From contig NZ_CP021106.3 of NCBI RefSeq assembly GCF_000355765.4, positions 777,137 to 841,136 on the forward strand: a DNA stretch of 64,000 nt. Reading direction: 5' to 3'. The stretch comes from Nitrosospira lacus. Lineage in GTDB: Bacteria > Pseudomonadota > Gammaproteobacteria > Burkholderiales > Nitrosomonadaceae. Under the pieces are notes generated by a model, which was not told the origin of the DNA, did not search any database, and saw only the letters and a list, made by a program, of their open reading frames with translations. Of the stretch, positions 1 to 64,000 are shown piece by piece. The position numbers and the translations under genes were made by a program. How positions within the stretch are numbered: the stretch's first letter is position 1; each line of letters begins with the position of its first letter.

Positions 1-3000
1 AAGGACGGCAAGCTGGACGGGCAGACCGTGGCGCTGAAAGAGTCTGCGCTGGACAAGCTCGGCCATGTCACCAATTTGGGCGAGCTAAGCACGCCGCGCG
101 GCAACGTCACCATGGTGGGGTATGCGGTCAACCAGCAGGGTATCGCGCGGGCGACGACCTCGGTGATCGCCAATGGCTCGGTATACCTGCTGGCGAAGGA
201 TGCGGCAACGGGCCAGGATAATTCCACGCGTGGCGGCCGCGCGGTACTCGGCGCCGGCAGCCTGACCGAGGTACTGCCGGATGTGTCCGACAATACCGGC
301 GTGCTGGATGGATTGACCGGCACCGGACTGGTGCTCCCCTCCCAGGTGAGAGTGCTGGGGCAGGATGTGCGGATGGAAAATGGTGCGGTGATCAATGCGC
401 CGGCAGGCCAGGTGAATTTTTTCGCCATGGACAATCCAAGTTTGCTTTTTGTGCCGGGTGATCCGTTTGTAGAGGTGAATGCACCTATTTCCGACGCTGC
501 ACGTATTCACATTGCCAGCGGCGCGCGCATCAGCGTGGCCGGATTGGAAAATGTGGCCGTTTCCACCGCGCGCAATGGGGTGGAAGTAGAACTGCGGGGG
601 GATGAGCTGAAAGACTCCCCGGTCAATCGCGACGGTCCACTGCGCAGCCAGAAGGTTTTTGTCGACATCAACCGTGCCCTGGCCAACGCCAACGCGGGCA
701 AGCCCACGCTCATCGCCAAGGACAGCCTGCAATCCTACCAGGCGCGTCTGGAGCGGAACGTGGCCGAGCGCTCGACTCAGGGCGGTACCGTGGGGGTAAG
801 TTCACAGGGGGAGGTTATTATCGAATCCGGCGCAACGATTGACCTGTCGGGTGGCAGCCTGAATTATACCCCGGCCAGCGTGCCTACCACGCTACTCATG
901 TCCCGGGGCATATTGACCGATATCGCCAATGCCCGCGCCGATGTGCGCTATGACGGCATTGCCACCCGCTATGTGCAGGATTTCGGCCGCTGGAACATAA
1001 AAGAGGTGATCGACCTGGGGCAGAGCTTCAATTATGACCCCGGCTATACCGAAGGTAAGAGCGCAGGTGCGCTGGAAGTCATCGGTTTCCGTGCGAGTGT
1101 GATGCAGGCTGATATCCAGGGCCGCACTGTCGTCGGAGAAGTGCAGCGCGACCTCGGCATTATGCCGGCCGGTGCCCGCCTGACTGTCGGTACCGGTGCT
1201 GTAACAAGGAATACTGGTGCCACCGCAGACGACTACAAGCAGAACCAGGCGGTCGAACTGAGCAGTGGCGGCGCCCTCCTGCCAGCGGGATTCAAGTTTG
1301 GCGATGCGCTCTCGTCTGATCTCATCACTACCCTGAGGCTTAATCCCGCATTGCTGGGCAAGGATAAGGTAGCCAATCTGGAAATTTTCAGTAACCAGGC
1401 GGCGGCGGTGCGCGAGGCTTTACATGCCCCGCAGGGCGGCAGCGTGCACATTACTGCCCAAGGGGTGACAGTCGGCGCCGATATCGAGGCCCCGGCCGGT
1501 TCGATCGTGCTTAATGCGCTAAGAAACGATATTAACATTGCATCCACGCCGCTGAATGTGATGGTGGCCGATGGGGTAACGCTGTCGGCGCGCGGGGCCT
1601 GGGTAAACGAGTTGCGCGGCGTGCCGGCGGGTTCGGGCGAGGTCGCGCTGGTGCATGGCGGAAAAATCGCGCTTACCGCGGTTGACAATGTTGCGCTGGG
1701 GCAAAACACGCTGCTGGACGTCACCGGCGGCGGCCGGCTCAGGGTCGATGGCCGTGGCAGCGTCATCGCCGGCAACGGCGGCGAGATCAGCCTGTCAGGC
1801 AACGCGGTATCGGGTGTCACCGAGGAGAATATACATGGCTACGGCATCGGCAAAGGCGGCGCGCTTAGCGTTTCCAGCCATAAAATCCAGATCGGCGGCA
1901 CGCCGGACGGCACCGCCGGCACGGCCAACCTGGGCGCCGGATTTTTCGAGCGTGGCGGGTTTGCCGATATCCATCTCGCGGGGATTGAGAATGTAACCTT
2001 ATCCGAGGGCGTCCGGATCAAGCCGGCCGTCCTCAGCCTGGAACTGCAGCCCGACTACACCCTGCGCCCCAGCGGCAGCAGGATGGAAGATTTTACCCGC
2101 CAGGTAAAGCTGGATGACCTGGTGCGCCAGCCGGTGAATTTGAGCCTGATGGCAAAAAATACCGCGGATGGGACAGGTGATTTGTCGATCGGCGTGGGCG
2201 CACGCATCGAGGCCGACCCCAGGGCAAACATCACGCTGGCAGCCGCGCACCTGCTGGATATACAGGGGAGTATCAGCGCGCCCGGCGGCGGCATTATGGC
2301 AACGCTTGATCACGGCCTCGAAAGCCAGAAGGTATTTGATCCCACTCACGGTCTCTGGCTGGGCAAGCAGGCGGTGCTTGACGTATCCGGCACGGCGCTC
2401 ACTTTTCTCGATAGCCAGCGGCTGACCCAGGGTGAGGTCCTGAATGGCGGTACAGTCGCGTTGCATGCCCAATATGGTTATGTCGTGACCGAGGCCGGTT
2501 CAAGAATCGGAATAGCGGGGGCTGCGCCGGTGCGGCTGGATATTCTGAACGAGGCGGGAGGGCTGGGACAGTGGGTGGGCAGCGACGCTGGGTCGCTGCG
2601 CATCAGCGCGCGCGAAGGTATTTTGCTGGATGGCACGGTGGCTGCGCATGCGGGTAGCGCATCCAACCGCGGCGGTGTATTCGATCTGGTGCTGGGCAAT
2701 AACTTCACTCCCTCCCCGGACGCGGGTTTAGGATACCCCGTTGGGGAGCGTGTGCTGAGCCTGGCACCAACCGCGGCGCCGCAGGCGAGCGGCCTGACTC
2801 CGGGCGCTGTCATGCCCGCCGGGCTGAACGGCCAGGCCAAGCTTGGCGCTACAGCGCTGGAAGCAGCGGGTTTTGACCGCATCGCGCTCAAAAGCCGCGA
2901 TGCCATCCGGCTGGAGGACAACCTGAATCTGGGGGGCGCCAACCGGGCATTGCCATTGAAAGAGGTGGTGCTCGACGCGCCGCGCATCGAAACGGCGGGA

Positions 3001-6000
3001 GGGAATGCCGCCCTGAAGGCGGAAACCCTGCGGCTGGGTAATTATGACGTGGAGCGTGTGGATGTGGTCAATACGCCGGCTGCCGGCAGCGGCACGTTCA
3101 AAGCGGACGCGCAACTGCTGGAACTGGCGGGCAACCTGACCCTGACCGGCATGGCGCGGGCCGAACTGAGCGGCGCCCAGGAAGTCAGGCTGTCGGGGGT
3201 AAGCAGCAGCGGCTTGCCGCGTCCGACAGGCACGCTCGCGAGCGCGGCCGATCTGCTTTTCAGCGGCGCGGTGATCGCCCCCGCAACCTATAGCCAGATC
3301 AACATCCAGGCGCCGGGGCAAACGGTTGCATTCAGCCGCAATACCCTGCCGCCGTCACTGCCGCTATCCGCCCTGGGCAGCCTTACGGTAACGGCCGCGA
3401 ATATCGTGCAGGATGGCAATGTGTGGGCGCCGTTCGGCCAACTGGCTTTCAACGCCACCGATACCCTGACTTTCAAGGAAGGCAGCCTGACCTCGATCGC
3501 CGCCACGCCCGGCAGCCTGATTCCGTTTGGCATGCTGGTGAATGGCCGCAGCTGGGTGTACAAGCCCGATCTGGAAATTCCCCAGCCTGCGTTGGCCGAG
3601 AAATCCATACGCACCCAGGCGGCGAGTATCGACATGCAGGCCGGCGCAACCCTGGATCTCGCCGGCGGCGGCGACTTGCAGGCCTACGAGTTCAGCGTGG
3701 GTCCGGGGGGGTCGCGCGATATCCTGAACGATGCCCATACCTATGCCATCCTGCCGGGCTATGCGAGCGGATTCGCCCCAGGCGACAGGCAGGAGAACAC
3801 CGGTTTCGGTCGCGTGGCGGGGGACGCCGTATATCTCTCCGGCATACCGGGCCTGCCGGCAGGCGTATATACCCTGCTGCCCGCGCACTATGCGCTGCTG
3901 CCCGGCGCGTATGCGGTGAGGCTGGACACGGACGTGCATAACCTGTTGCCGGGACAGGCTTACAGCAAGCAGGATGGTGTCCAGGTGGTGCCGGGTTATG
4001 TCACGGACAGCCGGGCACCCGTGGGCGGTCCGCGTGATGCCTTGTGGAGCGGATTTGAAGTGCTGACCCGTGAGCAGGTTTTGCAGCGGTCGGAAATTAC
4101 GCTTACCCGCGCTTCGGACTTTTTCGCCGCCAGCCCTGTTCGCCCGCAGGACGGCGGGCTTCTCTCCATCGATACCGCGGGCGGGCTGAAGCTGGATGCC
4201 CTTTTCAAACTGGGTGCGGCCGAGGGGGGCCGTGGGGCGGCGGTGGACATCAGCGCGTTTAAAATCGCCATTACCAACGGCACGCCGTCCGGAACGCAGG
4301 GAATTGATCCGCTGACCACGCGTATCGCGGCCAGCACACTCAATGCCATGGGCGCGGCCAGCCTGTTCCTGGGTGGCACGCGCAGCCTCGCCCCGGGTGG
4401 CGCTGGCACGCTCCTCACGGTCAATGCCGAGGAAGTGATATTGGCCAACGACGCCAGTCACGCCCTGAAGGGCGATGAAATCATTCTGGCGGCGAAGGAT
4501 ACCCTGACGCTGAAAGCCGGCAGCGCCATCGAGACGCAAGACCCTACGCCCGGTACGGGCGGTGCGAATAACGCAAACCGCTACGAAACCGCCGGCAATG
4601 GCGCCCTGGTCCGGGTCGCATCGACTTCCGCCGGCTTTTCACGCACCGGCAGCCCGGATCGTACCCTGGGCACGCTGGTGGGCGAAGCCGGCAGCACGAT
4701 CCGCTCGGCAAACTCGATCACGCTGGATGCCACGCTGCAGAATGCGTTTACGGGCACCACCCTATTTGCCGACGACAGAGGTAATCCGGTCGCCGGAAAT
4801 TTGACAATTGGCGCGACACGCGTCAATTTCGGCAATGCGCCGGCGGGCGCCGAAGGCCTGATATTCAGCCAGAGCGAACTTGACGGCCTGAATTCGTTGA
4901 CGCTGACAAGTTACACCACTTTTGACCTGTATGGCGATGTCAGCTTGGGCGGTGTGAATGCCGAGGGCAAGCCGACCCTGCAAGCCCTGAATTTGCAGGG
5001 CGCAGGGCTGGCCGGCCTGAACAACGGCGGTAAAACCGCAAATCTGCGCGCAACCCATATAGTGCTTTCCAACCCGGCGGCATCCGTATTCGCCGCCGGT
5101 GGCACGCCCGGCAACGGCGTGCTGGCGATACAGGCGGACAAACTGGTACTGGGCGAAGGCGCCAAAGCCATCCAGGGATTTTCCCAGGTCGGCATCCGCG
5201 CCAATGAACTCATCGGGCGCGGCTCGGGCAGTACCGATATTGCCGCCGGAACGGCGAACCTGAGTGTCGCGCGCATCAGCGGCGAGCAGGGGGCCAGCCA
5301 AACCCTGGCCGCAACCAGCTCGCTCATCGCTATCGATACGGTGGCGGACCGCGCGCTTGCGCCGGTGAGTGCGCTTGGGGCGAGATGGGCGCTGTCGGGC
5401 ACGGACGTGATGTTCGATACCGAGGCCATCCTGCCTTCCGGACAGCTCAAACTGACGGCAACGTCCGGCAATCTGACGCTGGGGGAGAATGCGGTAGCGA
5501 ACGCTGCCGGACGTTCGGTGGCTTTCTTCGACGTCGAGCGCGCGTCGCCAGGCGGCACTGTCGAGCTGGCCAGCGATAACGGCAACGTGGTGGTGCAAAC
5601 CGGCGCGCAGGTGGATGTTTCCGCGACGCCGGGCGGCGATGCGGGCAAGGTGATCGTGCGCGCGGCCAACGGTACGGCGACCCTGGCGGCGAGCAGCCTG
5701 CAGGGCGCGGCCTTGGCGAATGCCGGCGGCGCCCGGGGCGAGGGCGGGCGCTTCGACCTGGATGTGGCCGCCCTGACTGACTTTTCCACGCTGAACACGG
5801 CGCTCAACCAGGGCGTATTCGATGGCGCGAGGACGCTGCGCGTGCGCAGCGGCGATATCAGCCTGGCTGCCTCCGATACGGTCAAGGCCAAGGACGTCCA
5901 TATTGCCGTGGATGGCGGCAAGCTCGATGTCGCGGGGCACGTCGATGCCTCGGGTGGCGATGCGGGCAGCATCCGTCTTTATGCGAAGAACGACGTCACG

Positions 6001-9000
6001 GTGCTGGCAAGTGCGAAGCTGGATGCCTACGCCACCGGCAATGGCAAACATGGCGGTGACGTGGAAATCGGCACCACCGCGGGGAGGCTGGATTTCGCTG
6101 CCGGCAGCACCCTGGACGTGCATGCAGGGGGTGGGGGTGGCGCCCAGGCGGGCGAGGGAGGGGAAGTGGTGCTGCGCGCGCCCCGCACCGGCGGCGGCGC
6201 AGGCAGCGATGTGGCCGTGGATGGCGTCAACAGCGGCATCAGCGGCGCTCGATCGGTAATAGTGGAAGCGGTCAAGGTCTACGACACTATCACGACGCTC
6301 ACCGCTAGCGGTGCGAGCAGTAGCACGACGCTGAGCCTGGACACGGTGAACACTGACAACAGCGATTTCGCGTCCCACGCTGGTGCGATTGCCTTGCGGC
6401 TGGGCAAGGCCAGCGATCCCGCTTTCCACGTGCGCGCCGGGGTTGAAGTGCGCTCCACCGGGGATCTCACCCTCGGCAATAACTGGAATCTTGCCATCCG
6501 TCCCGCGGGAGAAGAGCCGGGCATGCTGACTCTGCGGGCGGTGGGCAATCTCAATCTCGATAACAATCTGTCTGATGGATTCAATGTGGCGACGCCATTC
6601 AGCAGCGGCACCACGCCGGCCACGCTGTTGCCGGGAGATTCCTGGGGCTACCGGCTGGTTGCGGGAGCGGATGCCGATGCGGCCGATCCGCTGGCGGTCA
6701 ATGCGGGCAGCGGTGATGTCACTTTGGCAGCGGGCAAGCTGGTGCGCACCGGCACCGGCGACATCCGCATTGCGGCGGGGCGCGATATCAGGCTGACTGA
6801 CGAAAAAGCGACGATTTATACTGCTGGCCGGGTTGCCGACCTGGCTAATGGATTTGTCGCACCCGCCAATGCCCAGTTCAGCCAGGGCGGCGGCGATGTA
6901 AGCCTGGCTGCGGCGGGCGATATAGTGGGCATGCCCTCGAAACAACTCTATTCCAACTGGCTGTTCCGTCAGGGAAAACTGAATGATGCCACCGGCGAAT
7001 ATGCGCTCCAGCCCGCCTGGTGGGTGCGCTTCGACCAGTTCCAGCAGGGGATTGGCGCGCTGGGTGGCGGGAGCGTCACACTCGCTGCCGGCGGAAAAGT
7101 GGAGAACGTCTCAGCCAGCACACCCACCCAGGCGCGCATGATGGCGACCGCGCCGACTGTCGGCCAATTGGTGAAAACCGGTGGCGGTGATGTGCGGGTG
7201 GAGACCGGTGGCGATTTGCTGGGTGGCCAATATTATGCCGACCGTGGTGAACTGGTACTGAAGGCGGGCGGCAAGATAGACAGCGGACAAGATCTGAGTG
7301 GCAGTCCGCTTTACACCATCCTGGCCCTGGGCGACGCGCAGGCACGGTTGCAGGCACGGGGCGATGTCAACATCCAGGCTGTGCTGAATCCGCACTTGGT
7401 GATCCAGTCCACTGGCAGGGGAACGGTATTTAATCTCAATGCCAATGCCCCCAGTTCCAGCATCGCCGGCTGGAGCCTGTTCTCGACTTACGGCCAGGAC
7501 AGCGGTGTACATCTGCAGAGTCTGTACGGAGCAGCTACCCTGTCCAATCGTACTGACATACTGGTAAGCGCTTACACGGCACCCCTAAATTTCAATGTAT
7601 CGGTAAATACATACAGTAAGGAGCTGCTGTCCCTGCTGCCGCCCAGCCTCTCAATTACCGCATTTCAGGGAGATATTTATACACCGGCTACGTCAAGCGT
7701 ACTGAGCCCGGCAGCACGTGCAGACCTGACATTGCTGGCGGGAAATTCCATCAATATGCGGGCACCCATGGTCATGAGCGACAGGGACCCAGTGCTGATT
7801 CCGGATGCGGTTCGGCCCGCTGTAAAGCCCAATCAATTTCCACTTTTCACGGTAGATCCTGATTTTAAAGTACTTGTTCACGCACCTGTTCCCGTGCATA
7901 CGGGCGATACCCAGCCAGCGCGGATTTACGCGGCGACTGGGGATGTGCAGGGTAACTTTAACGAACTTACTCTGGATTTATCCAAGGCGGCTCAAGTGCG
8001 TGCGGGACGGGATGTGCGTGATGTGGGTATTCTGGCGCAGCATGCCAATGCTGGCGACCTCAGCCGGGTAGTCGCAGGCAGGGATGTGGCCTTTACTTCC
8101 GGAAATGACCGGACAGAAAACGCCAAGATCTGGGTGGGCGGCCTGGGTCGGCTGGAGGTGACGGCAGGGCGTAATATCGACCTCGGAACATCAGCGGGCA
8201 TCGTCAGCCGAGGCGACCTCGACAACGCCGAACTGCCCAGGGGTGGCGCCGATATTCATGTGGCGGCGGGGGTGGGTGCGCAGGGAATCGATTACGCCGG
8301 CACGGTTGACCGGCTGGCCGCCCAACTGGAAAAAGCGGGTGGCAACCCGGATGATGCCTTGCTATGGGAGGCGCGCTGGCTGGTGGGAAACGACGATTTG
8401 AACGGCGCCGATGCACTGGCGGCGGTCCAGGCAGTACAGGCGCTGGACGCGGATACCCAGCGCGGCATGGTGCGCGAGATGCTCTATACCGCCTTGCTGG
8501 TCACCGGCCGCGATTCAAATAATCGCGACAGTCCGTTCGCGGCAAACTATGAACGTGGCTATGCGGCGCTGGAACTGGTATTTCCGGGAATACGCGAGAA
8601 GAATGCCGATGGCAGCTTCAAGAATTATCAGGGGGAGATCAACCTGTTCGCCAGCCGCATCAAGACCGAGCGGGGCGGCAATATCGAGTTCATGGTGCCG
8701 GGCGGTGACCTGATCGTCGGTCTCAGCAATACGCCGGAAGTGCTGGTGAATACCGGCAATGATGTCCTGGGCATGCTCACGGTGGCCGACGGGAACGTGC
8801 GCGGATTCACCCGCGGCAATATCCTGGTCAATCAGTCGCGCATTCTTACCGTGGGCGGGGGTGATGTGCTGCTGTGGTCGAGCGAGGGCGATATCGATGC
8901 CGGCAAAGGCAAGAAGACCGCGACCGCGGTGCCGCCGCCGGTCATCAAGGTGGATTCGCAGGGCAACGTGACGCAGGAATTGCAGGGCGCCGCTTCCGGC

Positions 9001-9360
9001 AGCGGGATCGGTGCGCTTTCCAGCGGCGGCACGGTCGCGGGCGATATCGACCTGATCGCGCCAAAGGGCACGGTGAACGCGGGCGACGCCGGCATCCGGG
9101 CGAATAACCTCAATATCGCCGCTTCGGTCGTGCTGGGGGCGGACAATATTGCCGTGGCCGGGACTTCCACCGGCACCCCGGTAGCGGATGCCAGCGCGGT
9201 CAGTGCCACCACCTCGGGCGCCGCGTCGCAGGGGGACGATGTATCCAAAGCTACGGCAGCTTTATCGCAGAATCTATCGGATGCCGCACGCACTTCCGAT
9301 GCGATGAGACAGCTCAGGCCTACCTTTATTTCAGCCGAGGTGATCGGGCGCGGTGAGTAG
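1..9360 (+). CDS. Giant filamentous haemagglutinin-family exoprotein, 3' part
   Basis: The reading frame is open from base 1, so the start and the N-terminal two-partner-secretion domain lie outside the window; about 3119 residues are visible. The sequence is rich in Gly, Ala, Asp and Asn, with short irregular repeats of the type GGDVSLAAAGDI, VTAGRNIDLG and GGSVTLAAGGK, as expected for a right-handed beta-helix of the FhaB/large-exoprotein type. The C-terminus (PTFISAEVIGRGE) resembles the conserved end of filamentous haemagglutinin proteins with a DUF3739 domain. By family knowledge it would be exported by Sec plus a TpsB (FhaC-like) pore and act at the cell surface in adhesion or biofilm formation. 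No TpsB gene is visible here and must lie upstream if linked. The stop is only 10 bp from the convergent stop of the phoX-like gene, with no obvious terminator between. Confidence 0.88.
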   Translation, partial: KDGKLDGQTVALKESALDKLGHVTNLGELSTPRGNVTMVGYAVNQQGIARATTSVIANGSVYLLAKDAATGQDNSTRGGRAVLGAGSLTEVLPDVSDNTGVLDGLTGTGLVLPSQVRVLGQDVRMENGAVINAPAGQVNFFAMDNPSLLFVPGDPFVEVNAPISDAARIHIASGARISVAGLENVAVSTARNGVEVELRGDELKDSPVNRDGPLRSQKVFVDINRALANANAGKPTLIAKDSLQSYQARLERNVAERSTQGGTVGVSSQGEVIIESGATIDLSGGSLNYTPASVPTTLLMSRGILTDIANARADVRYDGIATRYVQDFGRWNIKEVIDLGQSFNYDPGYTEGKSAGALEVIGFRASVMQADIQGRTVVGEVQRDLGIMPAGARLTVGTGAVTRNTGATADDYKQNQAVELSSGGALLPAGFKFGDALSSDLITTLRLNPALLGKDKVANLEIFSNQAAAVREALHAPQGGSVHITAQGVTVGADIEAPAGSIVLNALRNDINIASTPLNVMVADGVTLSARGAWVNELRGVPAGSGEVALVHGGKIALTAVDNVALGQNTLLDVTGGGRLRVDGRGSVIAGNGGEISLSGNAVSGVTEENIHGYGIGKGGALSVSSHKIQIGGTPDGTAGTANLGAGFFERGGFADIHLAGIENVTLSEGVRIKPAVLSLELQPDYTLRPSGSRMEDFTRQVKLDDLVRQPVNLSLMAKNTADGTGDLSIGVGARIEADPRANITLAAAHLLDIQGSISAPGGGIMATLDHGLESQKVFDPTHGLWLGKQAVLDVSGTALTFLDSQRLTQGEVLNGGTVALHAQYGYVVTEAGSRIGIAGAAPVRLDILNEAGGLGQWVGSDAGSLRISAREGILLDGTVAAHAGSASNRGGVFDLVLGNNFTPSPDAGLGYPVGERVLSLAPTAAPQASGLTPGAVMPAGLNGQAKLGATALEAAGFDRIALKSRDAIRLEDNLNLGGANRALPLKEVVLDAPRIETAGGNAALKAETLRLGNYDVERVDVVNTPAAGSGTFKADAQLLELAGNLTLTGMARAELSGAQEVRLSGVSSSGLPRPTGTLASAADLLFSGAVIAPATYSQINIQAPGQTVAFSRNTLPPSLPLSALGSLTVTAANIVQDGNVWAPFGQLAFNATDTLTFKEGSLTSIAATPGSLIPFGMLVNGRSWVYKPDLEIPQPALAEKSIRTQAASIDMQAGATLDLAGGGDLQAYEFSVGPGGSRDILNDAHTYAILPGYASGFAPGDRQENTGFGRVAGDAVYLSGIPGLPAGVYTLLPAHYALLPGAYAVRLDTDVHNLLPGQAYSKQDGVQVVPGYVTDSRAPVGGPRDALWSGFEVLTREQVLQRSEITLTRASDFFAASPVRPQDGGLLSIDTAGGLKLDALFKLGAAEGGRGAAVDISAFKIAITNGTPSGTQGIDPLTTRIAASTLNAMGAASLFLGGTRSLAPGGAGTLLTVNAEEVILANDASHALKGDEIILAAKDTLTLKAGSAIETQDPTPGTGGANNANRYETAGNGALVRVASTSAGFSRTGSPDRTLGTLVGEAGSTIRSANSITLDATLQNAFTGTTLFADDRGNPVAGNLTIGATRVNFGNAPAGAEGLIFSQSELDGLNSLTLTSYTTFDLYGDVSLGGVNAEGKPTLQALNLQGAGLAGLNNGGKTANLRATHIVLSNPAASVFAAGGTPGNGVLAIQADKLVLGEGAKAIQGFSQVGIRANELIGRGSGSTDIAAGTANLSVARISGEQGASQTLAATSSLIAIDTVADRALAPVSALGARWALSGTDVMFDTEAILPSGQLKLTATSGNLTLGENAVANAAGRSVAFFDVERASPGGTVELASDNGNVVVQTGAQVDVSATPGGDAGKVIVRAANGTATLAASSLQGAALANAGGARGEGGRFDLDVAALTDFSTLNTALNQGVFDGARTLRVRSGDISLAASDTVKAKDVHIAVDGGKLDVAGHVDASGGDAGSIRLYAKNDVTVLASAKLDAYATGNGKHGGDVEIGTTAGRLDFAAGSTLDVHAGGGGGAQAGEGGEVVLRAPRTGGGAGSDVAVDGVNSGISGARSVIVEAVKVYDTITTLTASGASSSTTLSLDTVNTDNSDFASHAGAIALRLGKASDPAFHVRAGVEVRSTGDLTLGNNWNLAIRPAGEEPGMLTLRAVGNLNLDNNLSDGFNVATPFSSGTTPATLLPGDSWGYRLVAGADADAADPLAVNAGSGDVTLAAGKLVRTGTGDIRIAAGRDIRLTDEKATIYTAGRVADLANGFVAPANAQFSQGGGDVSLAAAGDIVGMPSKQLYSNWLFRQGKLNDATGEYALQPAWWVRFDQFQQGIGALGGGSVTLAAGGKVENVSASTPTQARMMATAPTVGQLVKTGGGDVRVETGGDLLGGQYYADRGELVLKAGGKIDSGQDLSGSPLYTILALGDAQARLQARGDVNIQAVLNPHLVIQSTGRGTVFNLNANAPSSSIAGWSLFSTYGQDSGVHLQSLYGAATLSNRTDILVSAYTAPLNFNVSVNTYSKELLSLLPPSLSITAFQGDIYTPATSSVLSPAARADLTLLAGNSINMRAPMVMSDRDPVLIPDAVRPAVKPNQFPLFTVDPDFKVLVHAPVPVHTGDTQPARIYAATGDVQGNFNELTLDLSKAAQVRAGRDVRDVGILAQHANAGDLSRVVAGRDVAFTSGNDRTENAKIWVGGLGRLEVTAGRNIDLGTSAGIVSRGDLDNAELPRGGADIHVAAGVGAQGIDYAGTVDRLAAQLEKAGGNPDDALLWEARWLVGNDDLNGADALAAVQAVQALDADTQRGMVREMLYTALLVTGRDSNNRDSPFAANYERGYAALELVFPGIREKNADGSFKNYQGEINLFASRIKTERGGNIEFMVPGGDLIVGLSNTPEVLVNTGNDVLGMLTVADGNVRGFTRGNILVNQSRILTVGGGDVLLWSSEGDIDAGKGKKTATAVPPPVIKVDSQGNVTQELQGAASGSGIGALSSGGTVAGDIDLIAPKGTVNAGDAGIRANNLNIAASVVLGADNIAVAGTSTGTPVADASAVSATTSGAASQGDDVSKATAALSQNLSDAARTSDAMRQLRPTFISAEVIGRGE

Positions 9361-9370
9361 GACGCGGCGG

Positions 9371-11467
9371 TCAAGTACCGATCACGCCGCCATCGTCCTT
9401 GGTGATGGCCACCACCGCGGAACGTGGCTTGAATGCGGAGAGGGACCCGCTGGCCGTGGTCGGGCCATTGATACCGCTATCGGGCCAGGTCGAGTTCTCG
9501 GTGTAATGGGTCTGCCAGTCCTCGCCCGGGTGCTGGATGCCGATGAACAGGGTCTTGCCGTCGGGGGTATGGGTAACGCCGGTGACTTCGCAGTTCTTCG
9601 GCGCGGTGAGAAACCGGCGGGTTTCGCCGGTGTAGGGGTCGGCGCACAGCATGATGTTTCCGCCGATGTTGGCCCAGTCGCCGGTTGCATTGCCAATCTG
9701 GTCGGTCTGGATCCACAGGCGGCCATCCTGGTCGAACCAGAGGCCATCCGGGGCGCCATAGTCGTCACCGATAATATTGCCCTGGTGGTGAGGCTGAGGG
9801 TCGAGCTTGTCGCCGCATTCGACGAAGATATCCCATTCGAAATCCGTGGCGTCGACCTTGCCCATGCTTTCGCGCCAACGGATGATGTGCCCGTAGCGGT
9901 TGTCCGGTCTCGGATTCGCGGCGTCCACCGGCGGCCGGGCGCTGCCGGCGCCGGTGGTGCCGTCCGGGTTGTTGCTGGAGGGTGGGTTGCTGCCGCGGCG
10001 GTTGTTGTTGGTGAGGGTCATGTAGACCTCGCGCGTGACGGGGTGCGAGGCTATCCATTCCGGACGGTCCATGATGGTGGCACCCAGGCGATCGGCGGCC
10101 TGGCGGGTCTTGATCAGTACTTCGGCCTGGTCGGCAAAGCCGTTTTCCGGCACCAGACCATTCTGACCCCACGTAAGCGGCAACCAGATGCCGCTGCCGC
10201 CGGCGTCGAACCTGGCGACAAACAGGGTGCCGGAGTCCAGCAGATCGCGGTTGGCGGCGCGATTCCTGGGGTTGTACTTATTGGCGCAGACAAACTTGTA
10301 GAGATACTCGTTGCGCTCGTCGTCACCCATGTATATGGCGACTGTGTTGTCCGCACCCACCACGCTCCAGGCGTTTTCGTGCTTGATGCGCCCCAGCGCG
10401 GTGCGTTTGATGGGGGTGCTTTTCGGGTTCCAGGGGTCGATTTCCACTACCCAGCCGAAACGATGCGGCTCATTCGGGTTGAGGTCGGCGCGGAAGCGCT
10501 GATCGGCTTCGTGCCAGCGGTAGCCGGAGCCTCCCTTGACCACGCCGTAGCGTGTCTGGCCGGCAAGAATTTGCTGTTTCTGTTGCGGGTCCGATACGCC
10601 GACCGCATCCCCGGTCTCATTGGAGAAATAGCCATTCCAGTTTTCTTCGCAGGTGAGGTAGGTGTCCCAGGGGGTATAGCCATTGGCGCAGTTATTCAGC
10701 GTGCCGAGAACGTTCGTGCCGCTGGGGTCGGCGGCGGTCTTCATCAGATTGTGGCCGGCTGCCGGGCCGCTGAGCTTGCAGGGAGAATTGCCAGTGATGC
10801 GCCGGTTGAAGGCGGAGGGGCGCTTGACTTCCCAGTTGCCGTCTTTTTTCCATACCTCGACCACGCTTATGCCATGCGCAGCCTGCTGGGCGCGCACCAT
10901 GTCAAGGGTGATGGGGGCGGCCGCGTAGCCGGATGCGGGAGTGATATTATTGACCAGCGGAGGATCGACGTACTCATGGTTGGTGACCAGCAGTCCGCGG
11001 ATATTGGCGATGCCGGCTGCGCCGGCGGCGGGGAAAGGGAACAGGTGCATGCCGTCGATATGGGCGCCGAAAGTATGCAACTGCGTCGCTTCGGTCATTG
11101 CGCCTGAGGGGTCCCAATGCGGCGCATTGGTGAGGGAATCGCCCCAGGCGGCCAGCACCCGGGCGGTGTAGCCGGCGGGCACCGTGACCCTGTCATCCCC
11201 CGCCGAAAGATATAGATTGGCGGGCACCGAGCTGAAGCCGATGCCGTTCAAAGGGGCGGGTGCCGCATGGGCATACTTGATCAGGCCATCGAATAGAGAA
11301 CCGCCGAATGCGGCCACCGCCGTGATACCCAGGGAGCCTTGAAGGAAAGTCCGGCGGGATAGCTTGCGCGCTTCGATCAAATCATGGAGGGACGGGTTGC
11401 CGGATTCGTTACTGCTGGTACGGCAGGGATTTGTTTTTCCATCGGGGTGCAGGGCGCTGCTCATCAT
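9371..11467 (-). CDS. phoX: PhoX-family (DUF839) Tat-exported alkaline phosphatase
   Basis: A 698-residue protein that would release phosphate from organic phosphomonoesters in the periplasm or outside the cell, using calcium and iron in characterised PhoX enzymes. A twin-arginine signal is clear (SRRTFLQ, Arg38-Arg39, then a hydrophobic stretch to about residue 60). Family motifs are visible in order: TNHEYVDP, TCEENWNGYF, HRFGWVVEIDP, KHENAW and YMGDDERNEYLYKF. The start codon is one of two adjacent ATGs: the ribosome site AAGGAG sits 2 bases before the ATG at 11467 but a better 5 bases before the one at 11464. It lies downstream of a glycerophosphodiesterase gene on the same strand, and together they suggest scavenging of organic phosphate. 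No convincing Pho box was found. A long open frame on the other strand (9353-11107) is a shadow. Confidence 0.9.
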   Translation of the reverse strand: MMSSALHPDGKTNPCRTSSNESGNPSLHDLIEARKLSRRTFLQGSLGITAVAAFGGSLFDGLIKYAHAAPAPLNGIGFSSVPANLYLSAGDDRVTVPAGYTARVLAAWGDSLTNAPHWDPSGAMTEATQLHTFGAHIDGMHLFPFPAAGAAGIANIRGLLVTNHEYVDPPLVNNITPASGYAAAPITLDMVRAQQAAHGISVVEVWKKDGNWEVKRPSAFNRRITGNSPCKLSGPAAGHNLMKTAADPSGTNVLGTLNNCANGYTPWDTYLTCEENWNGYFSNETGDAVGVSDPQQKQQILAGQTRYGVVKGGSGYRWHEADQRFRADLNPNEPHRFGWVVEIDPWNPKSTPIKRTALGRIKHENAWSVVGADNTVAIYMGDDERNEYLYKFVCANKYNPRNRAANRDLLDSGTLFVARFDAGGSGIWLPLTWGQNGLVPENGFADQAEVLIKTRQAADRLGATIMDRPEWIASHPVTREVYMTLTNNNRRGSNPPSSNNPDGTTGAGSARPPVDAANPRPDNRYGHIIRWRESMGKVDATDFEWDIFVECGDKLDPQPHHQGNIIGDDYGAPDGLWFDQDGRLWIQTDQIGNATGDWANIGGNIMLCADPYTGETRRFLTAPKNCEVTGVTHTPDGKTLFIGIQHPGEDWQTHYTENSTWPDSGINGPTTASGSLSAFKPRSAVVAITKDDGGVIGT

Positions 11468-11792
11468 ATCTCCTTGCGGGTGTCAGGGTACTCGGTTGGA
11501 TTTTGAACTGAATGCACAGTTGTTCTGCATGAACTTATTTTCATATTCTCGTGTTACAAGTGTTGTATTGGCATACCGGTTAAACTTATTCGGATATGTC
11601 GCATCTGGATTGGCGCAGCTTTAATCCCGATGAAAGATTTCATCCGGCAGCCTGCCGGATTGCGGCATCCCCTCTTTCTTGACCTTTCCGGGTCGCGCTG
11701 GGCTCACACGGCTTACCGCCCCGCCCCGCGCAACGGCGCCACTTCGCGCCGTTGCGCCTCACTTCGTACCCTATAGGCCGCGGGATGCGGAT
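11468..11792. other. Intergenic region upstream of phoX-like gene
   Basis: This 325-bp gap separates the glycerophosphodiesterase gene from the phoX-like gene, both on the minus strand. It contains no credible gene. Two inverted repeats lie in it: 11642-11660 (ATCCGGC...GCCGGAT) and the stronger 11728-11757. The part next to phoX is AT-rich and probably carries its promoter, but no consensus -35/-10 pair or Pho box could be assigned. Confidence 0.5.
11728..11757. terminator. Strong hairpin downstream of glycerophosphodiesterase gene
   Basis: A perfect 12-bp stem (GCGCAACGGCGC and its complement) encloses the 6-base loop CACTTC. It begins about 35 bases past the stop of the minus-strand glycerophosphodiesterase gene. 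There is no T-run on either side, so if it ends transcription it is not a canonical intrinsic terminator. It could equally be a dispersed palindromic repeat. Confidence 0.4.
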
Positions 11793-13100
11793 TTACTTGA
11801 GATTCATGCAGTTTGCATAGTAAGTCACGGTGGCGGGCCAGTCGCTGAATATGCCGCGGATGCCGACATCCCTGGCCAGGACGTCCATGACTTTCATCAT
11901 GTCGCCTTCACGCTTGATGGCGGAATCAAAAGTCTGATAGTAAAAACCGTTGTCGCCATCAGCCAGGACACCGGAACGCTCCAGGGTCCAGGTGATGATG
12001 TCGAGCCCAGCGGCCTTGGCCTGACGGGCGTATCCGGAGGCGACGATATTGCCGTTGCCATCGACATCCAGCAGCGCAAATATGGGCGGAGCGACGATAT
12101 TGATGCCCTCGGCCTTGTATGCCGCCAGTTGCGCGGCATGGGGCAGTTCGGCAACGGTATTGGCGTCGTCAAGGTAAACAGCCTGTTTGCCGAACTGCGG
12201 TTCGTTGGCGATCCAGTAGCGCACATCGCGAATGTCGAAGGACTGGGCATACACATTCTGGGGCTTGACATCCGCCGCCTTGTATTCATCGATCATCTGC
12301 TGGGCATAGTGTGCCTGCGTATAGTCGCCGTCGCCGTCGCCGTCGCTGTCATAAGGCATCGTCACGCTGGCGCCCTTGAGTTCCGGCGTCATTTTTATGC
12401 CCAGTTTCTTGAATAGCTGGATACTCTCCTTGTGGGTAAGCAGGGTGCCGCTGGTGGGACCGGCATACAGGTCCGTGCGCCAGCCGGGTGTGCCGCCCAG
12501 ATACTCCGCAACGCTCGTCGCGGCGGGGTTGAAGGCATCCATTTTGCCTTTGAGGCTCGTGAATTCCTCCACCGTGATGTCGCTGGTGCAACACTGCGCC
12601 GAAGCCTCCTGAATAACATTCCCGGCGGCATCAACCTGCGCCGGCGTGAAAGGCCCGGTGCATTTCGCAGCCAATGGCGTATCAAGAATGTTGGTGGTGG
12701 TGTGCAGGTCGCACTGCGAATGGCGGCAAACCAGCTCCTTGTCCTTGGTGAAGGTCACGTCGCACTCCACAATCCCTGCCCCCATGCGAGCGGCAGCCTC
12801 GTAAGATTCTTGCGTATGTTCCGGAAATTGCAAAGCGGCGCCACGGTGGCCAATAGAGAAACCGGTTTTACGGAATGGGCCAGCACCGCAGTGCCTGAGC
12901 CTGGTCTTGAGGGCGCTGTCCTTCATGTCATTGACGAGGAAGAAAGGACGCGGACCGAGCTGGATATTCATGCTCTCTGTCGATTCAGCATGGTGACCCT
13001 CGTCCCTGTCGTCCCCGTGCCGGCTCGCGGAAGAGGCGGTGGCGATCAGGGTCAACAAAGCAAAAGCCGCGAGTGCGGAAGTGGAATTTTTGGGAAACAT
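11793..13100 (-). CDS. Exported glycerophosphodiester phosphodiesterase (GlpQ-like)
   Basis: A 435-residue protein of the GDPD family, which hydrolyses glycerophosphodiesters to glycerol-3-phosphate and an alcohol. The family signature is present: [16 protein letters not shown] (first catalytic His and Arg), ECDVTFTKD (metal-binding Glu and Asp) and [11 protein letters not shown] (second catalytic His). The open frame extends upstream to 13157, but the ATG at 13100 is preceded by GGAG at 7-base spacing and begins a textbook Sec signal peptide ([25 protein letters not shown]), so this start was chosen. The mature protein is therefore periplasmic or secreted. The short run of Asp-Gly residues (SDGDGDGDY) may be a calcium-binding loop. 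With the adjacent PhoX-like enzyme it suggests joint use of organic phosphorus. Confidence 0.88.
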
Positions 13101-13534
13101 GTCGTGGCTCCAGGGTAAATAAAAACTGTTGCAGTGGCGATCGGCGCAACCTCTCAACCAAGTTACCCGTTTTCTTTTTCATTTTGACGAGGATGTTATT
13201 AATCCGAACAGATCAAAGCAAAAAACTGCACCCCAAAAGCCCGCCCGTAAATAACAGGAAGCTCTGAACTATCCGGGCGGGAATCCCAGCGGCCGGTTTC
13301 ACTATTTTATGTTACAAAACCCCATTGATACTGCAGGTTAAATCTGAGTCAAAAAGACTAGGCACGATTAGTCCTGTTCCTGCTCGCGATGGCCGTGGAT
13401 ATTGCTTCTTCGACCTTCAGCACGTTCGATCGCCCGTCAAATAGTTGTGATGCGTTCGGATCATAATCACTACTAATGTCTGTAATCTGGAACGCGCATA
13501 ATCCTCGCTCATTTACATCCAGGTTGATAGACCC
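13101..13534. other. Divergent intergenic region, 434 bp
   Basis: This region lies between the start of the glycerophosphodiesterase gene (minus strand) and the start of the DUF2341-ExbB gene (plus strand), so promoters for both should be here. No credible gene is seen. One inverted repeat is clear: CCCGCCCG at 13240-13247 pairs with CGGGCGGG at 13274-13281 across a 26-base loop. No confident -35/-10 pair was identified. Confidence 0.45.
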
Positions 13535-15193
13535 ATGCGTGTCATTGCGTTCCTGCTTGCTTTTGCATTATGCACCGTTTCCTTATCCAGTCATGCCTGG
13601 TGGAATGACGAATGGACAGGCCGCAAGAAAATCACACTGACCAATCCGGCGGGGGAGGTAGCGGATGCGCCGGTACTGATCCGCCTGCATACGGGAAACT
13701 TCGATTTTTTTTCGGCCAATGATAATGGCAGCGACTTGCGCCTGATCGCCGGGGATGACAAGACTGAACTGAAATTCCATTTCGAGAAGTGGGATGTCGG
13801 GAATGAGTTGGCGCTGATATGGGTTAACGTGCCCAAACTGTTGCCGCAGACGGACATATACCTTTATTTCGGTAACGAGAACGCGACCTCCGCGGCAAAT
13901 CCGAAGGCCACTTACGATGCAGCCAGCGTTGTCTACCATTTTGCGGAGCCGGCAGGAAATCCTCAGGACAGCGGCGTAAATGGCCTGCATGCAGTGCAGT
14001 CCTCCGCCCAGCGGGTGGCTGCTTCCTTTTCGAACGGCGGTGCCGGATTCAATGGGTCACAGAGCGTCACGCTTCCCGCCGTGACTGCGAGCAGTGGATT
14101 CAGCTTCGCGGTATGGATCAAGCCAGCCTCGCTGGACGGCGTCATCGTTCAATCCGAAGGTCTGCGCGTATCGCTGGAAGGCGGCATGGTCAAGGTGCAA
14201 TCGGGGGCATCAAACCTGGTGTCCAGTACGGCGCTGAGCTTGGGCAAATGGCATCACCTTGGGTTAACGATATCGGATGCGTTGCGCGTGTATGTTGACG
14301 GCAAAGCGGCGGGCGAAGCGCCGGGTGCGGCATTGCCAGCGGGCGGCATAACCCTGGGCGCCGGGTTCCAGGGCGAGATGGACGAGGTGCAGGTGTCGGG
14401 CGCGGCGCGCAATGCGGCCTGGATTGCGGTGCAGGCCGCGCAGGGGCAGGACGGCAAACTGGTCACGCTGGGTGAGGATGAGGTGGGTGAAGGCGGCGGA
14501 GAAGCCTCGCACCTGGGCATCATCCTGAAATCATTGACAGTGGATGGGTGGGTTGCAATCGGCTTCCTGTCGATCATGCTGATGATCGCCATATGGGTGA
14601 TGTATAGCAAGGCTGTTTACATTAACCGGGTGGATAAGTCCAATCACCGCTTTATGACCAAATTCCGTGAACTGTCGACCGATCTGGCGGTGATAGATAA
14701 AGCCAAGGGGCTGGGAAAAGAGTTCGAGCATTCGTCGCTGTACCGTATTTATCATATTGGCGCTCTCGAATTGGCGCATCGCTTCGATGATACCGATGCG
14801 ACCCATATTGACAAGTCGCTGTCGCCGCAATCGCTCAATGCGATTCGCGCCAGCCTGGATGCCGGGCTGGTGGAAGAAATTCAGCGCATGAACAAATTCA
14901 TGGTACTGCTCACCATCGCCATCTCCGGCGGGCCCTTCATCGGCCTGCTGGGCACGGTCATGGGGGTGATGATCACGTTCGCGGCGATTGCGGCCGCCGG
15001 TGATGTCAATGTCAACGCCATCGCGCCCGGCATCGCGGCGGCCCTGGCGGCGACAGTGGCCGGGATGGGAGTGGCGATCCCCTCGCTGTTTGGCTATAAC
15101 TACCTGGCTTCCCGCATCAAGGCCATCGTATCAAGAATGCATATTTTCGTTGATGAGTTTATTACCAAGCTCGCCGAGAATTACAGCCGCTGA
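13535..15193 (+). CDS. DUF2341/LamG-like module fused to MotA/TolQ/ExbB proton channel
   Basis: A 552-residue fusion. Residues 1-21 form a Sec signal (MRVIAFLLAFALCTVSLSSHA). Next comes a DUF2341 domain (from WWNDEWTGRKKITL to about residue 115), then a concanavalin/LamG-like segment (about 130-300, including FSFAVWIKPASLDG and LRVYVDGKAAGE). A linker leads to a transmembrane helix near 334-355, and a MotA/TolQ/ExbB domain has two more helices near 457-490 (SGGPFIGLLGTVMGVMITF) and 497-525. The channel part would couple the proton gradient to a TonB-type transducer. The periplasmic part may bind a carbohydrate or another envelope ligand, which is inference. ExbD and TonB-like genes follow immediately, then a porin, so the four probably act together. 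ExbB proteins are usually about 230-250 residues; the large N-terminal addition is the unusual part. Confidence 0.87.
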   Translation: MRVIAFLLAFALCTVSLSSHAWWNDEWTGRKKITLTNPAGEVADAPVLIRLHTGNFDFFSANDNGSDLRLIAGDDKTELKFHFEKWDVGNELALIWVNVPKLLPQTDIYLYFGNENATSAANPKATYDAASVVYHFAEPAGNPQDSGVNGLHAVQSSAQRVAASFSNGGAGFNGSQSVTLPAVTASSGFSFAVWIKPASLDGVIVQSEGLRVSLEGGMVKVQSGASNLVSSTALSLGKWHHLGLTISDALRVYVDGKAAGEAPGAALPAGGITLGAGFQGEMDEVQVSGAARNAAWIAVQAAQGQDGKLVTLGEDEVGEGGGEASHLGIILKSLTVDGWVAIGFLSIMLMIAIWVMYSKAVYINRVDKSNHRFMTKFRELSTDLAVIDKAKGLGKEFEHSSLYRIYHIGALELAHRFDDTDATHIDKSLSPQSLNAIRASLDAGLVEEIQRMNKFMVLLTIAISGGPFIGLLGTVMGVMITFAAIAAAGDVNVNAIAPGIAAALAATVAGMGVAIPSLFGYNYLASRIKAIVSRMHIFVDEFITKLAENYSR

Positions 15194-15204
15194 CAGGAAA
15201 TGGC

Positions 15205-15609
15205 ATGAAGGTTCAGGAAGACAACGAGCTTTACGATGAGATCAATGTGGTGCCCATGCTGGATCTCGCCTACGTGTTGCTGGTGATTTTCATCATCATG
15301 ACGACAGCATCGGTGCAGGGCATAAAAGTCAACTTGCCCAAGGCCAGTAATGCCCCCAGCCTGGCTAAACCACAAACGAAAGCAATTACGATCAATGAAA
15401 GCGGGCAAATCTTTCTGGATGCTTATCCCGTGACGCTGGACGAGCTTCGAACCCGCCTGGGTCAATTGAAAGCGGCCAATCCCGAACTGCCGGTCGTGGT
15501 CAAGGGGGACACGGTGGTGCAGTACGGCAAGGTAATGGATGTGCTTGAATTACTGGGTCAATTGGATATCACGCAGTTGGGCTTGGTGACCCAGCGTCTG
15601 GTGAAATAA
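15205..15609 (+). CDS. exbD: ExbD/TolR-family biopolymer transport protein
   Basis: A 134-residue protein with a short cytoplasmic N-terminus, one transmembrane helix (about 17-36, DLAYVLLVIFIIMTTASVQG) and a periplasmic domain of the ExbD/TolR type. The Asp at the start of the helix (MLDLAYVLL) matches the conserved proton-path aspartate of the family. It begins 11 bp after the ExbB-fusion stop with a good ribosome site (AGGAA, 7 bases upstream), so it is co-transcribed with it. It would form the energised inner-membrane complex with the ExbB-type channel and the TonB-like protein encoded next. Confidence 0.9.
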   Translation: MKVQEDNELYDEINVVPMLDLAYVLLVIFIIMTTASVQGIKVNLPKASNAPSLAKPQTKAITINESGQIFLDAYPVTLDELRTRLGQLKAANPELPVVVKGDTVVQYGKVMDVLELLGQLDITQLGLVTQRLVK

Positions 15610-15613
15610 TGCC

Positions 15614-16285
15614 ATGGAAGATCCTGTGGAAGAACAAAGGCCCGCCATTTGGAGGCGCTGGGCAGGTATTGCAGGTTGTGGAGTTGTCCTGGTCGGGTCG
15701 GGACTGTGGTTGAAACATTTTCTGGACGACGATACCCCGCAAAGGAAGCCGTCGCTGCAGCAGATCACCTTGATCAAACCGCCGCCACCGCCACCGCCGC
15801 CACCGGAAAAACCGCCAGAACCGGTGGTGAAGGAAGAAATAAAGCTAGCCGAGCCTGAGCCCGAGCCGATGGATCAGGCCGATGAACCGCCGCCGGGGCC
15901 GGATCTGGGGATTGATGCCGAAGGAACCGGAAGTGGTGACGGATTCGGACTCGTGGGGAAGAAAGGCGGGGCCGATCTTATCGGCGGCTCCAGGGGGAAT
16001 CCCTGGGCCTGGTATGACGCCATAGTGAATGACGCGGTGAATTCAGCTTTTCAGGATGCGCTGGGGCGTGAGAACGCGCTCAAGGACAAGACTTACAGGG
16101 TGGTTGTGAAAGTTTGGATTGGTGCCGATGGCAAGATATCGCGAATAGTGGCGGTCGACAAGACAGGCGACTTGAAAGTCGATGAATTGATCCAGGATGT
16201 ACTGCGGAACCTGCGGGCCTTGCGCGAGAATCCACCCGCCGACATGCCGCAGCCGTTGAAGATACGCGTGACCTCACGTGCCTGA
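15614..16285 (+). CDS. TonB-like energy transducer
   Basis: A 223-residue protein with one N-terminal membrane anchor (about residues 17-35) and a Pro/Glu-rich periplasmic spacer that includes a run of nine prolines near residue 56. A Gly-rich stretch follows, then a C-terminal domain (about 130-223) with the TonB-like pattern of a conserved basic strand (TYRVVVKVWIGADGKISRI). It starts 4 bp after exbD and ends 19 bp before the porin gene, consistent with one operon. By analogy it would carry energy from the ExbB/ExbD pair to an outer-membrane partner. The partner encoded next is a porin-like barrel rather than a recognisable TonB-dependent receptor, so the true target is uncertain. Confidence 0.78.
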   Translation: MEDPVEEQRPAIWRRWAGIAGCGVVLVGSGLWLKHFLDDDTPQRKPSLQQITLIKPPPPPPPPPEKPPEPVVKEEIKLAEPEPEPMDQADEPPPGPDLGIDAEGTGSGDGFGLVGKKGGADLIGGSRGNPWAWYDAIVNDAVNSAFQDALGRENALKDKTYRVVVKVWIGADGKISRIVAVDKTGDLKVDELIQDVLRNLRALRENPPADMPQPLKIRVTSRA

Positions 16286-16304
16286 TTGTATAAGAAGAAT
16301 AATA

Positions 16305-18011
16305 ATGAATATCCGTTTGATACTTACCCTTGCTGCCATGACAGCAATATTTGCGGGCGGTGCGCACGCAAAGACCGATGAGCATGAGAGAGTCGAAGTT
16401 TTGTATGAGACTACACTGAACCTGATTCAGCTACTGGTTGCGCAAGGTGTGATCAAGCAGGAAGTGGCGGACGAAATGATTAAAAAGGCGGAGCTGAAGG
16501 CCAAGGCTTCACGGCGGCAAGCGCAGGAAAAGGCCGCGCAGCCGGAAGCAGGCGAGACAAAAAAAGGCGAGGTGCGAGTCCCTTACATACCCGAACATGT
16601 GAAGAAGGAAATTCGCGATCAATTGCGCCAGGAAGTGGTGGGTCAGGCCAAGCAGGAGCGCTGGGGCGATGTGAATGCCATTCCCGAGTGGACCAGCCGC
16701 TTTACGATGGAAGGGGATATGCGGCTGCGCGAACAAGCCGATTTTTACGCCGACACCAACGCTCCCGCGGCTAATTTCCGGGCGAACGGCCAGAATATCG
16801 ACAATACTACCGAGGACAGCTACCATCGGGAGCGGATGCGCATGCGCCTCGGCATCAACGCCAACGTCACCCGCGGAGTGGACCTTGGGTTGCGCTTGAC
16901 CACCGGTAACGTCAACGATCCAGTGCTTACCGGGAATGTGCTGGGTCCCCCGCCGATATCCATAGGATCACCGACCTCCACCCTGCAGACATTTGGAACC
17001 TTTAACAGCAAATTCGCTCTGGTGCTGGATCAGGCTTATCTCAGACTTACACCCTTTAACTGGCTTACTGTCAGTGGCGGGCGTTTTCCCAATCCCTTCT
17101 TCGTGGGCACTGTCGGGAATATCTACACGGGGACGCTCAGGAGCGGGCCACATACCGTACCTACGGCCGGGGTCGTGCACACCGATCTGTTATGGGATGT
17201 TGATTTGAACTTTGAAGGACTGGCGATCAACCTCCACCCCTGGTTGAAAGAAGAAGGCAGGACAGTAAAGCCATTCCTCAATGCCGGGATATTTCCATTG
17301 CAGCAAATCAATCAGAGCGAGACCGTCAAGGCCAAGGACAAATGGTTCTTCGGGGCGCAGGCCGGATTGGAGTGGGCGCCCGAGAATACCGATACCAAGT
17401 TCAGGGTGGGGGCTGCCTATTATGACTATCGCAATATTGCCGGTGTCCGCAACCCGAACTTTGGCGACACTCTATTCAATCAGACCGCCACACTTTTCCG
17501 GCAAAAAGGCAACAGTCTTTTCAACATCGACAATGATGGGGATCCCACCACAAATCTATGGGCTTTGGCGGCGGATTACCGGATCGCCAACGTGACCATG
17601 GTGGCCGACTACTCCAAATTCAAGCCCATCCATGTTATCGCCACCATGGACTACGCGCGCAACGTGGGCTACGACGAGCATAAAATTTTCGCTCGCAGCG
17701 GTCAGAACATCAAGCCGCAAATCGATGCTTATCAGTTCCGCCTGACTGTGGGTTATCCGGTAATCACGGAGCGGCACCAGTGGCAAGTTTTTGGGTTTTA
17801 TCGCCGCTCCGAGCGGGATTCGATGCTGGATGCCTTCACTGATTCCAACTATCTGCTTGGCGGCACCAACCACAAAGGCTACACGCTCCATGCCCTGTAT
17901 GGCGTGGCGCATAACACTTGGCTTGGTCTGCGCTACAACTCATACGATCAAGTCAGCGGCTTGCCCTTATCCATCGATTCGGTCAATCTGGACTTGAATG
18001 CCCGCTTCTGA
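16305..18011 (+). CDS. Putative outer-membrane porin with N-terminal coiled coil
   Basis: A 568-residue exported protein. The ATG at 16305 starts a clean signal peptide (MNIRLILTLAAMTAIFAGGAHA); the frame is open from a GTG at 16278, but that overlaps the previous gene and spoils the signal. Residues about 25-110 are charged and helical (VEVLYETTLNLIQLLVAQG, then a Lys/Glu/Ala-rich segment), resembling a periplasmic coiled coil that can bind the cell wall. The rest alternates aromatic and polar residues in beta-strand patterns and ends in Phe (LDLNARF), as outer-membrane barrels do. It fits the family annotated as putative porins in betaproteobacteria. Its position at the end of the exbB-exbD-tonB-like operon suggests a functional link. 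Confidence 0.78.
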   Translation: MNIRLILTLAAMTAIFAGGAHAKTDEHERVEVLYETTLNLIQLLVAQGVIKQEVADEMIKKAELKAKASRRQAQEKAAQPEAGETKKGEVRVPYIPEHVKKEIRDQLRQEVVGQAKQERWGDVNAIPEWTSRFTMEGDMRLREQADFYADTNAPAANFRANGQNIDNTTEDSYHRERMRMRLGINANVTRGVDLGLRLTTGNVNDPVLTGNVLGPPPISIGSPTSTLQTFGTFNSKFALVLDQAYLRLTPFNWLTVSGGRFPNPFFVGTVGNIYTGTLRSGPHTVPTAGVVHTDLLWDVDLNFEGLAINLHPWLKEEGRTVKPFLNAGIFPLQQINQSETVKAKDKWFFGAQAGLEWAPENTDTKFRVGAAYYDYRNIAGVRNPNFGDTLFNQTATLFRQKGNSLFNIDNDGDPTTNLWALAADYRIANVTMVADYSKFKPIHVIATMDYARNVGYDEHKIFARSGQNIKPQIDAYQFRLTVGYPVITERHQWQVFGFYRRSERDSMLDAFTDSNYLLGGTNHKGYTLHALYGVAHNTWLGLRYNSYDQVSGLPLSIDSVNLDLNARF

Positions 18012-18216
18012 CTCTCAGAGCGGGAACTGGGGCCGCGAGTTTCCGGCCGGCAAGAAAAGCGCGGGATCGCGAAAAATATGTACCAGGTATCGGGGCAGCG
18101 GATTCACACGAATGAGCGATCAATTCCCGGATATTCAGGTTCAATGCACGTACCGCTTTCCGCGGGAGGCATCAATTGGATGAAAAGACCCTCGCTGACG
18201 ACCGCAAGATTTTCAT

Positions 18217-18870
18217 ATGAATAACCCCAAGAAAATGATTTCACGATTGCTGTGTCACGGAATCGCCGCCATATTTCTGGCGAGCGCCTTGTCCTCCGGC
18301 TCCCTGGCCGCGAGTGCCGCCGGCAACAAGGATCAAAAAAAAGAACGGCAGGCATTACGTCGCATGCAGCAGCAACTGGACGAGGTGCAGCAGCAGAAAT
18401 CGGCGCTGGATCAGGAAAAAACAGTGCTGGAAGAAACGCTGAAAAAAACCAACAACGAAACGGAATCCCACAAACGATCCGCGGCGAGCGCCGCAGCCAA
18501 GACGTCCCGGCTGGAGAGGGATATCGAAGCGGCGAACAAGGAAGCCACCGAATTGCGCACCCGGCTTGATGAAGCGGGCAAACATAATGAAGAATTGTCC
18601 GGTCAGCGTAAACAATTGGAGCAGGATCTGAAGAATACGGCAGCCGCCCTGGCAAAACAGAACGAGCAAACGAAGCTTTGCGAAACGCATAACGGCGAGC
18701 TTTATCGGATAGGCCGGGAACTCGCTGATTGGTATACTAGTAAAGGCGCCATGAACGCCATATTGGAGGCGGAGCCCTTTACGGCGGTGAAGCGTGTCGA
18801 GATGGAGAATCTGCTTGAAACCTATCGGGACAAGATCGAGGGTCAGCGCCTCGAACGTTCCGTCAATTAA
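18217..18870 (+). CDS. Exported coiled-coil protein of unknown function
   Basis: A 217-residue protein not assigned to a named family. A signal peptide covers about residues 1-34 (SRLLCHGIAAIFLASALSSG). Residues about 38-150 are a nearly uninterrupted coiled coil rich in Gln, Glu, Lys and Leu. The C-terminal part (KLCETHNGELYRIGRELADWY onward) is more globular, with one Cys. It is probably periplasmic. It lies 205 bp after the porin gene, which itself carries an N-terminal coiled coil, so an envelope scaffold or co-chaperone role is conceivable but not shown. Confidence 0.7.
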   Translation: MNNPKKMISRLLCHGIAAIFLASALSSGSLAASAAGNKDQKKERQALRRMQQQLDEVQQQKSALDQEKTVLEETLKKTNNETESHKRSAASAAAKTSRLERDIEAANKEATELRTRLDEAGKHNEELSGQRKQLEQDLKNTAAALAKQNEQTKLCETHNGELYRIGRELADWYTSKGAMNAILEAEPFTAVKRVEMENLLETYRDKIEGQRLERSVN

Positions 18871-19199
18871 GGATGTTCGGGGAATTCCGCATTTTTCCCA
18901 CAGACTTGCCGGGGCTTGAGGTCTCCTCCCCCATGCCTTCATCTCTATCGGTCCGTGCGCTCAGATGCAGGATCATGAGATATTTATAATCTCCTTTTCG
19001 AGCGGGTTATTATTTTAATTCCCCGAATTTCCTGATATACGCTGCTGCGGTATTGGCAGCCCGCCTTCATTTCCCTTGCTCACCCGATGTCCAGAAGAGA
19101 TAATGAAGGTTTTCCGCGCTATCCACAATCGCAAATGCCGGGCGTAAAGCCTGGCGGATAATAGCTGGATTTCATCGTTTACTCGAAACAAATCCATAT
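18871..19199. other. Intergenic region before trpG, 329 bp
   Basis: No gene is seen. A weak hairpin lies at 18977-18993 (GAGAT, 7-base loop, ATCTC) followed by CTTTTC and might end transcription of the coiled-coil gene. The trp promoter should be in the second half, but no consensus was recognised. No trp leader peptide with tandem Trp codons was found. Confidence 0.35.
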
Positions 19200-19763
19200 A
19201 TGCTGCTGATGATCGATAATTACGATTCCTTTACCTACAACCTGGTGCAATATTTTGGCGAACTGGGCGAGGATGTGTTGGTGTTTCGCAACGATGAAAT
19301 CACGCCTGATGAAGTTGCCCGGCTGAAGCCTGCGCGTATTGTCATTTCGCCCGGCCCTTGTACGCCCAGTAAGGCGGGGGTATCGATACCGCTGATTGAG
19401 CTCTACCATAGCCAGGTTCCCATATTGGGCGTCTGCCTCGGCCACCAGAGCATAGGCCAGGCTTTTGGCGGCAAGATCGTTCATGCCAGGAAACTCATGC
19501 ATGGCAAAACTTCACCCATTTTCCACAAAGGTACAGGCATGTTTCGAGACCTGCCAAGTCCGTTTACGGCCACGCGTTATCATTCCCTTGTGATTGAACG
19601 TGAGAGTCTTCCGGATTGCCTGGAAATCACCGCCTGGACGGAGGATGGTGAAATCATGGGCGTGCGCCATAAGACTCTGGCAGTCGAAGGCCTGCAATTT
19701 CACCCGGAATCCATTCTGACCGAGCATGGACACAAATTGCTGAAAAATTTTCTGAATCAGTGA
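19200..19763 (+). CDS. trpG: Anthranilate synthase component II (glutamine amidotransferase)
   Basis: A 187-residue class I glutamine amidotransferase that supplies ammonia to TrpE for anthranilate synthesis, the first step of tryptophan biosynthesis. It may also serve PabB in folate synthesis, as in many bacteria with one such gene. The catalytic triad is visible: Cys79 in GVCLGHQ, and His168 and Glu170 in FHPES. The oxyanion loop is SPGPCTP (about 50-56). Length is typical. It is followed by trpD and trpC on the same strand. The large subunit gene trpE, often immediately upstream in betaproteobacteria, is not in this window. Confidence 0.93.
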
Positions 19764-19839
19764 AAGCCATGCTCTCGCGCCGCGCTGTGCGTCTCAAAAA
19801 CCATACAGTCCACGCCATCCAGCCACCGGATTCAGGATC

Positions 19840-20883
19840 ATGAACCCGCAGGAGGCACTGGCGCGCATCATCGAGCATCGCGAAATCTTTCATGACGAGA
19901 TGCTCTCGCTTATGCGTCAGATCATGCGTGGAGAGCTGTCGCCGGCGCTCATTGCTGCCATTATCACCGGACTGCGGGTAAAGAAAGAAACCGTCGGAGA
20001 AATTACCGCCGCAGCACAGGTGATGCGCGAGTTTGCCACCCGGGTAGAGGTGGCGGATCATCTGCATCTGGTGGATACGTGCGGGACTGGCGGGGATTCC
20101 GCACATACGTTCAATATTTCCACCACCGCCGCCTTTGTCGCGGCGGCGGCGGGAGCCCGCGTCGCCAAGCACGGCGGACGCTCGGTATCCAGCAAGTCGG
20201 GAAGCGCGGATGTGCTGGAAGCCTTGGGTGTCAATCTGGATCAGACACCCGGGCAAATAGCGGAAGATATCAGGGAAATCGGTCTCGGTTTCATGTTCGC
20301 CCCCAATTTTCACAGCGCGATGAAGCATGCCGCGCCGGTGCGGCGCGATCTGGGGGTGCGCACATTGTTCAATATCCTGGGACCATTGACCAATCCCGCC
20401 GGAGCGAAAAATCAGGTATTGGGTGTATTTCATCCCGATCTTGTCGGTATTCTCGCCCGGGTGTTGCAACGCCTGGGCAGTGAGCACGTGATGGTGGTCC
20501 ATGGCGGGACCGGGCAAGGCGGACTGGACGAAATCACCATAGCGGGTGAAACCCGGATTGGCGAGCTCAGGCGCGGCAAGGTGCATGAATACATTATCAA
20601 GCCGGAGGATTTCGGTTTGAAAACGGCCGCGCTCGGAACGATACAGGCGCAAGACAGCGCACAGTCCAGAGAGATGCTGATAGCAGTGCTGGATAATCAG
20701 CCAGGCCCCGCGCTTGATATCGTGCTGCTCAACGCGGGGGCGGCGATTTATGTGGCGGGCGTGGCGGAATCGCTTGCGGAGGGTTTGGAAAAAGCACGCG
20801 CCGCGATAGAAACCGGCGCGGCCAGGGCGAAATTGCGGGAACTGGTAAATTTCTCGAATCGGAATAGCGTCGTGCCAGGTTAA
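19840..20883 (+). CDS. trpD: Anthranilate phosphoribosyltransferase
   Basis: A 347-residue enzyme that joins anthranilate and PRPP to form N-phosphoribosylanthranilate. The N-terminal helical domain (1-75) is followed by the PRPP-binding signature DTCGTGGD (about 84-91), the NISTTAAF stretch, the Gly-rich [21 protein letters not shown] loop and the [10 protein letters not shown] motif. Length is typical. It starts 76 bp after trpG and its stop is 3 bp before the trpC start, so trpD and trpC are certainly co-transcribed. Confidence 0.95.
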
Positions 20884-20886
20884 TCA

Positions 20887-21729
20887 ATGCCCAATATCCT
20901 GCAAGAAATTCTAGCCGTCAAAGTACAGGAAATCGCTGCGGCAAGGGCGGCCAAGCCGTTCTCCACGATGCGTCAGGAAGCGAAAGCCGCTCCACCGCCT
21001 CGTGATTTCACGGGAGCGATCCGCGATAGGATTGCCGCCGGCCTGCCCGCGGTCATTGCGGAAATCAAGAAAGCCAGCCCTAGCCGGGGCGTGCTGCGTG
21101 AGCGCTTCGATCCCGCCGCGATTGCGGCCAGTTATGCGGCGCATGGCGCGGCCTGCCTGTCGGTGTTGACCGACAGGCAATTTTTTGCCGGCAGCGGGGG
21201 ATACCTCGAGCAGGCACGGGATTCCTGCGATCTACCGGTGCTGCGCAAGGATTTCATGCTGGACGAATACCAGGTGATCGAAGCCCGCGTCCTGGGAGCG
21301 GACTGTATCCTGATCATTGTCGCAGTGTTTTGCATGCCTTCGCCTTTAACCGGAGAACGCCTGCCAGAAAACGAAGCTGTTGCGAGAATGCGCAAACTTG
21401 AGTCGCTTGCCCAGGAACTGGGCATGGCGGTATTGATTGAAGTCCACGACGGTGCAGAGCTGGAGCTTGCGCTGCAATTGTGCTCTCCCCTGATTGGCAT
21501 CAACAACCGCAACCTGCGCACTTTCGAAACGCGGCTGGATACCACGCTGCAACTGCTCGACCATATCCCGCCGGCACGTATCGTAATTACTGAAAGCGGG
21601 ATTCTCGCCCCGGCCGATGTGAAGCTGATGCGCGATCATCAGGTCGACGCTTTCCTGGTGGGTGAGGCGTTCATGCGCGCCGATGATCCGGGAGTTGAGC
21701 TGGAACGATTGTTTGGGCAAGGTTTATAA
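20887..21729 (+). CDS. trpC: Indole-3-glycerol-phosphate synthase
   Basis: A 280-residue TIM-barrel enzyme that converts carboxyphenylaminodeoxyribulose phosphate to indole-3-glycerol phosphate. Family motifs: [11 protein letters not shown] (catalytic Lys), [24 protein letters not shown] (second catalytic Lys), [17 protein letters not shown] (catalytic Asn), ITESGI and LVGEAFM. It begins 3 bp after trpD. It is longer than the usual 260-266 residues because about 13-14 extra residues (within [16 protein letters not shown]) interrupt the loop after the strand [10 protein letters not shown]. The reading frame continues correctly after the insert, so the enzyme is probably active. Confidence 0.94.
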
Positions 21730-21843
21730 CCATCGAAATCCGCTATTTCCTTTCTCGAATGTATGCGTTGTGAATCAATAATCAATTTTGTTGCAAAAAA
21801 GCAACACAAGTTTCTTCCGTATTCCGAAAGTTTCTTGATTTCC

Positions 21844-21872
21844 TTGCTACGCGTTGTTGCTTTAGGCACAAT
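21844..21872 (+). promoter_or_regulatory. Candidate promoter of porin gene
   Basis: TTGCTA at 21844-21849 and CACAAT at 21867-21872 are separated by 17 bases, about 110 bp before the porin start. Each hexamer matches four of six consensus positions, so the assignment is tentative. The porin has a strong ribosome site (AAAGGAG) and its own terminator, consistent with a single-gene unit. Confidence 0.3.
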
Positions 21873-21980
21873 CTCTCTCAACCTTCTCACTTTGAGAGGT
21901 CCAAGTAGCGGGACGCACTTTACCGAAAATAGGGTCGGTGAGATGGCCCCACCGTTTCAACTTTAAAGGAGATTTTCCAC

Positions 21981-23234
21981 ATGAAAAAGAAACTGATTGC
22001 ACTGGCCGTCGCCGGGGCACTCGCAGCCCCGGTGGTTGCATCCGCTCAGGGGACGAATGTCACGATATTTGGCCGGGTGCAAGCTGAATATAGCCTGGTC
22101 GATTTTTCCGGCACGCCTAGCCAGGGATCGTTGCAGGACAATTCCCGCTCGTCACGTTGGGGTCTGCATATCACCGAAGATCTGGGCAATGGGCTTAAGG
22201 CCAATGCCCGTTTGGAACAGGGCTTGAATGCCGGTTCCGGTTCGGCTACCACCCCGCGTGAGCAATGGGTGGGTCTTTCCAGCAATCAATGGGGCGATAT
22301 CAAATTCGGCCGTGTTCAATCTCCGTTCAAGGACTTCGCGGGCGGTATGACGATTGATCCGTTTGCCTACACCACACTGCAAGCCGGCGGCTCTGGCGGG
22401 ACCATGTCCGCAGGCGCCAATGGTCTGGGTTCTGGTGCAAATACCTTCGTCAACAGCGCCATCCGTTATGATTCCGCTAACATAGAAGGTTTCTCCTTCT
22501 CGGGATTGTTGATGCCCGGCGATGCAAATACCCTTAACCCCCTCCAGACGGGTAGCATCACATCCGGCTTCCTTCCCGGTGGTCTGGGCAGCAATGGCAA
22601 CACCGGTGGTAGAAATGGTGAATTCGATGGTCAGGCTGCTGCCAAGTACCATGTAGATTACATGGGCATGGGCTTCGACATATTCGGTGGCTATTCCAGA
22701 GATAACGCCAACCAGACACAAAAAGCGATAGGATTGAAAACCGAAGAGGTATGGCGTGTGGGTGCTTCCTGGGCCTTCGAGAACTTCAAGCTTAGCGGCC
22801 AATATGAAGATATCAACAACGCTATTGGTTCCGCAACCTGCAGCACCGCTGCTTCCCTGACGGCAAATCCGCTTGATGCTGCCGGAGCCGGTTCAGGACA
22901 ATGTAATTCCGCCATGAACGCCGGCGCCGACGGCAATATCTGGTTTGCGGGTGCCCAATACAAATGGGGCAATACCACCCTGGTGGCCCAAGGTGGTATG
23001 ACCAAAGCGCATGCGGGTGGCATCAATTCAGCGGCGGCACGCAAAGCTGACAGCTTTACGGTAGGTGCGATCCACAATCTGAGCAAGCGTACCAGCATTT
23101 TCGGTGGCTATCAGCACGTATATGTGACCAATCCTAATGCCGCAACAGCAAATGATATCGGTGGCATGGTTGCTCCCAGCTATGCAACCGGAAGTCGTGC
23201 CACCTACACGATTGGTGTCCGTCACAACTTTTAA
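21981..23234 (+). CDS. Gram-negative porin (general diffusion porin)
   Basis: A 417-residue outer-membrane porin of the betaproteobacterial 16-strand type. The signal peptide is obvious (MKKKLIALAVAGALAAPVVASAQ), and the mature start VTIFGRVQAEYS, the SSRWGLH motif, EQWVGLSSNQWGDIKFGR, and the C-terminal TYTIGVRHNF ending in Phe are all typical. It would form a passive channel for small solutes. The start is fixed by AAAGGAG and a short AT-rich spacer. It is followed by a perfect terminator hairpin. Confidence 0.93.
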   Translation: MKKKLIALAVAGALAAPVVASAQGTNVTIFGRVQAEYSLVDFSGTPSQGSLQDNSRSSRWGLHITEDLGNGLKANARLEQGLNAGSGSATTPREQWVGLSSNQWGDIKFGRVQSPFKDFAGGMTIDPFAYTTLQAGGSGGTMSAGANGLGSGANTFVNSAIRYDSANIEGFSFSGLLMPGDANTLNPLQTGSITSGFLPGGLGSNGNTGGRNGEFDGQAAAKYHVDYMGMGFDIFGGYSRDNANQTQKAIGLKTEEVWRVGASWAFENFKLSGQYEDINNAIGSATCSTAASLTANPLDAAGAGSGQCNSAMNAGADGNIWFAGAQYKWGNTTLVAQGGMTKAHAGGINSAAARKADSFTVGAIHNLSKRTSIFGGYQHVYVTNPNAATANDIGGMVAPSYATGSRATYTIGVRHNF

Positions 23235-23251
23235 TTGAATTAGGTCGGTGG

Positions 23252-23281
23252 AAATGGGGCGCTTCGGCGCCCCATTTTTTT
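23252..23281 (+). terminator. Intrinsic terminator of porin gene
   Basis: An 11-bp perfect stem (AAATGGGGCGC with its complement) carries the stable tetraloop TTCG and ends in a run of T. It lies 17 bp after the porin stop. Confidence 0.93.
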
Positions 23282-23551
23282 GGCCGGGGTTGTGATGAAG
23301 GATACTTTGTACGAGAGTACGGACCGAGGTATGAGCAAGGCCCGCGTATTAACCCTGAAATGGCTGTGTGTTTAGTTTATAAGCCATACGTGCTAATATA
23401 CTGGCGCAATAAAACATCGCCAGGAAGAAGCAAAAAGAGAGATGACACAGGCCGCCAGCGCAGCGTAGGAAATCCTTCTGAGTTTTGGAATAAAAAATTA
23501 TTTCTGTGCGGCTATCAGTCAGTTTATTGAAGTTTTTTGGAGGATTTACTC

Positions 23552-24661
23552 ATGGGAGTTCCTTTACGTCAACAGATAGCTGTCGGTAGTTATCTGCTCA
23601 AGCAAAAGCTGAAGGGAGTAAAAAAATATCCTTTGGTATTGATGCTGGAGCCTTTATTCCGCTGCAACCTGGCCTGTGCGGGCTGCGGCAAGATCGATTA
23701 CCCGGAAGATGTCCTTGACCAGCGCCTTTCATTTGAACAATGCATGCAGGCCGTTGATGAGTGCGGCGCGCCGATGGTATCAATTCCGGGCGGTGAACCA
23801 CTGATACACAAAGAGATGCCACAAATTATCGCGGGTATCATTGCCCGGAAGAAGTATGTTTATCTTTGCACGAATGCGCTTTTGTTGAAAAAAAGGATTG
23901 ATGACTATACGCCGTCTCCTTATCTGACTTTTTCCATCCATCTCGACGGCATGAAAGAGAGGCATGATGCCTCGGTTTGTCAGGATGGAGTTTTCGACCG
24001 GGCGGTTGAAGCAATCAAATTGTGCGTGGCAAGAGGATTTAGAGTCACCGTGAACTGTACCCTGTTTCAGGGTGAAACGCCGCAGGATGTTGCCGAATTT
24101 CTGGATTACGCCATGGAGTTAGGTATCGAGGGCGCAACCATCGCACCGGGGTTCAGCTATGAGCGTGCGCCGAAGCAGGATATCTTTATCAAGGGGCAGG
24201 ATACCAAGAAACTGTTCCGGGGAATTTTTGAAATCGGCAAGAAACGCAACTGGAAATTGAACCATTCCAAGCTTTATCTTGATTTTCTGGCCGGCAACCA
24301 GGATTACGCGTGCACCCCATGGGGCAATCCGACGCGCAATATATTCGGCTGGCAAAAACCCTGTTATTTATTGCCCGATGAAGGATATGCGTCCAGCTTC
24401 CAGGAGTTGCTGGATGACACCCCCTGGGAGAAATACGGTAACAGCAGCAATCCCAAGTGCGCGCAATGCATGGCTCACTGCGGTTACGAAGCAACGGCCG
24501 TCGAAGATACATTGCAGCATCCGCTGAAGGCGTTGCTCGCCTCGCTGAAAGGTCCGAGAACGACCGGTCCAATGGTGGCCGAGCCTACACCTAAATGGGT
24601 CACCGAAGAACTGAAAGCTCGCAAAACAATTGGCGGAATTCCTGTCAGGGTGGAGCGATAA
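23552..24661 (+). CDS. hpnH: Hopanoid biosynthesis radical SAM protein HpnH (adenosylhopane synthase)
   Basis: A 369-residue radical SAM enzyme that adds an adenosyl group to diploptene to make adenosylhopane, the first step of the extended hopanoid side chain. The iron-sulfur cluster motif CxxxCxxC is at Cys38, Cys42 and Cys45 (RCNLACAGC). SIPGGEPLIH is the SAM-contact region, and the C-terminal part carries further conserved cysteines (CAQCMAHCGYE). The frame opens at a TTG at 23537, but the ATG at 23552 sits 7 bases after a strong GGAGGA site and gives the normal N-terminus. It heads a run of hopanoid genes on the same strand. Confidence 0.94.
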   Translation: MGVPLRQQIAVGSYLLKQKLKGVKKYPLVLMLEPLFRCNLACAGCGKIDYPEDVLDQRLSFEQCMQAVDECGAPMVSIPGGEPLIHKEMPQIIAGIIARKKYVYLCTNALLLKKRIDDYTPSPYLTFSIHLDGMKERHDASVCQDGVFDRAVEAIKLCVARGFRVTVNCTLFQGETPQDVAEFLDYAMELGIEGATIAPGFSYERAPKQDIFIKGQDTKKLFRGIFEIGKKRNWKLNHSKLYLDFLAGNQDYACTPWGNPTRNIFGWQKPCYLLPDEGYASSFQELLDDTPWEKYGNSSNPKCAQCMAHCGYEATAVEDTLQHPLKALLASLKGPRTTGPMVAEPTPKWVTEELKARKTIGGIPVRVER

Positions 24662-24774
24662 AGACGATAAGGCCAGCGTGCTGGCACGGAGCATTGACGT
24701 GGGTTCGATGGTGCGCCGGAGCGCCATCAAATTTACGGGTTACTGCGGGCGCACAGTTTCGGCAGGGAATTTCC

Positions 24775-24796
24775 CTGGGCAATCGAAACTGCCCAG
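24775..24796. other. Small hairpin between hpnH and hpnM
   Basis: CTGGGCA and TGCCCAG pair across an 8-base loop within the 288-bp gap after hpnH. A second small palindrome (GCCAGC/GCTGGC) lies at 24672-24685. Neither has a T-run. They may be attenuating or RNA-stabilising structures, or chance. Confidence 0.3.
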
Positions 24797-24949
24797 GCTT
24801 AAAACAAGTAGCATATTGCCGGCATCAGCCAGTCCGGGACAGCGATAACGCGGCGGTGCCTGTCACTGGTTTATTATGCTGCTGGCCATGGCATGGACTT
24901 CAGTGCTTCGTTACAGCGCGGTTGGTACATCTGCGGTAAAGGAGTCAAT

Positions 24950-25585
24950 ATGAAAGTCCTGCGTTCAATCAAGTCCGTATTGCAATTCCAGATAATAATA
25001 GTGGCGGCGATGCTGGTGGTTACACCCGTATCCTGGGCCGAGGCGATGGATTCCAATAGTCCGGAACAGGTCGTAAGCCATTTGCACGAGTCGCTGATCA
25101 AGGCAATGCGCGAAGGCGCAAAACTCGGCTATCAAGGCCGCCTCGAACTTCTGACTCCCGTCATCAATCAGACTCATGATCTCGATTTTATCGCACGTAC
25201 CACTTTGGGACCGAACTGGACCCAGCTGAATCCCGCTCAGCAGCAAACTTTCACGGATATTTTCCGGAAGCTCAGCATTGGCACCTATGCGGGATGGTTT
25301 AAAAGTCACGATGGTGAGCATTTCGAAATTCTGGAGCGGCAGGTTATGCCGCGAGATCAGATAATGGTGCGCAGCAGGCTCGTTCCATTGAAGGGCGAAC
25401 CTGTGCGTTTCGACTATATACTTCGTCAGGGGAAGGATGGGTGGCGCATCGTCAATATCCTGGCCGACGGTGTCAGTGACCTTGCGCTCAAGCGTGTAGA
25501 GTACCGTGCCATCCTTCAACGCGATGGTTTCCAGACGCTCATTGACATGCTCAGGAAAAAGATTGCCCTGACTGAAGAAGAATAA
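24950..25585 (+). CDS. hpnM: Hopanoid-associated periplasmic lipid-binding protein HpnM (MlaC/Ttg2D family)
   Basis: A 211-residue exported protein of the MlaC/toluene-tolerance Ttg2D family, named HpnM in hopanoid clusters. These proteins carry lipids across the periplasm. Residues 1-30 form a signal peptide (LQFQIIIVAAMLVVTPVSWA). Typical segments are ELLTPVINQTHDLDFIARTTLG and the beta-rich FDYILRQGKDGWRIVNILADGVSDLALKR. The ATG at 24950 follows AAAGGAG at good spacing; an earlier in-frame ATG at 24893 lacks one and spoils the signal. It lies 50 bp before hpnN, its probable partner in moving hopanoids to the outer membrane. Confidence 0.86.
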   Translation: MKVLRSIKSVLQFQIIIVAAMLVVTPVSWAEAMDSNSPEQVVSHLHESLIKAMREGAKLGYQGRLELLTPVINQTHDLDFIARTTLGPNWTQLNPAQQQTFTDIFRKLSIGTYAGWFKSHDGEHFEILERQVMPRDQIMVRSRLVPLKGEPVRFDYILRQGKDGWRIVNILADGVSDLALKRVEYRAILQRDGFQTLIDMLRKKIALTEEE

Positions 25586-25635
25586 AAAAAATCACGCAAC
25601 ACCAAGGGCCAATCGCTCCAAATTCTTCCTGAAGG

Positions 25636-28308
25636 ATGACTATTCCCGCCAAAGCTTCTCACAGCCGCATCTACGATATTTTCGCGCGCTGGGCCACCAT
25701 CTCCTATCGTTACGGCGCCTGGATTCTTCTGGGAGCGTTGCTGACCGCTGTGGCATGCAGCGTCTATGTTTCGCGTAACCTCGGCATGAATACCGATACT
25801 ACCGACATGCTCTCCGAGCATCTGCCGTTTCGCGTCAACATGAAGCACTACAACAAAACCTTCCCGCAAGACATGGAAACCCTGTTGGTGGTGCTGGATG
25901 CGCCTACTCCCGAGCAGGCCTATATGGCGGCAGATCGTCTCGTGGCACGTTTAAGAGAAGACACCAGGAATTTTCACGATGTTTATCCGCCAAACGTGAA
26001 TGATTTCTTCGCGCGCAATGGCTTGCTCTACCAAAGTCTCGCGGAACTGGAACAGATCACTGACAGTCTGGCCGCGGCACAGCCGCTGATAGCGCATATT
26101 GCCGGAGATCCCACCTTGCCCGCCTTTGTCTCCGTGCTTACCCGCGCGGTGGACGAATTGCGCAAGGGGCGCAGCATGGAGCTTCAACCCGTGCTAAGCG
26201 GGCTGAGTGCAACTTTGGACGCGCGGCTTGCGGGTTCGCCCAGGGTGCTGTCATGGCAATCCCTGTTCCATGGCGGGCCCCAGAAAAGAAAATACCAGGA
26301 ACTGATCATTGTAAAACCGAGATTGGATTACACCCTGATGTTCCCGGCCGAAGAATCCCTTGCGGCGTTGCATGCAGCGGCAAAAGATACCGGGGTGACA
26401 GAAGATGGACCGGTAAAGTTGCGCATTACCGGCGAGGTCGCGTTGGCCGAAGAGGAACTCAACAGCTCGCTTCGCGGGATGGAATATGCCGGGATGATTA
26501 CATTTATCCTGGTGGCGGTGGTTCTCTATTTCGCGATGCGTACTACTGGACTGATACTCAACGTATTGCTCTGTCTGACAATGGGTCTGATTCTCACCGC
26601 GGCTTTCGCCACTGCCGTAGTGGGTCACCTGAACTTGATCTCCATTGCTTTCGCAGTGTTGTATATTGGTTTGGGGGCGGATTTCGCGATCCACTTTCTG
26701 CTGCGGTATCGGGAGGTTCTGGAAAACGGTCTTCCACCGACAGAGGCCACTCATATATCCGGCGGGGATGCCGGCGCCGCGTTGACTGCGTGTACCATCA
26801 CCAACGCCATTGGGTTCTACGCATTTATGCCCACCGACTACAGCGGTGTAGCGGAATTGGGGATCATCTCCGGTACCGGCATGATCATCAGTCTGCTCGT
26901 CACTCTTACCTTGGGTCCTGCCTTGCTGCGTTATCAGTCGAAACGGCCACCAAAATCTTCCGTTACAAAGGGTTCCGTCGGCAAGGTGCTCGAATTGTCC
27001 TTGAAATGGCACAAATTGACCTATGCCGCTACGGCCGTCGCAGCCGTGGCCGCGATTGCCCTATTGCCTCAGGTAAGATTTGACTACAATTTGTTGAACA
27101 TGCAGGACCAAACCGGGGATGCGGTGCGGACTTTCCGGGAGCTTCTTGCGGATGCCGACCATTCCCCATGGCACGCGGTTGTACTGGCTAGCGATCACAA
27201 GGAAACGGAACGCCTCGCGAAGCGGTTGGCTGGACTTCCTGAAGTGAACAAGGTGGTCACCATTCTCGATTTTGTGCCGGCGCAGCAGGAGGAAAAAATC
27301 CAGCTTATCGAGGAAATGGCGCTTACGGTGGGACCAATTTCGATTTCCAGCAAGGCGCAGACTGGCGGAGAAGACACCTCGCCGCGGCAGCGAAAAGCGC
27401 TTGACGAACTCGCCGCCGCATTAGATCGATTCATGGCCGAGCAGCCTGAGCATCCAGCGTCCGGAGCCATACGGATCCTCAAAGCGTCCCTGACTTCGCT
27501 GTTTATTCGACTCGATGCAGCCAATGCAGATGAAAAACGCAAACTGCTGCATGCTGTTGAGGAAGATTTGCTTACAACGCTGCCCGCTGCTTTGCGGAGT
27601 CTCCGTATGGCCACGGAAGCCGCTCCATTTAAAGAGCAGGATTTGCCCATATCGCTGGGTGCGCGCTGGCATAGCCAGTCAGGAGAATACCGGCTGGCAG
27701 TTTACCCCGCGGAAGATCTCAACGACAATGACGCATTGCGGCGTTTTGTGCGGGCGGTCCAGGCAGTGGCGCCAAACGCAACCGGGGCGCCCATGGTGAG
27801 TCTTGAGGCAGGCGAGGCGGTTGTGCAGGCATTTATGCAGGCGTTCTTGCTGGCGCTGCTGGGGATTATCGTCGCACTATTGGTAATATTGCGCAGTGTG
27901 AAATACATGTTGTTGGTGCTGACTCCGCTTTTGTTGTCCAGCTTGTTCACTGCCGCATTTACTATCTTGTTGGATGTCCCATTCAATTTCGCCAATATCA
28001 TTGCCTTGCCATTGTTGCTGGGTCTTGGTATCGATAGCAGTTTGCACATGGTGCACCGAAGTCTGAACAACGAAATGGTGAGCGAAGTTTTGATTCACAC
28101 CAGTACTGCGCGCGCCATCTTTTATAGCGCGCTGACCGCCCTGGTGGATTTCGCGAGTCTTATGCTGTCGTCGCACCAGGGAACGGCCAGTATCGGAATA
28201 ATGCTGACTGTAGGACTGACTTTTACCCTGGTCTGCACGCTTGTTATACTGCCAGCGATACTGCGCACTCCCGTTGGGAGTACGAATTCCAGTTCGCGGC
28301 GAGAATAA
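25636..28308 (+). CDS. hpnN: Hopanoid transporter HpnN (RND/MMPL superfamily)
   Basis: An 890-residue inner-membrane RND protein; HpnN homologues move hopanoids from the inner to the outer membrane. One transmembrane helix near 28-50 precedes a large periplasmic domain (about 55-280). Five or six helices (about 285-440) follow, with the sterol-sensing-like segment ISIAFAVLYIGLGADFAIHFLLRYRE. A second half has a helix near 465-482, a periplasmic domain, and helices from about 735 to 885 with FANIIALPLLLGLGIDSSLHM. This is the expected duplicated layout. It is preceded by hpnM and followed by mlaA, so it sits in a lipid-trafficking context. Confidence 0.9.
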   Translation: MTIPAKASHSRIYDIFARWATISYRYGAWILLGALLTAVACSVYVSRNLGMNTDTTDMLSEHLPFRVNMKHYNKTFPQDMETLLVVLDAPTPEQAYMAADRLVARLREDTRNFHDVYPPNVNDFFARNGLLYQSLAELEQITDSLAAAQPLIAHIAGDPTLPAFVSVLTRAVDELRKGRSMELQPVLSGLSATLDARLAGSPRVLSWQSLFHGGPQKRKYQELIIVKPRLDYTLMFPAEESLAALHAAAKDTGVTEDGPVKLRITGEVALAEEELNSSLRGMEYAGMITFILVAVVLYFAMRTTGLILNVLLCLTMGLILTAAFATAVVGHLNLISIAFAVLYIGLGADFAIHFLLRYREVLENGLPPTEATHISGGDAGAALTACTITNAIGFYAFMPTDYSGVAELGIISGTGMIISLLVTLTLGPALLRYQSKRPPKSSVTKGSVGKVLELSLKWHKLTYAATAVAAVAAIALLPQVRFDYNLLNMQDQTGDAVRTFRELLADADHSPWHAVVLASDHKETERLAKRLAGLPEVNKVVTILDFVPAQQEEKIQLIEEMALTVGPISISSKAQTGGEDTSPRQRKALDELAAALDRFMAEQPEHPASGAIRILKASLTSLFIRLDAANADEKRKLLHAVEEDLLTTLPAALRSLRMATEAAPFKEQDLPISLGARWHSQSGEYRLAVYPAEDLNDNDALRRFVRAVQAVAPNATGAPMVSLEAGEAVVQAFMQAFLLALLGIIVALLVILRSVKYMLLVLTPLLLSSLFTAAFTILLDVPFNFANIIALPLLLGLGIDSSLHMVHRSLNNEMVSEVLIHTSTARAIFYSALTALVDFASLMLSSHQGTASIGIMLTVGLTFTLVCTLVILPAILRTPVGSTNSSSRRE

Positions 28309-28495
28309 ACTGGAAACATTTCTGCCATTGTGCAGGAGCCTCTTCGGTAAACTCGCATCCAGCTATTAGAAAGTTATGCCCTAATTTGACAAATATTGTT
28401 TATACTTCGCACCTTGAAATATTATTGCCATAATCGCAATATCAGAGTCCCGGGAGATTAACGATTAACCAGGTTGATTTACGCCTTATCTGATT

Positions 28496-29272
28496 ATGAC
28501 GCATACACCGGCAACGATTCTATTGTTAGTATGTGCGGTACTGTTTACCGGTTGCGCCACCACGCGTCCGAACGATACGGGCCTGGATTCGATCGATCCC
28601 AACGAGAAAACCAATCGCAAGTTTTATGACTTCACCGATATGGTCGATCGGAACGTGATGGCGCCGGTTGCCGATGTTTACATCAAATATGTTCCCAATC
28701 CCATGCAACGTTCCATCGGAAATTTCTATGACAATCTTGCATACCCGAACGTTATTCTGAACGCTTTTTTGCAGGGCAAGGTTCGTCAGGGATTCCAGGA
28801 CAGTCTGCGTTTCGTTGTGAATTCGACCATAGGCCTGGGAGGACTTTTTGATATGGCGGCACCCATGGGTTTGATACAGCACGACGAAGACTTTGGGCAG
28901 ACGCTTGGCGTGTGGGGGGTTGATGCAGGATCTTATCTGTTTGTTCCCCTGATAGGGCCTAGTAGCTATCGGGATGCGCCGGGTATTCCCGTAAGCGTTG
29001 TCAGCAATCTTTTATTTTATGCGGGCACCGTTGCCAGTACCGCCATTATAGGACCCGTCACCGTTCTGGGTATTATCGACAAACGGGCGAGATTAACCGG
29101 TCCCATGCGCGTTCGCGATCAGGCGGCGCTCGATCCCTATCTATTCGTGCGCGAAGGATTTTTGCAGCAGCGTAAACATCTGATTTATGACGGTGATCCG
29201 CCGCCGGAGGTTTATGATGATCCAGACGACGATTCCATGCAAAATAAATCGGCGGCCAAGCCATTACACTGA
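28496..29272 (+). CDS. mlaA: MlaA/VacJ-family outer-membrane lipoprotein
   Basis: A 258-residue lipoprotein with a lipobox (LFTGC, Cys20). It matches MlaA throughout: DPNEKTNRKFYDFTDMVDR, NFYDNLAYPNVILNAFLQGK, FVVNSTIGLGGLFDMAAP, EDFGQTLGVWGV and PLIGPSSYRDAPG. MlaA forms a ring in the inner leaflet of the outer membrane and removes misplaced phospholipids, passing them to MlaC. Its position between hpnN and the squalene-hopene cyclase gene, with the MlaC-like HpnM nearby, suggests that hopanoid and phospholipid trafficking are linked here. The start ATG has no obvious ribosome site. Confidence 0.92.
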   Translation: MTHTPATILLLVCAVLFTGCATTRPNDTGLDSIDPNEKTNRKFYDFTDMVDRNVMAPVADVYIKYVPNPMQRSIGNFYDNLAYPNVILNAFLQGKVRQGFQDSLRFVVNSTIGLGGLFDMAAPMGLIQHDEDFGQTLGVWGVDAGSYLFVPLIGPSSYRDAPGIPVSVVSNLLFYAGTVASTAIIGPVTVLGIIDKRARLTGPMRVRDQAALDPYLFVREGFLQQRKHLIYDGDPPPEVYDDPDDDSMQNKSAAKPLH

Positions 29273-29504
29273 AAATCAATTTCAAGCGCGTATAATAATC
29301 GACTTGTTTAAGCTGGCGTTTGTTGTTTGCTGCGTTTGACAGGTTTTGGAATGATGATTGCCAGATGCTGGAAGATCATGGTTCCTCCGCAACGGAAACC
29401 AGATCATGAAAATCCGCTCCTTGCATCGTCAGGGGTTGCCATCGGGAATGGATGATGGATACATAAAATGGATTCACGTAGTACGGTAATATAGGTAAAA
29501 ACGA

Positions 29505-31442
29505 ATGAAAAGATTGGAGCGTACCGCCAGATTATCTTCGCAAGACAGGTTCTTGAGTTCAACGGCGCTGAAAGATGGGTTGACCGCGGCGCGCGAAGCG
29601 ATGCTTTCCCTGCAAAAAGAGGACGGTCACTGGTGTTTTCCGTTGGAGGCGGACTGTACGATTCCGGCGGAGTATGTGCTGATGATGCATTTCATGGATG
29701 ATGTGGATAGAGACCTCGAAGTCAGGCTCGCTCGATTCATCCGTGAAAAACAGGATCCTGTGCATGGAGGCTGGCCGCTATACTACGGTGGCGATTTCGA
29801 TCAAAGCTGTTCAGTCAAGGCCTACTACGCCCTGAAGCTCGTGGGTGATTCGCCCGATGCGCCGCACATGATACGCGCGCGTGCAGCTATTCTGGAACAT
29901 GGCGGCGCCGCGCGGGCCAACGTATTCACGCGGATAATGCTCGCCATGTATGGTCAGATTCCCTGGCGTGGTGTTCCGTTCGTACCGGTCGAGATCATAT
30001 TGCTGCCTCGCTGGTTTCCGTTTCATCTAAGCAAAATCGCATACTGGTCGCGCACCGTGACGATTCCGCTATCCATACTTTGCAGCTTGAAAGCGCAGGC
30101 TGCGAATCCGCGCGATATCCATATTCACGAGCTGTTCACAGTGGATCCAGAAAACGAGCGGGGTTATTTTTCGGTCCGCACGCGATTGAATCGGTTATTT
30201 TTGCTGATTGAGCGCATCGCCTCGCCTTTCGAGCCATTCATTCCACCTTTTCTGCGTCGCATCGCATTAAAGCGTGCGGAGCACTGGATAGTGGAGCGGC
30301 TTAACGGTGAGTGCGGACTGGGAGCGATCTTTCCGGCGATGGTAAATGCCAGCGAAGCGCTGGCATTGCTGGGCTATCCCTATGAGCATCCGTATCGAGA
30401 GCAATGCCGCAGGGCACTCAGGGGACTGCTGGTGGATGAAGGCGAACGCGTATGGTGTCAGCCATGCACATCGCCGGTATGGGATACCGTGTTGACGAGT
30501 CTTGCATTACAGGAGGGTATGGGTATAGACGAGAAGCCCATCCGCAAGGCTCTCGACTGGCTGATTCCCAATCAGATACTCGACGCACCCGCCGACTGGC
30601 AGGAAGAGCATCCCGGCCTGAGCGGCGGTGGATGGGCTTTTCAGTACGCCAACCCTCATTACCCGGATCTGGATGACACCGCTGCGGTTGGATGGGCATT
30701 GCATCAGGCGGATCCGCAAGCTTATCGCGAAAGCATCGTACGCGCGGCGGACTGGCTCGCGGGCATGCAGTCCAGCAACGGTGGTTTTGCGGCTTTCGAC
30801 AGCGACAATACCTATTACTACCTGAACGAAATTCCGTTTGCCGACCATGGTGCCCTGCTTGATCCCCCCACCAGCGACGTCACTGCCCGCTGTACAGGTT
30901 TTCTGGCGCTACACGGTGACTCCCGGCATAAGGATGCGGTGGAACGGGGGTTGGCCTACCTGTTCCGCGAGCAGGAGCCCAGCGGAGCTTGGTTCGGGCG
31001 CTGGGGGAGCAATTATATATACGGTACTTGGTCGGTACTGGAAGCTTTCCGGTTGGCGCGTGTGGATTCTGGACACCTTGCTGTTCGCCGCGCGGTACAG
31101 TGGTTAAAATCCGTGCAACGCGATGATGGAGGCTGGGGTGAGGGCAACGATTCGTACTCGGAACCCCAAAAAGCGGGATATTTCGAGACGAGTACATCTT
31201 TCCAGACGGCTTGGGCGCTGCTCGGTCTGATGGCAGCAGGTGAGGGACAAAGCCATGAAGTATCACGTGGCATAGCCTACCTGTTGCATGAGCAGGATAG
31301 CGATGGCCTGTGGCATGAACCCTGGTTTACCGCCCCGGGCTTCCCGCGAGTTTTCTATCTTAAATATCATGGGTACACGAGTTATTTTCCGTTGTGGGCT
31401 TTGGCTAGATTTCAGGCGCTGACCCGGAAACCTCCTGCGTGA
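29505..31442 (+). CDS. shc: Squalene-hopene cyclase
   Basis: A 645-residue class II triterpene cyclase (also called HpnF) that cyclises squalene to hopene/diplopterol at the inner membrane. The protonating motif DxDD is Asp388-Leu-Asp-Asp391. Several QW repeats are visible, such as QKEDGHWCFPLEAD near the N-terminus, QSSNGGFAAFDSDNTYYYLN, QEPSGAWFGRWGSNYIYGTW and QRDDGGWGEGNDSY. Length is typical. Its stop overlaps the GTG start of hpnG by 3 bases, so the two are translationally coupled. Confidence 0.96.
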   Translation: MKRLERTARLSSQDRFLSSTALKDGLTAAREAMLSLQKEDGHWCFPLEADCTIPAEYVLMMHFMDDVDRDLEVRLARFIREKQDPVHGGWPLYYGGDFDQSCSVKAYYALKLVGDSPDAPHMIRARAAILEHGGAARANVFTRIMLAMYGQIPWRGVPFVPVEIILLPRWFPFHLSKIAYWSRTVTIPLSILCSLKAQAANPRDIHIHELFTVDPENERGYFSVRTRLNRLFLLIERIASPFEPFIPPFLRRIALKRAEHWIVERLNGECGLGAIFPAMVNASEALALLGYPYEHPYREQCRRALRGLLVDEGERVWCQPCTSPVWDTVLTSLALQEGMGIDEKPIRKALDWLIPNQILDAPADWQEEHPGLSGGGWAFQYANPHYPDLDDTAAVGWALHQADPQAYRESIVRAADWLAGMQSSNGGFAAFDSDNTYYYLNEIPFADHGALLDPPTSDVTARCTGFLALHGDSRHKDAVERGLAYLFREQEPSGAWFGRWGSNYIYGTWSVLEAFRLARVDSGHLAVRRAVQWLKSVQRDDGGWGEGNDSYSEPQKAGYFETSTSFQTAWALLGLMAAGEGQSHEVSRGIAYLLHEQDSDGLWHEPWFTAPGFPRVFYLKYHGYTSYFPLWALARFQALTRKPPA

Positions 31443-32170
31443 AGGGAGTGGGTATCGTCACCGCAATGCGGGTGGAGGCTCGGTGCGTTACTTCACTCCA
31501 CTTGCCGTTTAACAAAAGAATCAGCCTGGGAGAAAGCGCGGCGATATGGCTCTGCGGTATAGGCGCGGAGGCGGCTCGCGAAGCGGCGGACGGCCTGAGA
31601 GCAGGCGGGGCTACTGCCCTCATGAGTTTCGGGCTTGCCGGCGCATTGGATTCCAGTCTGCGGCCGGGCGATCTGGTGTTGCCAGAGTCGATTTATGGCG
31701 GACGCTTATTGCCCATTGATTTGGGCTGGCGTGCTCGCCTGCGGCAGCGACTTCCCGCCCGCTTGAGGGTGGCGGGTGGCATGCTGGCGGCGAGTACGCA
31801 GATGCTGACTTCAGCAACCGCAAAGCGTGAATTGGCACAGGCTACTGGAGCTTGTGCAGTGGATATGGAAAGCGGCGCAGTGGCGGAGGCCGCCGCGCAT
31901 GCCGGGTTGCCATTCCTGACGGTGCGCGCAATCTCGGACCCGGTGGAGTTTTCACCCCCTTCGATTCTGCTTGGCGCGATACGCCGCGACGGAAGTCCCG
32001 ACTTGGCGCGCCTGCTGCCGTTATTGCTGCGGCGATCCGTGACGCTCGGCACGTTACTTCGTCTCGGGGTGGATTCCCGTGCTGCGTGCTCCACGTTAGC
32101 CACAGTGGTACGCTACGCAGACAGAGAAATGGGGCTCGCCTCGACGCGTTCCGCTCTTGAAACGGATTAG
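31439..32170 (+). CDS. hpnG: Hopanoid-associated phosphorylase HpnG
   Basis: A 243-residue member of the purine/uridine phosphorylase superfamily. HpnG removes adenine from adenosylhopane to give the ribosyl intermediate, the step after HpnH. Signs are MSFGLAGALDSSLRPGDLVLP (phosphate/ribose site), the central GACAVDMESGAVAEAAAHAGLPFLTVRAISDP motif and its usual length. The start is a GTG that overlaps the cyclase stop (GTGA). Together with hpnH and shc it lets this locus make extended C35-type hopanoids, provided later steps are encoded elsewhere. Confidence 0.87.
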   Translation: MKGVGIVTAMRVEARCVTSLHLPFNKRISLGESAAIWLCGIGAEAAREAADGLRAGGATALMSFGLAGALDSSLRPGDLVLPESIYGGRLLPIDLGWRARLRQRLPARLRVAGGMLAASTQMLTSATAKRELAQATGACAVDMESGAVAEAAAHAGLPFLTVRAISDPVEFSPPSILLGAIRRDGSPDLARLLPLLLRRSVTLGTLLRLGVDSRAACSTLATVVRYADREMGLASTRSALETD

Positions 32171-32316
32171 CGTGGAGAAAAATATGGAAATCCTGGGCGA
32201 ATTCCTGCCACGCAAGTGGATTGCATCATTTATGGTAAAAAATATTTCATCATGGAAAATCAATGGGTGCCGCTTATTCAAATCACATCAGCAATAAAAT
32301 AAAGTCATCAAATTGC

Positions 32317-32346
32317 TTGAGAATTCACGCTGTTAAAGAGTAAAAT
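32317..32346 (+). promoter_or_regulatory. Probable promoter of rpsO-pnp
   Basis: TTGAGA at 32317-32322 and TAAAAT at 32341-32346 are 18 bases apart and lie about 40 bp before the rpsO start. Each hexamer matches at least four of six consensus positions. The following leader is short, with the ribosome site GGAGAG. Confidence 0.5.
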
Positions 32347-32384
32347 ACCGGCCTTTCGTATCAGGCATTTAATGGAGAGTACGC

Positions 32385-32654
32385 ATGCCAATCACAACCG
32401 ATCAAAAAGCACAAGTGGTGCGCGAGTATCAGCGTGCCGTTGGAGATACGGGTTCTCCCGAAGTGCAAGTGGCGTTATTGACCACTCGTATCAATGATCT
32501 GGCAAATCATTTCAAGGCGCACGTCAAGGATCATCACTCCCGTCGCGGGTTATTGCGTATGGTCAGCCGCCGCCGCAAGTTGCTCGATTACCTCAAGCGC
32601 AGCAGCACTGATAGTTATCGTACGTTGATCGAGCGTCTCGGCTTGCGGAAATAG
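32385..32654 (+). CDS. rpsO: 30S ribosomal protein S15
   Basis: An 89-residue primary 16S rRNA-binding protein of the small subunit platform. The sequence is typical: [37 protein letters not shown] and [14 protein letters not shown]. It is the usual first gene of the rpsO-pnp pair and is followed by pnp after 137 bp. Confidence 0.97.
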
Positions 32655-32684
32655 ATTATCGATCCCTGATACGGGGAACTGCGG

Positions 32685-32736
32685 AGCACATGAAAACTCT
32701 TGTCCTTGCGATAGACGATAGGACGCATTTCATGCT
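32685..32736 (+). promoter_or_regulatory. Hairpin in rpsO-pnp intergenic leader
   Basis: AGC-AC-ATGAAA (32685-32695) pairs with TTTCATGCT (32728-32736), with a 2-base bulge. Above an internal loop, GTCCT (32702-32706) pairs with AGGAC (32720-32724). In Escherichia coli a long hairpin at this place is cut by RNase III and lets PNPase repress its own mRNA. The position and two-stage stem suggest the same role here, which is inference. Confidence 0.45.
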
Positions 32737-32791
32737 GGAACGGATTAATCGCAGCAGGCGGGAACGATTTTTTCAAAAAAAGGGTAGTTAA

Positions 32792-34900
32792 TTGAAATCA
32801 ATCAAGAAAAGTATTACCTATGGGCGTCATCAACTAACGCTGGAGACCGGGGAGATAGCAAGACAAGCGCACGGGGCGGTGATGGTTACCATGGACGACA
32901 CCGTGGTGCTGGTGACTGCGGTGGGCGCAAAAAATGCCAAGCAGGGTCAAGATTTTTTTCCGTTGACGGTGGATTACCAGGAAAGAAGCTATGCCGCGGG
33001 TAGAATACCCGGCAGTTTCTTTAAGCGTGAAGGCCGTCCTTCCGAAAAAGAAATTCTTACTTCCCGCCTTATTGATCGTCCCATCCGTCCCCTGTTTCCA
33101 GAACGTTTTTACAATGAAGTACAGATCGTGGCCACCGTCCTATCATCCGATAACGAGGTGGACGCGGATATACCCGCGCTGGTAGGCGCCTCGGCTGCGC
33201 TTGTGCTTTCCGGCATCCCCTTCGATGGTCCTATTGGCGCCGCGCGAGTCGGTTATATCAACGGGGAGTATGTCCTGAATCCCACCACGACCGAACTGAA
33301 GCAAACCCAGTTGAATCTGGTGGTAGCGGGTACGCAACAAGCTGTGCTGATGGTGGAATCTGAAGCATTGGAATTATCCGAAGACATCATGCTGGGGGCG
33401 GTCATGTACGGTCATCAGCAAATGCAGGCGGTAATCAGCGCCATCAATGAATTGGCCGACGAGGCAGGTGTTACCGCATGGGACTGGATACCTGCGGAAA
33501 CGGATACCGCGCTGACCGATAAAATTGCGGAGCTGGCGGAAAAGGATTTGCGCGGTGCATTCCAATTGAAGCAGAAACAGGCAAGATCCGAGGCCATAGA
33601 TAACATCTGGAGAAAAGTTTTTGCTGAAGTCGGAGTCGACACAGAAGATGGGCCGGATGGGCAGGCTGTAAAGGAGGCTTGCTTTGCTCTCGAATCAAAA
33701 ATAGTGCGTTCCCAGATTCTCGATGGCGAGCCTCGCATAGATGGGCGAGATACGCGTACCGTTCGTCCCATTACGATCCGCAATGGTTTGTTACCCCGCA
33801 CTCATGGCTCCGCCTTGTTTACTCGCGGAGAAACCCAAGCGCTGGTGATTGCAACCTTGGGCACAGGGCGGGACGAACAAAAAATCGATGCCTTGCAGGG
33901 AGATTATTCCGAGCGTTTCATGCTTCACTACAATATGCCGCCCTATGCAACGGGCGAAACGGGTCGTGTAGGCACGCCCAAGCGCCGCGAAATCGGGCAT
34001 GGACGGCTGGCCAAAAGAGCCTTGGTTGCGGTACTGCCTTCTGCCGAGGAGTTTGGGTATTCGCTAAGGGTCGTATCGGAGATTACCGAGTCGAATGGTT
34101 CGAGTTCCATGGCGTCGGTCTGCGGTGGCTGTCTTGCGTTAATGGATGCTGGCGTGCCATTGAAAGCGCATGTGGCGGGTATTGCCATGGGGCTCATTAA
34201 AGAGGGCAACCGCTTTGCGGTGCTGACCGATATTCTCGGGGATGAAGATCACTTGGGTGATATGGACTTCAAAGTGGCGGGTACCGAGAAAGGTATCACC
34301 GCCCTGCAGATGGATATCAAGATTCAGGGTATCACCAAGGATATTCTGCTTGCCGCGCTGATACAGGCCAAGGAAGGACGCATCCACATTCTTCAAATTA
34401 TGAAGCAGGCGCTGCCTTCAACGCGCGAAGATATTTCCGAACATGCGCCGCGTATCATTAAAATTAAAATCAATCCCGAAAAAATCCGTGATGTAATTGG
34501 CAAAGGTGGTGCGGTAATCCGTGCACTGACTGAAGAAACCGGAACTACCATCGATATCGCTGACGATGGCACCGTTATGATAGCCTGTATTAACGCCGAA
34601 GGCGGCGAGGTGGCAAAAAAACGTATTGAAGACATCACCGCCGAGGTGGAAGTGGGCAGAATATACGACGGGACCGTATTGAAACTTCTGGATTTCGGCG
34701 CGATTGTTAGCGTTCTTCCAGGCAAGGATGGTTTGTTGCATATCTCGCAAATTGCCAACGAGCGTGTCAATAGTGTCGCCGATCATCTCAAGGAAGGTCA
34801 AGCGGTGCGGGTCAAGGTCCTGGAGGCCGACGACAAGGGACGGCTACGTCTTAGCATGAAGGCAGTCGCCATGGAGGGTGCTGATAGCACTGCTTCATAA
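32792..34900 (+). CDS. pnp: Polyribonucleotide nucleotidyltransferase (PNPase)
   Basis: A 702-residue 3'-to-5' phosphorolytic exoribonuclease and degradosome partner. Two RNase PH domains (about 1-220 and 310-540) flank a helical linker. A KH domain (about 550-615, with [12 protein letters not shown]) and an S1 domain (about 620-690, [19 protein letters not shown]) follow. The start is a TTG: an in-frame TAA lies directly before it, no ATG occurs until about residue 31, and the TTG gives the conserved N-terminus ([23 protein letters not shown]). AGGG lies about 8 bases upstream. A weak start codon fits a tightly self-regulated gene. Confidence 0.96.
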
Positions 34901-34922
34901 GCTCCTTTTTACGACTAGTCAT

Positions 34923-34956
34923 AAAAAAAGCCTCTATCAGATAGAGGCTTTTTTTT
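34923..34956. terminator. Bidirectional intrinsic terminator between pnp and dksA
   Basis: A stem GCCTCTAT/ATAGAGGC with the loop CAG is flanked by seven A on the left and eight T on the right. It therefore works on both strands: for pnp on plus and for the convergent dksA on minus. Confidence 0.92.
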
Positions 34957-35019
34957 CATGGAAAAGATAATTTGTGACAACAGGCAGATAATACAAACCT
35001 GTGGAAAACACCATCAATT

Positions 35020-35442
35020 TTATTTGGCTACTTGTTTTTCCCTTATCTCATCGAGAGTCTTGCAGTCGATGCAGAGAGTAGCAGTGGGGCGGGCTTCAAG
35101 GCGCTTCAGGCCAATTTCAATCCCGCAACTATCGCAATAACCATAATCGCCAGCGTCTATTTTGGCAATGGTCTCATCAATTTTCTTGATCAACTTGCGT
35201 TCGCGGTCACGATTGCGTAATTCCAGCGCCATATCCGACTCCTGACTGGCCCGATCGTTAGGGTCGGCAAAAATAGTCGCTTCATCCTGCATGGTATGCA
35301 CCGTGCGATCTATATCCTGTCCTAATTCGGTTTTAATACCTTCCAGTATGTTGCGAAAATGCATAAGCTGCCTGGAACTCATGTAGCTTTCCCCCTTCTT
35401 CGGCTTGTAAGGAGTAGCTGGTTTACGCAGTTCTTGCGGCAT
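35020..35442 (-). CDS. dksA: RNA polymerase-binding transcription factor DksA
   Basis: A 140-residue protein that binds the RNA polymerase secondary channel and, with ppGpp, adjusts transcription of rRNA and amino-acid genes. The coiled-coil tip motif DxxDxA is present (DPNDRA), followed by [15 protein letters not shown]. The zinc finger is complete with CDSC and CIDC. The frame is open to 35487, but the ATG at 35442 gives the usual N-terminus ([18 protein letters not shown]) and follows an AAGGGA site. It converges with pnp across a shared terminator. Confidence 0.95.
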
Positions 35443-36012
35443 TTTTAATATCCCTTTTATATTTCTGGTGACGTATAGAGGTACCATTACAGAAAATATT
35501 ATACAGCAATACGTTTGCTATACGTCCTCCACGACACGGGGCAAAAATCAATTCCAACCCATACAAGAGAGTTTGTAGATAACCCGGGTCAGTCAGTTTG
35601 CATGAAACCCACCCTGCACGACAGCACGAATTTTTGCAGAATTCCAATTGCTTGAATACCCCTGAAAGAAAATAAATGCCCCATTTCTCCAAATCGTCCA
35701 CAATAATGACTAACATTACGAATGTACTTCTCACGATTATCGGCGGCACTGTGATCGCCCGGTGCGGCAATTTGTCGCACCGGGCTGGAAATTGTGCTAT
35801 GTTACCAATAGGCCATAATTTGTCCTGCCAACCAAATAGTTGAACTTGATGCTTCAATAATGGTTGAGATTGTGTTTATGTCAGGTATCCGCACGCGTCG
35901 AAACCGGTTGCAAGAGAAAGGAATAAAGTCCGCGGGATTGCTAAGACAGGTGCGGTTTTCTATCAGGGTTGCAACCCAACATCCCCCATATATATAACAG
36001 GAGAAAAAGATC
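35443..36012. other. Divergent intergenic region between dksA and the metallophore-type cluster, 570 bp
   Basis: No credible gene is seen. The dksA end is AT-rich and should hold the dksA promoter. Notable structures are the strong hairpin at 35757-35785 and the perfect 12-base palindrome GGGTTGCAACCC at 35966-35977. The latter lies 35 bp before the first precursor gene and is a candidate operator. The ribosome site ACAGGAG precedes the ATG at 36013. Confidence 0.5.
35757..35785. repeat. Strong inverted repeat upstream of precursor genes
   Basis: GCCCGGTGCGGC pairs with GTCGCACCGGGC (one G-T pair) across the 5-base loop AATTT. There is no adjacent T-run, so it is not a standard terminator. 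It lies about 230 bp before the first EF-hand gene and may be an RNA structure in a long leader, a regulator site or a dispersed repeat. Confidence 0.45.
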
Positions 36013-36393
36013 ATGTCTAAAAGAAAATCCATTATTTCCATAGCCGTTGGTTCTGCTTTTGCCGTTAGCCTCGGTGGCGCACCGGTCGTTTTTGCCGCTG
36101 ATAGTCCCTTTGCCATGCAATCTCTCGACAGGGGCTACATGGTTGCCGACGCGCATAAATATGGCGAAAAGAAAAGTGGAGAAGGTAAATGTGGCGGTCA
36201 GGGCGCTTGCGGCGAAGGGCGGTGTGGCGCGTCCATGGCGGACGCAAATAATGACGGTAAAATCACCAAGGAAGAATGGACCGCGCATCATAACGCCATG
36301 TTCGAACATATGGATGCCAACAAAGACGGCTTTATCAGCAAAGATGAGATGAAGGGCAAAATGAAGGACGGCAAGTGCGGGGGCAGTAAGTAG
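36013..36393 (+). CDS. Exported EF-hand protein with EGKC/EGRC motifs, candidate bufferin/HvfA-type metallophore precursor
   Basis: A 126-residue exported protein. The signal peptide covers residues 1 to about 28 (cleavage near VFA-AD). A Gly/Cys-rich core follows, with EGKC at 57-60, Cys66, and EGRC at 68-71; a DGKC lies at 119-122, giving four cysteines in all. Two perfect EF-hand loops, 77-88 (DANNDGKITKEE) and 101-112 (DANKDGFISKDE), should bind calcium. In the known HvfA/bufferin families, cysteines in EGKC(G) motifs are converted to thiooxazole-type rings by a DUF692 (MNIO) enzyme and the mature product binds copper. A DUF692 gene and a DUF2063 gene lie directly downstream, so this is probably such a precursor. 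The EF-hands are an unusual addition. ACAGGAG gives a strong start. Confidence 0.8.
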   Translation: MSKRKSIISIAVGSAFAVSLGGAPVVFAADSPFAMQSLDRGYMVADAHKYGEKKSGEGKCGGQGACGEGRCGASMADANNDGKITKEEWTAHHNAMFEHMDANKDGFISKDEMKGKMKDGKCGGSK

Positions 36394-36547
36394 GGAAGAG
36401 ATAATTCCTGGTATTTATTCCAGCTGGGGACGATTTTTTCCAAGCGTGGCTTCTGCACGAGAAAAGTCGATCCCTCGGCTAACCACGCCCTCCAATCGCT
36501 CTCGAATTGTGACATAATATTTTCTCCAAAATTCAGGAGAAGATATC

Positions 36548-36958
36548 ATGCGCAACAAGAAAACCATGATTTCCCTAGCGGTGGGTTCCGCTTTTGCCGC
36601 CGCACTTGGTGCGGCACCGCTCGCCTCTGGAGCTGACAGTCCTTTCATCGTGCAATCCCTGGATAGGGGTACCATGCTCGCGTATGCAGACAGGGTGGAC
36701 CCCAATAAATATGGGGGCGGCGCAAAATCCGGCGAAGGCCGATGCGGCATGTCGATGGTGGACACCAATAAGGATGGCAAGGTCACGAAGCAGGAATTTC
36801 TGAAGCATCACGAAGCCATATTTGACAGGATGGATACCAACAAAGATGGTGCTGTCGACCAGCCTGAGGCAGACAGCTATGGAGGCGCCAGACCCAGCGG
36901 TGCACCCCATGCACCCGGTGCACCCGATACTGCGCCGCATGGCGGTATGAAAAAGTAA
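36548..36958 (+). CDS. Second exported EF-hand protein with a single EGRC motif, paralogous candidate precursor
   Basis: A 136-residue paralogue of the preceding gene. The N-terminal parts align closely (AVGSAFA, ADSPF, QSLDRG shared). A signal peptide covers residues 1 to about 29. It has only one cysteine, Cys66 in EGRC (63-66), then two EF-hand loops at 72-83 (DTNKDGKVTKQE) and 96-107 (DTNKDGAVDQPE). The tail is Pro/His/Gly-rich (APHAPGAPDTAPHGG) instead of the DGKC tail of the first copy, and such a His-containing tail could itself bind metal. It has its own strong ribosome site (CAGGAG) after a 154-bp gap and ends 13 bp before the DUF692 gene, so it is the more closely coupled of the two to the modifying enzyme. 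Confidence 0.78.
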   Translation: MRNKKTMISLAVGSAFAAALGAAPLASGADSPFIVQSLDRGTMLAYADRVDPNKYGGGAKSGEGRCGMSMVDTNKDGKVTKQEFLKHHEAIFDRMDTNKDGAVDQPEADSYGGARPSGAPHAPGAPDTAPHGGMKK

Positions 36959-36971
36959 TTCCTGATCCTTG

Positions 36972-37823
36972 ATGGAATCCCTAGGCCGTGCCAGTGTGGG
37001 ACTGGGCTTCCGGCGGGAACTCATTCCCGAGCTAAAAATACGTGTCCCTGCCGCTATTGATTTCTTTGAAATAGCCCCGGAAAACTGGATTGATTTCGGT
37101 GGCGTGGCGGGACGGGATTTGCGCCGCTTCACGGAGCGCTATCCCTTCGTCTGCCACGGACTCTCACTTTCCATTGGTAGCCCGGCCCCGTTGGATGAAG
37201 TATTACTGCACAAGATTCGGCAATTCCTGGATCGGCATCAGATTTCCCTTTATACGGAACATCTCTCATACTGTTCCGATGATGGCCATCTCTATGACCT
37301 GCTTCCAATACCCTTTACCGAAGAAGCGGTGAAATATGTCGCCGCACGCATTCGCCGTGCTCAAGATATCCTGGAGCGTCGTATTGCGTTGGAAAATGCA
37401 TCGTTTTATGTGCGTGCACCCATTGCCGAAATGAGTGAAGCGGATTTCATCCGTGCCGTATTAATCGAAGCGGACTGCGACCTGCATCTTGACGTTAACA
37501 ATGTGTACGTCAACAGCGTTAATCATGCTTGTGATCCCATCGAATTTATCTGCGCGATGCCTACGGAACGCATTGTCTACATGCATATGGCCGGGCATTA
37601 TAATGAAGCGAAGAATCTGATTATCGACACGCATGGCGCGGACGTAATCGATCCGGTATGGTCATTGCTTGATTATGCTTACCACATACACGGGGTGGCC
37701 CCCACGTTGCTGGAGCGCGATTTCAACATTCCCCCCCTACATGAACTGATGCGTGAGGTCGAACGCATCGGTCTTATTCAGACTCGGTATGCAGGTATCA
37801 GCCATGTCCGCGCCGCTCCCTGA
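36972..37823 (+). CDS. DUF692 multinuclear non-heme iron oxidase (MNIO, BufB/HvfB-like)
   Basis: A 283-residue TIM-barrel enzyme of the DUF692/MNIO family, which holds two or three iron ions and modifies cysteines of ribosomal peptides. Conserved metal-ligand segments are visible in order: [65 protein letters not shown] and LERDFNIP. Upstream lie two EGKC/EGRC precursors, and downstream is an overlapping DUF2063 gene, the standard HvfB-HvfC or BufB-BufC pairing. The frame opens at a TTG (36969) immediately before the chosen ATG. Substrate and product are inferred from context. Confidence 0.9.
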
Positions 37824-38562
37824 ATTTCAGCGCTTCCAATACGCCTTCGCCGCACATATCCGTGACCCGAAGGCAAATGCCTGTCCACGGGGTGTTGAAG
37901 CGACGCATATGCGGATATATACAAGACTGGTTTACAACAATGTCGAGAATTTCTTATTGACCTGCTTTCCCGTGCTCAGAAAAGTACTGGGAACGCGCCG
38001 CTGGAAACGGGTCGTGCGCGCTTTTCTTGCCACACATCGCAGCCGCTCACCTTTTTTCAGGGAAATACCTGCAGAATTTATCCAGTACCTGCAAGCGGAG
38101 TGGAAGTCACCCCCAAACTATCCAGAATTCATGCTGGAACTTGCACACTATGAATGGATAGAACTGGCGCTTTCCGTTTCAATGGATGGTCCGGACTGGG
38201 ATCATATCGATCCCGATGGCGGCCTGCTGGAACAACGACCCGTTCTGAACCCGGTGCTCGCCAATCTGTGTTACCGGTGGCCGGTGCATCGTATCCGCCC
38301 GCGCGCTCGAGTCATGCCGATAGAGACCTGCTTACTGGTATTTCGCGATGCCACCGATCAGGTCCAGTTCAGTGAGATCAACGGGTTTACGTCGCGCTTG
38401 GTCAGCCTATTAGAGACTGCCGAGCATACAGGTCAAACGGCACTCGAAATTGTCGCTGCGGAAAGCCGCCATCCCTCGCCCGAAGTCGTGATTCAAGGCG
38501 GATTGGCAATTATGCGCGACTTACAGGCACGAGGCGCGCTGCTGGGCGTTTTGCGTGAATAA
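37804..38562 (+). CDS. DUF2063 protein (BufC/HvfC-like partner of the MNIO enzyme)
   Basis: A 252-residue protein with the DUF2063 domain at the N-terminus ([40 protein letters not shown]), which in studied systems presents the precursor to the MNIO enzyme. A second domain occupies about residues 150-250. The frame extends upstream to 37753 inside the DUF692 gene. The ATG at 37804 was chosen because it follows AGG at suitable spacing and gives the normal family start. It overlaps the DUF692 gene by 20 bases and the next gene by 1 base, so the three genes are translationally coupled. Confidence 0.88.
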
Positions 38563-39233
38563 TGAATGATCCTGATCCGGAGTTGATCAGGGATGGCATG
38601 AAGCGCAACCCGCTGGATCCCAAAACAATTTCTTATCTCACGCTCGCCCACTACAACGAGCATGCCGAGCATTTCTGGGAAGGAACAAAAGATCATGACG
38701 TCAGCCAGAATATCACGGCGCTGCTGAGGTGTATCAAGGGTCAGCCTCCTTACGCCGTACTAGATTTTGGCTGCGGCCCGGGCCGCGATCTCAAGGTGCT
38801 TACCGAACTCGGCCATATCGCGGTTGGACTTGAGGGTGCCCCGCGCTTCGTTGAGATGGCTCGCAGCCATGCCGGTTGTGAAGTATGGTGTCAGGATTTT
38901 ATGGGACTCGATCTGCCGCATGAATACTTCGACGGCATATTCGCGAATGCCTCGCTGTTTCATGTTCCTGGATGTGAGCTGCCGCGTGTGCTGGCAGAAT
39001 TGTGTAACACGCTGAAGCCGGATGGCGTGCTGTTCAGTTCCAACCCGCGCGGAAATGACGAAGAGGGCTGGACCCACGGGCGTTATGGTGTATATCATGA
39101 TATTGAAAGATGGCGAGGTTATATGACCATTGCCGGGTTTGTCGAAATTACCCACTATTACCGTCCAGCTGGCCGGCCGCGTGCCCAGCAGCCGTGGTTT
39201 GCCAGCGTATGGCGCAAGGCGGCGATGGAGTAG
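38562..39233 (+). CDS. Class I SAM-dependent methyltransferase, coupled to the MNIO genes
   Basis: A 223-residue methyltransferase with motif I VLDFGCGPGRD (about 67-77), the acidic residue after strand 2 (VGLEGAPRFVEMAR), FANASLFHVP and LKPDGVLFSSNPRG. The substrate is not evident. Its ATG overlaps the DUF2063 stop (TAATG), which indicates translational coupling to the preceding cluster. It may therefore act on the same peptide, but the family also includes many small-molecule enzymes, so this is inference. An alternative start is Met13. Confidence 0.82.
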   Translation: MNDPDPELIRDGMKRNPLDPKTISYLTLAHYNEHAEHFWEGTKDHDVSQNITALLRCIKGQPPYAVLDFGCGPGRDLKVLTELGHIAVGLEGAPRFVEMARSHAGCEVWCQDFMGLDLPHEYFDGIFANASLFHVPGCELPRVLAELCNTLKPDGVLFSSNPRGNDEEGWTHGRYGVYHDIERWRGYMTIAGFVEITHYYRPAGRPRAQQPWFASVWRKAAME

Positions 39234-39261
39234 CCTGCAGGGTTCAGGTTTATTTCATCGA

Positions 39262-40461
39262 ATGAAAATAAAAAAAGATGTGATAGTGATAGGCGCTGGC
39301 GCGGCCGGAATGATGTGTGCGATCGAAGCCGGCAAGCGCGGACGCTCGGTTATGCTGTTGGATCATGCATCGAAGCTCGCGGAAAAAATTCGTATTTCCG
39401 GTGGAGGACGATGTAATTTCACCAATCGCCACACCAGGCCTGAAAATTTCCGGTCACACAATCCGCATTTTTGCCGATCCGCGCTGGCACGTTTCACCCC
39501 GCAAAACTTCGTGATGCTGGTGGAGAAGCACGGCATCCATTATCATGAAAAAAAACTGGGACAACTATTTTGCGACGGCAGCTCGCAGCAGATCATCGAT
39601 CTGTTGCGACAGGAGTGCGATGCGGCGGGCGTCGAATGGCAAATTCCATGTCGAGTGAACAATACAAGCCGTATCCACGCCGGTATAGCTCCCGGCGGCA
39701 GATTCCTGCTGGAAACAGATCGTGGCATCTTGACGGCGGATTCATTAGTCATCGCAACCGGGGGCCTGTCCATTCCTCAAATCGGCGCAAGCCCCTTCGG
39801 CTACCATGTCGCCAGGCAATTTGGCATCGCTGTGACGCCGCTGCGGCCAGCGCTTGTTCCGCTGACTCTCTCACTGGATCAACTGGCAACCATCGCCGGA
39901 CTTCCAGGCGTCGCGATTGACGCGGCGGTGAGTTGTAATGGAGCATGCTTTCGGGAGAACCTATTATTTACACACCGTGGTTTGAGCGGTCCCGCAATAT
40001 TGCAGGTTTCTTCCTATTGGCAACCGGGAGTCACGATTCATGTCGACCTGCTACCGGATCTCGATGCGGCGTGGTTGCTCGATCACAGGCACAGCCCCGG
40101 GCTACTGTCCAATCTGATAATGCAATATCTGCCCCGGCGCTTCGCACAGGCATGGTGCGACGACATTATGCCGGGCCAGTCCGCCCGGCCGATAAACCAG
40201 TACAGTGAAGCCGGATTGAAGCAGATTGCCGCTCAATTGCATGATTGGCAAATCATGCCCAGTGGTACCGCTGGATATAAGAAAGCGGAAGTGACACTGG
40301 GCGGGGTGGACACCCGTGAATTGTCATCAAAGACGATGGAAGCGAGAAAAATACCCGGATTATATTTTATCGGTGAAGTGGTGGATGTGACGGGACATCT
40401 TGGGGGATTTAATTTCCAGTGGGCTTGGTCGTCCGGTTATGCGGCAGGCCAGTTCGTGTAA
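39262..40461 (+). CDS. BaiN/HI0933-type FAD-dependent oxidoreductase
   Basis: A 399-residue flavoprotein of the HI0933/YhiN/BaiN family. The N-terminal dinucleotide fold has VIVIGAGAAGMMCAIEAGKRG. The family motif SGGGRCNFTN follows (about 48-57), and the C-terminus carries KAEVTLGGVDTRELSSKTMEA and GEVVDVTGHLGGFNFQWAWSSGYAAG. Its substrate is unknown; BaiN itself was assigned to bile-acid reduction, but most homologues are uncharacterised. The frame opens upstream inside the methyltransferase gene; the ATG at 39262 matches the usual start. It begins 28 bp after the methyltransferase and could be in the same transcript. Confidence 0.87.
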   Translation: MKIKKDVIVIGAGAAGMMCAIEAGKRGRSVMLLDHASKLAEKIRISGGGRCNFTNRHTRPENFRSHNPHFCRSALARFTPQNFVMLVEKHGIHYHEKKLGQLFCDGSSQQIIDLLRQECDAAGVEWQIPCRVNNTSRIHAGIAPGGRFLLETDRGILTADSLVIATGGLSIPQIGASPFGYHVARQFGIAVTPLRPALVPLTLSLDQLATIAGLPGVAIDAAVSCNGACFRENLLFTHRGLSGPAILQVSSYWQPGVTIHVDLLPDLDAAWLLDHRHSPGLLSNLIMQYLPRRFAQAWCDDIMPGQSARPINQYSEAGLKQIAAQLHDWQIMPSGTAGYKKAEVTLGGVDTRELSSKTMEARKIPGLYFIGEVVDVTGHLGGFNFQWAWSSGYAAGQFV

Positions 40462-40627
40462 TCCAGTCCCGTTTCATCAGATATCCCGTACCATGGTTCC
40501 ATGCTGATATATTTCCCATAAATATAAATCGGAATCCCGATTGCCTGAAACGCTGCCAATATTTTCAGGTAAGACGCCGGCTGGCATCTTGCCCTTGCGG
40601 CCACGTCGGAATGAGAACAAAACCGGA

Positions 40628-41968
40628 TTAACGGCCACGTCCGCCCGAACGCTGCAGGGCGGGCATGCGACCCGCAGCAGGTTTTGCCGGGATCCTGGCT
40701 GCTGGCTGCTTGGCACTTGGCTGGCCTCGTCGTTGGCCGCGACCATGTCGCCCCGGTGACTCGGGCAGTATGCGGCGTTGTCCACCGTTGCTTCCATTCA
40801 TGATTGGCTCCGCTTTAATGCCCGGATCGGGCTCGAAACCCGCGATGATCTGTTGAGATAATTCCCGCTTGATCAGCCTCTCAATGTCAGCGAGCAGTTT
40901 AAATTCATCCACACAAACCAGCGACACCGCTTCGCCGTCAGACCCGGCGCGGCCAGTGCGCCCGATGCGATGGATGTAATCCTCCGGCACGTTAGGCAGC
41001 TCGAAGTTGACCACGTGGGGGAGTTCGGAAATATCTATTCCACGCGCCGCGATGTCGGTTGCCACCAGCACCTGCAGGCTACCCGTCTTGAATTCAGCCA
41101 ATGCGCGAGTGCGCGCTGATTGGCTTTTGTTGCCATGTATGGCGAGTGACGGGATACCGCTTTTGATCAGATACTCGGCCAGTTTGTTGGCGCCATGCTT
41201 GGTGCGGGTAAACACCAGTACCTGCGACCAGTCGTGCTTCTTAATGAGATAGGCAAGCAGATCACGCTTTCTTTCACGGTCCACCGGATGCACCACATGC
41301 GTCACATTGTCGGCGGTGGCGTTGCGGCGCGCTGCTTCAATTTTCACCGGCTTGTTCAGGAAACTGGCAGCCAGCGTCTGGATTTCGTCGGAGAAGGTTG
41401 CCGAGAAAAGCAGGCTCTGGCGCTGTTTGGGCAGTAGCGCGAGTATCTTCCTGATCTCGCGAATAAAGCCCATGTCGAGCATACGGTCCGCTTCATCCAG
41501 CACCAGGATCTCAACATGTGACAAGTCGAGAGTTCGTTGCTGCACATGATCAAGCAAGCGTCCCGGAGTGGCTACCAGAATGTCCACACGACTCTTCAGG
41601 CGGGTAATCTGAGGATTAATGCTAACCCCGCCGATCATCGTCATCGAATTCAGTTTCAAGTATTTGCCGTACTTCCGGACGCTTTCCTCCACCTGTGTAG
41701 CCAGTTCGCGCGTGGGAACGAGAATAAGTGCACGTATCGGCGGCCGGCCGCTGGATGGACCTTTTACACTCTTATCGGATAAACGATGCAGGATGGGCAA
41801 GGTGAAGCCGGCGGTTTTGCCGGTACCGGTTTGAGCCCCGGCCATTAAGTCGCTGCCAGCCAGTACAGCGGGGATGGCTTGCAGTTGAATGGGGGTTGGC
41901 TCGGTATAGCCGCATTCAGTTACGGCGCGAATGATTTCGTCGGACAGACCGAAGATAGAGAAAGACAT
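40628..41968 (-). CDS. rhlE: DEAD-box ATP-dependent RNA helicase, RhlE type
   Basis: A 446-residue helicase with the Q motif ([14 protein letters not shown]), Walker A (AQTGTGKT), motif Ib (ATPGRLLD), DEAD box ([13 protein letters not shown]), SAT (LFSATF) and HRIGRTGR in motif VI. The C-terminal 70 residues are a basic Arg/Gly/Pro-rich tail, typical of RhlE-like proteins that bind RNA non-specifically in cold adaptation, ribosome assembly or degradosome work. The start ATG follows AGGAG closely. Confidence 0.93.
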
Positions 41969-42178
41969 AAAACTCCTGGGGTAACATCGGCCTGTCGCCC
42001 CGGTAACGAGACGCCAGTCTTAGGCAGACGGGTATGGTTTGAAAAACAGAATGGGCAGCGTGAAGACTTGGAGCGAACGCCGCAGGTTAGGATTGTAACA
42101 GATCACGTCCCGGGGCGCCGTTTAGCCGAGATGCGTTTTTTCTCCGTACGAAGCCCGGGGGGATCGGGAGTTACCGGA

Positions 42179-43510
42179 TTAAAGCACGTAGCGGGCTAAA
42201 TCCTCGCTTTGGGACAGGCTATTGAGTCGTACATCCACGTATACGGCATCGATGACGATGGTATCGCCACTGTGTTTCTCGGCGTCGAAGGAAACGTCCT
42301 CCAGAAGTTTCTCCATCACGGTATAAAGACGTCTCGCGCCAATATTCTCGGTTTTTTCGTTAACCGCAAAAGCGATCTCCGCCAGGCGTTTAACCGCATC
42401 GGGTGTAAATTCCAGCTTGATTCCCTCGGTTTCCAGCAGCGCCTCATATTGCCGTGTCAGACAGGCGTCGGTATTGGTGAGGATTTGCACAAAATCGTGA
42501 GCACTAAGACTGGCCAGCTCGACGCGAATGGGGAACCGGCCCTGCAATTCGGGAATCAGATCGGAAGGCTTGGCGAGATGAAATGCGCCGCTGGCAATGA
42601 ACAGGATATGATCAGTTTTGATCATGCCGTATTTCGTGGAAACCGTGGTGCCTTCCACCAGCGGCAACAGGTCCCGTTGCACCCCCTGACGCGATACGTC
42701 CGCTCCGGAAGTTTCCGAGCGGCTGGTGATCTTGTCGATTTCGTCGAGGAACACGATACCGTTCTGCTCGACATTTTGCACTGAACGAAGCTTCAATTCC
42801 TCATCATTGACGAGCTTGGATGCTTCTTCATCGATAATAAGCTTCATTGCTTCACGGATTCTCAGCTTACGGGTCTTTTTTCTTTCCCCGCCCAGATTCT
42901 GGAACATACCTTGAATTTGCGTGGTCAGTTCTTCCATTCCCGGCGGCGCAAAGATTTCCATGTGGGTATGGGCCGCTGAAATTTCGATTTCAATTTCCTT
43001 GTCATTGAGTTCGCCTTCGCGCAGCTTCTTGCGAAATTTCTGCCGGGTGGCATTGTCGCCTTCGCCCGCTTCCATTTGCGAGCCTATCTCCCTTGCCGCT
43101 GGCAGCAGCACATCGAGGATACGCTCTTCAGCATGATCTTCCGCACGGGCCCTCATCTTCTGGGTTTCCTGCTCGCGGGACTGCTTGATGGCGGATTCCA
43201 CCAGATCACGAATAATGGAGTCCACATCGCGCCCGACATAACCCACCTCAGTGAATTTGGTCGCTTCCACTTTGATGAATGGAGCATCGGCAAGTTTTGC
43301 GAGACGGCGTGCGATTTCGGTCTTGCCGACTCCGGTAGGGCCGATCATGAGGATATTTTTTGGCGTGATTTCCTGCCGTAAAGGATCCATTACCTGCTGC
43401 CTGCGCCAGCGATTTCGGAGCGCAATGGCCACGGAGCGTTTGGCGGCGTCTTGACCGATAATGTGCTTGTCCAGCTCGTGGACGATTTCCTGCGGGGTCA
43501 ATTGGGACAT
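42179..43510 (-). CDS. hslU: ATP-dependent protease ATPase subunit HslU
   Basis: A 443-residue AAA+ unfoldase that feeds proteins to HslV. Visible are [21 protein letters not shown] at the N-terminus, Walker A ([10 protein letters not shown]), the GYVGRDVDS pore-loop region, the inserted I domain (about 110-240), Walker B ([11 protein letters not shown]), and the C-terminus ending in ARYVL, which docks into HslV. It lies 168 bp downstream of hslV on the same strand. Confidence 0.96.
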
Positions 43511-43678
43511 GGTTTCAGGGTATCGGTAATAAAGTGGCGGGATCTATGAAACCTGAGGAGAGAAGCAGGCTGGAACTGATATACGGAAGTAAGGGGGGCT
43601 TCGCCGGAGGTGTTCGGCAAAAGATACTGCATCTTCCCCTGTTTCATTACGTCCCACCGGTTACGTTTAGCTTGCACG

Positions 43679-44215
43679 CTACTCCAGAACTTCGATTATA
43701 TGGTTCTGATTGGTATAGATACACAGGTCGCCCGCTATGGTAAGCGACTTCTTGACGATTTCCAGCGGTGTCAGGCTGGTATTTTCCAGGAGCGCGCGCG
43801 CTGCGGAATGAGCGTAAGAGCCTCCGCTGCCGATTGCGGCAAGCCCCAGTTCAGGCTCAATCACGTCACCCGAGCCTGTAATGATCAGTGTGGTTTCGGG
43901 ATCCGCGACAACCAGCATTGCTTCCAGCCGGCGTAAAATGCGGTCGGTGCGCCAATCCTTGGCCAGTTCAACCGCCGAACGCATGAGGTGTCCCTGATGC
44001 TTCTCAAGCTTGCCTTCAAAACGTTCGAACAAGGTAAAAGCATCGGCTGTACCGCCTGCAAATCCCGCCAGAATTTTGTCATGGTAGAGCCTGCGCACCT
44101 TGCGGGCGCTGGCCTTGGCTACGATGGCGCCCAAGGTTACCTGGCCATCGCCCCCGAGCGCCACCTGCGTTCCGCGCCGGGCCGAAAGTATGGTAGTACC
44201 GCGAAATTCTGGCAT
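43679..44215 (-). CDS. hslV: ATP-dependent protease peptidase subunit HslV
   Basis: A 178-residue proteasome-like Thr protease of the HslUV complex. A short propeptide (MPEFRG) precedes the likely N-terminal nucleophile Thr7 (TTILSARRG), as in other betaproteobacteria. Other family marks are [37 protein letters not shown] and [25 protein letters not shown] box lies about 30 bp before the start on this strand. hslU follows. Confidence 0.96.
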
Positions 44216-44519
44216 GTGTCAGCGCGAAATGAGTGAGATCGCAGATTATACCTAAATCCGGCGGTTGACCGCTCATTTTTAAGTCATTTTGAGTTAAACG
44301 CCGCGACCCGTCATGATTCTTGCTCCACTTGAACTCCACCTGTCCGGTGAGTTCACATTGCTGTGTCGTTGGCAACGCCCAGGAATGGAGATTAACCCTC
44401 CTTGTACCTCGCCCCCGCATTCCAATAACCGCATGCTATCCCGCCTGAATACCGGATTCGGACAGGACGTCGATGCGTCGAGAAAAAAAGCTGTACGGAT
44501 AGCAACCTGCCGGACTCAT
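44216..44519. other. Intergenic region between xerC and hslV, 304 bp
   Basis: No gene is seen. Near hslV it contains a likely minus-strand promoter and the palindrome GCGGTTGACCGC. No clear sigma-32 heat-shock promoter was recognised, although hslVU is heat-inducible in some bacteria. Confidence 0.4.
44245..44272 (-). promoter_or_regulatory. Probable hslV promoter -10 box with adjacent palindrome
   Basis: A perfect TATAAT on the minus strand (44245-44250) lies about 30 bases before the hslV start. The perfect 12-base palindrome GCGGTTGACCGC... reads as inverted arms GCGGT/ACCGC at 44261-44272, overlapping the spacer and the expected -35 area, and may be an operator. The -35 hexamer itself is poor. 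Confidence 0.4.
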
Positions 44520-45461
44520 TCAGAGGCCCTCATTTCCGGCTTTGATTCCCCTCCCTTTCTTCTTGGCGCGCGGATGCGCAGCATCATAGACTTTCGCCAA
44601 ATGTTGAAAATCAAGATGAGTATAAATTTGTGTGGTGCTGATGCTGGCGTGTCCCAGCATTTCCTGCACTGCGCGCAAGTCGCCACTGGACTGCAGCAGG
44701 TGGGAGGCAAATGAGTGCCGCAGAACATGAGGATGGATATTGGTGCTGATTCCTTGCCGCGACGCCTGAATTTTTAACCGTTGACTGACTGACCGCGGAC
44801 TGATGTTTCTTCCATACCGCGACACGAATAACGCAGTTGCGCCGGGTTTGACCAGCACTTCGCGCAGTTTTATCCATTCGCGCAGGATGCGTGCCGCCTG
44901 GCTCCCTACGGGTACTATGCGAGTCTTGCCGCCTTTTCCGGTAACGCGCGCCGTACCGTCGGAAAAACTCAGGTCCCTCGGCTGCAGGCCGGTAAGTTCA
45001 GCCAGCCGGAGTCCCGAGGAATAACACAGCTCGAACATGGCTTTGTCCCGTAATGCCATTGGGTCATTTTCAACGGGAAAGTCCAGCAGCTTCGCTGCCT
45101 CGTCGGGTGAAAGAGTATGGGGCAACGCTCGGGGCGATTTTGGGGCGTGTACCCCGGCGCATGGATTGCAGGTATAGCCGTGATGACGCGCCAAATAGTG
45201 GTAGAAGCCACGCCATGCAGACAGCATTCTAGCCAGGCTTCTGCCGGAAAATCCCTTTCCGTGACGCTGGGCGACAAAGCGGCGAATATGATGAATTCGC
45301 AATTGATCGAGCGATGTTTCATTCGCGAAGTTGAGCAGGATCGCAATATCATGCGCGTAACTTTTGCAGGTGAGCGATGACAAGCGCCTTACATTGAGAA
45401 GATGGGAAAGATAGGCGGCCGCGAGTACAGCCTGGTTATCTCCGGACGTCATAGTAGCCAT
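44520..45461 (-). CDS. xerC: Tyrosine recombinase XerC
   Basis: A 313-residue site-specific recombinase that resolves chromosome dimers at dif with XerD. The N-terminal SAM-like domain spans about 10-95. The catalytic residues are all present: Arg152 (SGLRLAEL), Lys176, His245 and Arg248 (HVLRHSF), His271 (LGHASIS) and the nucleophile Tyr280 (IYTH). The basic tail is slightly longer than usual. It follows a DUF484 gene by 43 bp, the common dapF-DUF484-xerC order of proteobacteria, which supports XerC rather than XerD or a phage integrase. Confidence 0.94.
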   Translation of the reverse strand: MATMTSGDNQAVLAAAYLSHLLNVRRLSSLTCKSYAHDIAILLNFANETSLDQLRIHHIRRFVAQRHGKGFSGRSLARMLSAWRGFYHYLARHHGYTCNPCAGVHAPKSPRALPHTLSPDEAAKLLDFPVENDPMALRDKAMFELCYSSGLRLAELTGLQPRDLSFSDGTARVTGKGGKTRIVPVGSQAARILREWIKLREVLVKPGATALFVSRYGRNISPRSVSQRLKIQASRQGISTNIHPHVLRHSFASHLLQSSGDLRAVQEMLGHASISTTQIYTHLDFQHLAKVYDAAHPRAKKKGRGIKAGNEGL

Positions 45462-45504
45462 TATGCTGAAGTTATTTTCGGATATTCATACGTTTTTTCG
45501 ACTT

Positions 45505-46173
45505 CTAGAATTGTCGAGCCGGTTTGTATCGTACCAATGCAGCGCTTACCAATTCTCCAAGCTGCGTCAGATATAGGGTTCCCATTTCGGGATAGAAGCG
45601 CTGCGGGTCTTCGCTTGCCATCACCAGCAGACCGATGGTTTGCTCCGCTCGCAAAGGCACCAGTGCAAACGAGCGCAGGTGACCCGCACTTTCCCCGAAC
45701 CAATTCTTGATTTCCTCCAGTACGTGAAGGCCGCAACAGGGATGCACCAGGCTTTCCGTCATGATGTGAATATCAGCACTGGTTTGAGTGAATTCCGGAA
45801 GCTGCGGGCTTTCGGCGGTCAGGTTCCATAGCCTTAGTGTCATATGAGGTATGGAAAAATCCTCATGCAGATTAAAATTCAGTCCGTGCAGCAGATCTTT
45901 CAGGTCCGTGAAGGTAAGCAGCATTATGGCGAGACGATGCATTTTCTGATTGATGGCGCCGTTTTCCTCGCCAAATCGGACCAATTCACCCAGTTTGTCC
46001 TGAAGGATATGATTCTTGTCCCGAAGTGCAATGATTTGCCGCTCGCTGATGGGAATGGCTCCGCCGCCGTGCAGGTGAGGAACCCGGATGTCTGCCAGCA
46101 TGCCGGCATGCTCCTCAAAAAATTGAGGGTGGTCCCGCAAATACTGGGCGACTTCTTCCGAGCTGAATTTCAT
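45505..46173 (-). CDS. DUF484 family protein
   Basis: A 222-residue GAF-like protein of the DUF484 family, of unknown molecular role. The N-terminal EEVAQYLRDHPQFFEEHAGMLADIRVPH is diagnostic, followed by a short coiled coil (about 45-75) and a GAF-like domain. It has no signal peptide. It starts after a good GGGGAG ribosome site and sits between dapF and xerC, a conserved arrangement that suggests co-expression with chromosome and wall functions. Confidence 0.9.
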   Translation of the reverse strand: MKFSSEEVAQYLRDHPQFFEEHAGMLADIRVPHLHGGGAIPISERQIIALRDKNHILQDKLGELVRFGEENGAINQKMHRLAIMLLTFTDLKDLLHGLNFNLHEDFSIPHMTLRLWNLTAESPQLPEFTQTSADIHIMTESLVHPCCGLHVLEEIKNWFGESAGHLRSFALVPLRAEQTIGLLVMASEDPQRFYPEMGTLYLTQLGELVSAALVRYKPARQF

Positions 46174-46232
46174 GTTTCTCCCCGGTTCAATTTTTAGGAT
46201 CCGAATAAATCCCGAGTTTGCGGCAGACTTAT

Positions 46233-47069
46233 TCAGAGAATCTTTAAGTCGATCTCTCCATCAAATACGGTGGTAGCAGGTCCCGTCATCCAGACCGGTT
46301 GATTTTCACCTTCCCAGCGGACGATCAAGTCGCCGCTGCGAAAACTGACTTTAACCTTTGACTCCAGCAATCCGCGTTGAATACCTGCCACCACGGCGGC
46401 GCAAGCTCCGGTGCCACAAGCCAGCGTTTCACCCGCACCGCGCTCATACACCCGCAGACGGATATGACTGCGATCAATCACCTGCATATATCCGGCGTTG
46501 ACCCGCTTGGGGAAGCATGGATGCCGCTCAATCAGTTCACCTTCGGTCAATACCGGAGCATGATCCAAGTCTGCTACCCATTGCACCGCGTGAGGGTTCC
46601 CCATGGAAACAGCGCTGATTTCCACCTGCCTGCCGTCGATATCGAGTGGATAAGTCAGTGCGCGCTTTTCGGCGGCAAAGGGAATCTCCCGCGGCTCAAA
46701 TTTCGGTGCGCCCATATTGACGGTCACTTCACCATTGGCCTCCAATCTGGGAATGATCAGGCCGCCATGTGTTTCCACGCGGATTTCATTTTTATTTGTC
46801 ATCCCGCGGTCATGCACATAGCGAACGAAGCAGCGCGCACCGTTGCCGCATTGTTCCACCTCGCCGCCATCGGCGTTGAAAATGCGATAGCGAAAGTCAG
46901 CGTCGCCTTCAGCGGCTTCTATCAATAGAATCTGATCACAGCCGATGCCAAAATGACGGTTGGCGAGCAGGCGCAGTTGCTCAGGGCCCAGAAATGGGGA
47001 TTGATTTATCCCGTCAATAACGACGAAATCATTGCCCAGTCCATGCATCTTAGTAAATTTGAGTTTCAT
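46233..47069 (-). CDS. dapF: Diaminopimelate epimerase
   Basis: A 278-residue enzyme that converts LL- to meso-diaminopimelate for peptidoglycan and lysine. The two catalytic cysteines are in [10 protein letters not shown] and [13 protein letters not shown]. The start [19 protein letters not shown] is canonical; the frame is open to 47171, but the ATG at 47069 was chosen for this match. The small lptM lipoprotein gene and lysA that precede dapF in many proteobacteria were not found upstream. Confidence 0.96.
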
Positions 47070-47488
47070 TAATGAGCCACCCATTTCATCGGACAATTCC
47101 GCCCGCACCGGAAAAGCCAACGAATATATCCCTCCCGGTGCGAGTTTGTTACAGGAAGATACCCCTGTCAATCGGCCGCCATGCCGGCACCATGGCTCCT
47201 TTCACTGCAAAAGCCCCTTTGCAGGCGAAGTGCGGTCAACGAAGACCCCTGTGTCGCACGCCGGAGGATGCGGAAAGAGAAGGAAAAGAAATCAGGCGCA
47301 TCATCATGACCGTGGTGATATACGCTTGGCACGAGCCGCGGCCACATGTACCGTCGCAGGGGCGATACTGCACGGATATGAGCAAAGCGGAAGTTGTATA
47401 AGCTGACTGTACTATTGTCTCTCTTCTTAATACGCGCGTAATTTGGTATTCTACAGTCCCTTCATAAAACTATATGCGGCTGGATAAC
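47070..47488. other. Divergent intergenic region between dapF and metK, 419 bp
   Basis: No credible gene is seen. An open frame on plus (47072-47401) starts 3 bp from the dapF start and has no family character. AT-rich DNA at 47400-47480 should hold the metK promoter; TTGTCT and TAATTT 18 bases apart are a weak candidate. No SAM riboswitch was recognised here. Confidence 0.4.
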
Positions 47489-48670
47489 ATGAGTGAATAC
47501 CTTTTTACTTCCGAATCCGTATCTGAAGGCCACCCCGACAAGGTGGCGGATCAGATTTCCGACTCAATTCTGGATGCCATCCTGGCTCAGGATGCCAACG
47601 CGCGAGTAGCCTGCGAGACCTTGTGCAGCACGGGTCTGATCGTTATGTCAGGGGAGATTACCACCGAGGCCAACGTTGACTATATGCAAGTCGCGCGCTC
47701 GGCCGTCAAGCGTATCGGTTACAACAGCTCCGATATTGGGTTTGACTATCATACCTGTGCCGTGTTGACTGCTTTCAACAAACAGTCCGCTGATATTGCA
47801 CAAGGGGTAAATCGCAGTAAGGAAGAGGAAATGGATCAGGGGGCAGGCGACCAGGGACTGATGTTTGGCTATGCGTGCGACGAGACGCCGCAATTGATGC
47901 CGATGCCGATTTACTATGCCCATCGCTTGATGGAGCGGCAAGCGGAGCTGAGAAAAGATGGACGCCTGCCGTGGCTGCGTCCGGATGCCAAGTCGCAGGT
48001 ATCGGTACGCTATCTGAATGGTAAGCCGCAACGCATCGAAACTGTAGTGATATCCACCCAGCACAATCCGGACATCTCCCACGCGGAACTGAGTGAAGCG
48101 GTAATCGAGGAAATCATCAAGCCGGTACTTCCGAAAAATATGCTGAATGGTCAGACTCGTTATCTGGTCAACCCTACCGGCCGCTTCGTGGTGGGCGGAC
48201 CAATGGGCGACTGCGGGTTGACCGGCCGCAAGATCATCGTGGATAGCTATGGCGGGACGGCGCACCATGGCGGCGGTGCTTTCTCTGGCAAGGATCCATC
48301 CAAGGTGGATCGCTCCGCAGCCTACGCCGGGCGTTATGTCGCCAAGAACATCGTTGCCGCGGGCATTGCCAGCAGATGTGAAGTGCAGATAGCCTATGCT
48401 ATCGGTGTGGCACGACCGGTTTCACTCATGGTTGATACTTACGGAACCGGCAAGATTTCCGACGATAAAATCGTCAAGCTGATCGAACAGCATTTTGACT
48501 TGCGTCCTCGTGCTATTATTCATACTCTTAATCTGCTGCGTCCAATTTACCAGAAGACTGCCGCCTATGGCCACTTTGGGCGGGATGAGCCGGAATTCAC
48601 CTGGGAGGCCACCGATAAAGCCGCACGACTTCGCGCCGATGCGGGAATCGAGGTCGCGGTTGAGGCATAA
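47489..48670 (+). CDS. metK: S-adenosylmethionine synthetase
   Basis: A 393-residue enzyme that makes SAM from methionine and ATP. Motifs: [20 protein letters not shown] at the N-terminus, [12 protein letters not shown] (ATP site), the P-loop-like [19 protein letters not shown] and [13 protein letters not shown]. The frame opens 15 bases earlier, but the ATG at 47489 gives the conserved start. It is followed by an SAH riboswitch and ahcY, so SAM production and SAH removal are adjacent. Confidence 0.97.
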
Positions 48671-48698
48671 GCAGAGAAGGTCATGTTAGCTTCAATTC

Positions 48699-48778
48699 CT
48701 CCCCCACTGAGGAGCGCTGCGACGGGCAGAGTCCCGCGAGGCTCGGCGGGGGAGAATCGCAATAACGGCGCTCGTTCA
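48699..48778 (+). promoter_or_regulatory. S-adenosylhomocysteine (SAH) riboswitch upstream of ahcY
   Basis: The segment carries the conserved blocks of the SAH riboswitch in order: GAGGAGCGCTGCGAC (48709-48723), GAGGCTCGG (48738-48746) and AACGGCGCTC (48764-48773). CCCCC near 48701-48705 pairs with GGGGG near 48748-48752 to form the P1 helix, and GAGC(G)C pairs with GGCGCTC as the pseudoknot-like element. It ends about 20 bases before the ahcY start. In known cases SAH binding switches on ahcY, and here probably metF as well. Confidence 0.92.
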
Positions 48779-48798
48779 TTTTTTAGGAGATTTGTTCC

Positions 48799-50271
48799 AT
48801 GAACGCTGTGCTCAGTCCTGCATCTATACCTGCCCCCGCCTCTACGCTTATGAGCAGCGAATTTACCGATTATAAAGTTGCCGATATGTCCCTGGCGGAA
48901 TGGGGGCGCAAGGAAATAGCCATTGCTGAAACCGAGATGCCCGGCCTGATGGCGCTACGGGAAGAATATGCCGGCGGAAAACCTTTGGCAGGCGCGCGTG
49001 TTGCCGGTTCGCTCCACATGACTATTCAGACAGCGGTGCTGATCGAGACCCTGATCGAATTGGGAGCGGAAGTGCGCTGGGCTTCGTGCAATATCTTTTC
49101 CACCCAGGATCATGCGGCGGCGGCCATCGCAGCGAAAGGCATTCCGGTTTTTGCCTACAAGGGTGAGTCGCTGGATGATTATTGGGAATATACCCACCGC
49201 ATCTTTGAGTGGTCCGGTGACGAGCAATCGAGTGCGAATGGTACGCCCAATATGATTCTGGACGACGGTGGCGATGCAACGCTGCTGATCATTCTTGGCA
49301 GCAGGGCGGAAAAAGACCCATCGGTCATCGCCCATCCAGCCAATGAAGAAGAGCATGCATTGTTCGCGGCAATCCGGAAAAGACTGGATACTCAGCCTGG
49401 CTGGTATTCCTGCAGACTTGCGAATATTCGTGGTGTAACGGAGGAAACGACTACCGGCGTTCACCGTTTATACGAAATGCAAAAGAAAGGGGAGCTGCCA
49501 TTCCCGGCATTCAATGTCAACGACTCGGTTACCAAATCCAAGTTCGATAATCTTTACGGTTGCCGTGAGTCGCTGGTGGATGGCATCAAGCGTGCTACGG
49601 ATGTGATGATTGCCGGCAAGATTGCACTGGTGTGTGGCTATGGCGACGTGGGCAAAGGCTGCGCCCAATCCTTGCGTGGTCTGGGAGCAACCGTGTGGAT
49701 TACCGAGATCGATCCGATTTGCGCGCTGCAAGCGGCCATGGAAGGTTATCGTGTCGTCACCATGGATGAAGTTTGCGATCAGGCTGACATTTTCGTCACC
49801 GCTACCGGTAACCTGCGTGTCATTACCCATGATCACATGCTGAGAATGAAAGACCAGGCCATTGTCTGCAATATCGGCCATTTCGATTCTGAAATAGATA
49901 TTGCCTCTGTCCAGAAATATCAATGGGAAAACATCAAGCCACAGGTGGATCATGTCATTTTCCCGTCAGGCCGGCGTATCATCGTACTGGCGCAGGGGCG
50001 TCTGGTGAATCTGGGTTGCGCCACCGGCCATCCCTCGTTTGTCATGTCCAGTTCATTCACCAACCAGGTGCTCGCGCAAATGGAGCTTTGGCAAAATGGC
50101 ACCCGTTATGAAAAAAACGTGTATGTGCTGCCCAAGCATCTGGACGAGAAAGTGGCGCGTCTGCACATCAAGAAGCTGGGGGTCAAGCTCACCGCGCTTA
50201 CCGATGAGCAGGCGAAGTATCTGAATCTGGATAAAAACGGACCCTATAAGCCGGCGATGTACCGGTACTGA
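48799..50271 (+). CDS. ahcY: S-adenosylhomocysteine hydrolase
   Basis: A 490-residue NAD-dependent enzyme that splits SAH into homocysteine and adenosine. Marks are [28 protein letters not shown], the NAD fold [28 protein letters not shown] and the C-terminal YKPAMYRY. The N-terminus carries about 20 extra residues, as is common in betaproteobacteria. The ribosome site TAGGAG precedes the ATG. An SAH riboswitch lies just upstream and metF follows after 84 bp. Confidence 0.97.
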
Positions 50272-50355
50272 CATTCCAGGATCTCAGAGCGGCGGGGAGA
50301 GAAAGAGATGGCTAATTCTGTCGTATCTTTTCTGAGCCCCCGTAGTTGATGCCAG

Positions 50356-51201
50356 ATGGAATCACAAAAAAGATTCGCTCCCACTTTCAGTTTCGAGTTT
50401 TTTCCACCGCAAACGCGCGAGGGGATAGAGAAATTGCGCGCTACGCGCAGACAATTGGCCCAACTTAACCCAAAATTCTTCTCAGTGACATTTGGCGCGG
50501 GCGGATCGACCCGGGACCGCACTTTGGAAACAGTGCTGGAAATTCAGGCGGAGGGCTATGCGGCCGCACCCCATCTTTCCTGCATCGGTTCAACCAGCGA
50601 AAATATTCGTTCCATGTTGCAAAAATACCACGATGGGGGTATTCGCCATATTGTCGCCCTGCGCGGCGATCTGCCTTCAGGTATGGCGCAGTGGGGGGAA
50701 TTTCGTTACGCCGATGAACTGGTGAGATTTATCCGCAAGGAATTTGGTAGTGCGTTCCACATCGAAGTGGCTTCATATCCGGAATATCATCCTCAGGCGG
50801 GCTCGGCGCAGGACGATTTGCTGAACTTCAAACGGAAGGTGGAGGCTGGAGCGGATTCCGTCATCACCCAGTATTTCTACAATGCGGACGCCTACTTCAA
50901 TTTCATTGAAGCGTGTGAAGCGATGGGAATCGGCGTTCCCATCGTGCCTGGCATCATGCCAATCAATAAATTCTCCCAGCTGGCAAGATTTTCAGATTCC
51001 TGTGGTGCGGAGATCCCGCGCTGGATCAGGAAAAAACTGGAAGGCTATGGAGATGACAGCGCATCAATACGCGCGTTTGGACTGGATGTCGTGACCGATT
51101 TATGTGACCGGCTGCTCAGCGCCGGTGCGCCGGGCCTGCATTTTTATACACTGAATTCGGCGGGATTGACGACCACCATTTGGCAACGACTGGGGTTGTA
51201 A
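50356..51201 (+). CDS. metF: 5,10-methylenetetrahydrofolate reductase
   Basis: A 281-residue flavin enzyme that makes 5-methyl-tetrahydrofolate for homocysteine methylation. Typical are FSFEFFPPQT, FFSVTFGAGGSTRD, HIVALRGDLP, EVASYPEYHP, ITQYFYNADAYFNF and GIMPINKFSQL. It lies downstream of ahcY and completes the local route from SAH back toward methionine. Its ATG has no strong ribosome site. It ends at a terminator shared with a convergent aminotransferase gene. Confidence 0.96.
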   Translation: MESQKRFAPTFSFEFFPPQTREGIEKLRATRRQLAQLNPKFFSVTFGAGGSTRDRTLETVLEIQAEGYAAAPHLSCIGSTSENIRSMLQKYHDGGIRHIVALRGDLPSGMAQWGEFRYADELVRFIRKEFGSAFHIEVASYPEYHPQAGSAQDDLLNFKRKVEAGADSVITQYFYNADAYFNFIEACEAMGIGVPIVPGIMPINKFSQLARFSDSCGAEIPRWIRKKLEGYGDDSASIRAFGLDVVTDLCDRLLSAGAPGLHFYTLNSAGLTTTIWQRLGL

Positions 51202-51216
51202 TTCGAAATAAGGCAC

Positions 51217-51255
51217 AACCCATTTTTCCCTTTCTTGTGCAGGGAAAAATGGGTT
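51217..51255. terminator. Shared terminator-like hairpin between convergent genes
   Basis: A perfect 15-bp inverted repeat (AACCCATTTTTCCCT and its complement) with a 9-base loop lies between the metF stop and the aminotransferase stop. It contains A/T runs in the stem but only a short T-run after it. Its position between convergent stops supports termination on both strands. Confidence 0.65.
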
Positions 51256-51274
51256 TGTCCGGCCTGATTCAGCA

Positions 51275-52525
51275 TCAGGCTACCGCTACAGCCTTTACCG
51301 GCGCGGCCTGCTGCGGCAGGGGATTGGCCGCATAGGCGTAGTGCGCCGCCGCCTCGGCCGTACCGTACTCAATCTTCTTGCCCATATCAGAGAATACTGT
51401 CTCCAGTGCGTTCAGACATAGCATCACGTTTTCCATTTTGCTCGAATAACCCATCAGGCCGAAACGCCAGATCTTCCCGGCGAGGTCACCCAGCCCCGCA
51501 CCGATCTCCAGGCTGTAGTCTGCAAGCAGCCTGCGGCGCACTTCCTTCTCGTCTATGCCTTCCGGCACGTAGACCGAATTAAGCTGCGGCAGGCGAGATT
51601 TCTCCTCCACCAGGTACTCAATACCGAGCGTCTCCAGCCCCGCTTTCAGCGCCGTGTGGTTGCGCTGGTGGCGTGCCCAGGAATGTTCCAGCCCTTCCTC
51701 ATACAGCATGAACAGGGCCTCGTGCAATGCATATAGAGCATTGGTGGGGGCAGTGTGGTGGTAGGTACGGGTGGTTCCCCAGTAACCGAGCAGCAGGTTC
51801 AAATCCATGAACCAGCTTTGTACTTTTCCTTTGCGATTCTTGACCAGTTCCACCACACGCTCCGAAAAGCTTATTGGGGACAGACCCGGTGGACATGACA
51901 AGCATTTCTGGCTGCCGGAATAAATCGCGTCGATCTTCCATTCGTCAACCTTGAGAGGGGAGCCGCCCAGCGAGGTGACGGTATCCACAATGGTGAGACA
52001 ATTATGGCGATGCGCGATTTCGCATAGTAATTTTGCGTCCGACAGAGCGCCGGTGGACGTCTCGGCATGGACGAAAGCAACGACCTTCGCATCAGGATTC
52101 TGTTTCAATGCATCTTCCACTTTTTGTGGATCAACCGGCGCACCCCATTTATCCTCCACCACCACTGCGATACCGCCGCAGCGTTGCACGTTCTCGATCA
52201 TGCGCCCGCCAAACACGCCATTGCGGCACACAATTACCTTATCGCCCGGACTGACCATGTTGACGAAACACATTTCCATCCCGACCGACCCCGGACCGGA
52301 AACCGGAAAGGTCAGCAGATTGGAGGTCTGGAAGGCATAGCGCAGCAGGCTTTTCAACTCCTCCATCATATCCGTGAATACAGGATCAAGGTGGCCCAGC
52401 GTCGGGCGGGCCATGGCGGATAAAACGCGCGGGTGGGTATCCGACGGCCCCGGTCCCATCAAGACACGCTGCGGGGGATAAAACGTACCGATCTTTTTGG
52501 TGGGGTAGAAGTTCTTGGTAGTCAT
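51275..52525 (-). CDS. Alanine/serine-glyoxylate aminotransferase family protein
   Basis: A 416-residue class V PLP-dependent aminotransferase. The PLP lysine is Lys207 in [12 protein letters not shown]; the substrate-site segments [33 protein letters not shown] and [11 protein letters not shown] match the alanine-glyoxylate/serine-glyoxylate group. It would move amino groups between alanine or serine and glyoxylate or pyruvate, useful for glycolate salvage in an autotroph and for feeding one-carbon metabolism. The exact donor cannot be read from sequence. It converges with metF. Confidence 0.9.
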
Positions 52526-52826
52526 GGTTGATCCTGAATGTAGTGGACTGATTAACTTAACGGAAGGTCCGATTCTATCAAGTGACGGGGGAATTGGCTA
52601 TTAGTGAAAGTGCACGTGAGCTGTAACCGGTGGAAAATGACAGCTGCCGCGCTGGCGCTGACACGCGTATAGGCGCAAAGTCGATGCGCGCATAGATCAA
52701 TTCTTGCCAGAGCGGCTAGAGATCGTACTTTGTTCCGTCTTTGGGAAATGAATATTGCATAGTTGCGTCAGGCAGCCAGCCTCGTGAAAGGGCGGCAAGG
52801 AATCAGGCTAGCCTCAATACTCACTA
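52526..52826. other. Intergenic region between aminotransferase and rlpA genes, 301 bp
   Basis: Both neighbours are on the minus strand, so this holds the aminotransferase promoter and the end of the rlpA transcript. No gene, T-run terminator or clear promoter was recognised. Confidence 0.35.
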
Positions 52827-53942
52827 CTAACGGACCAGCACCATCGGCTTGATGGAAAGCACTTGAGCGATTTTATCGGCTGCCTGCCGGGCTACAGCGT
52901 GATCGGGATAAGGTCCGGCGTGAACCTTGAATAAGCCATCTTTCGAAACAATGCCAAGGATAGGGGTCAATGAAGGAAGTTCTGACCGCATGTGAGCGAG
53001 GAAATTATCCGCATTATCGTAGGCGCTGAATGCGCCCAATTGCAGGTAGACCCCGCTTGTACCCGTGGGAACCTGCGCATCGGCAACGTCGCGAACGGAT
53101 GCGCCGGATGGCAACGTGGGCGAATAGGCTGCTTCGATTAAATCCGGCTTGGCTTCTTCATTTTGCGGCTCTACGCCAACCGGACGCTGGGCTGTTTTTT
53201 CCCGACTGGCAGCAGCTGAAGGGGAAGATGCGGGGGCTGGTGTAGAAGCCGGTGCAGGGTTAAAGATGGGGACCGAATTCGCTACTAGGGCAGGTGCCGC
53301 TGCAACCTGCATGGAGGCTCCTGTGCCCGGCAGGATGCTTTCCACTTCCACCCAGGCACTGCCACCATCCAGCACACCGAGTTTGTGGGCTGCGGTATAG
53401 GAAAGATCGATCAGGCGGTCAGAATGAAATGGTCCACGGTCGTTGACGCGCACGATCACGGATTTTCCATTCTGGATGTTGGTGACGCGGGCATAGCTGG
53501 GTAATGGCAGCGTGGTATGGGCGGCGGTCATGGTGTACATATCGTAGACTTCGCCGGATGCTGTTTTCTGTCCGTGGTAACGGCGGCCATACCAGGAAGC
53601 TACCCCGCGTTCCCGGTAAGATTCCAGGGTGGTCATCGGCGTGTAGGATTTTCCCAGCGCGACATAAGGCCGCATGTTGGCCTGGCGCAGGGGTTCATGC
53701 CGCGGAACAGCGTCGAGGATGGAAGCAAGGTCAGCCGGCGGGTTGTCGCCGGGCCCGTCATCCAGATAATAACCGCCCTTTTTTGCCGCAATAGCCGGCT
53801 TTACCGATGCGGCGGAAGGTGTTTTGCCCATGTTATCGCGTTTCAGGACACTGCCGCAGCCCGCGATAAAAACTACCATGGCTGCCGCGATGATCCTTAG
53901 AACCTGTACTCGCCCTGTCACTTTTTTGCTTGATTCCTTCAA
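52827..53942 (-). CDS. rlpA: RlpA-like septal lytic transglycosylase lipoprotein with SPOR domain
   Basis: A 371-residue outer-membrane lipoprotein. The lipobox is IAGC (Cys29). The double-psi beta-barrel domain spans about 110-205, with GVASWYGRRYHGQKTASGE, MTAAHTTLPL and VRVNDRGPFHSDRLIDLSY. A Pro/Ala/Ser linker leads to a C-terminal SPOR domain (about 295-371) that binds denuded glycan at division sites. RlpA cleaves such glycan strands. The start drawn is a TTG; a GTG at 53921 would give a shorter, cleaner signal and is a real alternative. It follows rodA in the cell-shape cluster, as is common. Confidence 0.92.
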   Translation of the reverse strand: MKESSKKVTGRVQVLRIIAAAMVVFIAGCGSVLKRDNMGKTPSAASVKPAIAAKKGGYYLDDGPGDNPPADLASILDAVPRHEPLRQANMRPYVALGKSYTPMTTLESYRERGVASWYGRRYHGQKTASGEVYDMYTMTAAHTTLPLPSYARVTNIQNGKSVIVRVNDRGPFHSDRLIDLSYTAAHKLGVLDGGSAWVEVESILPGTGASMQVAAAPALVANSVPIFNPAPASTPAPASSPSAAASREKTAQRPVGVEPQNEEAKPDLIEAAYSPTLPSGASVRDVADAQVPTGTSGVYLQLGAFSAYDNADNFLAHMRSELPSLTPILGIVSKDGLFKVHAGPYPDHAVARQAADKIAQVLSIKPMVLVR

Positions 53943-54000
53943 GTCCGGCAGACTGCCAGAATAGTGGATGAGACGCTTCTTGATCCCGAATCAATCTTCC

Positions 54001-55101
54001 TTACGTTTTTACCAGTTTAGGATGCGTCTGTATGCTCATCAAAATACCAAATCCCAGCAGCATTGTCACCATTGACGTGCCGCCGTAGCTGATCAGCGGC
54101 AGCGGTACGCCCACCACGGGCAGAATACCGATAACCATGCCGATGTTGACGAAAATATAAGTGAAGAAAGTCAGCGTGATCGAGCCGGCGATAAGCCGGG
54201 TAAACTGGGTCGAGGCATTGGCGGCAATAATCATGCCGCGGCCGATTACCATCAGGTATAGCAGCAACAGTAATGAATTGCCGACCAATCCGAATTCCTC
54301 CGAGAACACTGCGAAGATGAAATCGGTGCTTTTCTCCGGAAGGAAATCGAGATGGGTTTGGGTCCCATTTTGCCAGCCTTTGCCGAGGACACCACCGGAT
54401 CCTATGGCAATAGTGGACTGGATCGTGTGATAGCCGGCCCCCAGCGCATCCTGTGTCGGATCAAGCAGCGTCATGACACGCCGGCGCTGATAATCGTGCA
54501 TCATCGACCACAGGATTGGCAGACTGCCAGCTCCGGCGATCAGCAGTGCGGCCATGATGCGCCACGACAGCCCGGTGAGAAACAGAACGTAGAAACCGCT
54601 GGATGCAATCAGCAATGCGGTGCCTAAGTCCGGCTGCCGCATGATCATCACGACCGGAATCAGGAGCAGCAACGTGGCGACTGCGTAGTCCCTGAGCCGC
54701 AGAGTGGCCTCATGCTTGTCAAAATACCACGCCATCATCAGCGGCACAGCTATTTTCATCAACTCGGAAGGCTGGATACGCGTCACACCAATGTTCAGCC
54801 AGCGTCGCGCACCGTTGTTGATTTCACCGAACAGCGCCACGCCGAGCAACAGGAAAAGACCGGCTACGTATATCGGGAGGGCGATACGCATGATATGCTG
54901 CAACGGGATATTCGCAATCAGCCACATGATGCCAAGCGCCACCAGCATGTTGATCGCCTGATTAGTGACACGACTCAGGTTTGCGTCGGTGGCGCTATAC
55001 AGCGTGGCCAGGCCAGTCAGCATCAGCAGCAGAATTCCGCTCAGCAGAAACCCATCCACATAGCGCGTGAGGTAGTGCCATAAGCGCAAGGGCTTAATCA
55101 T
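54001..55101 (-). CDS. rodA: Rod-shape peptidoglycan glycosyltransferase RodA
   Basis: A 366-residue SEDS-family integral membrane protein (about ten helices) that polymerises glycan strands for elongation with PBP2. Typical segments are LDFLPEKSTDFIFAVFSEE, GARRWLNIG, QPSELMKIAVPL and the C-terminal VGIPLPLISYGGTSM-like stretch (VGVPLPLISYGG). The frame opens further upstream at 55161, but the ATG at 55101 gives the family start and overlaps the mrdA stop by 8 bases, indicating translational coupling. Confidence 0.96.
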   Translation of the reverse strand: MIKPLRLWHYLTRYVDGFLLSGILLLMLTGLATLYSATDANLSRVTNQAINMLVALGIMWLIANIPLQHIMRIALPIYVAGLFLLLGVALFGEINNGARRWLNIGVTRIQPSELMKIAVPLMMAWYFDKHEATLRLRDYAVATLLLLIPVVMIMRQPDLGTALLIASSGFYVLFLTGLSWRIMAALLIAGAGSLPILWSMMHDYQRRRVMTLLDPTQDALGAGYHTIQSTIAIGSGGVLGKGWQNGTQTHLDFLPEKSTDFIFAVFSEEFGLVGNSLLLLLYLMVIGRGMIIAANASTQFTRLIAGSITLTFFTYIFVNIGMVIGILPVVGVPLPLISYGGTSMVTMLLGFGILMSIQTHPKLVKT

Positions 55102-57001
55102 GCGCACCCTCCTCGTCTTCAGGGATGGCCTTTGCCGCGGCTTCTGCGGGCAACTTGCCAAGCAGATGATAGTCCATTACCAGCCTGGCGACCGGTGCGG
55201 CGGTAGCGCCGCCGTGACCGCCATTTTCCACCAGCACCGCCAGCGCTATTCTGGGGTTTTCCGTGGGCGCGTAGGCAACGAACAGCGCATGGTCGCGATG
55301 GCGTTCCTGAACCTTGCTCTCCACATATTTTTCTCCTTGCTTCATGCCGACCACTTGCGACGTACCCGTCTTCCCCGCGAAGGTATAGGCGGCATCCGCA
55401 CCGGCGAGCGCCGCGGTGCCGCCAGGCCGGGTTACCGCTATCAGCGCGTTTTGAACGTGCGTCAGATTAACGGGGTTGAGATTGAGCGTGTATAGAGGTT
55501 GCGTCACGATTTCGCGCACTTCCCCATTCCTGCTATTGTGAACCTGCTTTACCAGGTGCGGGCGGAAGGCGGCACCCTTGCTGGCAAGGATGGCGGTCGC
55601 GAAAGCCAGTTGCAGGGGTGTAGTCAGATTGTAGCCTTGCCCGATACCCACGGAAATGGTGTCACCCGCGTACCATTTCTGCTTGTATCGCTTCATTTTC
55701 CATTCTTGCGAGGGCAACAGGCCACTGGCTTCGCCCTCGATATCGATCCCGGTTTTTTTTCCTAGCCCGAATTGGCCGGTAAAGTTGAAAATGTTGTCTA
55801 TACCGAGGTCATTGGCCAGCCCGTAATAATAAGTGTCGCACGACACGACCAGAGATTTATGCAGATCCACATAGCCATGGCCACCCGCTTTCCAGTCACG
55901 GAAGCGGTGGGTGCTGCCAGGCAGGCTGAAGTATCCGGGATCACTGATTCCTTGCTGAGGCGTGCGTTTCTTCAGCTCCAGGCCGGCCAGCGCCATGAAT
56001 GGTTTGAATGTGGAACCCGGTGGATATAATCCGCGCAAAGCGCGGTTGTTCAGCGGCCTGTCGATGGAGTTATTCAGCAAATCCCAGTTCTCCGAGTCGA
56101 TACCATCGACAAACAGATTGGGATCGAAGCCCGGCTTGCTGACGAATGCCAGTACATCGCCGGTAGCGGGGTCAATGGCTACCAGCGCGCCGCGCCGGTC
56201 TCCAAACGCCTTTTCCGCAACCTCCTGCAACTTGATATCGATCGACAACGTCAGATTATTGCCTGAGATTGGCGGGGTACGGGATATTACTCTTATTACC
56301 CGGCCGGCCGCGTCAGTTTCCATTTCCTCGAAGCCGGTGATACCGTGCAACTCCTTCTCGTAGCTTTGTTCGATGCCGATCTTGCCCATATACAGCGAGC
56401 CGCGATAGTTGGCCAGGTTTTCGTTGGCCTCCAGCTGTTCCAGATCTTTATCGTTGATGCGGCCAATATAACCCACCACATGTGACGCAATTTCCCCTTT
56501 CGGGTACTGGCGGAACAAGCGCGCTTTAATTTCCACTCCAGGAAAACGATAGCGATGGGCGGCGAAGCGCGCCACTTCCACATCCGATAAACGAGTGCGA
56601 ATGGGCAGGCTTTCAAATCGCTTGCTCTCGTCCATCAGTTTCTTGAAACGCTTGCGGTCTCGGGCTGCTATCTCGATTACAGTGGATAATTCATTGATGA
56701 GAGCTTCCAGATTGGTTACCTTGCTTGGCACGATTTCGAGCGTATAGGCCGAGTAGTTATGTGCCAGCACTTCGCCATTACGGTCGAAAATCAGTCCCCG
56801 GTTAGGTACGATGGGTGCAATGGATATCCGGTTAGCTTCCGCCAGCGTGTGATAGTGGTCGCGTTGCGATACCTGCAAGTAAAAGAATCGGGAAAATAGC
56901 AGAAGGAACAGCAGCAGCACGAACACGGCGCCAATGGCCAGCCGTACCCGGAAATGATGCAGTTCGCGGGGGTGATTACGAAGCTCTACCGTTCGCTTCA
57001 T
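55094..57001 (-). CDS. mrdA: Penicillin-binding protein 2
   Basis: A 635-residue transpeptidase for rod elongation. A short cytoplasmic tail and a membrane helix (about 22-43) are followed by the pedestal domain and the transpeptidase domain. The active-site Ser330 lies in GSTFKPF, the second motif is SCD (VVSCDTYYY), and the KTG motif is in FAGKTGTSQV. It overlaps mreD by 4 bases (ATGA) and rodA by 8 bases, so the three are tightly coupled. Confidence 0.97.
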   Translation of the reverse strand: MKRTVELRNHPRELHHFRVRLAIGAVFVLLLFLLLFSRFFYLQVSQRDHYHTLAEANRISIAPIVPNRGLIFDRNGEVLAHNYSAYTLEIVPSKVTNLEALINELSTVIEIAARDRKRFKKLMDESKRFESLPIRTRLSDVEVARFAAHRYRFPGVEIKARLFRQYPKGEIASHVVGYIGRINDKDLEQLEANENLANYRGSLYMGKIGIEQSYEKELHGITGFEEMETDAAGRVIRVISRTPPISGNNLTLSIDIKLQEVAEKAFGDRRGALVAIDPATGDVLAFVSKPGFDPNLFVDGIDSENWDLLNNSIDRPLNNRALRGLYPPGSTFKPFMALAGLELKKRTPQQGISDPGYFSLPGSTHRFRDWKAGGHGYVDLHKSLVVSCDTYYYGLANDLGIDNIFNFTGQFGLGKKTGIDIEGEASGLLPSQEWKMKRYKQKWYAGDTISVGIGQGYNLTTPLQLAFATAILASKGAAFRPHLVKQVHNSRNGEVREIVTQPLYTLNLNPVNLTHVQNALIAVTRPGGTAALAGADAAYTFAGKTGTSQVVGMKQGEKYVESKVQERHRDHALFVAYAPTENPRIALAVLVENGGHGGATAAPVARLVMDYHLLGKLPAEAAAKAIPEDEEGAHD

Positions 57002-57519
57002 AACGCATTGGAATCAGACTTGGGCCTCTGGGGTATTCTCAATATCAATGACAGTAGCGGCCACAACATAATGCCGGTAGCGCTGGCAAGAAAAAAATCC
57101 CAACCGGGAAAATCCGCCCCATCCAGTAGCCAGGTCAGAAGCACGACAAACTGCCCCATGAGCAATATCAGTCCCATCTGGGGAGCCTGCTTCAGCAGAC
57201 CAAAATTATACAAGCGCCGCTGGAATAGCAACGCGGCAAAAGCCATGATGCTGTATGCCAGGGCATGCTGGCCGAATGTCCCGGCATTGCCGATATCCAT
57301 TAACAAGCCCATGCCAAAGGCGGTACTCATACCAACCCGCTGCGGTTGATTGATACACCAGTAAAGAATCGTCAGCGCGGTGAAATCAGGCCAGAACGTC
57401 AGCAACGCATCCTTTAACGGTAACAGGTTCAGCAGCAGCGCCAGCATCAGGCTAAGAAAGATGAATGAACCTTTAACAGGCCGCAGAATTTCCTGCCTGG
57501 GATGATCAGCGAACGCCAA
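56998..57519 (-). CDS. mreD: Rod shape-determining protein MreD
   Basis: A 173-residue membrane protein with about five helices, starting with GSFIFLSLMLALLLNLLP, then PDFTALTILYWCINQPQRVGM and GFMMGLLMDI-like GMGLLMDIGNAG, the typical MreD core. It works with MreC and RodA in the elongasome. It overlaps mreC by 14 bases and mrdA by 4 bases. Confidence 0.93.
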   Translation of the reverse strand: MAFADHPRQEILRPVKGSFIFLSLMLALLLNLLPLKDALLTFWPDFTALTILYWCINQPQRVGMSTAFGMGLLMDIGNAGTFGQHALAYSIMAFAALLFQRRLYNFGLLKQAPQMGLILLMGQFVVLLTWLLDGADFPGWDFFLASATGIMLWPLLSLILRIPQRPKSDSNAL

Positions 57520-58414
57520 CTTTTTCTCGCTTCTTGCCCTCCGGCTTGGGCTTGATCTCGAACGCGTCCACCGGATTTTCCGTAGCGGTTGCCATCACGG
57601 ACAATATCAGCAGCTGCCGGTGGCGGTCCACTCCCGCCGCAGGTGTGCAGATAACACGGGCAAAGACATAAGAAGGATTGCGCTCGATTTTCGACACCAC
57701 CGCCACGGGAAGACCGGGCGGATAAACACCATCGATGCCGGAAGTCACCAGCATATCGCCTTCCTCGATATCGGTGTTAACCGCCACATAACGCAATTCC
57801 AGCGATCCATCCTTGCCCGTGCCGGAGACCACCGAACGTAAGCCATTACGGACGATCTGCACCGGCACCGAGTGATCCCTGTCGGTAATGAGCGTGACTT
57901 CAGACAGCCACGGAGAGTTGCGAGTAATCTGCCCCACCACGCCTGCATCGTCCACCACCACCTGGCCGGGCTGGATACCACTCTGGCTGCCTTTATCAAG
58001 TATGACCTTGCGGTTGAATGGATCGCGCGGGACGTGGAGAATCTCGGCCATGACAGCTTTGCTTTCCATACGCTGCGCGGCTTCCAGCAGTTTGCGCAAT
58101 TGTGAATTCTCGGCTTCCAGCGCCTGGAGCTGCTGGAGCTGTCCGCGGTCCGCAAGGTGCCGCTGCTTGAGATATTCGTTTTCGTCTATCGAATGCTGGC
58201 TGGCGAGAAATCCGCTGCCCGCGTCATAGATCGTTGTGGGTATGTTAGCCAGTTTTTGTAATGGATAAATCACTACGCTGAAAGCCTGGCGAATTTCGGA
58301 GAGATATTTAAACCGGGTATCAGCCGCCATCAGCAGCAAAGACAGTAATACAAAAAATCCCAGTCGAGCCAGCAAGCTGGGGCCTTGCCTGAAAAACTGC
58401 GGGGCCATTTCCAT
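57506..58414 (-). CDS. mreC: Cell shape-determining protein MreC
   Basis: A 302-residue protein with one membrane helix (about 15-31), a coiled coil (about 70-110, QLQQLQALEAENSQLRKLL) and a periplasmic beta-barrel domain (RDPFNRKVILDKGSQSGI, GVVGQITRNSPWLSEV, VTSGIDGVYPPGLPV). It activates PBP2/RodA. The C-terminal tail is basic. A second ATG 6 bases in is an alternative start. It follows mreB after 72 bp. Confidence 0.94.
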   Translation of the reverse strand: MEMAPQFFRQGPSLLARLGFFVLLSLLLMAADTRFKYLSEIRQAFSVVIYPLQKLANIPTTIYDAGSGFLASQHSIDENEYLKQRHLADRGQLQQLQALEAENSQLRKLLEAAQRMESKAVMAEILHVPRDPFNRKVILDKGSQSGIQPGQVVVDDAGVVGQITRNSPWLSEVTLITDRDHSVPVQIVRNGLRSVVSGTGKDGSLELRYVAVNTDIEEGDMLVTSGIDGVYPPGLPVAVVSKIERNPSYVFARVICTPAAGVDRHRQLLILSVMATATENPVDAFEIKPKPEGKKREKVGVR

Positions 58415-58486
58415 TACGTCTCAGTTTCGGGGATTCCCAATACAGAGTGCGTTCCGCCGGGGGTTGAGAGGAATGCGCCGACCCAT

Positions 58487-59629
<1,143 letters not shown>

Positions 59630-59657
59630 CTATTTGAATATAAGGGTTTTGGCGGCG

Positions 59658-59945
59658 ATGTCACTGTCTCTGGATGATGTAAAACGCGTCGCAAACCTGG
59701 CCCGCATTGAAATCAGCGAGGATGAGGCACATACCGCGCTGGCGCAGTTATCGGACATCTTCGGCTTGATCCAGGAAATGCAGGCGGTGGATACGTCGGC
59801 GATAAAACCTGTGTCCCACGCTCAGGAGGTTATGCAGCGCCTCCGCGCGGATGTGGTGACCGAGGTCGATCAGCGCGAATTGTTCCAGTCGATAGCGCCC
59901 AAGGTGGAAGCGGGGCTATACCTGGTGCCGAAAGTCATCGAGTGA
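59658..59945 (+). CDS. gatC: Aspartyl/glutamyl-tRNA amidotransferase subunit C
   Basis: A 95-residue stabilising subunit of GatCAB, which converts Asp-tRNA(Asn) and Glu-tRNA(Gln) to the amide forms. The signature is SLDDVKRVANLARIEISEDEA at the N-terminus and LYLVPKVIE at the end. The frame opens at 59634, but the ATG at 59658 gives the usual start. gatA and gatB follow in the standard order. Confidence 0.95.
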   Translation: MSLSLDDVKRVANLARIEISEDEAHTALAQLSDIFGLIQEMQAVDTSAIKPVSHAQEVMQRLRADVVTEVDQRELFQSIAPKVEAGLYLVPKVIE

Positions 59946-60068
59946 TTCTGAACAAATTCTCAGGTTTGCCGGCGACGCATTTTACGGAATACTTGTTCCA
60001 AAGCCCCATTGCCTTGCCCTGGTACTTTCCTGTCATCTTTCCATGATCTGCTTCGCTTCAAAAATACC

Positions 60069-61523
60069 ATGTTGAACTTCGGCGTCACGCAACTCTCTGC
60101 CTTGCTTGCGGCAAGAAAAATCTCCAGCACTGAACTGACCAGGGAGTTTCTTGAGCGCTCAAAGTCACTGAATCCGGACTACAACGCTTTCATTACTATC
60201 GATGAAGAGACAAGCCTTGCCCAGGCACGAGCCGCCGATGCGATGATCGCGGCCGGCCAGGCGCATCCGCTAACCGGCATTCCCATTGCCCAGAAGGATA
60301 TTTTCTGTACCAAGGGATGGCTTACCACCTGTGGATCGCGGATGCTGTCGAACTTTATTTCGCCTTACGATGCCCACGTGATCGAGCGTTTCAATGCGGC
60401 CGGGGCAGTGAATATCGGCAAAACCAATATGGATGAATTCGCCATGGGGTCGAGCAACGAAACCTCCTTTTATGGACCGGTGAAAAATCCATGGGATAGT
60501 ACGGCCGTCCCGGGCGGCAGTTCTGGCGGCTCGGCCTGTGCCGTCGCCGCGCGCATGGCTCCCGCCGCGACCGGCACCGATACGGGCGGTTCAATCCGTC
60601 AGCCCGCGGCGCTATGCGGAATCTCAGGCATCAAGCCCACTTATGGACTGGTATCGCGCTACGGCATGATCGCGTTTGCTTCCAGCCTCGACCAGGGCGG
60701 ACCCATGGCGAAATCAGCGGAAGATCTGGCGTTAATGCTGAATGTCATGACAGGATTCGATGCGCGCGATTCGACCAGTCTGCAGCGCGAGCCGGAAGAT
60801 TACACGCGCAATCTGGAAAAGCCGCTGGAGGGCTTGCGTGTTGGTTTGCCGAAGGAATATTTCGTCAAGGAAATAAACGCTGATGTAGCGCGTGCCGTGG
60901 ACGCGGCCATCGCCGAATACAGCAAGCTGGGTGCCAAGACAGTAGAGGTGTCGCTGCCTTCCACGAAACTCTCCGTGCCTGTTTATTACGTACTGGCCCC
61001 GGCAGAGGCATCGAGTAACCTCTCGCGTTTCGATGGCGTGCGTTATGGCTATCGTGCTCCGGAATATGTAGACCTCAACGACATGTATCGCAAAAGCCGT
61101 GCCCAGGGTTTCGGCGCGGAAGTGAAGCGCCGCATTCTGATTGGCACGTATGTGCTATCGCACGGGTACTATGACGCGTACTATATTCAGGCACAGAAAC
61201 TGCGCCGTCTGATTGCACAGGATTTTATCGAGGCATTCAAACAGTGCGACATCATCATGGGACCCACATCGCCCACGGTCGCGTTCAATCTGGGAGAGAA
61301 AAGCAGCGATCCGGTACAGATGTATTTATCCGATGCCTACACCATCGCGGTTAACCTTGCCGGATTGCCAGCCATGTCCATTCCTGCAGGTTTTGGCAAC
61401 CAAAACAGGCCGGTGGGATTACACATTATCGGCAATTATTTTGCGGAAGCGCAAATGCTGAATGTGGCTCACCAATACCAGCGGGCGACCGATTGGCATA
61501 TTCGCATGCCTATTCCACTATAG
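60069..61523 (+). CDS. gatA: Aspartyl/glutamyl-tRNA amidotransferase subunit A
   Basis: A 484-residue amidase-signature enzyme that releases ammonia from glutamine for GatB. The Ser-cisSer-Lys triad is visible: Lys in PIAQKDIF, the Ser loop in [14 protein letters not shown], and [13 protein letters not shown]. The ATG at 60069 was chosen over the upstream open frame (from 60009) because it gives the standard length. It lies 123 bp after gatC. Confidence 0.96.
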
Positions 61524-61622
61524 GCTTGATCCGCCACCCATAGACTCTGCGAATAATCCATGATTGTTCCAATTTTCTCCGGGTGTCGGGGTTAGAGTTG
61601 TTGGATAGAAAGGATACTTGCA

Positions 61623-63104
61623 ATGCAATGGGAAATCGTTGTCGGTCTTGAAGTGCATACTCAGCTCTCGACCCAATCAAAAATATTCTCCGGGGCTTCG
61701 ACCGCATTTGGCGCGGCGCCCAACACCGAGGCTTGCGCGGTCGATCTCGCGTTGCCGGGTGTATTGCCGGTATTGAATCGTGGCGCAGTGGAGCGGGCGA
61801 TCAAACTGGGTCTGGCAGTGGGTGGCAAAATCAATTCGCCCTCAATTTTTGCGCGGAAGAATTATTTCTATCCCGACTTGCCCAAAGGTTATCAGATCAG
61901 CCAGTACGAATTACCGGTGGTTGAAGGCGGCAGCGTCACGATTCAATCTGGCGAGGTTGAAAGAGTCATTCGCCTCACCCGTGCGCATCTGGAAGAGGAT
62001 GCGGGAAAGTCACTGCATGAGGATTTTCATGGCATGACCGGCATCGATCTGAACCGTGCCGGCACTCCCCTGCTGGAGATCGTTTCCGAGCCCGATATGC
62101 GCAGCAGTGCGGAAGCGGTTGTGTATGCCAAAACACTGCACTCGCTGGTGCGCTGGATTGGCATTTGCGACGGCAATATGCAGGAAGGGTCGTTCCGGTG
62201 CGACGCCAATGTATCCGTTCGCCCACAGGGATCGGACAAACTAGGTACCCGCTGCGAGATAAAAAACCTCAACTCGTTCCGCTTTCTTGAGAAAGCGATT
62301 GATTACGAGGCCAGACGGCAGATAGAAATCCTTGAAGATGGCGGAACCATACAACAGCAAACTCGGCTCTACGATTCGGAGAAGGATGAAACCCGCGCCA
62401 TGCGCAGCAAGGAAGACGCGCAGGATTACCGCTACTTCCCTGACCCGGATTTGTTGCCGCTGGAAATCGGGGAAGACTGGATTGCGGAAGTGCGGCGTGG
62501 GTTACCCGAATTGCCGCAGCAAATGCGAGCCCGCCTTGAGCGCGACTATGGCCTTTCCACCTATGACGCGGCGGCTTTGACAGGGGACCGGGAAATTGCG
62601 GAATACTACGAAGCGGTTATCGATAAACTCCCTTCCGACCCTAAACTTTGTGCAAACTGGGTAATGGGCGATATCTCAGGCTATCTGAATGACGAAGGAA
62701 AGTTTTTTGACAGCTGTCCGCTATCTCCGGAGCAACTTGCACAGCTTCTGACGCGTATCAAGGATGGCACCATCTCAGGCAAGATTGCGAAGGAAGTATT
62801 CAAACAGATGTGGGTCAAGGTGAGCGCACAGCCCGTGGCATGGAAGCGCCGCGAATCGGGGTGGGATATGGGTCTTGCCGACCAGATCATCGAGTCGCAG
62901 GGATTGAAGCAGATCTCCGATTCAGGTGCACTGGAAAAATTGGTCGGCGAGGTGATCGCCGCCAATGCAAAATCCGTGGAAGAATTCAGGGCTGGCAAGG
63001 AGAAAGCCTTTAATGCCTTGGTTGGCCAAGTAATGAAGGTCGCCAAGGGCAAGGCCAATCCGGCGCAAGTGAATGAGATATTAAAAAAGAAGCTGGTGGA
63101 ATGA
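61623..63104 (+). CDS. gatB: Aspartyl/glutamyl-tRNA amidotransferase subunit B
   Basis: A 493-residue kinase-like subunit that activates the carboxyl of mischarged tRNA. Marks are [84 protein letters not shown] and the C-terminal YqeY-like tail ending in [14 protein letters not shown] lies 9 bases before the start. It marks the end of the core genome part of the window. Confidence 0.97.
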
Positions 63105-63323
63105 GCATTGATGATATCCCGTCAGTCCCCAATATCAATTTACAAACCAGGATTCACGGTGTTATGTTGTCCATCTCGTGAGTAGATCAAATAGCAAGAT
63201 GAATCCTTGCATAACGAATTTGAACATTGTGAATTTACAATTGATAACCTATTTATCATCGGTAAAATGCTCCCATGAGGGGCGACCGGCGCCGAACTCA
63301 ACGCAGAAGATGGGTGGGCAGTC

Positions 63324-63605
63324 ATGAGCAATCGCTTCCTGAGGTGGGTCGACACATGGATCGAGGAAAACATCCCTCCCGGCGCCAATTTCGACATAGA
63401 GAGTCATGAAGTAAAGACAAAGCGGCTGTCGGAGAAACTGTTCGCCGAGGCCGCTGCGGCCAACTTCACAAACTTCGAGACCGAGGAGGAGCGGGAGCGC
63501 GTTACGCCCCTGGTACTGGCCGCGGTCTCGGACAGCAGAGACTTTGACATCGATGCCTATCATCTCAAGTCGCAACTTGCGCGGGAGAATGAAGATGGCG
63601 ACTGA
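63324..63605 (+). CDS. Small DUF768-like protein
   Basis: A 93-residue acidic soluble protein. The N-terminal pattern FLRWVDTWIEENIP followed by an alpha-helical segment (SEKLFAEAAAANFTNFETEEE) and an acidic end resembles the DUF768 small proteins found mostly in rhizobia. No function is known. It has no signal peptide or membrane segment. It lies 219 bp after gatB and 28 bp before an attC site, in DNA that looks unlike the preceding core genes. The assignment is by pattern only and the reading frame could be part of a transferred gene cassette. Confidence 0.55.
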   Translation: MSNRFLRWVDTWIEENIPPGANFDIESHEVKTKRLSEKLFAEAAAANFTNFETEEERERVTPLVLAAVSDSRDFDIDAYHLKSQLARENEDGD

Positions 63606-63633
63606 GCCCCGCATGAAGGACTGTTCTTGTGAC

Positions 63634-63691
63634 GCCTAACGTTTGAGTTCAGCGGCTGCCAAAGGCAGTCCGCTGGAACGAAGGGTTAGAT
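63634..63691 (-). mobile_element. Integron attC recombination site (59-base element)
   Basis: The 58-bp site starts with GCCTAAC and ends with GTTAGAT, the paired R boxes. Inside, AGCGG/CCGCT and CTGCC/GGCAG form the stem with the loop AAA and a single unpaired T. On the minus strand the arms read TTCGTTC and AACTCAA, which match the usual L boxes of known attC sites, and an extra C in the first arm gives the normal extrahelical base. The site is therefore oriented with the minus-strand DUF1349 gene upstream, 35 bp away. No integrase gene is visible. Confidence 0.88.
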
Positions 63692-63726
63692 GGCTCGCGG
63701 CGCCCGTTGCGCCTTCCATGTTGCAC

Positions 63727-64000
63727 CTAACGTAACCGGTCTGGCTCGAAGCGCAGGAACGAGAATTCCGCTTCGTAACCTGCTGCCTTTGGGCTACAGG
63801 CGTACAAACCACATGACACTGATTTCACTGCCGGCCGTTCAAGCAGGCGCGCTATTCGAATTGCTCCCACTCCTGACCATTGAACGAGGACTCGACGATG
63901 TAGTCGTTGTCTTCGGCCTGGACTCGAAACCAAACGGTACGCACTTCCGCGGCGATTGGCTGTGTTGACCAGTCCGAGTAGGGGATGTAAGCCGGAACCG
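63727..64000 (-). pseudogene. DUF1349 (concanavalin A-like) gene, frameshifted and cut by the window end
   Basis: Two minus-strand frames together make a DUF1349 C-terminal region. From the window end to 63852 one frame reads YIPYSDWSTQPIAAEVRTVW and VESSFNGQEWEQFE, then meets TAG. The other frame continues as IRIARLL, VSCGLYACSPKAAGYEAEF and LRFEPDRLR to a stop at 63727. The two halves join if one base is added near 63860 (between CA and ATTCGA on this strand), so a single-base deletion or a sequence error broke the gene. DUF1349 proteins are small beta-sandwich proteins of unclear role. The gene probably is the cassette gene of the adjacent attC site. Confidence 0.75.

Follow-up and report, generated by a model that had tools for sequence, protein, structure and literature searches.

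The enzymes of captophorin clusters (HvfABC/oxazolin, fontiphorin, and gonophorin) install 5-thiooxazole, and their products bind copper (PMC13097082, PMC13419390). The precursors of these clusters carry a signal peptide and EGKCG repeats without EF-hands. Bufferins Buf1 and Buf2 have the general order of precursor, MNIO, and DUF2063 genes and are exported by Sec. Precursors in which the cysteine motif is joined to EF-hands have also been described. Antoine et al. treated EGKC/EF-hand_5 chimeras in 2025 as a subtype of Buf_EGKCG/oxazolin precursors and mentioned EfhP (PMC12452194); these chimeras combine a signal peptide or N-terminal hydrophobic segment, a short EGKCG region, and two EF-hand_5 domains with MNIO and DUF2063 neighbors. 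EfhP of Pseudomonas aeruginosa (PA4107; PMC4053335, PMC9132961, PMC11559002) binds calcium, as measured, and has an EF-hand pair and EGKCG motifs, of which four repeats were reported in 2024 (PMC11559002); its DUF692 and DUF2063 neighbors were reported by the EfhP group in 2014 (PMC4053335).

We analyzed a related cluster in a 64,000-nucleotide stretch of the Nitrosospira lacus genome, referred to as the window. A sequence-only reading of this DNA had called the EF-hand fusion unusual. It is not, because the class of EF-hand precursors beside MNIO genes was published in 2024 and 2025 (PMC11559002; PMC12452194). The new details are a precursor form with one cysteine, a fixed spacing between this cysteine and the EF-hands, and the disappearance of the cysteine from relatives in which the enzyme has been lost. 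Cysteine register and cysteine loss are not described in PMC12452194.

The Nitrosospira cluster and its family

The host genome contained three matches to AMO (PF02461). These three AMO-subunit genes, together with the named relatives Nitrosospira and 'Nitrosovibrio', identify the host as an ammonia oxidizer, which had earlier been a guess. The cluster is real and conserved, and its gene order on the plus strand was as first read: two small precursors, an MNIO, and a DUF2063 partner. A methyltransferase gene follows.

36013..36393, plus strand: precursor A1, HvfA-like, 126 aa; EF-hand_5, 49.4 bits; NF050137 (KCGExKCG_twice), 19.7 bits against a cutoff of 19.5
36548..36958, plus strand: precursor A2, 136 aa; EF-hand_5, 39.0 bits; NF050137, 14.2 bits, under the cutoff
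36972..37823, plus strand: HvfB-family MNIO maturase, 283 aa; PF05114, 347.7 bits; NF003818, 430.4 bits against 360; 3bww
37804..38562, plus strand: HvfC-family partner, DUF2063/NGO1945_C, PME type 1; DUF2063, 88.1 bits; NGO1945_C, 82.3 bits; NF050145, 271.6 bits against 142
38562-39233, plus strand: class I SAM methyltransferase, starting 1 nt inside the hvfC stop

The MNIO gene starts with ATG at 36972 and the partner gene with ATG at 37804, overlapping the end of the MNIO gene by 20 nt. Promoter and terminator scans at the cluster returned nothing above chance, and upstream words common to relatives were mostly the ribosome-binding site. The methyltransferase was rejected as a tailoring enzyme. 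No such gene adjoins hvfC in L060, L061, genus g2, or Nitrosomonas-type genomes, and a gap usually separates the two; as the synteny holds in most of the genus and breaks down outside it, the gene is probably a bystander.

A1 consists of a Sec-type N terminus, a DSPF..QSLDRGYMVA block, a cysteine cluster, two EF-hand loops starting at D77 and D101, and a C-terminal cysteine. Three of its four cysteines, Cys60 (EGKCG), Cys66 (QGACG), and Cys71 (EGRCG), had been recognized before; the fourth, Cys122 in a C-terminal DGKCG, had been overlooked. A2 shares the N-terminal blocks, has loops starting at D72 and D96, and ends in a Pro/Gly/Ala-rich tail with a final HGGMKK. Its sole cysteine, Cys66 (EGRCG), lies six residues ahead of EF loop 1. 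Both precursors scored above the Pfam EF-hand_5 cutoff of 25.9 bits, and two EF loops arose in none of 20,000 shuffles of either protein, which bears out the two loops first read in each. Taken with conservation in 23/23 genomes of the genus, the shuffles show that the EF-hand genes are not due to chance.

The sequence-only reading had placed the cluster among HvfABC/BufABC systems and had proposed an HMM search of the small proteins. This search supported EF-hand_5 in both and the HvfA KCG domain model in A1, if barely, but not in A2; an EG[KRN]CG motif occurs in both, and the Pfam search gave no DUF2282 match in either. HvfB and HvfC equivalogs were passed, whereas the MNIO reached 264.4 of the 310 bits set for the BufB equivalog NF050167 (MNIO_BufB). 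The HvfABC half of the assignment is therefore supported and the bufferin half is less apt, and HvfABC/captophorin is the better name since the MNIO falls under the BufB cutoff. Within the MNIO, Arg14-Arg15 (GLGFRRE) and Asp250-Phe251 (LLERDF) correspond, as matched by motif rather than structure, to FonB R15, R16, D249, and F250. These have been reported as Lys-Cys-type specificity and catalytic residues, and the match supports placement in the Lys-Cys class.

The gene order is that of captophorin clusters. Unlike captophorin precursors, those of N. lacus have fewer cysteines and an added EF-hand pair, and doxX (HvfX) was not found within the cluster; the single DoxX of the genome is located at C1:2437562, away from the cluster. 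The cluster has the features of the Buf_EGKC|EF-hand_5 subtype, i.e., an EGKC motif and two EF-hand_5 domains beside MNIO and DUF2063, as judged by these features and not by the authors' HMM. It differs from the published chimeras in having two tandem and two unlinked precursors in one genome, a universal precursor with a single cysteine at a fixed register to EF loop 1, and an extra cysteine after the EF pair of A1. As set against the authors' description of EfhP, A2 has one EGxCG motif instead of four EGKCG repeats. We consider it likely that the cluster is an HvfABC/captophorin-type RiPP cluster of this published subtype, a degree of confidence that applies jointly to the whole explanation given below.

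Linked and unlinked precursors

An MNIO 76 to 92% identical to that of the window was found in 23/23 genomes of the host's genus, each with at least one EF-hand precursor beside it, and EG[KRN]CG was kept in all 23. The proposed survey of DUF692 neighborhoods for EF-hand precursors was thus positive throughout the genus, and also in Thiobacillus-type genomes, whose MNIOs are mostly 73 to 81% identical. The one-Cys A2 type adjoins hvfB in nearly all genomes of the genus. The first precursor varies: it can be a multi-Cys EF-hand protein or a plain EGKCG peptide of 74 aa that lacks EF-hands (L008, L010, and L011), or it can be absent. In most Nitrosomonas-type genomes (g3), HvfA is of the plain multi-EGKCG kind and the accompanying MNIO is about 60% identical. 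A single clade (SH-aLRT, 98), with 36/36 rows EF linked, united the EF-linked MNIOs from Nitrosospira, genus g2, and most Thiobacillus. EF-hand precursors extend to more distant gammaproteobacterial families, where the EF pair is often flanked by EGKCG on either side. With regard to a single origin versus repeated gain of the EF-hands, parsimony on the MNIO tree gave at least five changes, and the starred branches force only one.

Several other arrangements were observed in these genomes. Some Nitrosomonas-type genomes (L071, L241, and L243) have a Nitrosospira-type hvfB, 78 to 84% identical, with no precursor directly upstream; their EF precursor is found at a distance of 7 kb, downstream, or on a different contig. 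Nitrosomonas-type genomes (L169-L182, L250, and L251), whether or not they encode an MNIO, also have separate EF-hand proteins that are His rich and carry HGHQC ahead of EF loop 1. Proteins resembling Spy/LTXXQ carry the N-terminal block of the precursors (KKSIISIAIGSAFA...QSLDKGFMLA) at L191, L192, L247-L249, L184, and L052; in G028 and G037, such a protein lies about 2 kb upstream of a divergent MNIO. L184 and L052, from the same two genomes, contain a further MNIO cluster, whose small precursor is Buf1-like in appearance and whose partner is DUF2063-like. In G087, an ECF sigma factor-like gene and a small possible anti-sigma gene were seen by eye upstream of a plain HvfA (L072:5268-6157, reverse-strand open reading frames).

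The host genome encodes one MNIO, one DUF2063 protein, and four EGxC/EF-hand precursors at three loci. Two of the precursors are unlinked to the cluster.

C1:3098100: unlinked precursor with EGKCGGEGTCGEGRCG plus an EF pair
C1:2824343: unlinked precursor with one cysteine, EGRCGMSMAD

These two paralogues, at L286:4601-4963 and L285:4724-5203, have housekeeping surroundings, and no copper genes were recognized around them among open reading frames read by eye. Across the genus, the unlinked one-Cys paralogues have long variable flanks and an unchanged EGRCG[MI][SA]MAD block. In G111, hvfB has no precursor next to it, the EF precursor being on another contig. Modification in trans is therefore likely, and a single HvfBC pair probably serves all four precursors, judging from gene content. 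The sequence-only reading would have been undermined by EF-hand homologues occurring widely without DUF692 neighbors and with the EGKC motif not conserved. The former are indeed common, even in the host genome, but the motif is strictly kept in the MNIO-unlinked homologues of the genus and was lost in a sister genus without hvfB, as described below.

Register of the cysteine and the EF-hand pair

In 71 distinct EF precursors from Nitrosomonadaceae and Thiobacillaceae, a cysteine occupies exactly position -6 relative to Asp1 of EF loop 1, whereas the linker ahead of this cysteine is variable in length. Sequences of distant gammaproteobacterial precursors showed the same register in five cases (L256, L257, L259, L263, and L266) but not in L258, L261, and L270. 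Since A2 and the unlinked paralogues have one cysteine at this fixed C-G-x4-D register, the modified ring and the calcium site would probably be parts of one structural unit. The full-length AlphaFold model of A2 was poor (pLDDT, 48.6). A model of the EF pair (pLDDT, 78.8) placed the cysteine immediately ahead of the short helix that enters EF-hand 1, at the margin of the confidently modeled region.

The identity of the metal in the EF-hand pair was also considered. The loop starts are 24 residues apart in 103/105 cases, and short loop spacing is common to lanmodulin-type proteins. The closest solved profile match was lanmodulin, and a lanmodulin had the best TM-score in the fold search (TMq, 0.64), at a nonsignificant E value of 0.37; this PDB search with the EF-pair model gave no match below an E value of 0.001. 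A metal other than calcium, such as a lanthanide or Mn, is nevertheless very improbable as the ligand. The loops are canonical (DxNxDGx[IV]xxxE) and lack a proline at loop position 2, which is the mark of lanmodulin, and scores of 26.1 and 24.0 bits were far from the 135 bits of the lanmodulin equivalog NF053806.

Loss of hvfB and the proposed two-metal site

A sister genus with small genomes (g4) retains an orthologue of A2 with both EF loops, and in 7/7 genomes read (G025, G028, G031, G034, G040, G043, and G046), which are not independent samples, the cysteine at position -6 is a tyrosine. The change from Cys to Tyr is a single-base transition and, being common to one sister clade, may reflect a single event. 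The G025 orthologue is 57.8% identical to A2, and an HGxMKK tail is common to three g4 genomes. No MNIO was found in six of the seven by protein and Pfam searches; the only MNIO of the remaining one, G028, is 32% identical and has its own Buf1-looking precursor. The cysteine and the preceding Glu-Gly were lost together in g4 genomes without HvfB. Mean identity in the core motif was 0.70 for the A2 set and 0.41 for g4; the corresponding values for the EF pair were 0.80 and 0.68. A relic of the partner gene was found in G025.

L163:399-637, minus strand: hvfC pseudogene of G025, immediately past the EF gene in which Cys is replaced by Tyr; hvfB is deleted

The pseudogene consists of two fragments in different frames, corresponding to HvfC residues 101 to 131 and 206 to 252 (E values, 4e-4 and 4e-11). 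In G028, a 19-residue hvfB-like piece with a stop at the expected hvfB start (E value, 0.27) is no more than suggestive.

Within the family, an EGxC-EF protein was found in 40 genomes, again not independent, of which 38 have HvfB (at least 59% identity) and 2 do not. One of these two, G110 (99% complete; 110 contigs), encodes a one-Cys EGKCG EF protein and no MNIO and is a true exception unless the assembly misses the gene. The other, G106, is 80% complete.

The explanation that we favor, and regard as probable, is that HvfB and HvfC produce a cysteine-derived thiooxazole copper site beside a calcium-binding EF-hand pair. HvfC would recognize the precursors, probably via the conserved N-terminal PF..xSLxxGYMxA block, and HvfB would oxidize the cysteine of EG[KR]CG to 5-thiooxazole in the cytoplasm, ahead of Sec export. 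In the periplasm, the modified cysteine would bind copper, probably Cu(I). The EF-hand pair would fold the protein next to this cysteine and would bind Ca(II), which may hold or tune the EF domain. Such maturation is supported by relatives with the same enzyme pair, whose products contain 5-thiooxazole and are copper binders (PMC13097082, PMC13419390); we infer the copper link itself from these characterized relatives. The sequences themselves establish the genes, their families and conservation, the register, and the joint loss of the cysteine and hvfB. The absence of DoxX from the cluster, the poor full-length model, and the retained EGKCG cysteine of G110 and, at lower completeness, of G106 weaken this explanation.

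The main doubt about maturation concerns the one-Cys precursor. In a published assay, FonBC acted on a substrate with two repeats but not on one with a single repeat (PMC13097082), and A2 is therefore not assured of being modified. The need for two EGKCG repeats, the score of A2 under the HvfA domain cutoff, and the retention of the cysteine in G110 without any MNIO speak for a reading in which modification is confined to the multi-Cys A1 and the EGKCGGEGTCGEGRCG paralogue. A2 and its one-Cys paralogues would then be unmodified calcium proteins, their free cysteine serving a disulfide dimer, redox chemistry, or metal ligation. We hold this to be unlikely, as A2 immediately precedes hvfB in almost every genome of the genus and is sometimes the sole precursor, and the entire E-G-x-C-G context is kept rather than the cysteine alone, with Glu-Gly disappearing along with it where HvfB is missing.

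The precursors might instead act mainly as calcium sensors or buffers like EfhP, with the thiooxazole used for iron or redox sensing and not for copper buffering. EfhP binds calcium and affects iron-uptake regulation, and its authors proposed dual Ca/Fe sensing through EGKCG (PMC11559002); moreover, conservation is higher in the EF loops than in the remainder of the protein, and the loops outlast the maturases. We nonetheless judge this improbable, because all tested thiooxazole products of the enzyme class bind copper (PMC13097082, PMC13419390) and the surroundings of the cluster and of the unlinked paralogues showed no link to iron genes. Published ammonia-oxidizer proteomics (PMC5960693) contained nothing on these proteins.

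Extending the favored explanation, the thiooxazole of one-Cys proteins could be a metal site built in fixed register on EF-hand 1 rather than a means of bulk copper storage, such that calcium gates or positions copper or copper reports calcium; in maturase-less relatives, the ring would have given way to tyrosine, leaving a calcium-only protein. This is speculative, and we regard it as rather doubtful. If it is true, the proteins would form a family of two-metal periplasmic switches, encoded at unlinked loci and served by one maturase pair.

Predicted MNIO clusters number in the tens of thousands. EF-hand fusions could be tested compactly in this lineage, where one modifiable cysteine has a constant spacing to a calcium loop and a single maturase pair faces several unlinked substrates. 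Its natural relatives, which lost the maturases and the cysteine and kept the EF-hands, provide a loss series. As the host lives on a copper enzyme, the handling of copper in its periplasm, in which these proteins may take part, is of direct physiological interest.

Follow-up and report, generated by a model that had tools for sequence, protein, structure and literature searches.

A single attC-like site lies downstream of gatB in the chromosome of Nitrosospira lacus, between a DUF768 gene and a broken DUF1349 gene. Its position raises two questions: which of the two neighbours does it close, and does it belong to a working integron, to a larger array or to a relic of one? The window analysed here is a stretch of 64,000 nucleotides (contig NZ_CP021106.3, positions 777,137 to 841,136), and the site stands close to its right-hand end. 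A first-pass annotation, made from the letters alone, had described a well-formed attC between cassette-type genes and had offered three settings for it: a lone cassette insertion, a cluster of attC sites lacking an integrase (CALIN), or an integron continuing past the window. The features concerned are listed below by window position.

61623..63104, plus: gatB, chromosomal flank (Pfam GatB_N and GatB_Yqey)
63241..63268, plus: sigma-70-like promoter TTGATA-16-TAAAAT, 5' of DUF768 (consensus scan)
63324..63605, plus: DUF768 gene, 93 aa (Pfam PF05589, E 5.2e-37)
63606..63639, minus: putative beginning of the following cassette, between the crossover and the stop codon of DUF768 (flank alignment with L181 and L171)
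63634..63691, minus: attC (model R1, 59.8 bits, genome E 7.8e-11; DNA fold z -5.05)
63640-63634, minus: R' box, GTTAGGC
between G 63640 and T 63639, minus: attC crossover
63676 (G) and 63669 (T), plus (bottom) strand: extrahelical bases
63691-63685, minus: R'' box, ATCTAAC
63727..64000, minus: decayed DUF1349 gene, running 7 bases past the window (Pfam PF07081; frames read)

The attC site and the strand on which it reads

An Rfam scan of 56-64 kb of the window returned no match, and a loose R-box pattern was rejected as evidence, being rarer in the whole genome (2 forward and 1 reverse) than in its reversed control (9 and 7). A rule-based attC finder caught the window site, yet degenerate and long sites in integron loci escaped it. 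For these reasons we built a covariance model, R1, from 18 attC sites, none of them picked for likeness to the window site: they come from integron loci of the family, from matches to a generic attC pattern and from two plasmid cassettes other than the BLAST match itself. A nineteenth site (L135:33-104) was left out because MAFFT had misaligned it. Covariation backs the 20-pair structure of the model: in 30 cells both sides had changed, where shuffles gave 9.9.

Run over the whole genome (3.26 Mb, E <= 1), R1 gives two matches. The window site is the better of the two, its E-value of 7.8e-11 being rough, as are all R1 E-values, owing to a shortened calibration; the other scores 41.9 bits at C1:452386-452454, 388 kb away. 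On the minus strand the window site shows standard pairing at 19 of the 20 model pairs. Its R'' and R' boxes follow the pattern RYYYAAC ... GTTRRRY with 6 of 7 R pairs standard, and the L''/L' stem leaves unpaired extrahelical bases on the bottom strand at model positions 16 and 23, which are unpaired in the training sites too. Folded as single-stranded DNA, the plus strand of the 58-base site reaches -16.5 kcal/mol (z -5.05, with 0 of 200 shuffles as good) and the minus strand -14.4 kcal/mol (z -4.16). The site is a real, well-formed attC at exactly the position first proposed; the finding that would have undone that proposal was a genome with no model match and no other attC or integrase, and what the scan returned was a strong match together with a second attC at 452 kb.

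Given how often loose R-box patterns turn up in the genome, a chance hairpin or a transcription terminator might imitate such a site. We give this explanation hardly any weight, since the score and genome E-value are those of an attC, the extrahelical bases are in place, and no terminator-like site is reported at 63634-63691. Moreover, plasmid sites found by BLAST match part or most of the window site at 78-89% identity, and among these the model accepts the sites in L100, L101 and L102 as attC. The sites beside aacA34 on CP043572, beside dfrB2 on R388 and on Stutzerimonas stutzeri p1_PM101005 are 57-58 bases long, share the architecture of the window site and are 78-87% identical to it (BLAST); those on CP043572 and R388 stand in class 1 integron settings with resistance genes, whereas the window attC lies in a chromosome without integrase.

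The strand of the site decides which gene it closes. The model scores 59.8 bits on the minus strand against 18.3 bits on the plus strand, and as a check of convention it calls the dfrB2 attC of R388 in the direction of the dfrB2 gene. The two unpaired model positions sit on the R'' side of the top strand; in the window site they are C and A on the minus strand, that is, G 63676 and T 63669 on the plus strand. Because both extrahelical bases lie on the plus strand, and the strand scores agree, the model identifies plus as the recombinogenic bottom strand, the strand described as recombined by the integrase (PMC11023631), and the attC as reading on minus. The cassette that it closes would thus lie to the right, on the minus strand. 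The elements do share one orientation, as had been noted, although the direction itself needed correcting to minus. With the correct strand the gene assignment is reversed, which is a general caution for lone attC sites judged by eye.

The flanking genes and the crossover junction

To the right of the site the minus strand carries pieces of DUF1349 (Pfam E 4.5e-9), the C-terminal half of which is spread over two frames (63777-64007 and 63742-63861). In a genome-level search the overlapping pieces cover profile positions 92-169, with one TGA and one TAG inside, and 139-178, and positions 1-91 are missing: the gene is decayed, with a frameshift and its N-terminal half gone. Its last stop codon (63727-63729) comes 35 bases before R''. 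Judged by its sequence and placement, DUF1349 is the cassette gene that ends in the window attC, upstream of it in attC orientation. It occurs in 1 of 125 family genomes, namely that of the window, and a plasmid search with the fragment gave 5 distant records at 30-36% identity; we read it as a probable foreign cassette gene in decay. No paper connecting DUF1349 with integrons was found in the open-licence literature searched.

On the R' side of the attC stands the DUF768 gene, the two being tail to tail. Among 24 DUF768 loci confirmed in a scan of named genomes, R1 finds matches at E <= 0.05 in four (L171, L165, L167 and L174). The Nevskia MAG locus L171 (NZ_CAISIQ010000437.1) has four attC sites, the nearest of which starts 27 bases behind the DUF768 stop codon, and its DUF768 gene is inverted and follows the four sites, where a fifth cassette would stand. 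Its contig carries an intI of 465.7 bits over the whole profile, with one in-frame TGA, at 8434-9378 of the locus and divergent from the attC array; we infer that the intI contig, G165:C437, is that of L171 from the contig number and a matching open frame. In N. multiformis Nl7 and Nl12 (L165 and L167) and in a Rhizobacter MAG (L174) the attC precedes DUF768, its relative orientation unchanged. An attC also stands behind DUF768 in 6 of 11 further family loci, again in the same relative orientation and all in a Nitrosomonas-like group (g3, presumably Nitrosomonas); a seventh locus, L064, has the same attC sequence by eye, uncalled by the model. In all of these cases in relatives the attC is on the strand opposite DUF768.

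These loci bear on the geometry implied by the first-pass annotation, in which DUF768 would be a cassette gene ending in the window attC on the plus strand. The gene does end 28 bases before the site on that strand, yet the plus strand scores 18.3 bits against 59.8, it is the strand that bears the extrahelical bases, and in Nevskia the intI and the four attC sites orient the array independently, with DUF768 inverted there. Such a geometry is very improbable, and we correct it: the attC belongs to the decayed DUF1349 gene, and DUF768 would lie inverted in the cassette that follows.

Read along the attC top strand, the junction is ...CTCAAAC G|TTAGGCGTCACAAGAACAGTCCTTCATGCGGGGCTCA, at the end of which comes the DUF768 stop. 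From the TT on, the DUF768 side matches cassette borders elsewhere: 30 of 39 aligned columns are identical to a Bradyrhizobium MAG (L181) and 28 of 37 to the Nevskia MAG. The 25 bases before the TT agree in 17 and 12 positions respectively, mostly in the L' box. Over three comparisons identity is 30/39, 28/37 and 27/41 to the right of the crossover and 17/25, 12/25 and 16/27 to the left; conservation of the L' box in all attC sites keeps this contrast moderate. The homology that starts at the crossover stands behind three different attC sites (that of L181 truncated and seen by eye only), which fits what site-specific joining of cassettes would predict.

This junction is also what weighs against a single DUF1349 cassette having integrated at a chance G|TT site, of the attG type, beside an unrelated resident DUF768 gene. 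Integration at attG sites has been described (PMC12444791), the locus holds a single attC, and most of the DUF768 genes carried by 18 of 23 genus genomes have no attC beside them, all of which would suit such an event. The 3' flank of DUF768, however, is itself cassette sequence up to the crossover, as a random target would not be, and we regard the attG-type event as unlikely.

At its other end the DUF768 cassette of the window no longer has its own upstream attC, and promoter-like sequence is found there instead. The consensus scan for sigma-70-like promoters found 3 against 0.7 expected, and TTGATA-16-TAAAAT is common to most Nitrosospira copies of DUF768. The cassette-type copies L165 and L167 are without it and have the cassette's own attC further upstream of DUF768. 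In L171 the 5' side of DUF768 carries what by eye is a degenerate copy of the L165/L167 attC, uncalled by the model at E <= 10, and the 3' side has an attC called by the model; the intI lies on the contig. Promoter activity within cassettes is discussed in the literature (PMC11014356).

DUF768, integrases and attC sites across the family

DUF768 is present as a single copy in 18 of 23 Nitrosospira genomes, the 17 others being 90-98% identical to the window copy, and more distant members occur in 11 other family genomes. Most of the 24 confirmed loci belong to Nitrosospira, to Nevskia or to other Pseudomonadota MAGs; Bradyrhizobium and Bauldia contribute one MAG each, and the label "rhizobial type" first given to the gene is not borne out for these close relatives. 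The identification of DUF768 and DUF1349 themselves stands, by their Pfam matches, and both behave as the cassette-type genes that they had been taken for. Searches of plasmids with DUF768 DNA and protein gave no match, and no paper mentioning DUF768 was found in the open-licence literature searched.

In a tree of DUF768 all Nitrosospira copies form one clade (100/99) within a larger clade that includes the Nevskia, Rhizobacter and Bradyrhizobium MAG copies (96/91). Because of this single clade, DUF768 is likely to have entered the genus once. The window copy is nested among the other Nitrosospira copies, with weak support in a weakly resolved tree, and the 15 copies besides those of the window, Nl7 and Nl12 have no adjacent attC and a different sequence on their 3' side. 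It has to be assumed, given these positions, either that the cassette-type 3' border was lost repeatedly elsewhere or that it re-entered by recombination between a resident and an incoming copy. We suggest tentatively a history, possible though by our estimate the less probable way round, in which DUF768 was an inverted cassette gene with its own promoter that entered Nitrosospira once, lost its attC sites, became single-copy in most of the genus and still changes its chromosomal place by an attC-free route, with the window and Nl7/Nl12 keeping opposite cassette borders.

The neighbourhoods of the gene vary: the 18 Nitrosospira copies (L041-L058) fall into 15 left-flank and 12 right-flank groups. 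They share a sharp left edge near the promoter, near TTGATAACC. When the left flank of the G012 copy was used to look for an empty site of the DUF768 unit, no clean one emerged. The right flanks of L046 and many other Nitrosospira loci share up to about 190 bases; judged by eye, an opposing gene has its 3' end there, about ...TDAKNYRLVSRKILENK. An apparent deletion between repeats GCTTGTCAGCTG is seen in L048, and a dispersed short repeat at L007 6201-6262 also occurs near DUF768 in L046/L168 and L056/L166 (90-96%, 50-63 bases).

The chromosomal setting can be compared with relatives in the way the first-pass annotation had proposed. Fourteen of the 23 genus genomes have the same SDR gene tail to tail with gatB and no more than 1.5 kb behind it. 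The window genome separates the two by 6.6 kb (L007 1242-7853, window position 63105 and beyond), an interval occupied by two Sel1-repeat genes, a NUDIX gene and a fatty-acid hydroxylase besides DUF768, the attC and the remnant of DUF1349. Across genome bases 820,000-875,000 (L007-L009) R1 finds no further attC at E <= 5, which speaks against an integron running on past the window. Two candidates were rejected. A 53-base R-box pair at genome position 844129 lies inside a Sel1-repeat gene (L007 4350-5225) and has no R1 match, and a second attC suspected by eye within the DUF1349 remnant gives nothing above 2.1 bits with filters off; an 11.9-bit match at 63008-63086 in that same run falls inside gatB.

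No integrase had been seen in the window, and this holds for the whole genome: neither has a match to the intI profile TIGR02249 over the cut-off, or anything at E <= 1e-60. The best pieces in the genome reach 80.9 and 68.6 bits against a cut-off of 265. They are split matches within three frames of 319-376 aa, of which the two best lack a match to about positions 185-236 of the profile, so that they resemble Xer-type recombinases more than IntI. The second attC of the genome (C1:452386-452454, L189 8387-8455) has a 241-aa gene ending inside R'' and a 246-aa ORF starting in R', and two more cassettes seem to stand there head to tail; a HepT-like match of the 241-aa gene is weak, below the cut-off.

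In the family as a whole intI is found over the cut-off in 24 of 125 genomes, and attC sites in 78 (R1, E <= 0.01). Scattered attC sites at this threshold occur in 10 of 23 Nitrosospira genomes, among which only G002 has a complete intI over the cut-off; a partial one in G019 scores 230 bits. Some of these lone sites stand directly behind typical small cassette genes, of the CMD family in G011 and others by eye. Others occupy the same chromosomal place in G016 and G022 (L195 7923-7977 with L196 7116-7170, and L194 7629-7687 with L197 7541-7599), two of them behind small genes that are PhnB/glyoxalase-like by eye, in genomes without intI. Owing to the small cassette genes and the shared positions, the lone Nitrosospira attC sites look like vertically inherited relics. 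Searches for Nitrosospira with integrons and with attC found no paper on integrons of Nitrosospira among the titles and opening lines of abstracts of the open-licence literature.

A probable two-cassette remnant

We conclude, with a probability of roughly 0.8, that what survives at this place in the Nitrosospira chromosome is a relic of two adjoining cassettes of an integron array, with the DUF1349 cassette, the attC and an inverted DUF768 cassette as its parts. On the minus strand the order would be the DUF1349 cassette, now a pseudogene, then the attC, then the DUF768 cassette with its gene inverted, sitting behind its own promoter-like sequence and having lost its own attC. The joining of the two cassettes would be the past work of an integron integrase acting at G|TT on the folded bottom strand of the attC, and the pair may have arrived in the chromosome through horizontal transfer, or from an array that has since disappeared. 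The attC would now be inert unless IntI arrives in trans, and DUF768 is probably still expressed from its putative promoter. Three things count against the two-cassette reading: the locus has one attC, so that the array is read from homology and not from two sites; the identity contrast at the crossover is moderate; and the attC-free copies elsewhere in Nitrosospira call for recombination or repeated loss.

A livelier role for the locus would be that of a reservoir, its DUF1349 and DUF768 cassettes still being shuffled in trans by an integrase from a plasmid or a neighbouring cell. The attC boxes and extrahelical bases are intact, and two genus genomes carry intI sequence (complete in G002, partial in G019); against this, DUF1349 is decayed, the own attC of DUF768 is not found at the locus and the window genome has no intI. 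We consider such a reservoir improbable, slightly more so than the attG-type event.

Among known arrangements, the two-cassette relic is best read as a lone-attC remnant of a known kind, a SALIN, and not as a working integron. A SALIN is described as a single attC lacking an integron integrase (PMC9229058), and the locus has a single attC and no intI. As far as that description goes, the likeness extends to the adjacent cassette gene, the want of an intI nearby and the presence of several such sites scattered in a genome; the present locus differs in that its R'-side flank is the recognisable start of a second cassette and in that its cassette gene is a pseudogene. A CALIN is likewise an attC-marked cassette remnant without integrase, but in IntegronFinder 2.0 it needs at least two attC sites by default (PMC9024848), although the authors state that single-attC CALINs can be true (PMC9024848). 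The window locus has one attC, the other being 388 kb away and not clustered with it, which speaks against the CALIN option offered at first. A complete integron would have intI, attI and an array of attC sites, and there is no TIGR02249 match over the cut-off here. A further counterpart is the Nevskia integron: there too an attC of like orientation precedes this start of the DUF768 cassette, but the setting is an array with an intI (with its one in-frame TGA) and four attC sites.

The locus indicates that cassette genes can outlive their integron: DUF1349 decays, and the inverted DUF768, with its own promoter, stays intact through most of the genus. For Nitrosospira, a genus of ammonia oxidisers, it means that attC-marked cassettes are scattered through the chromosomes although most of these are without an integrase.
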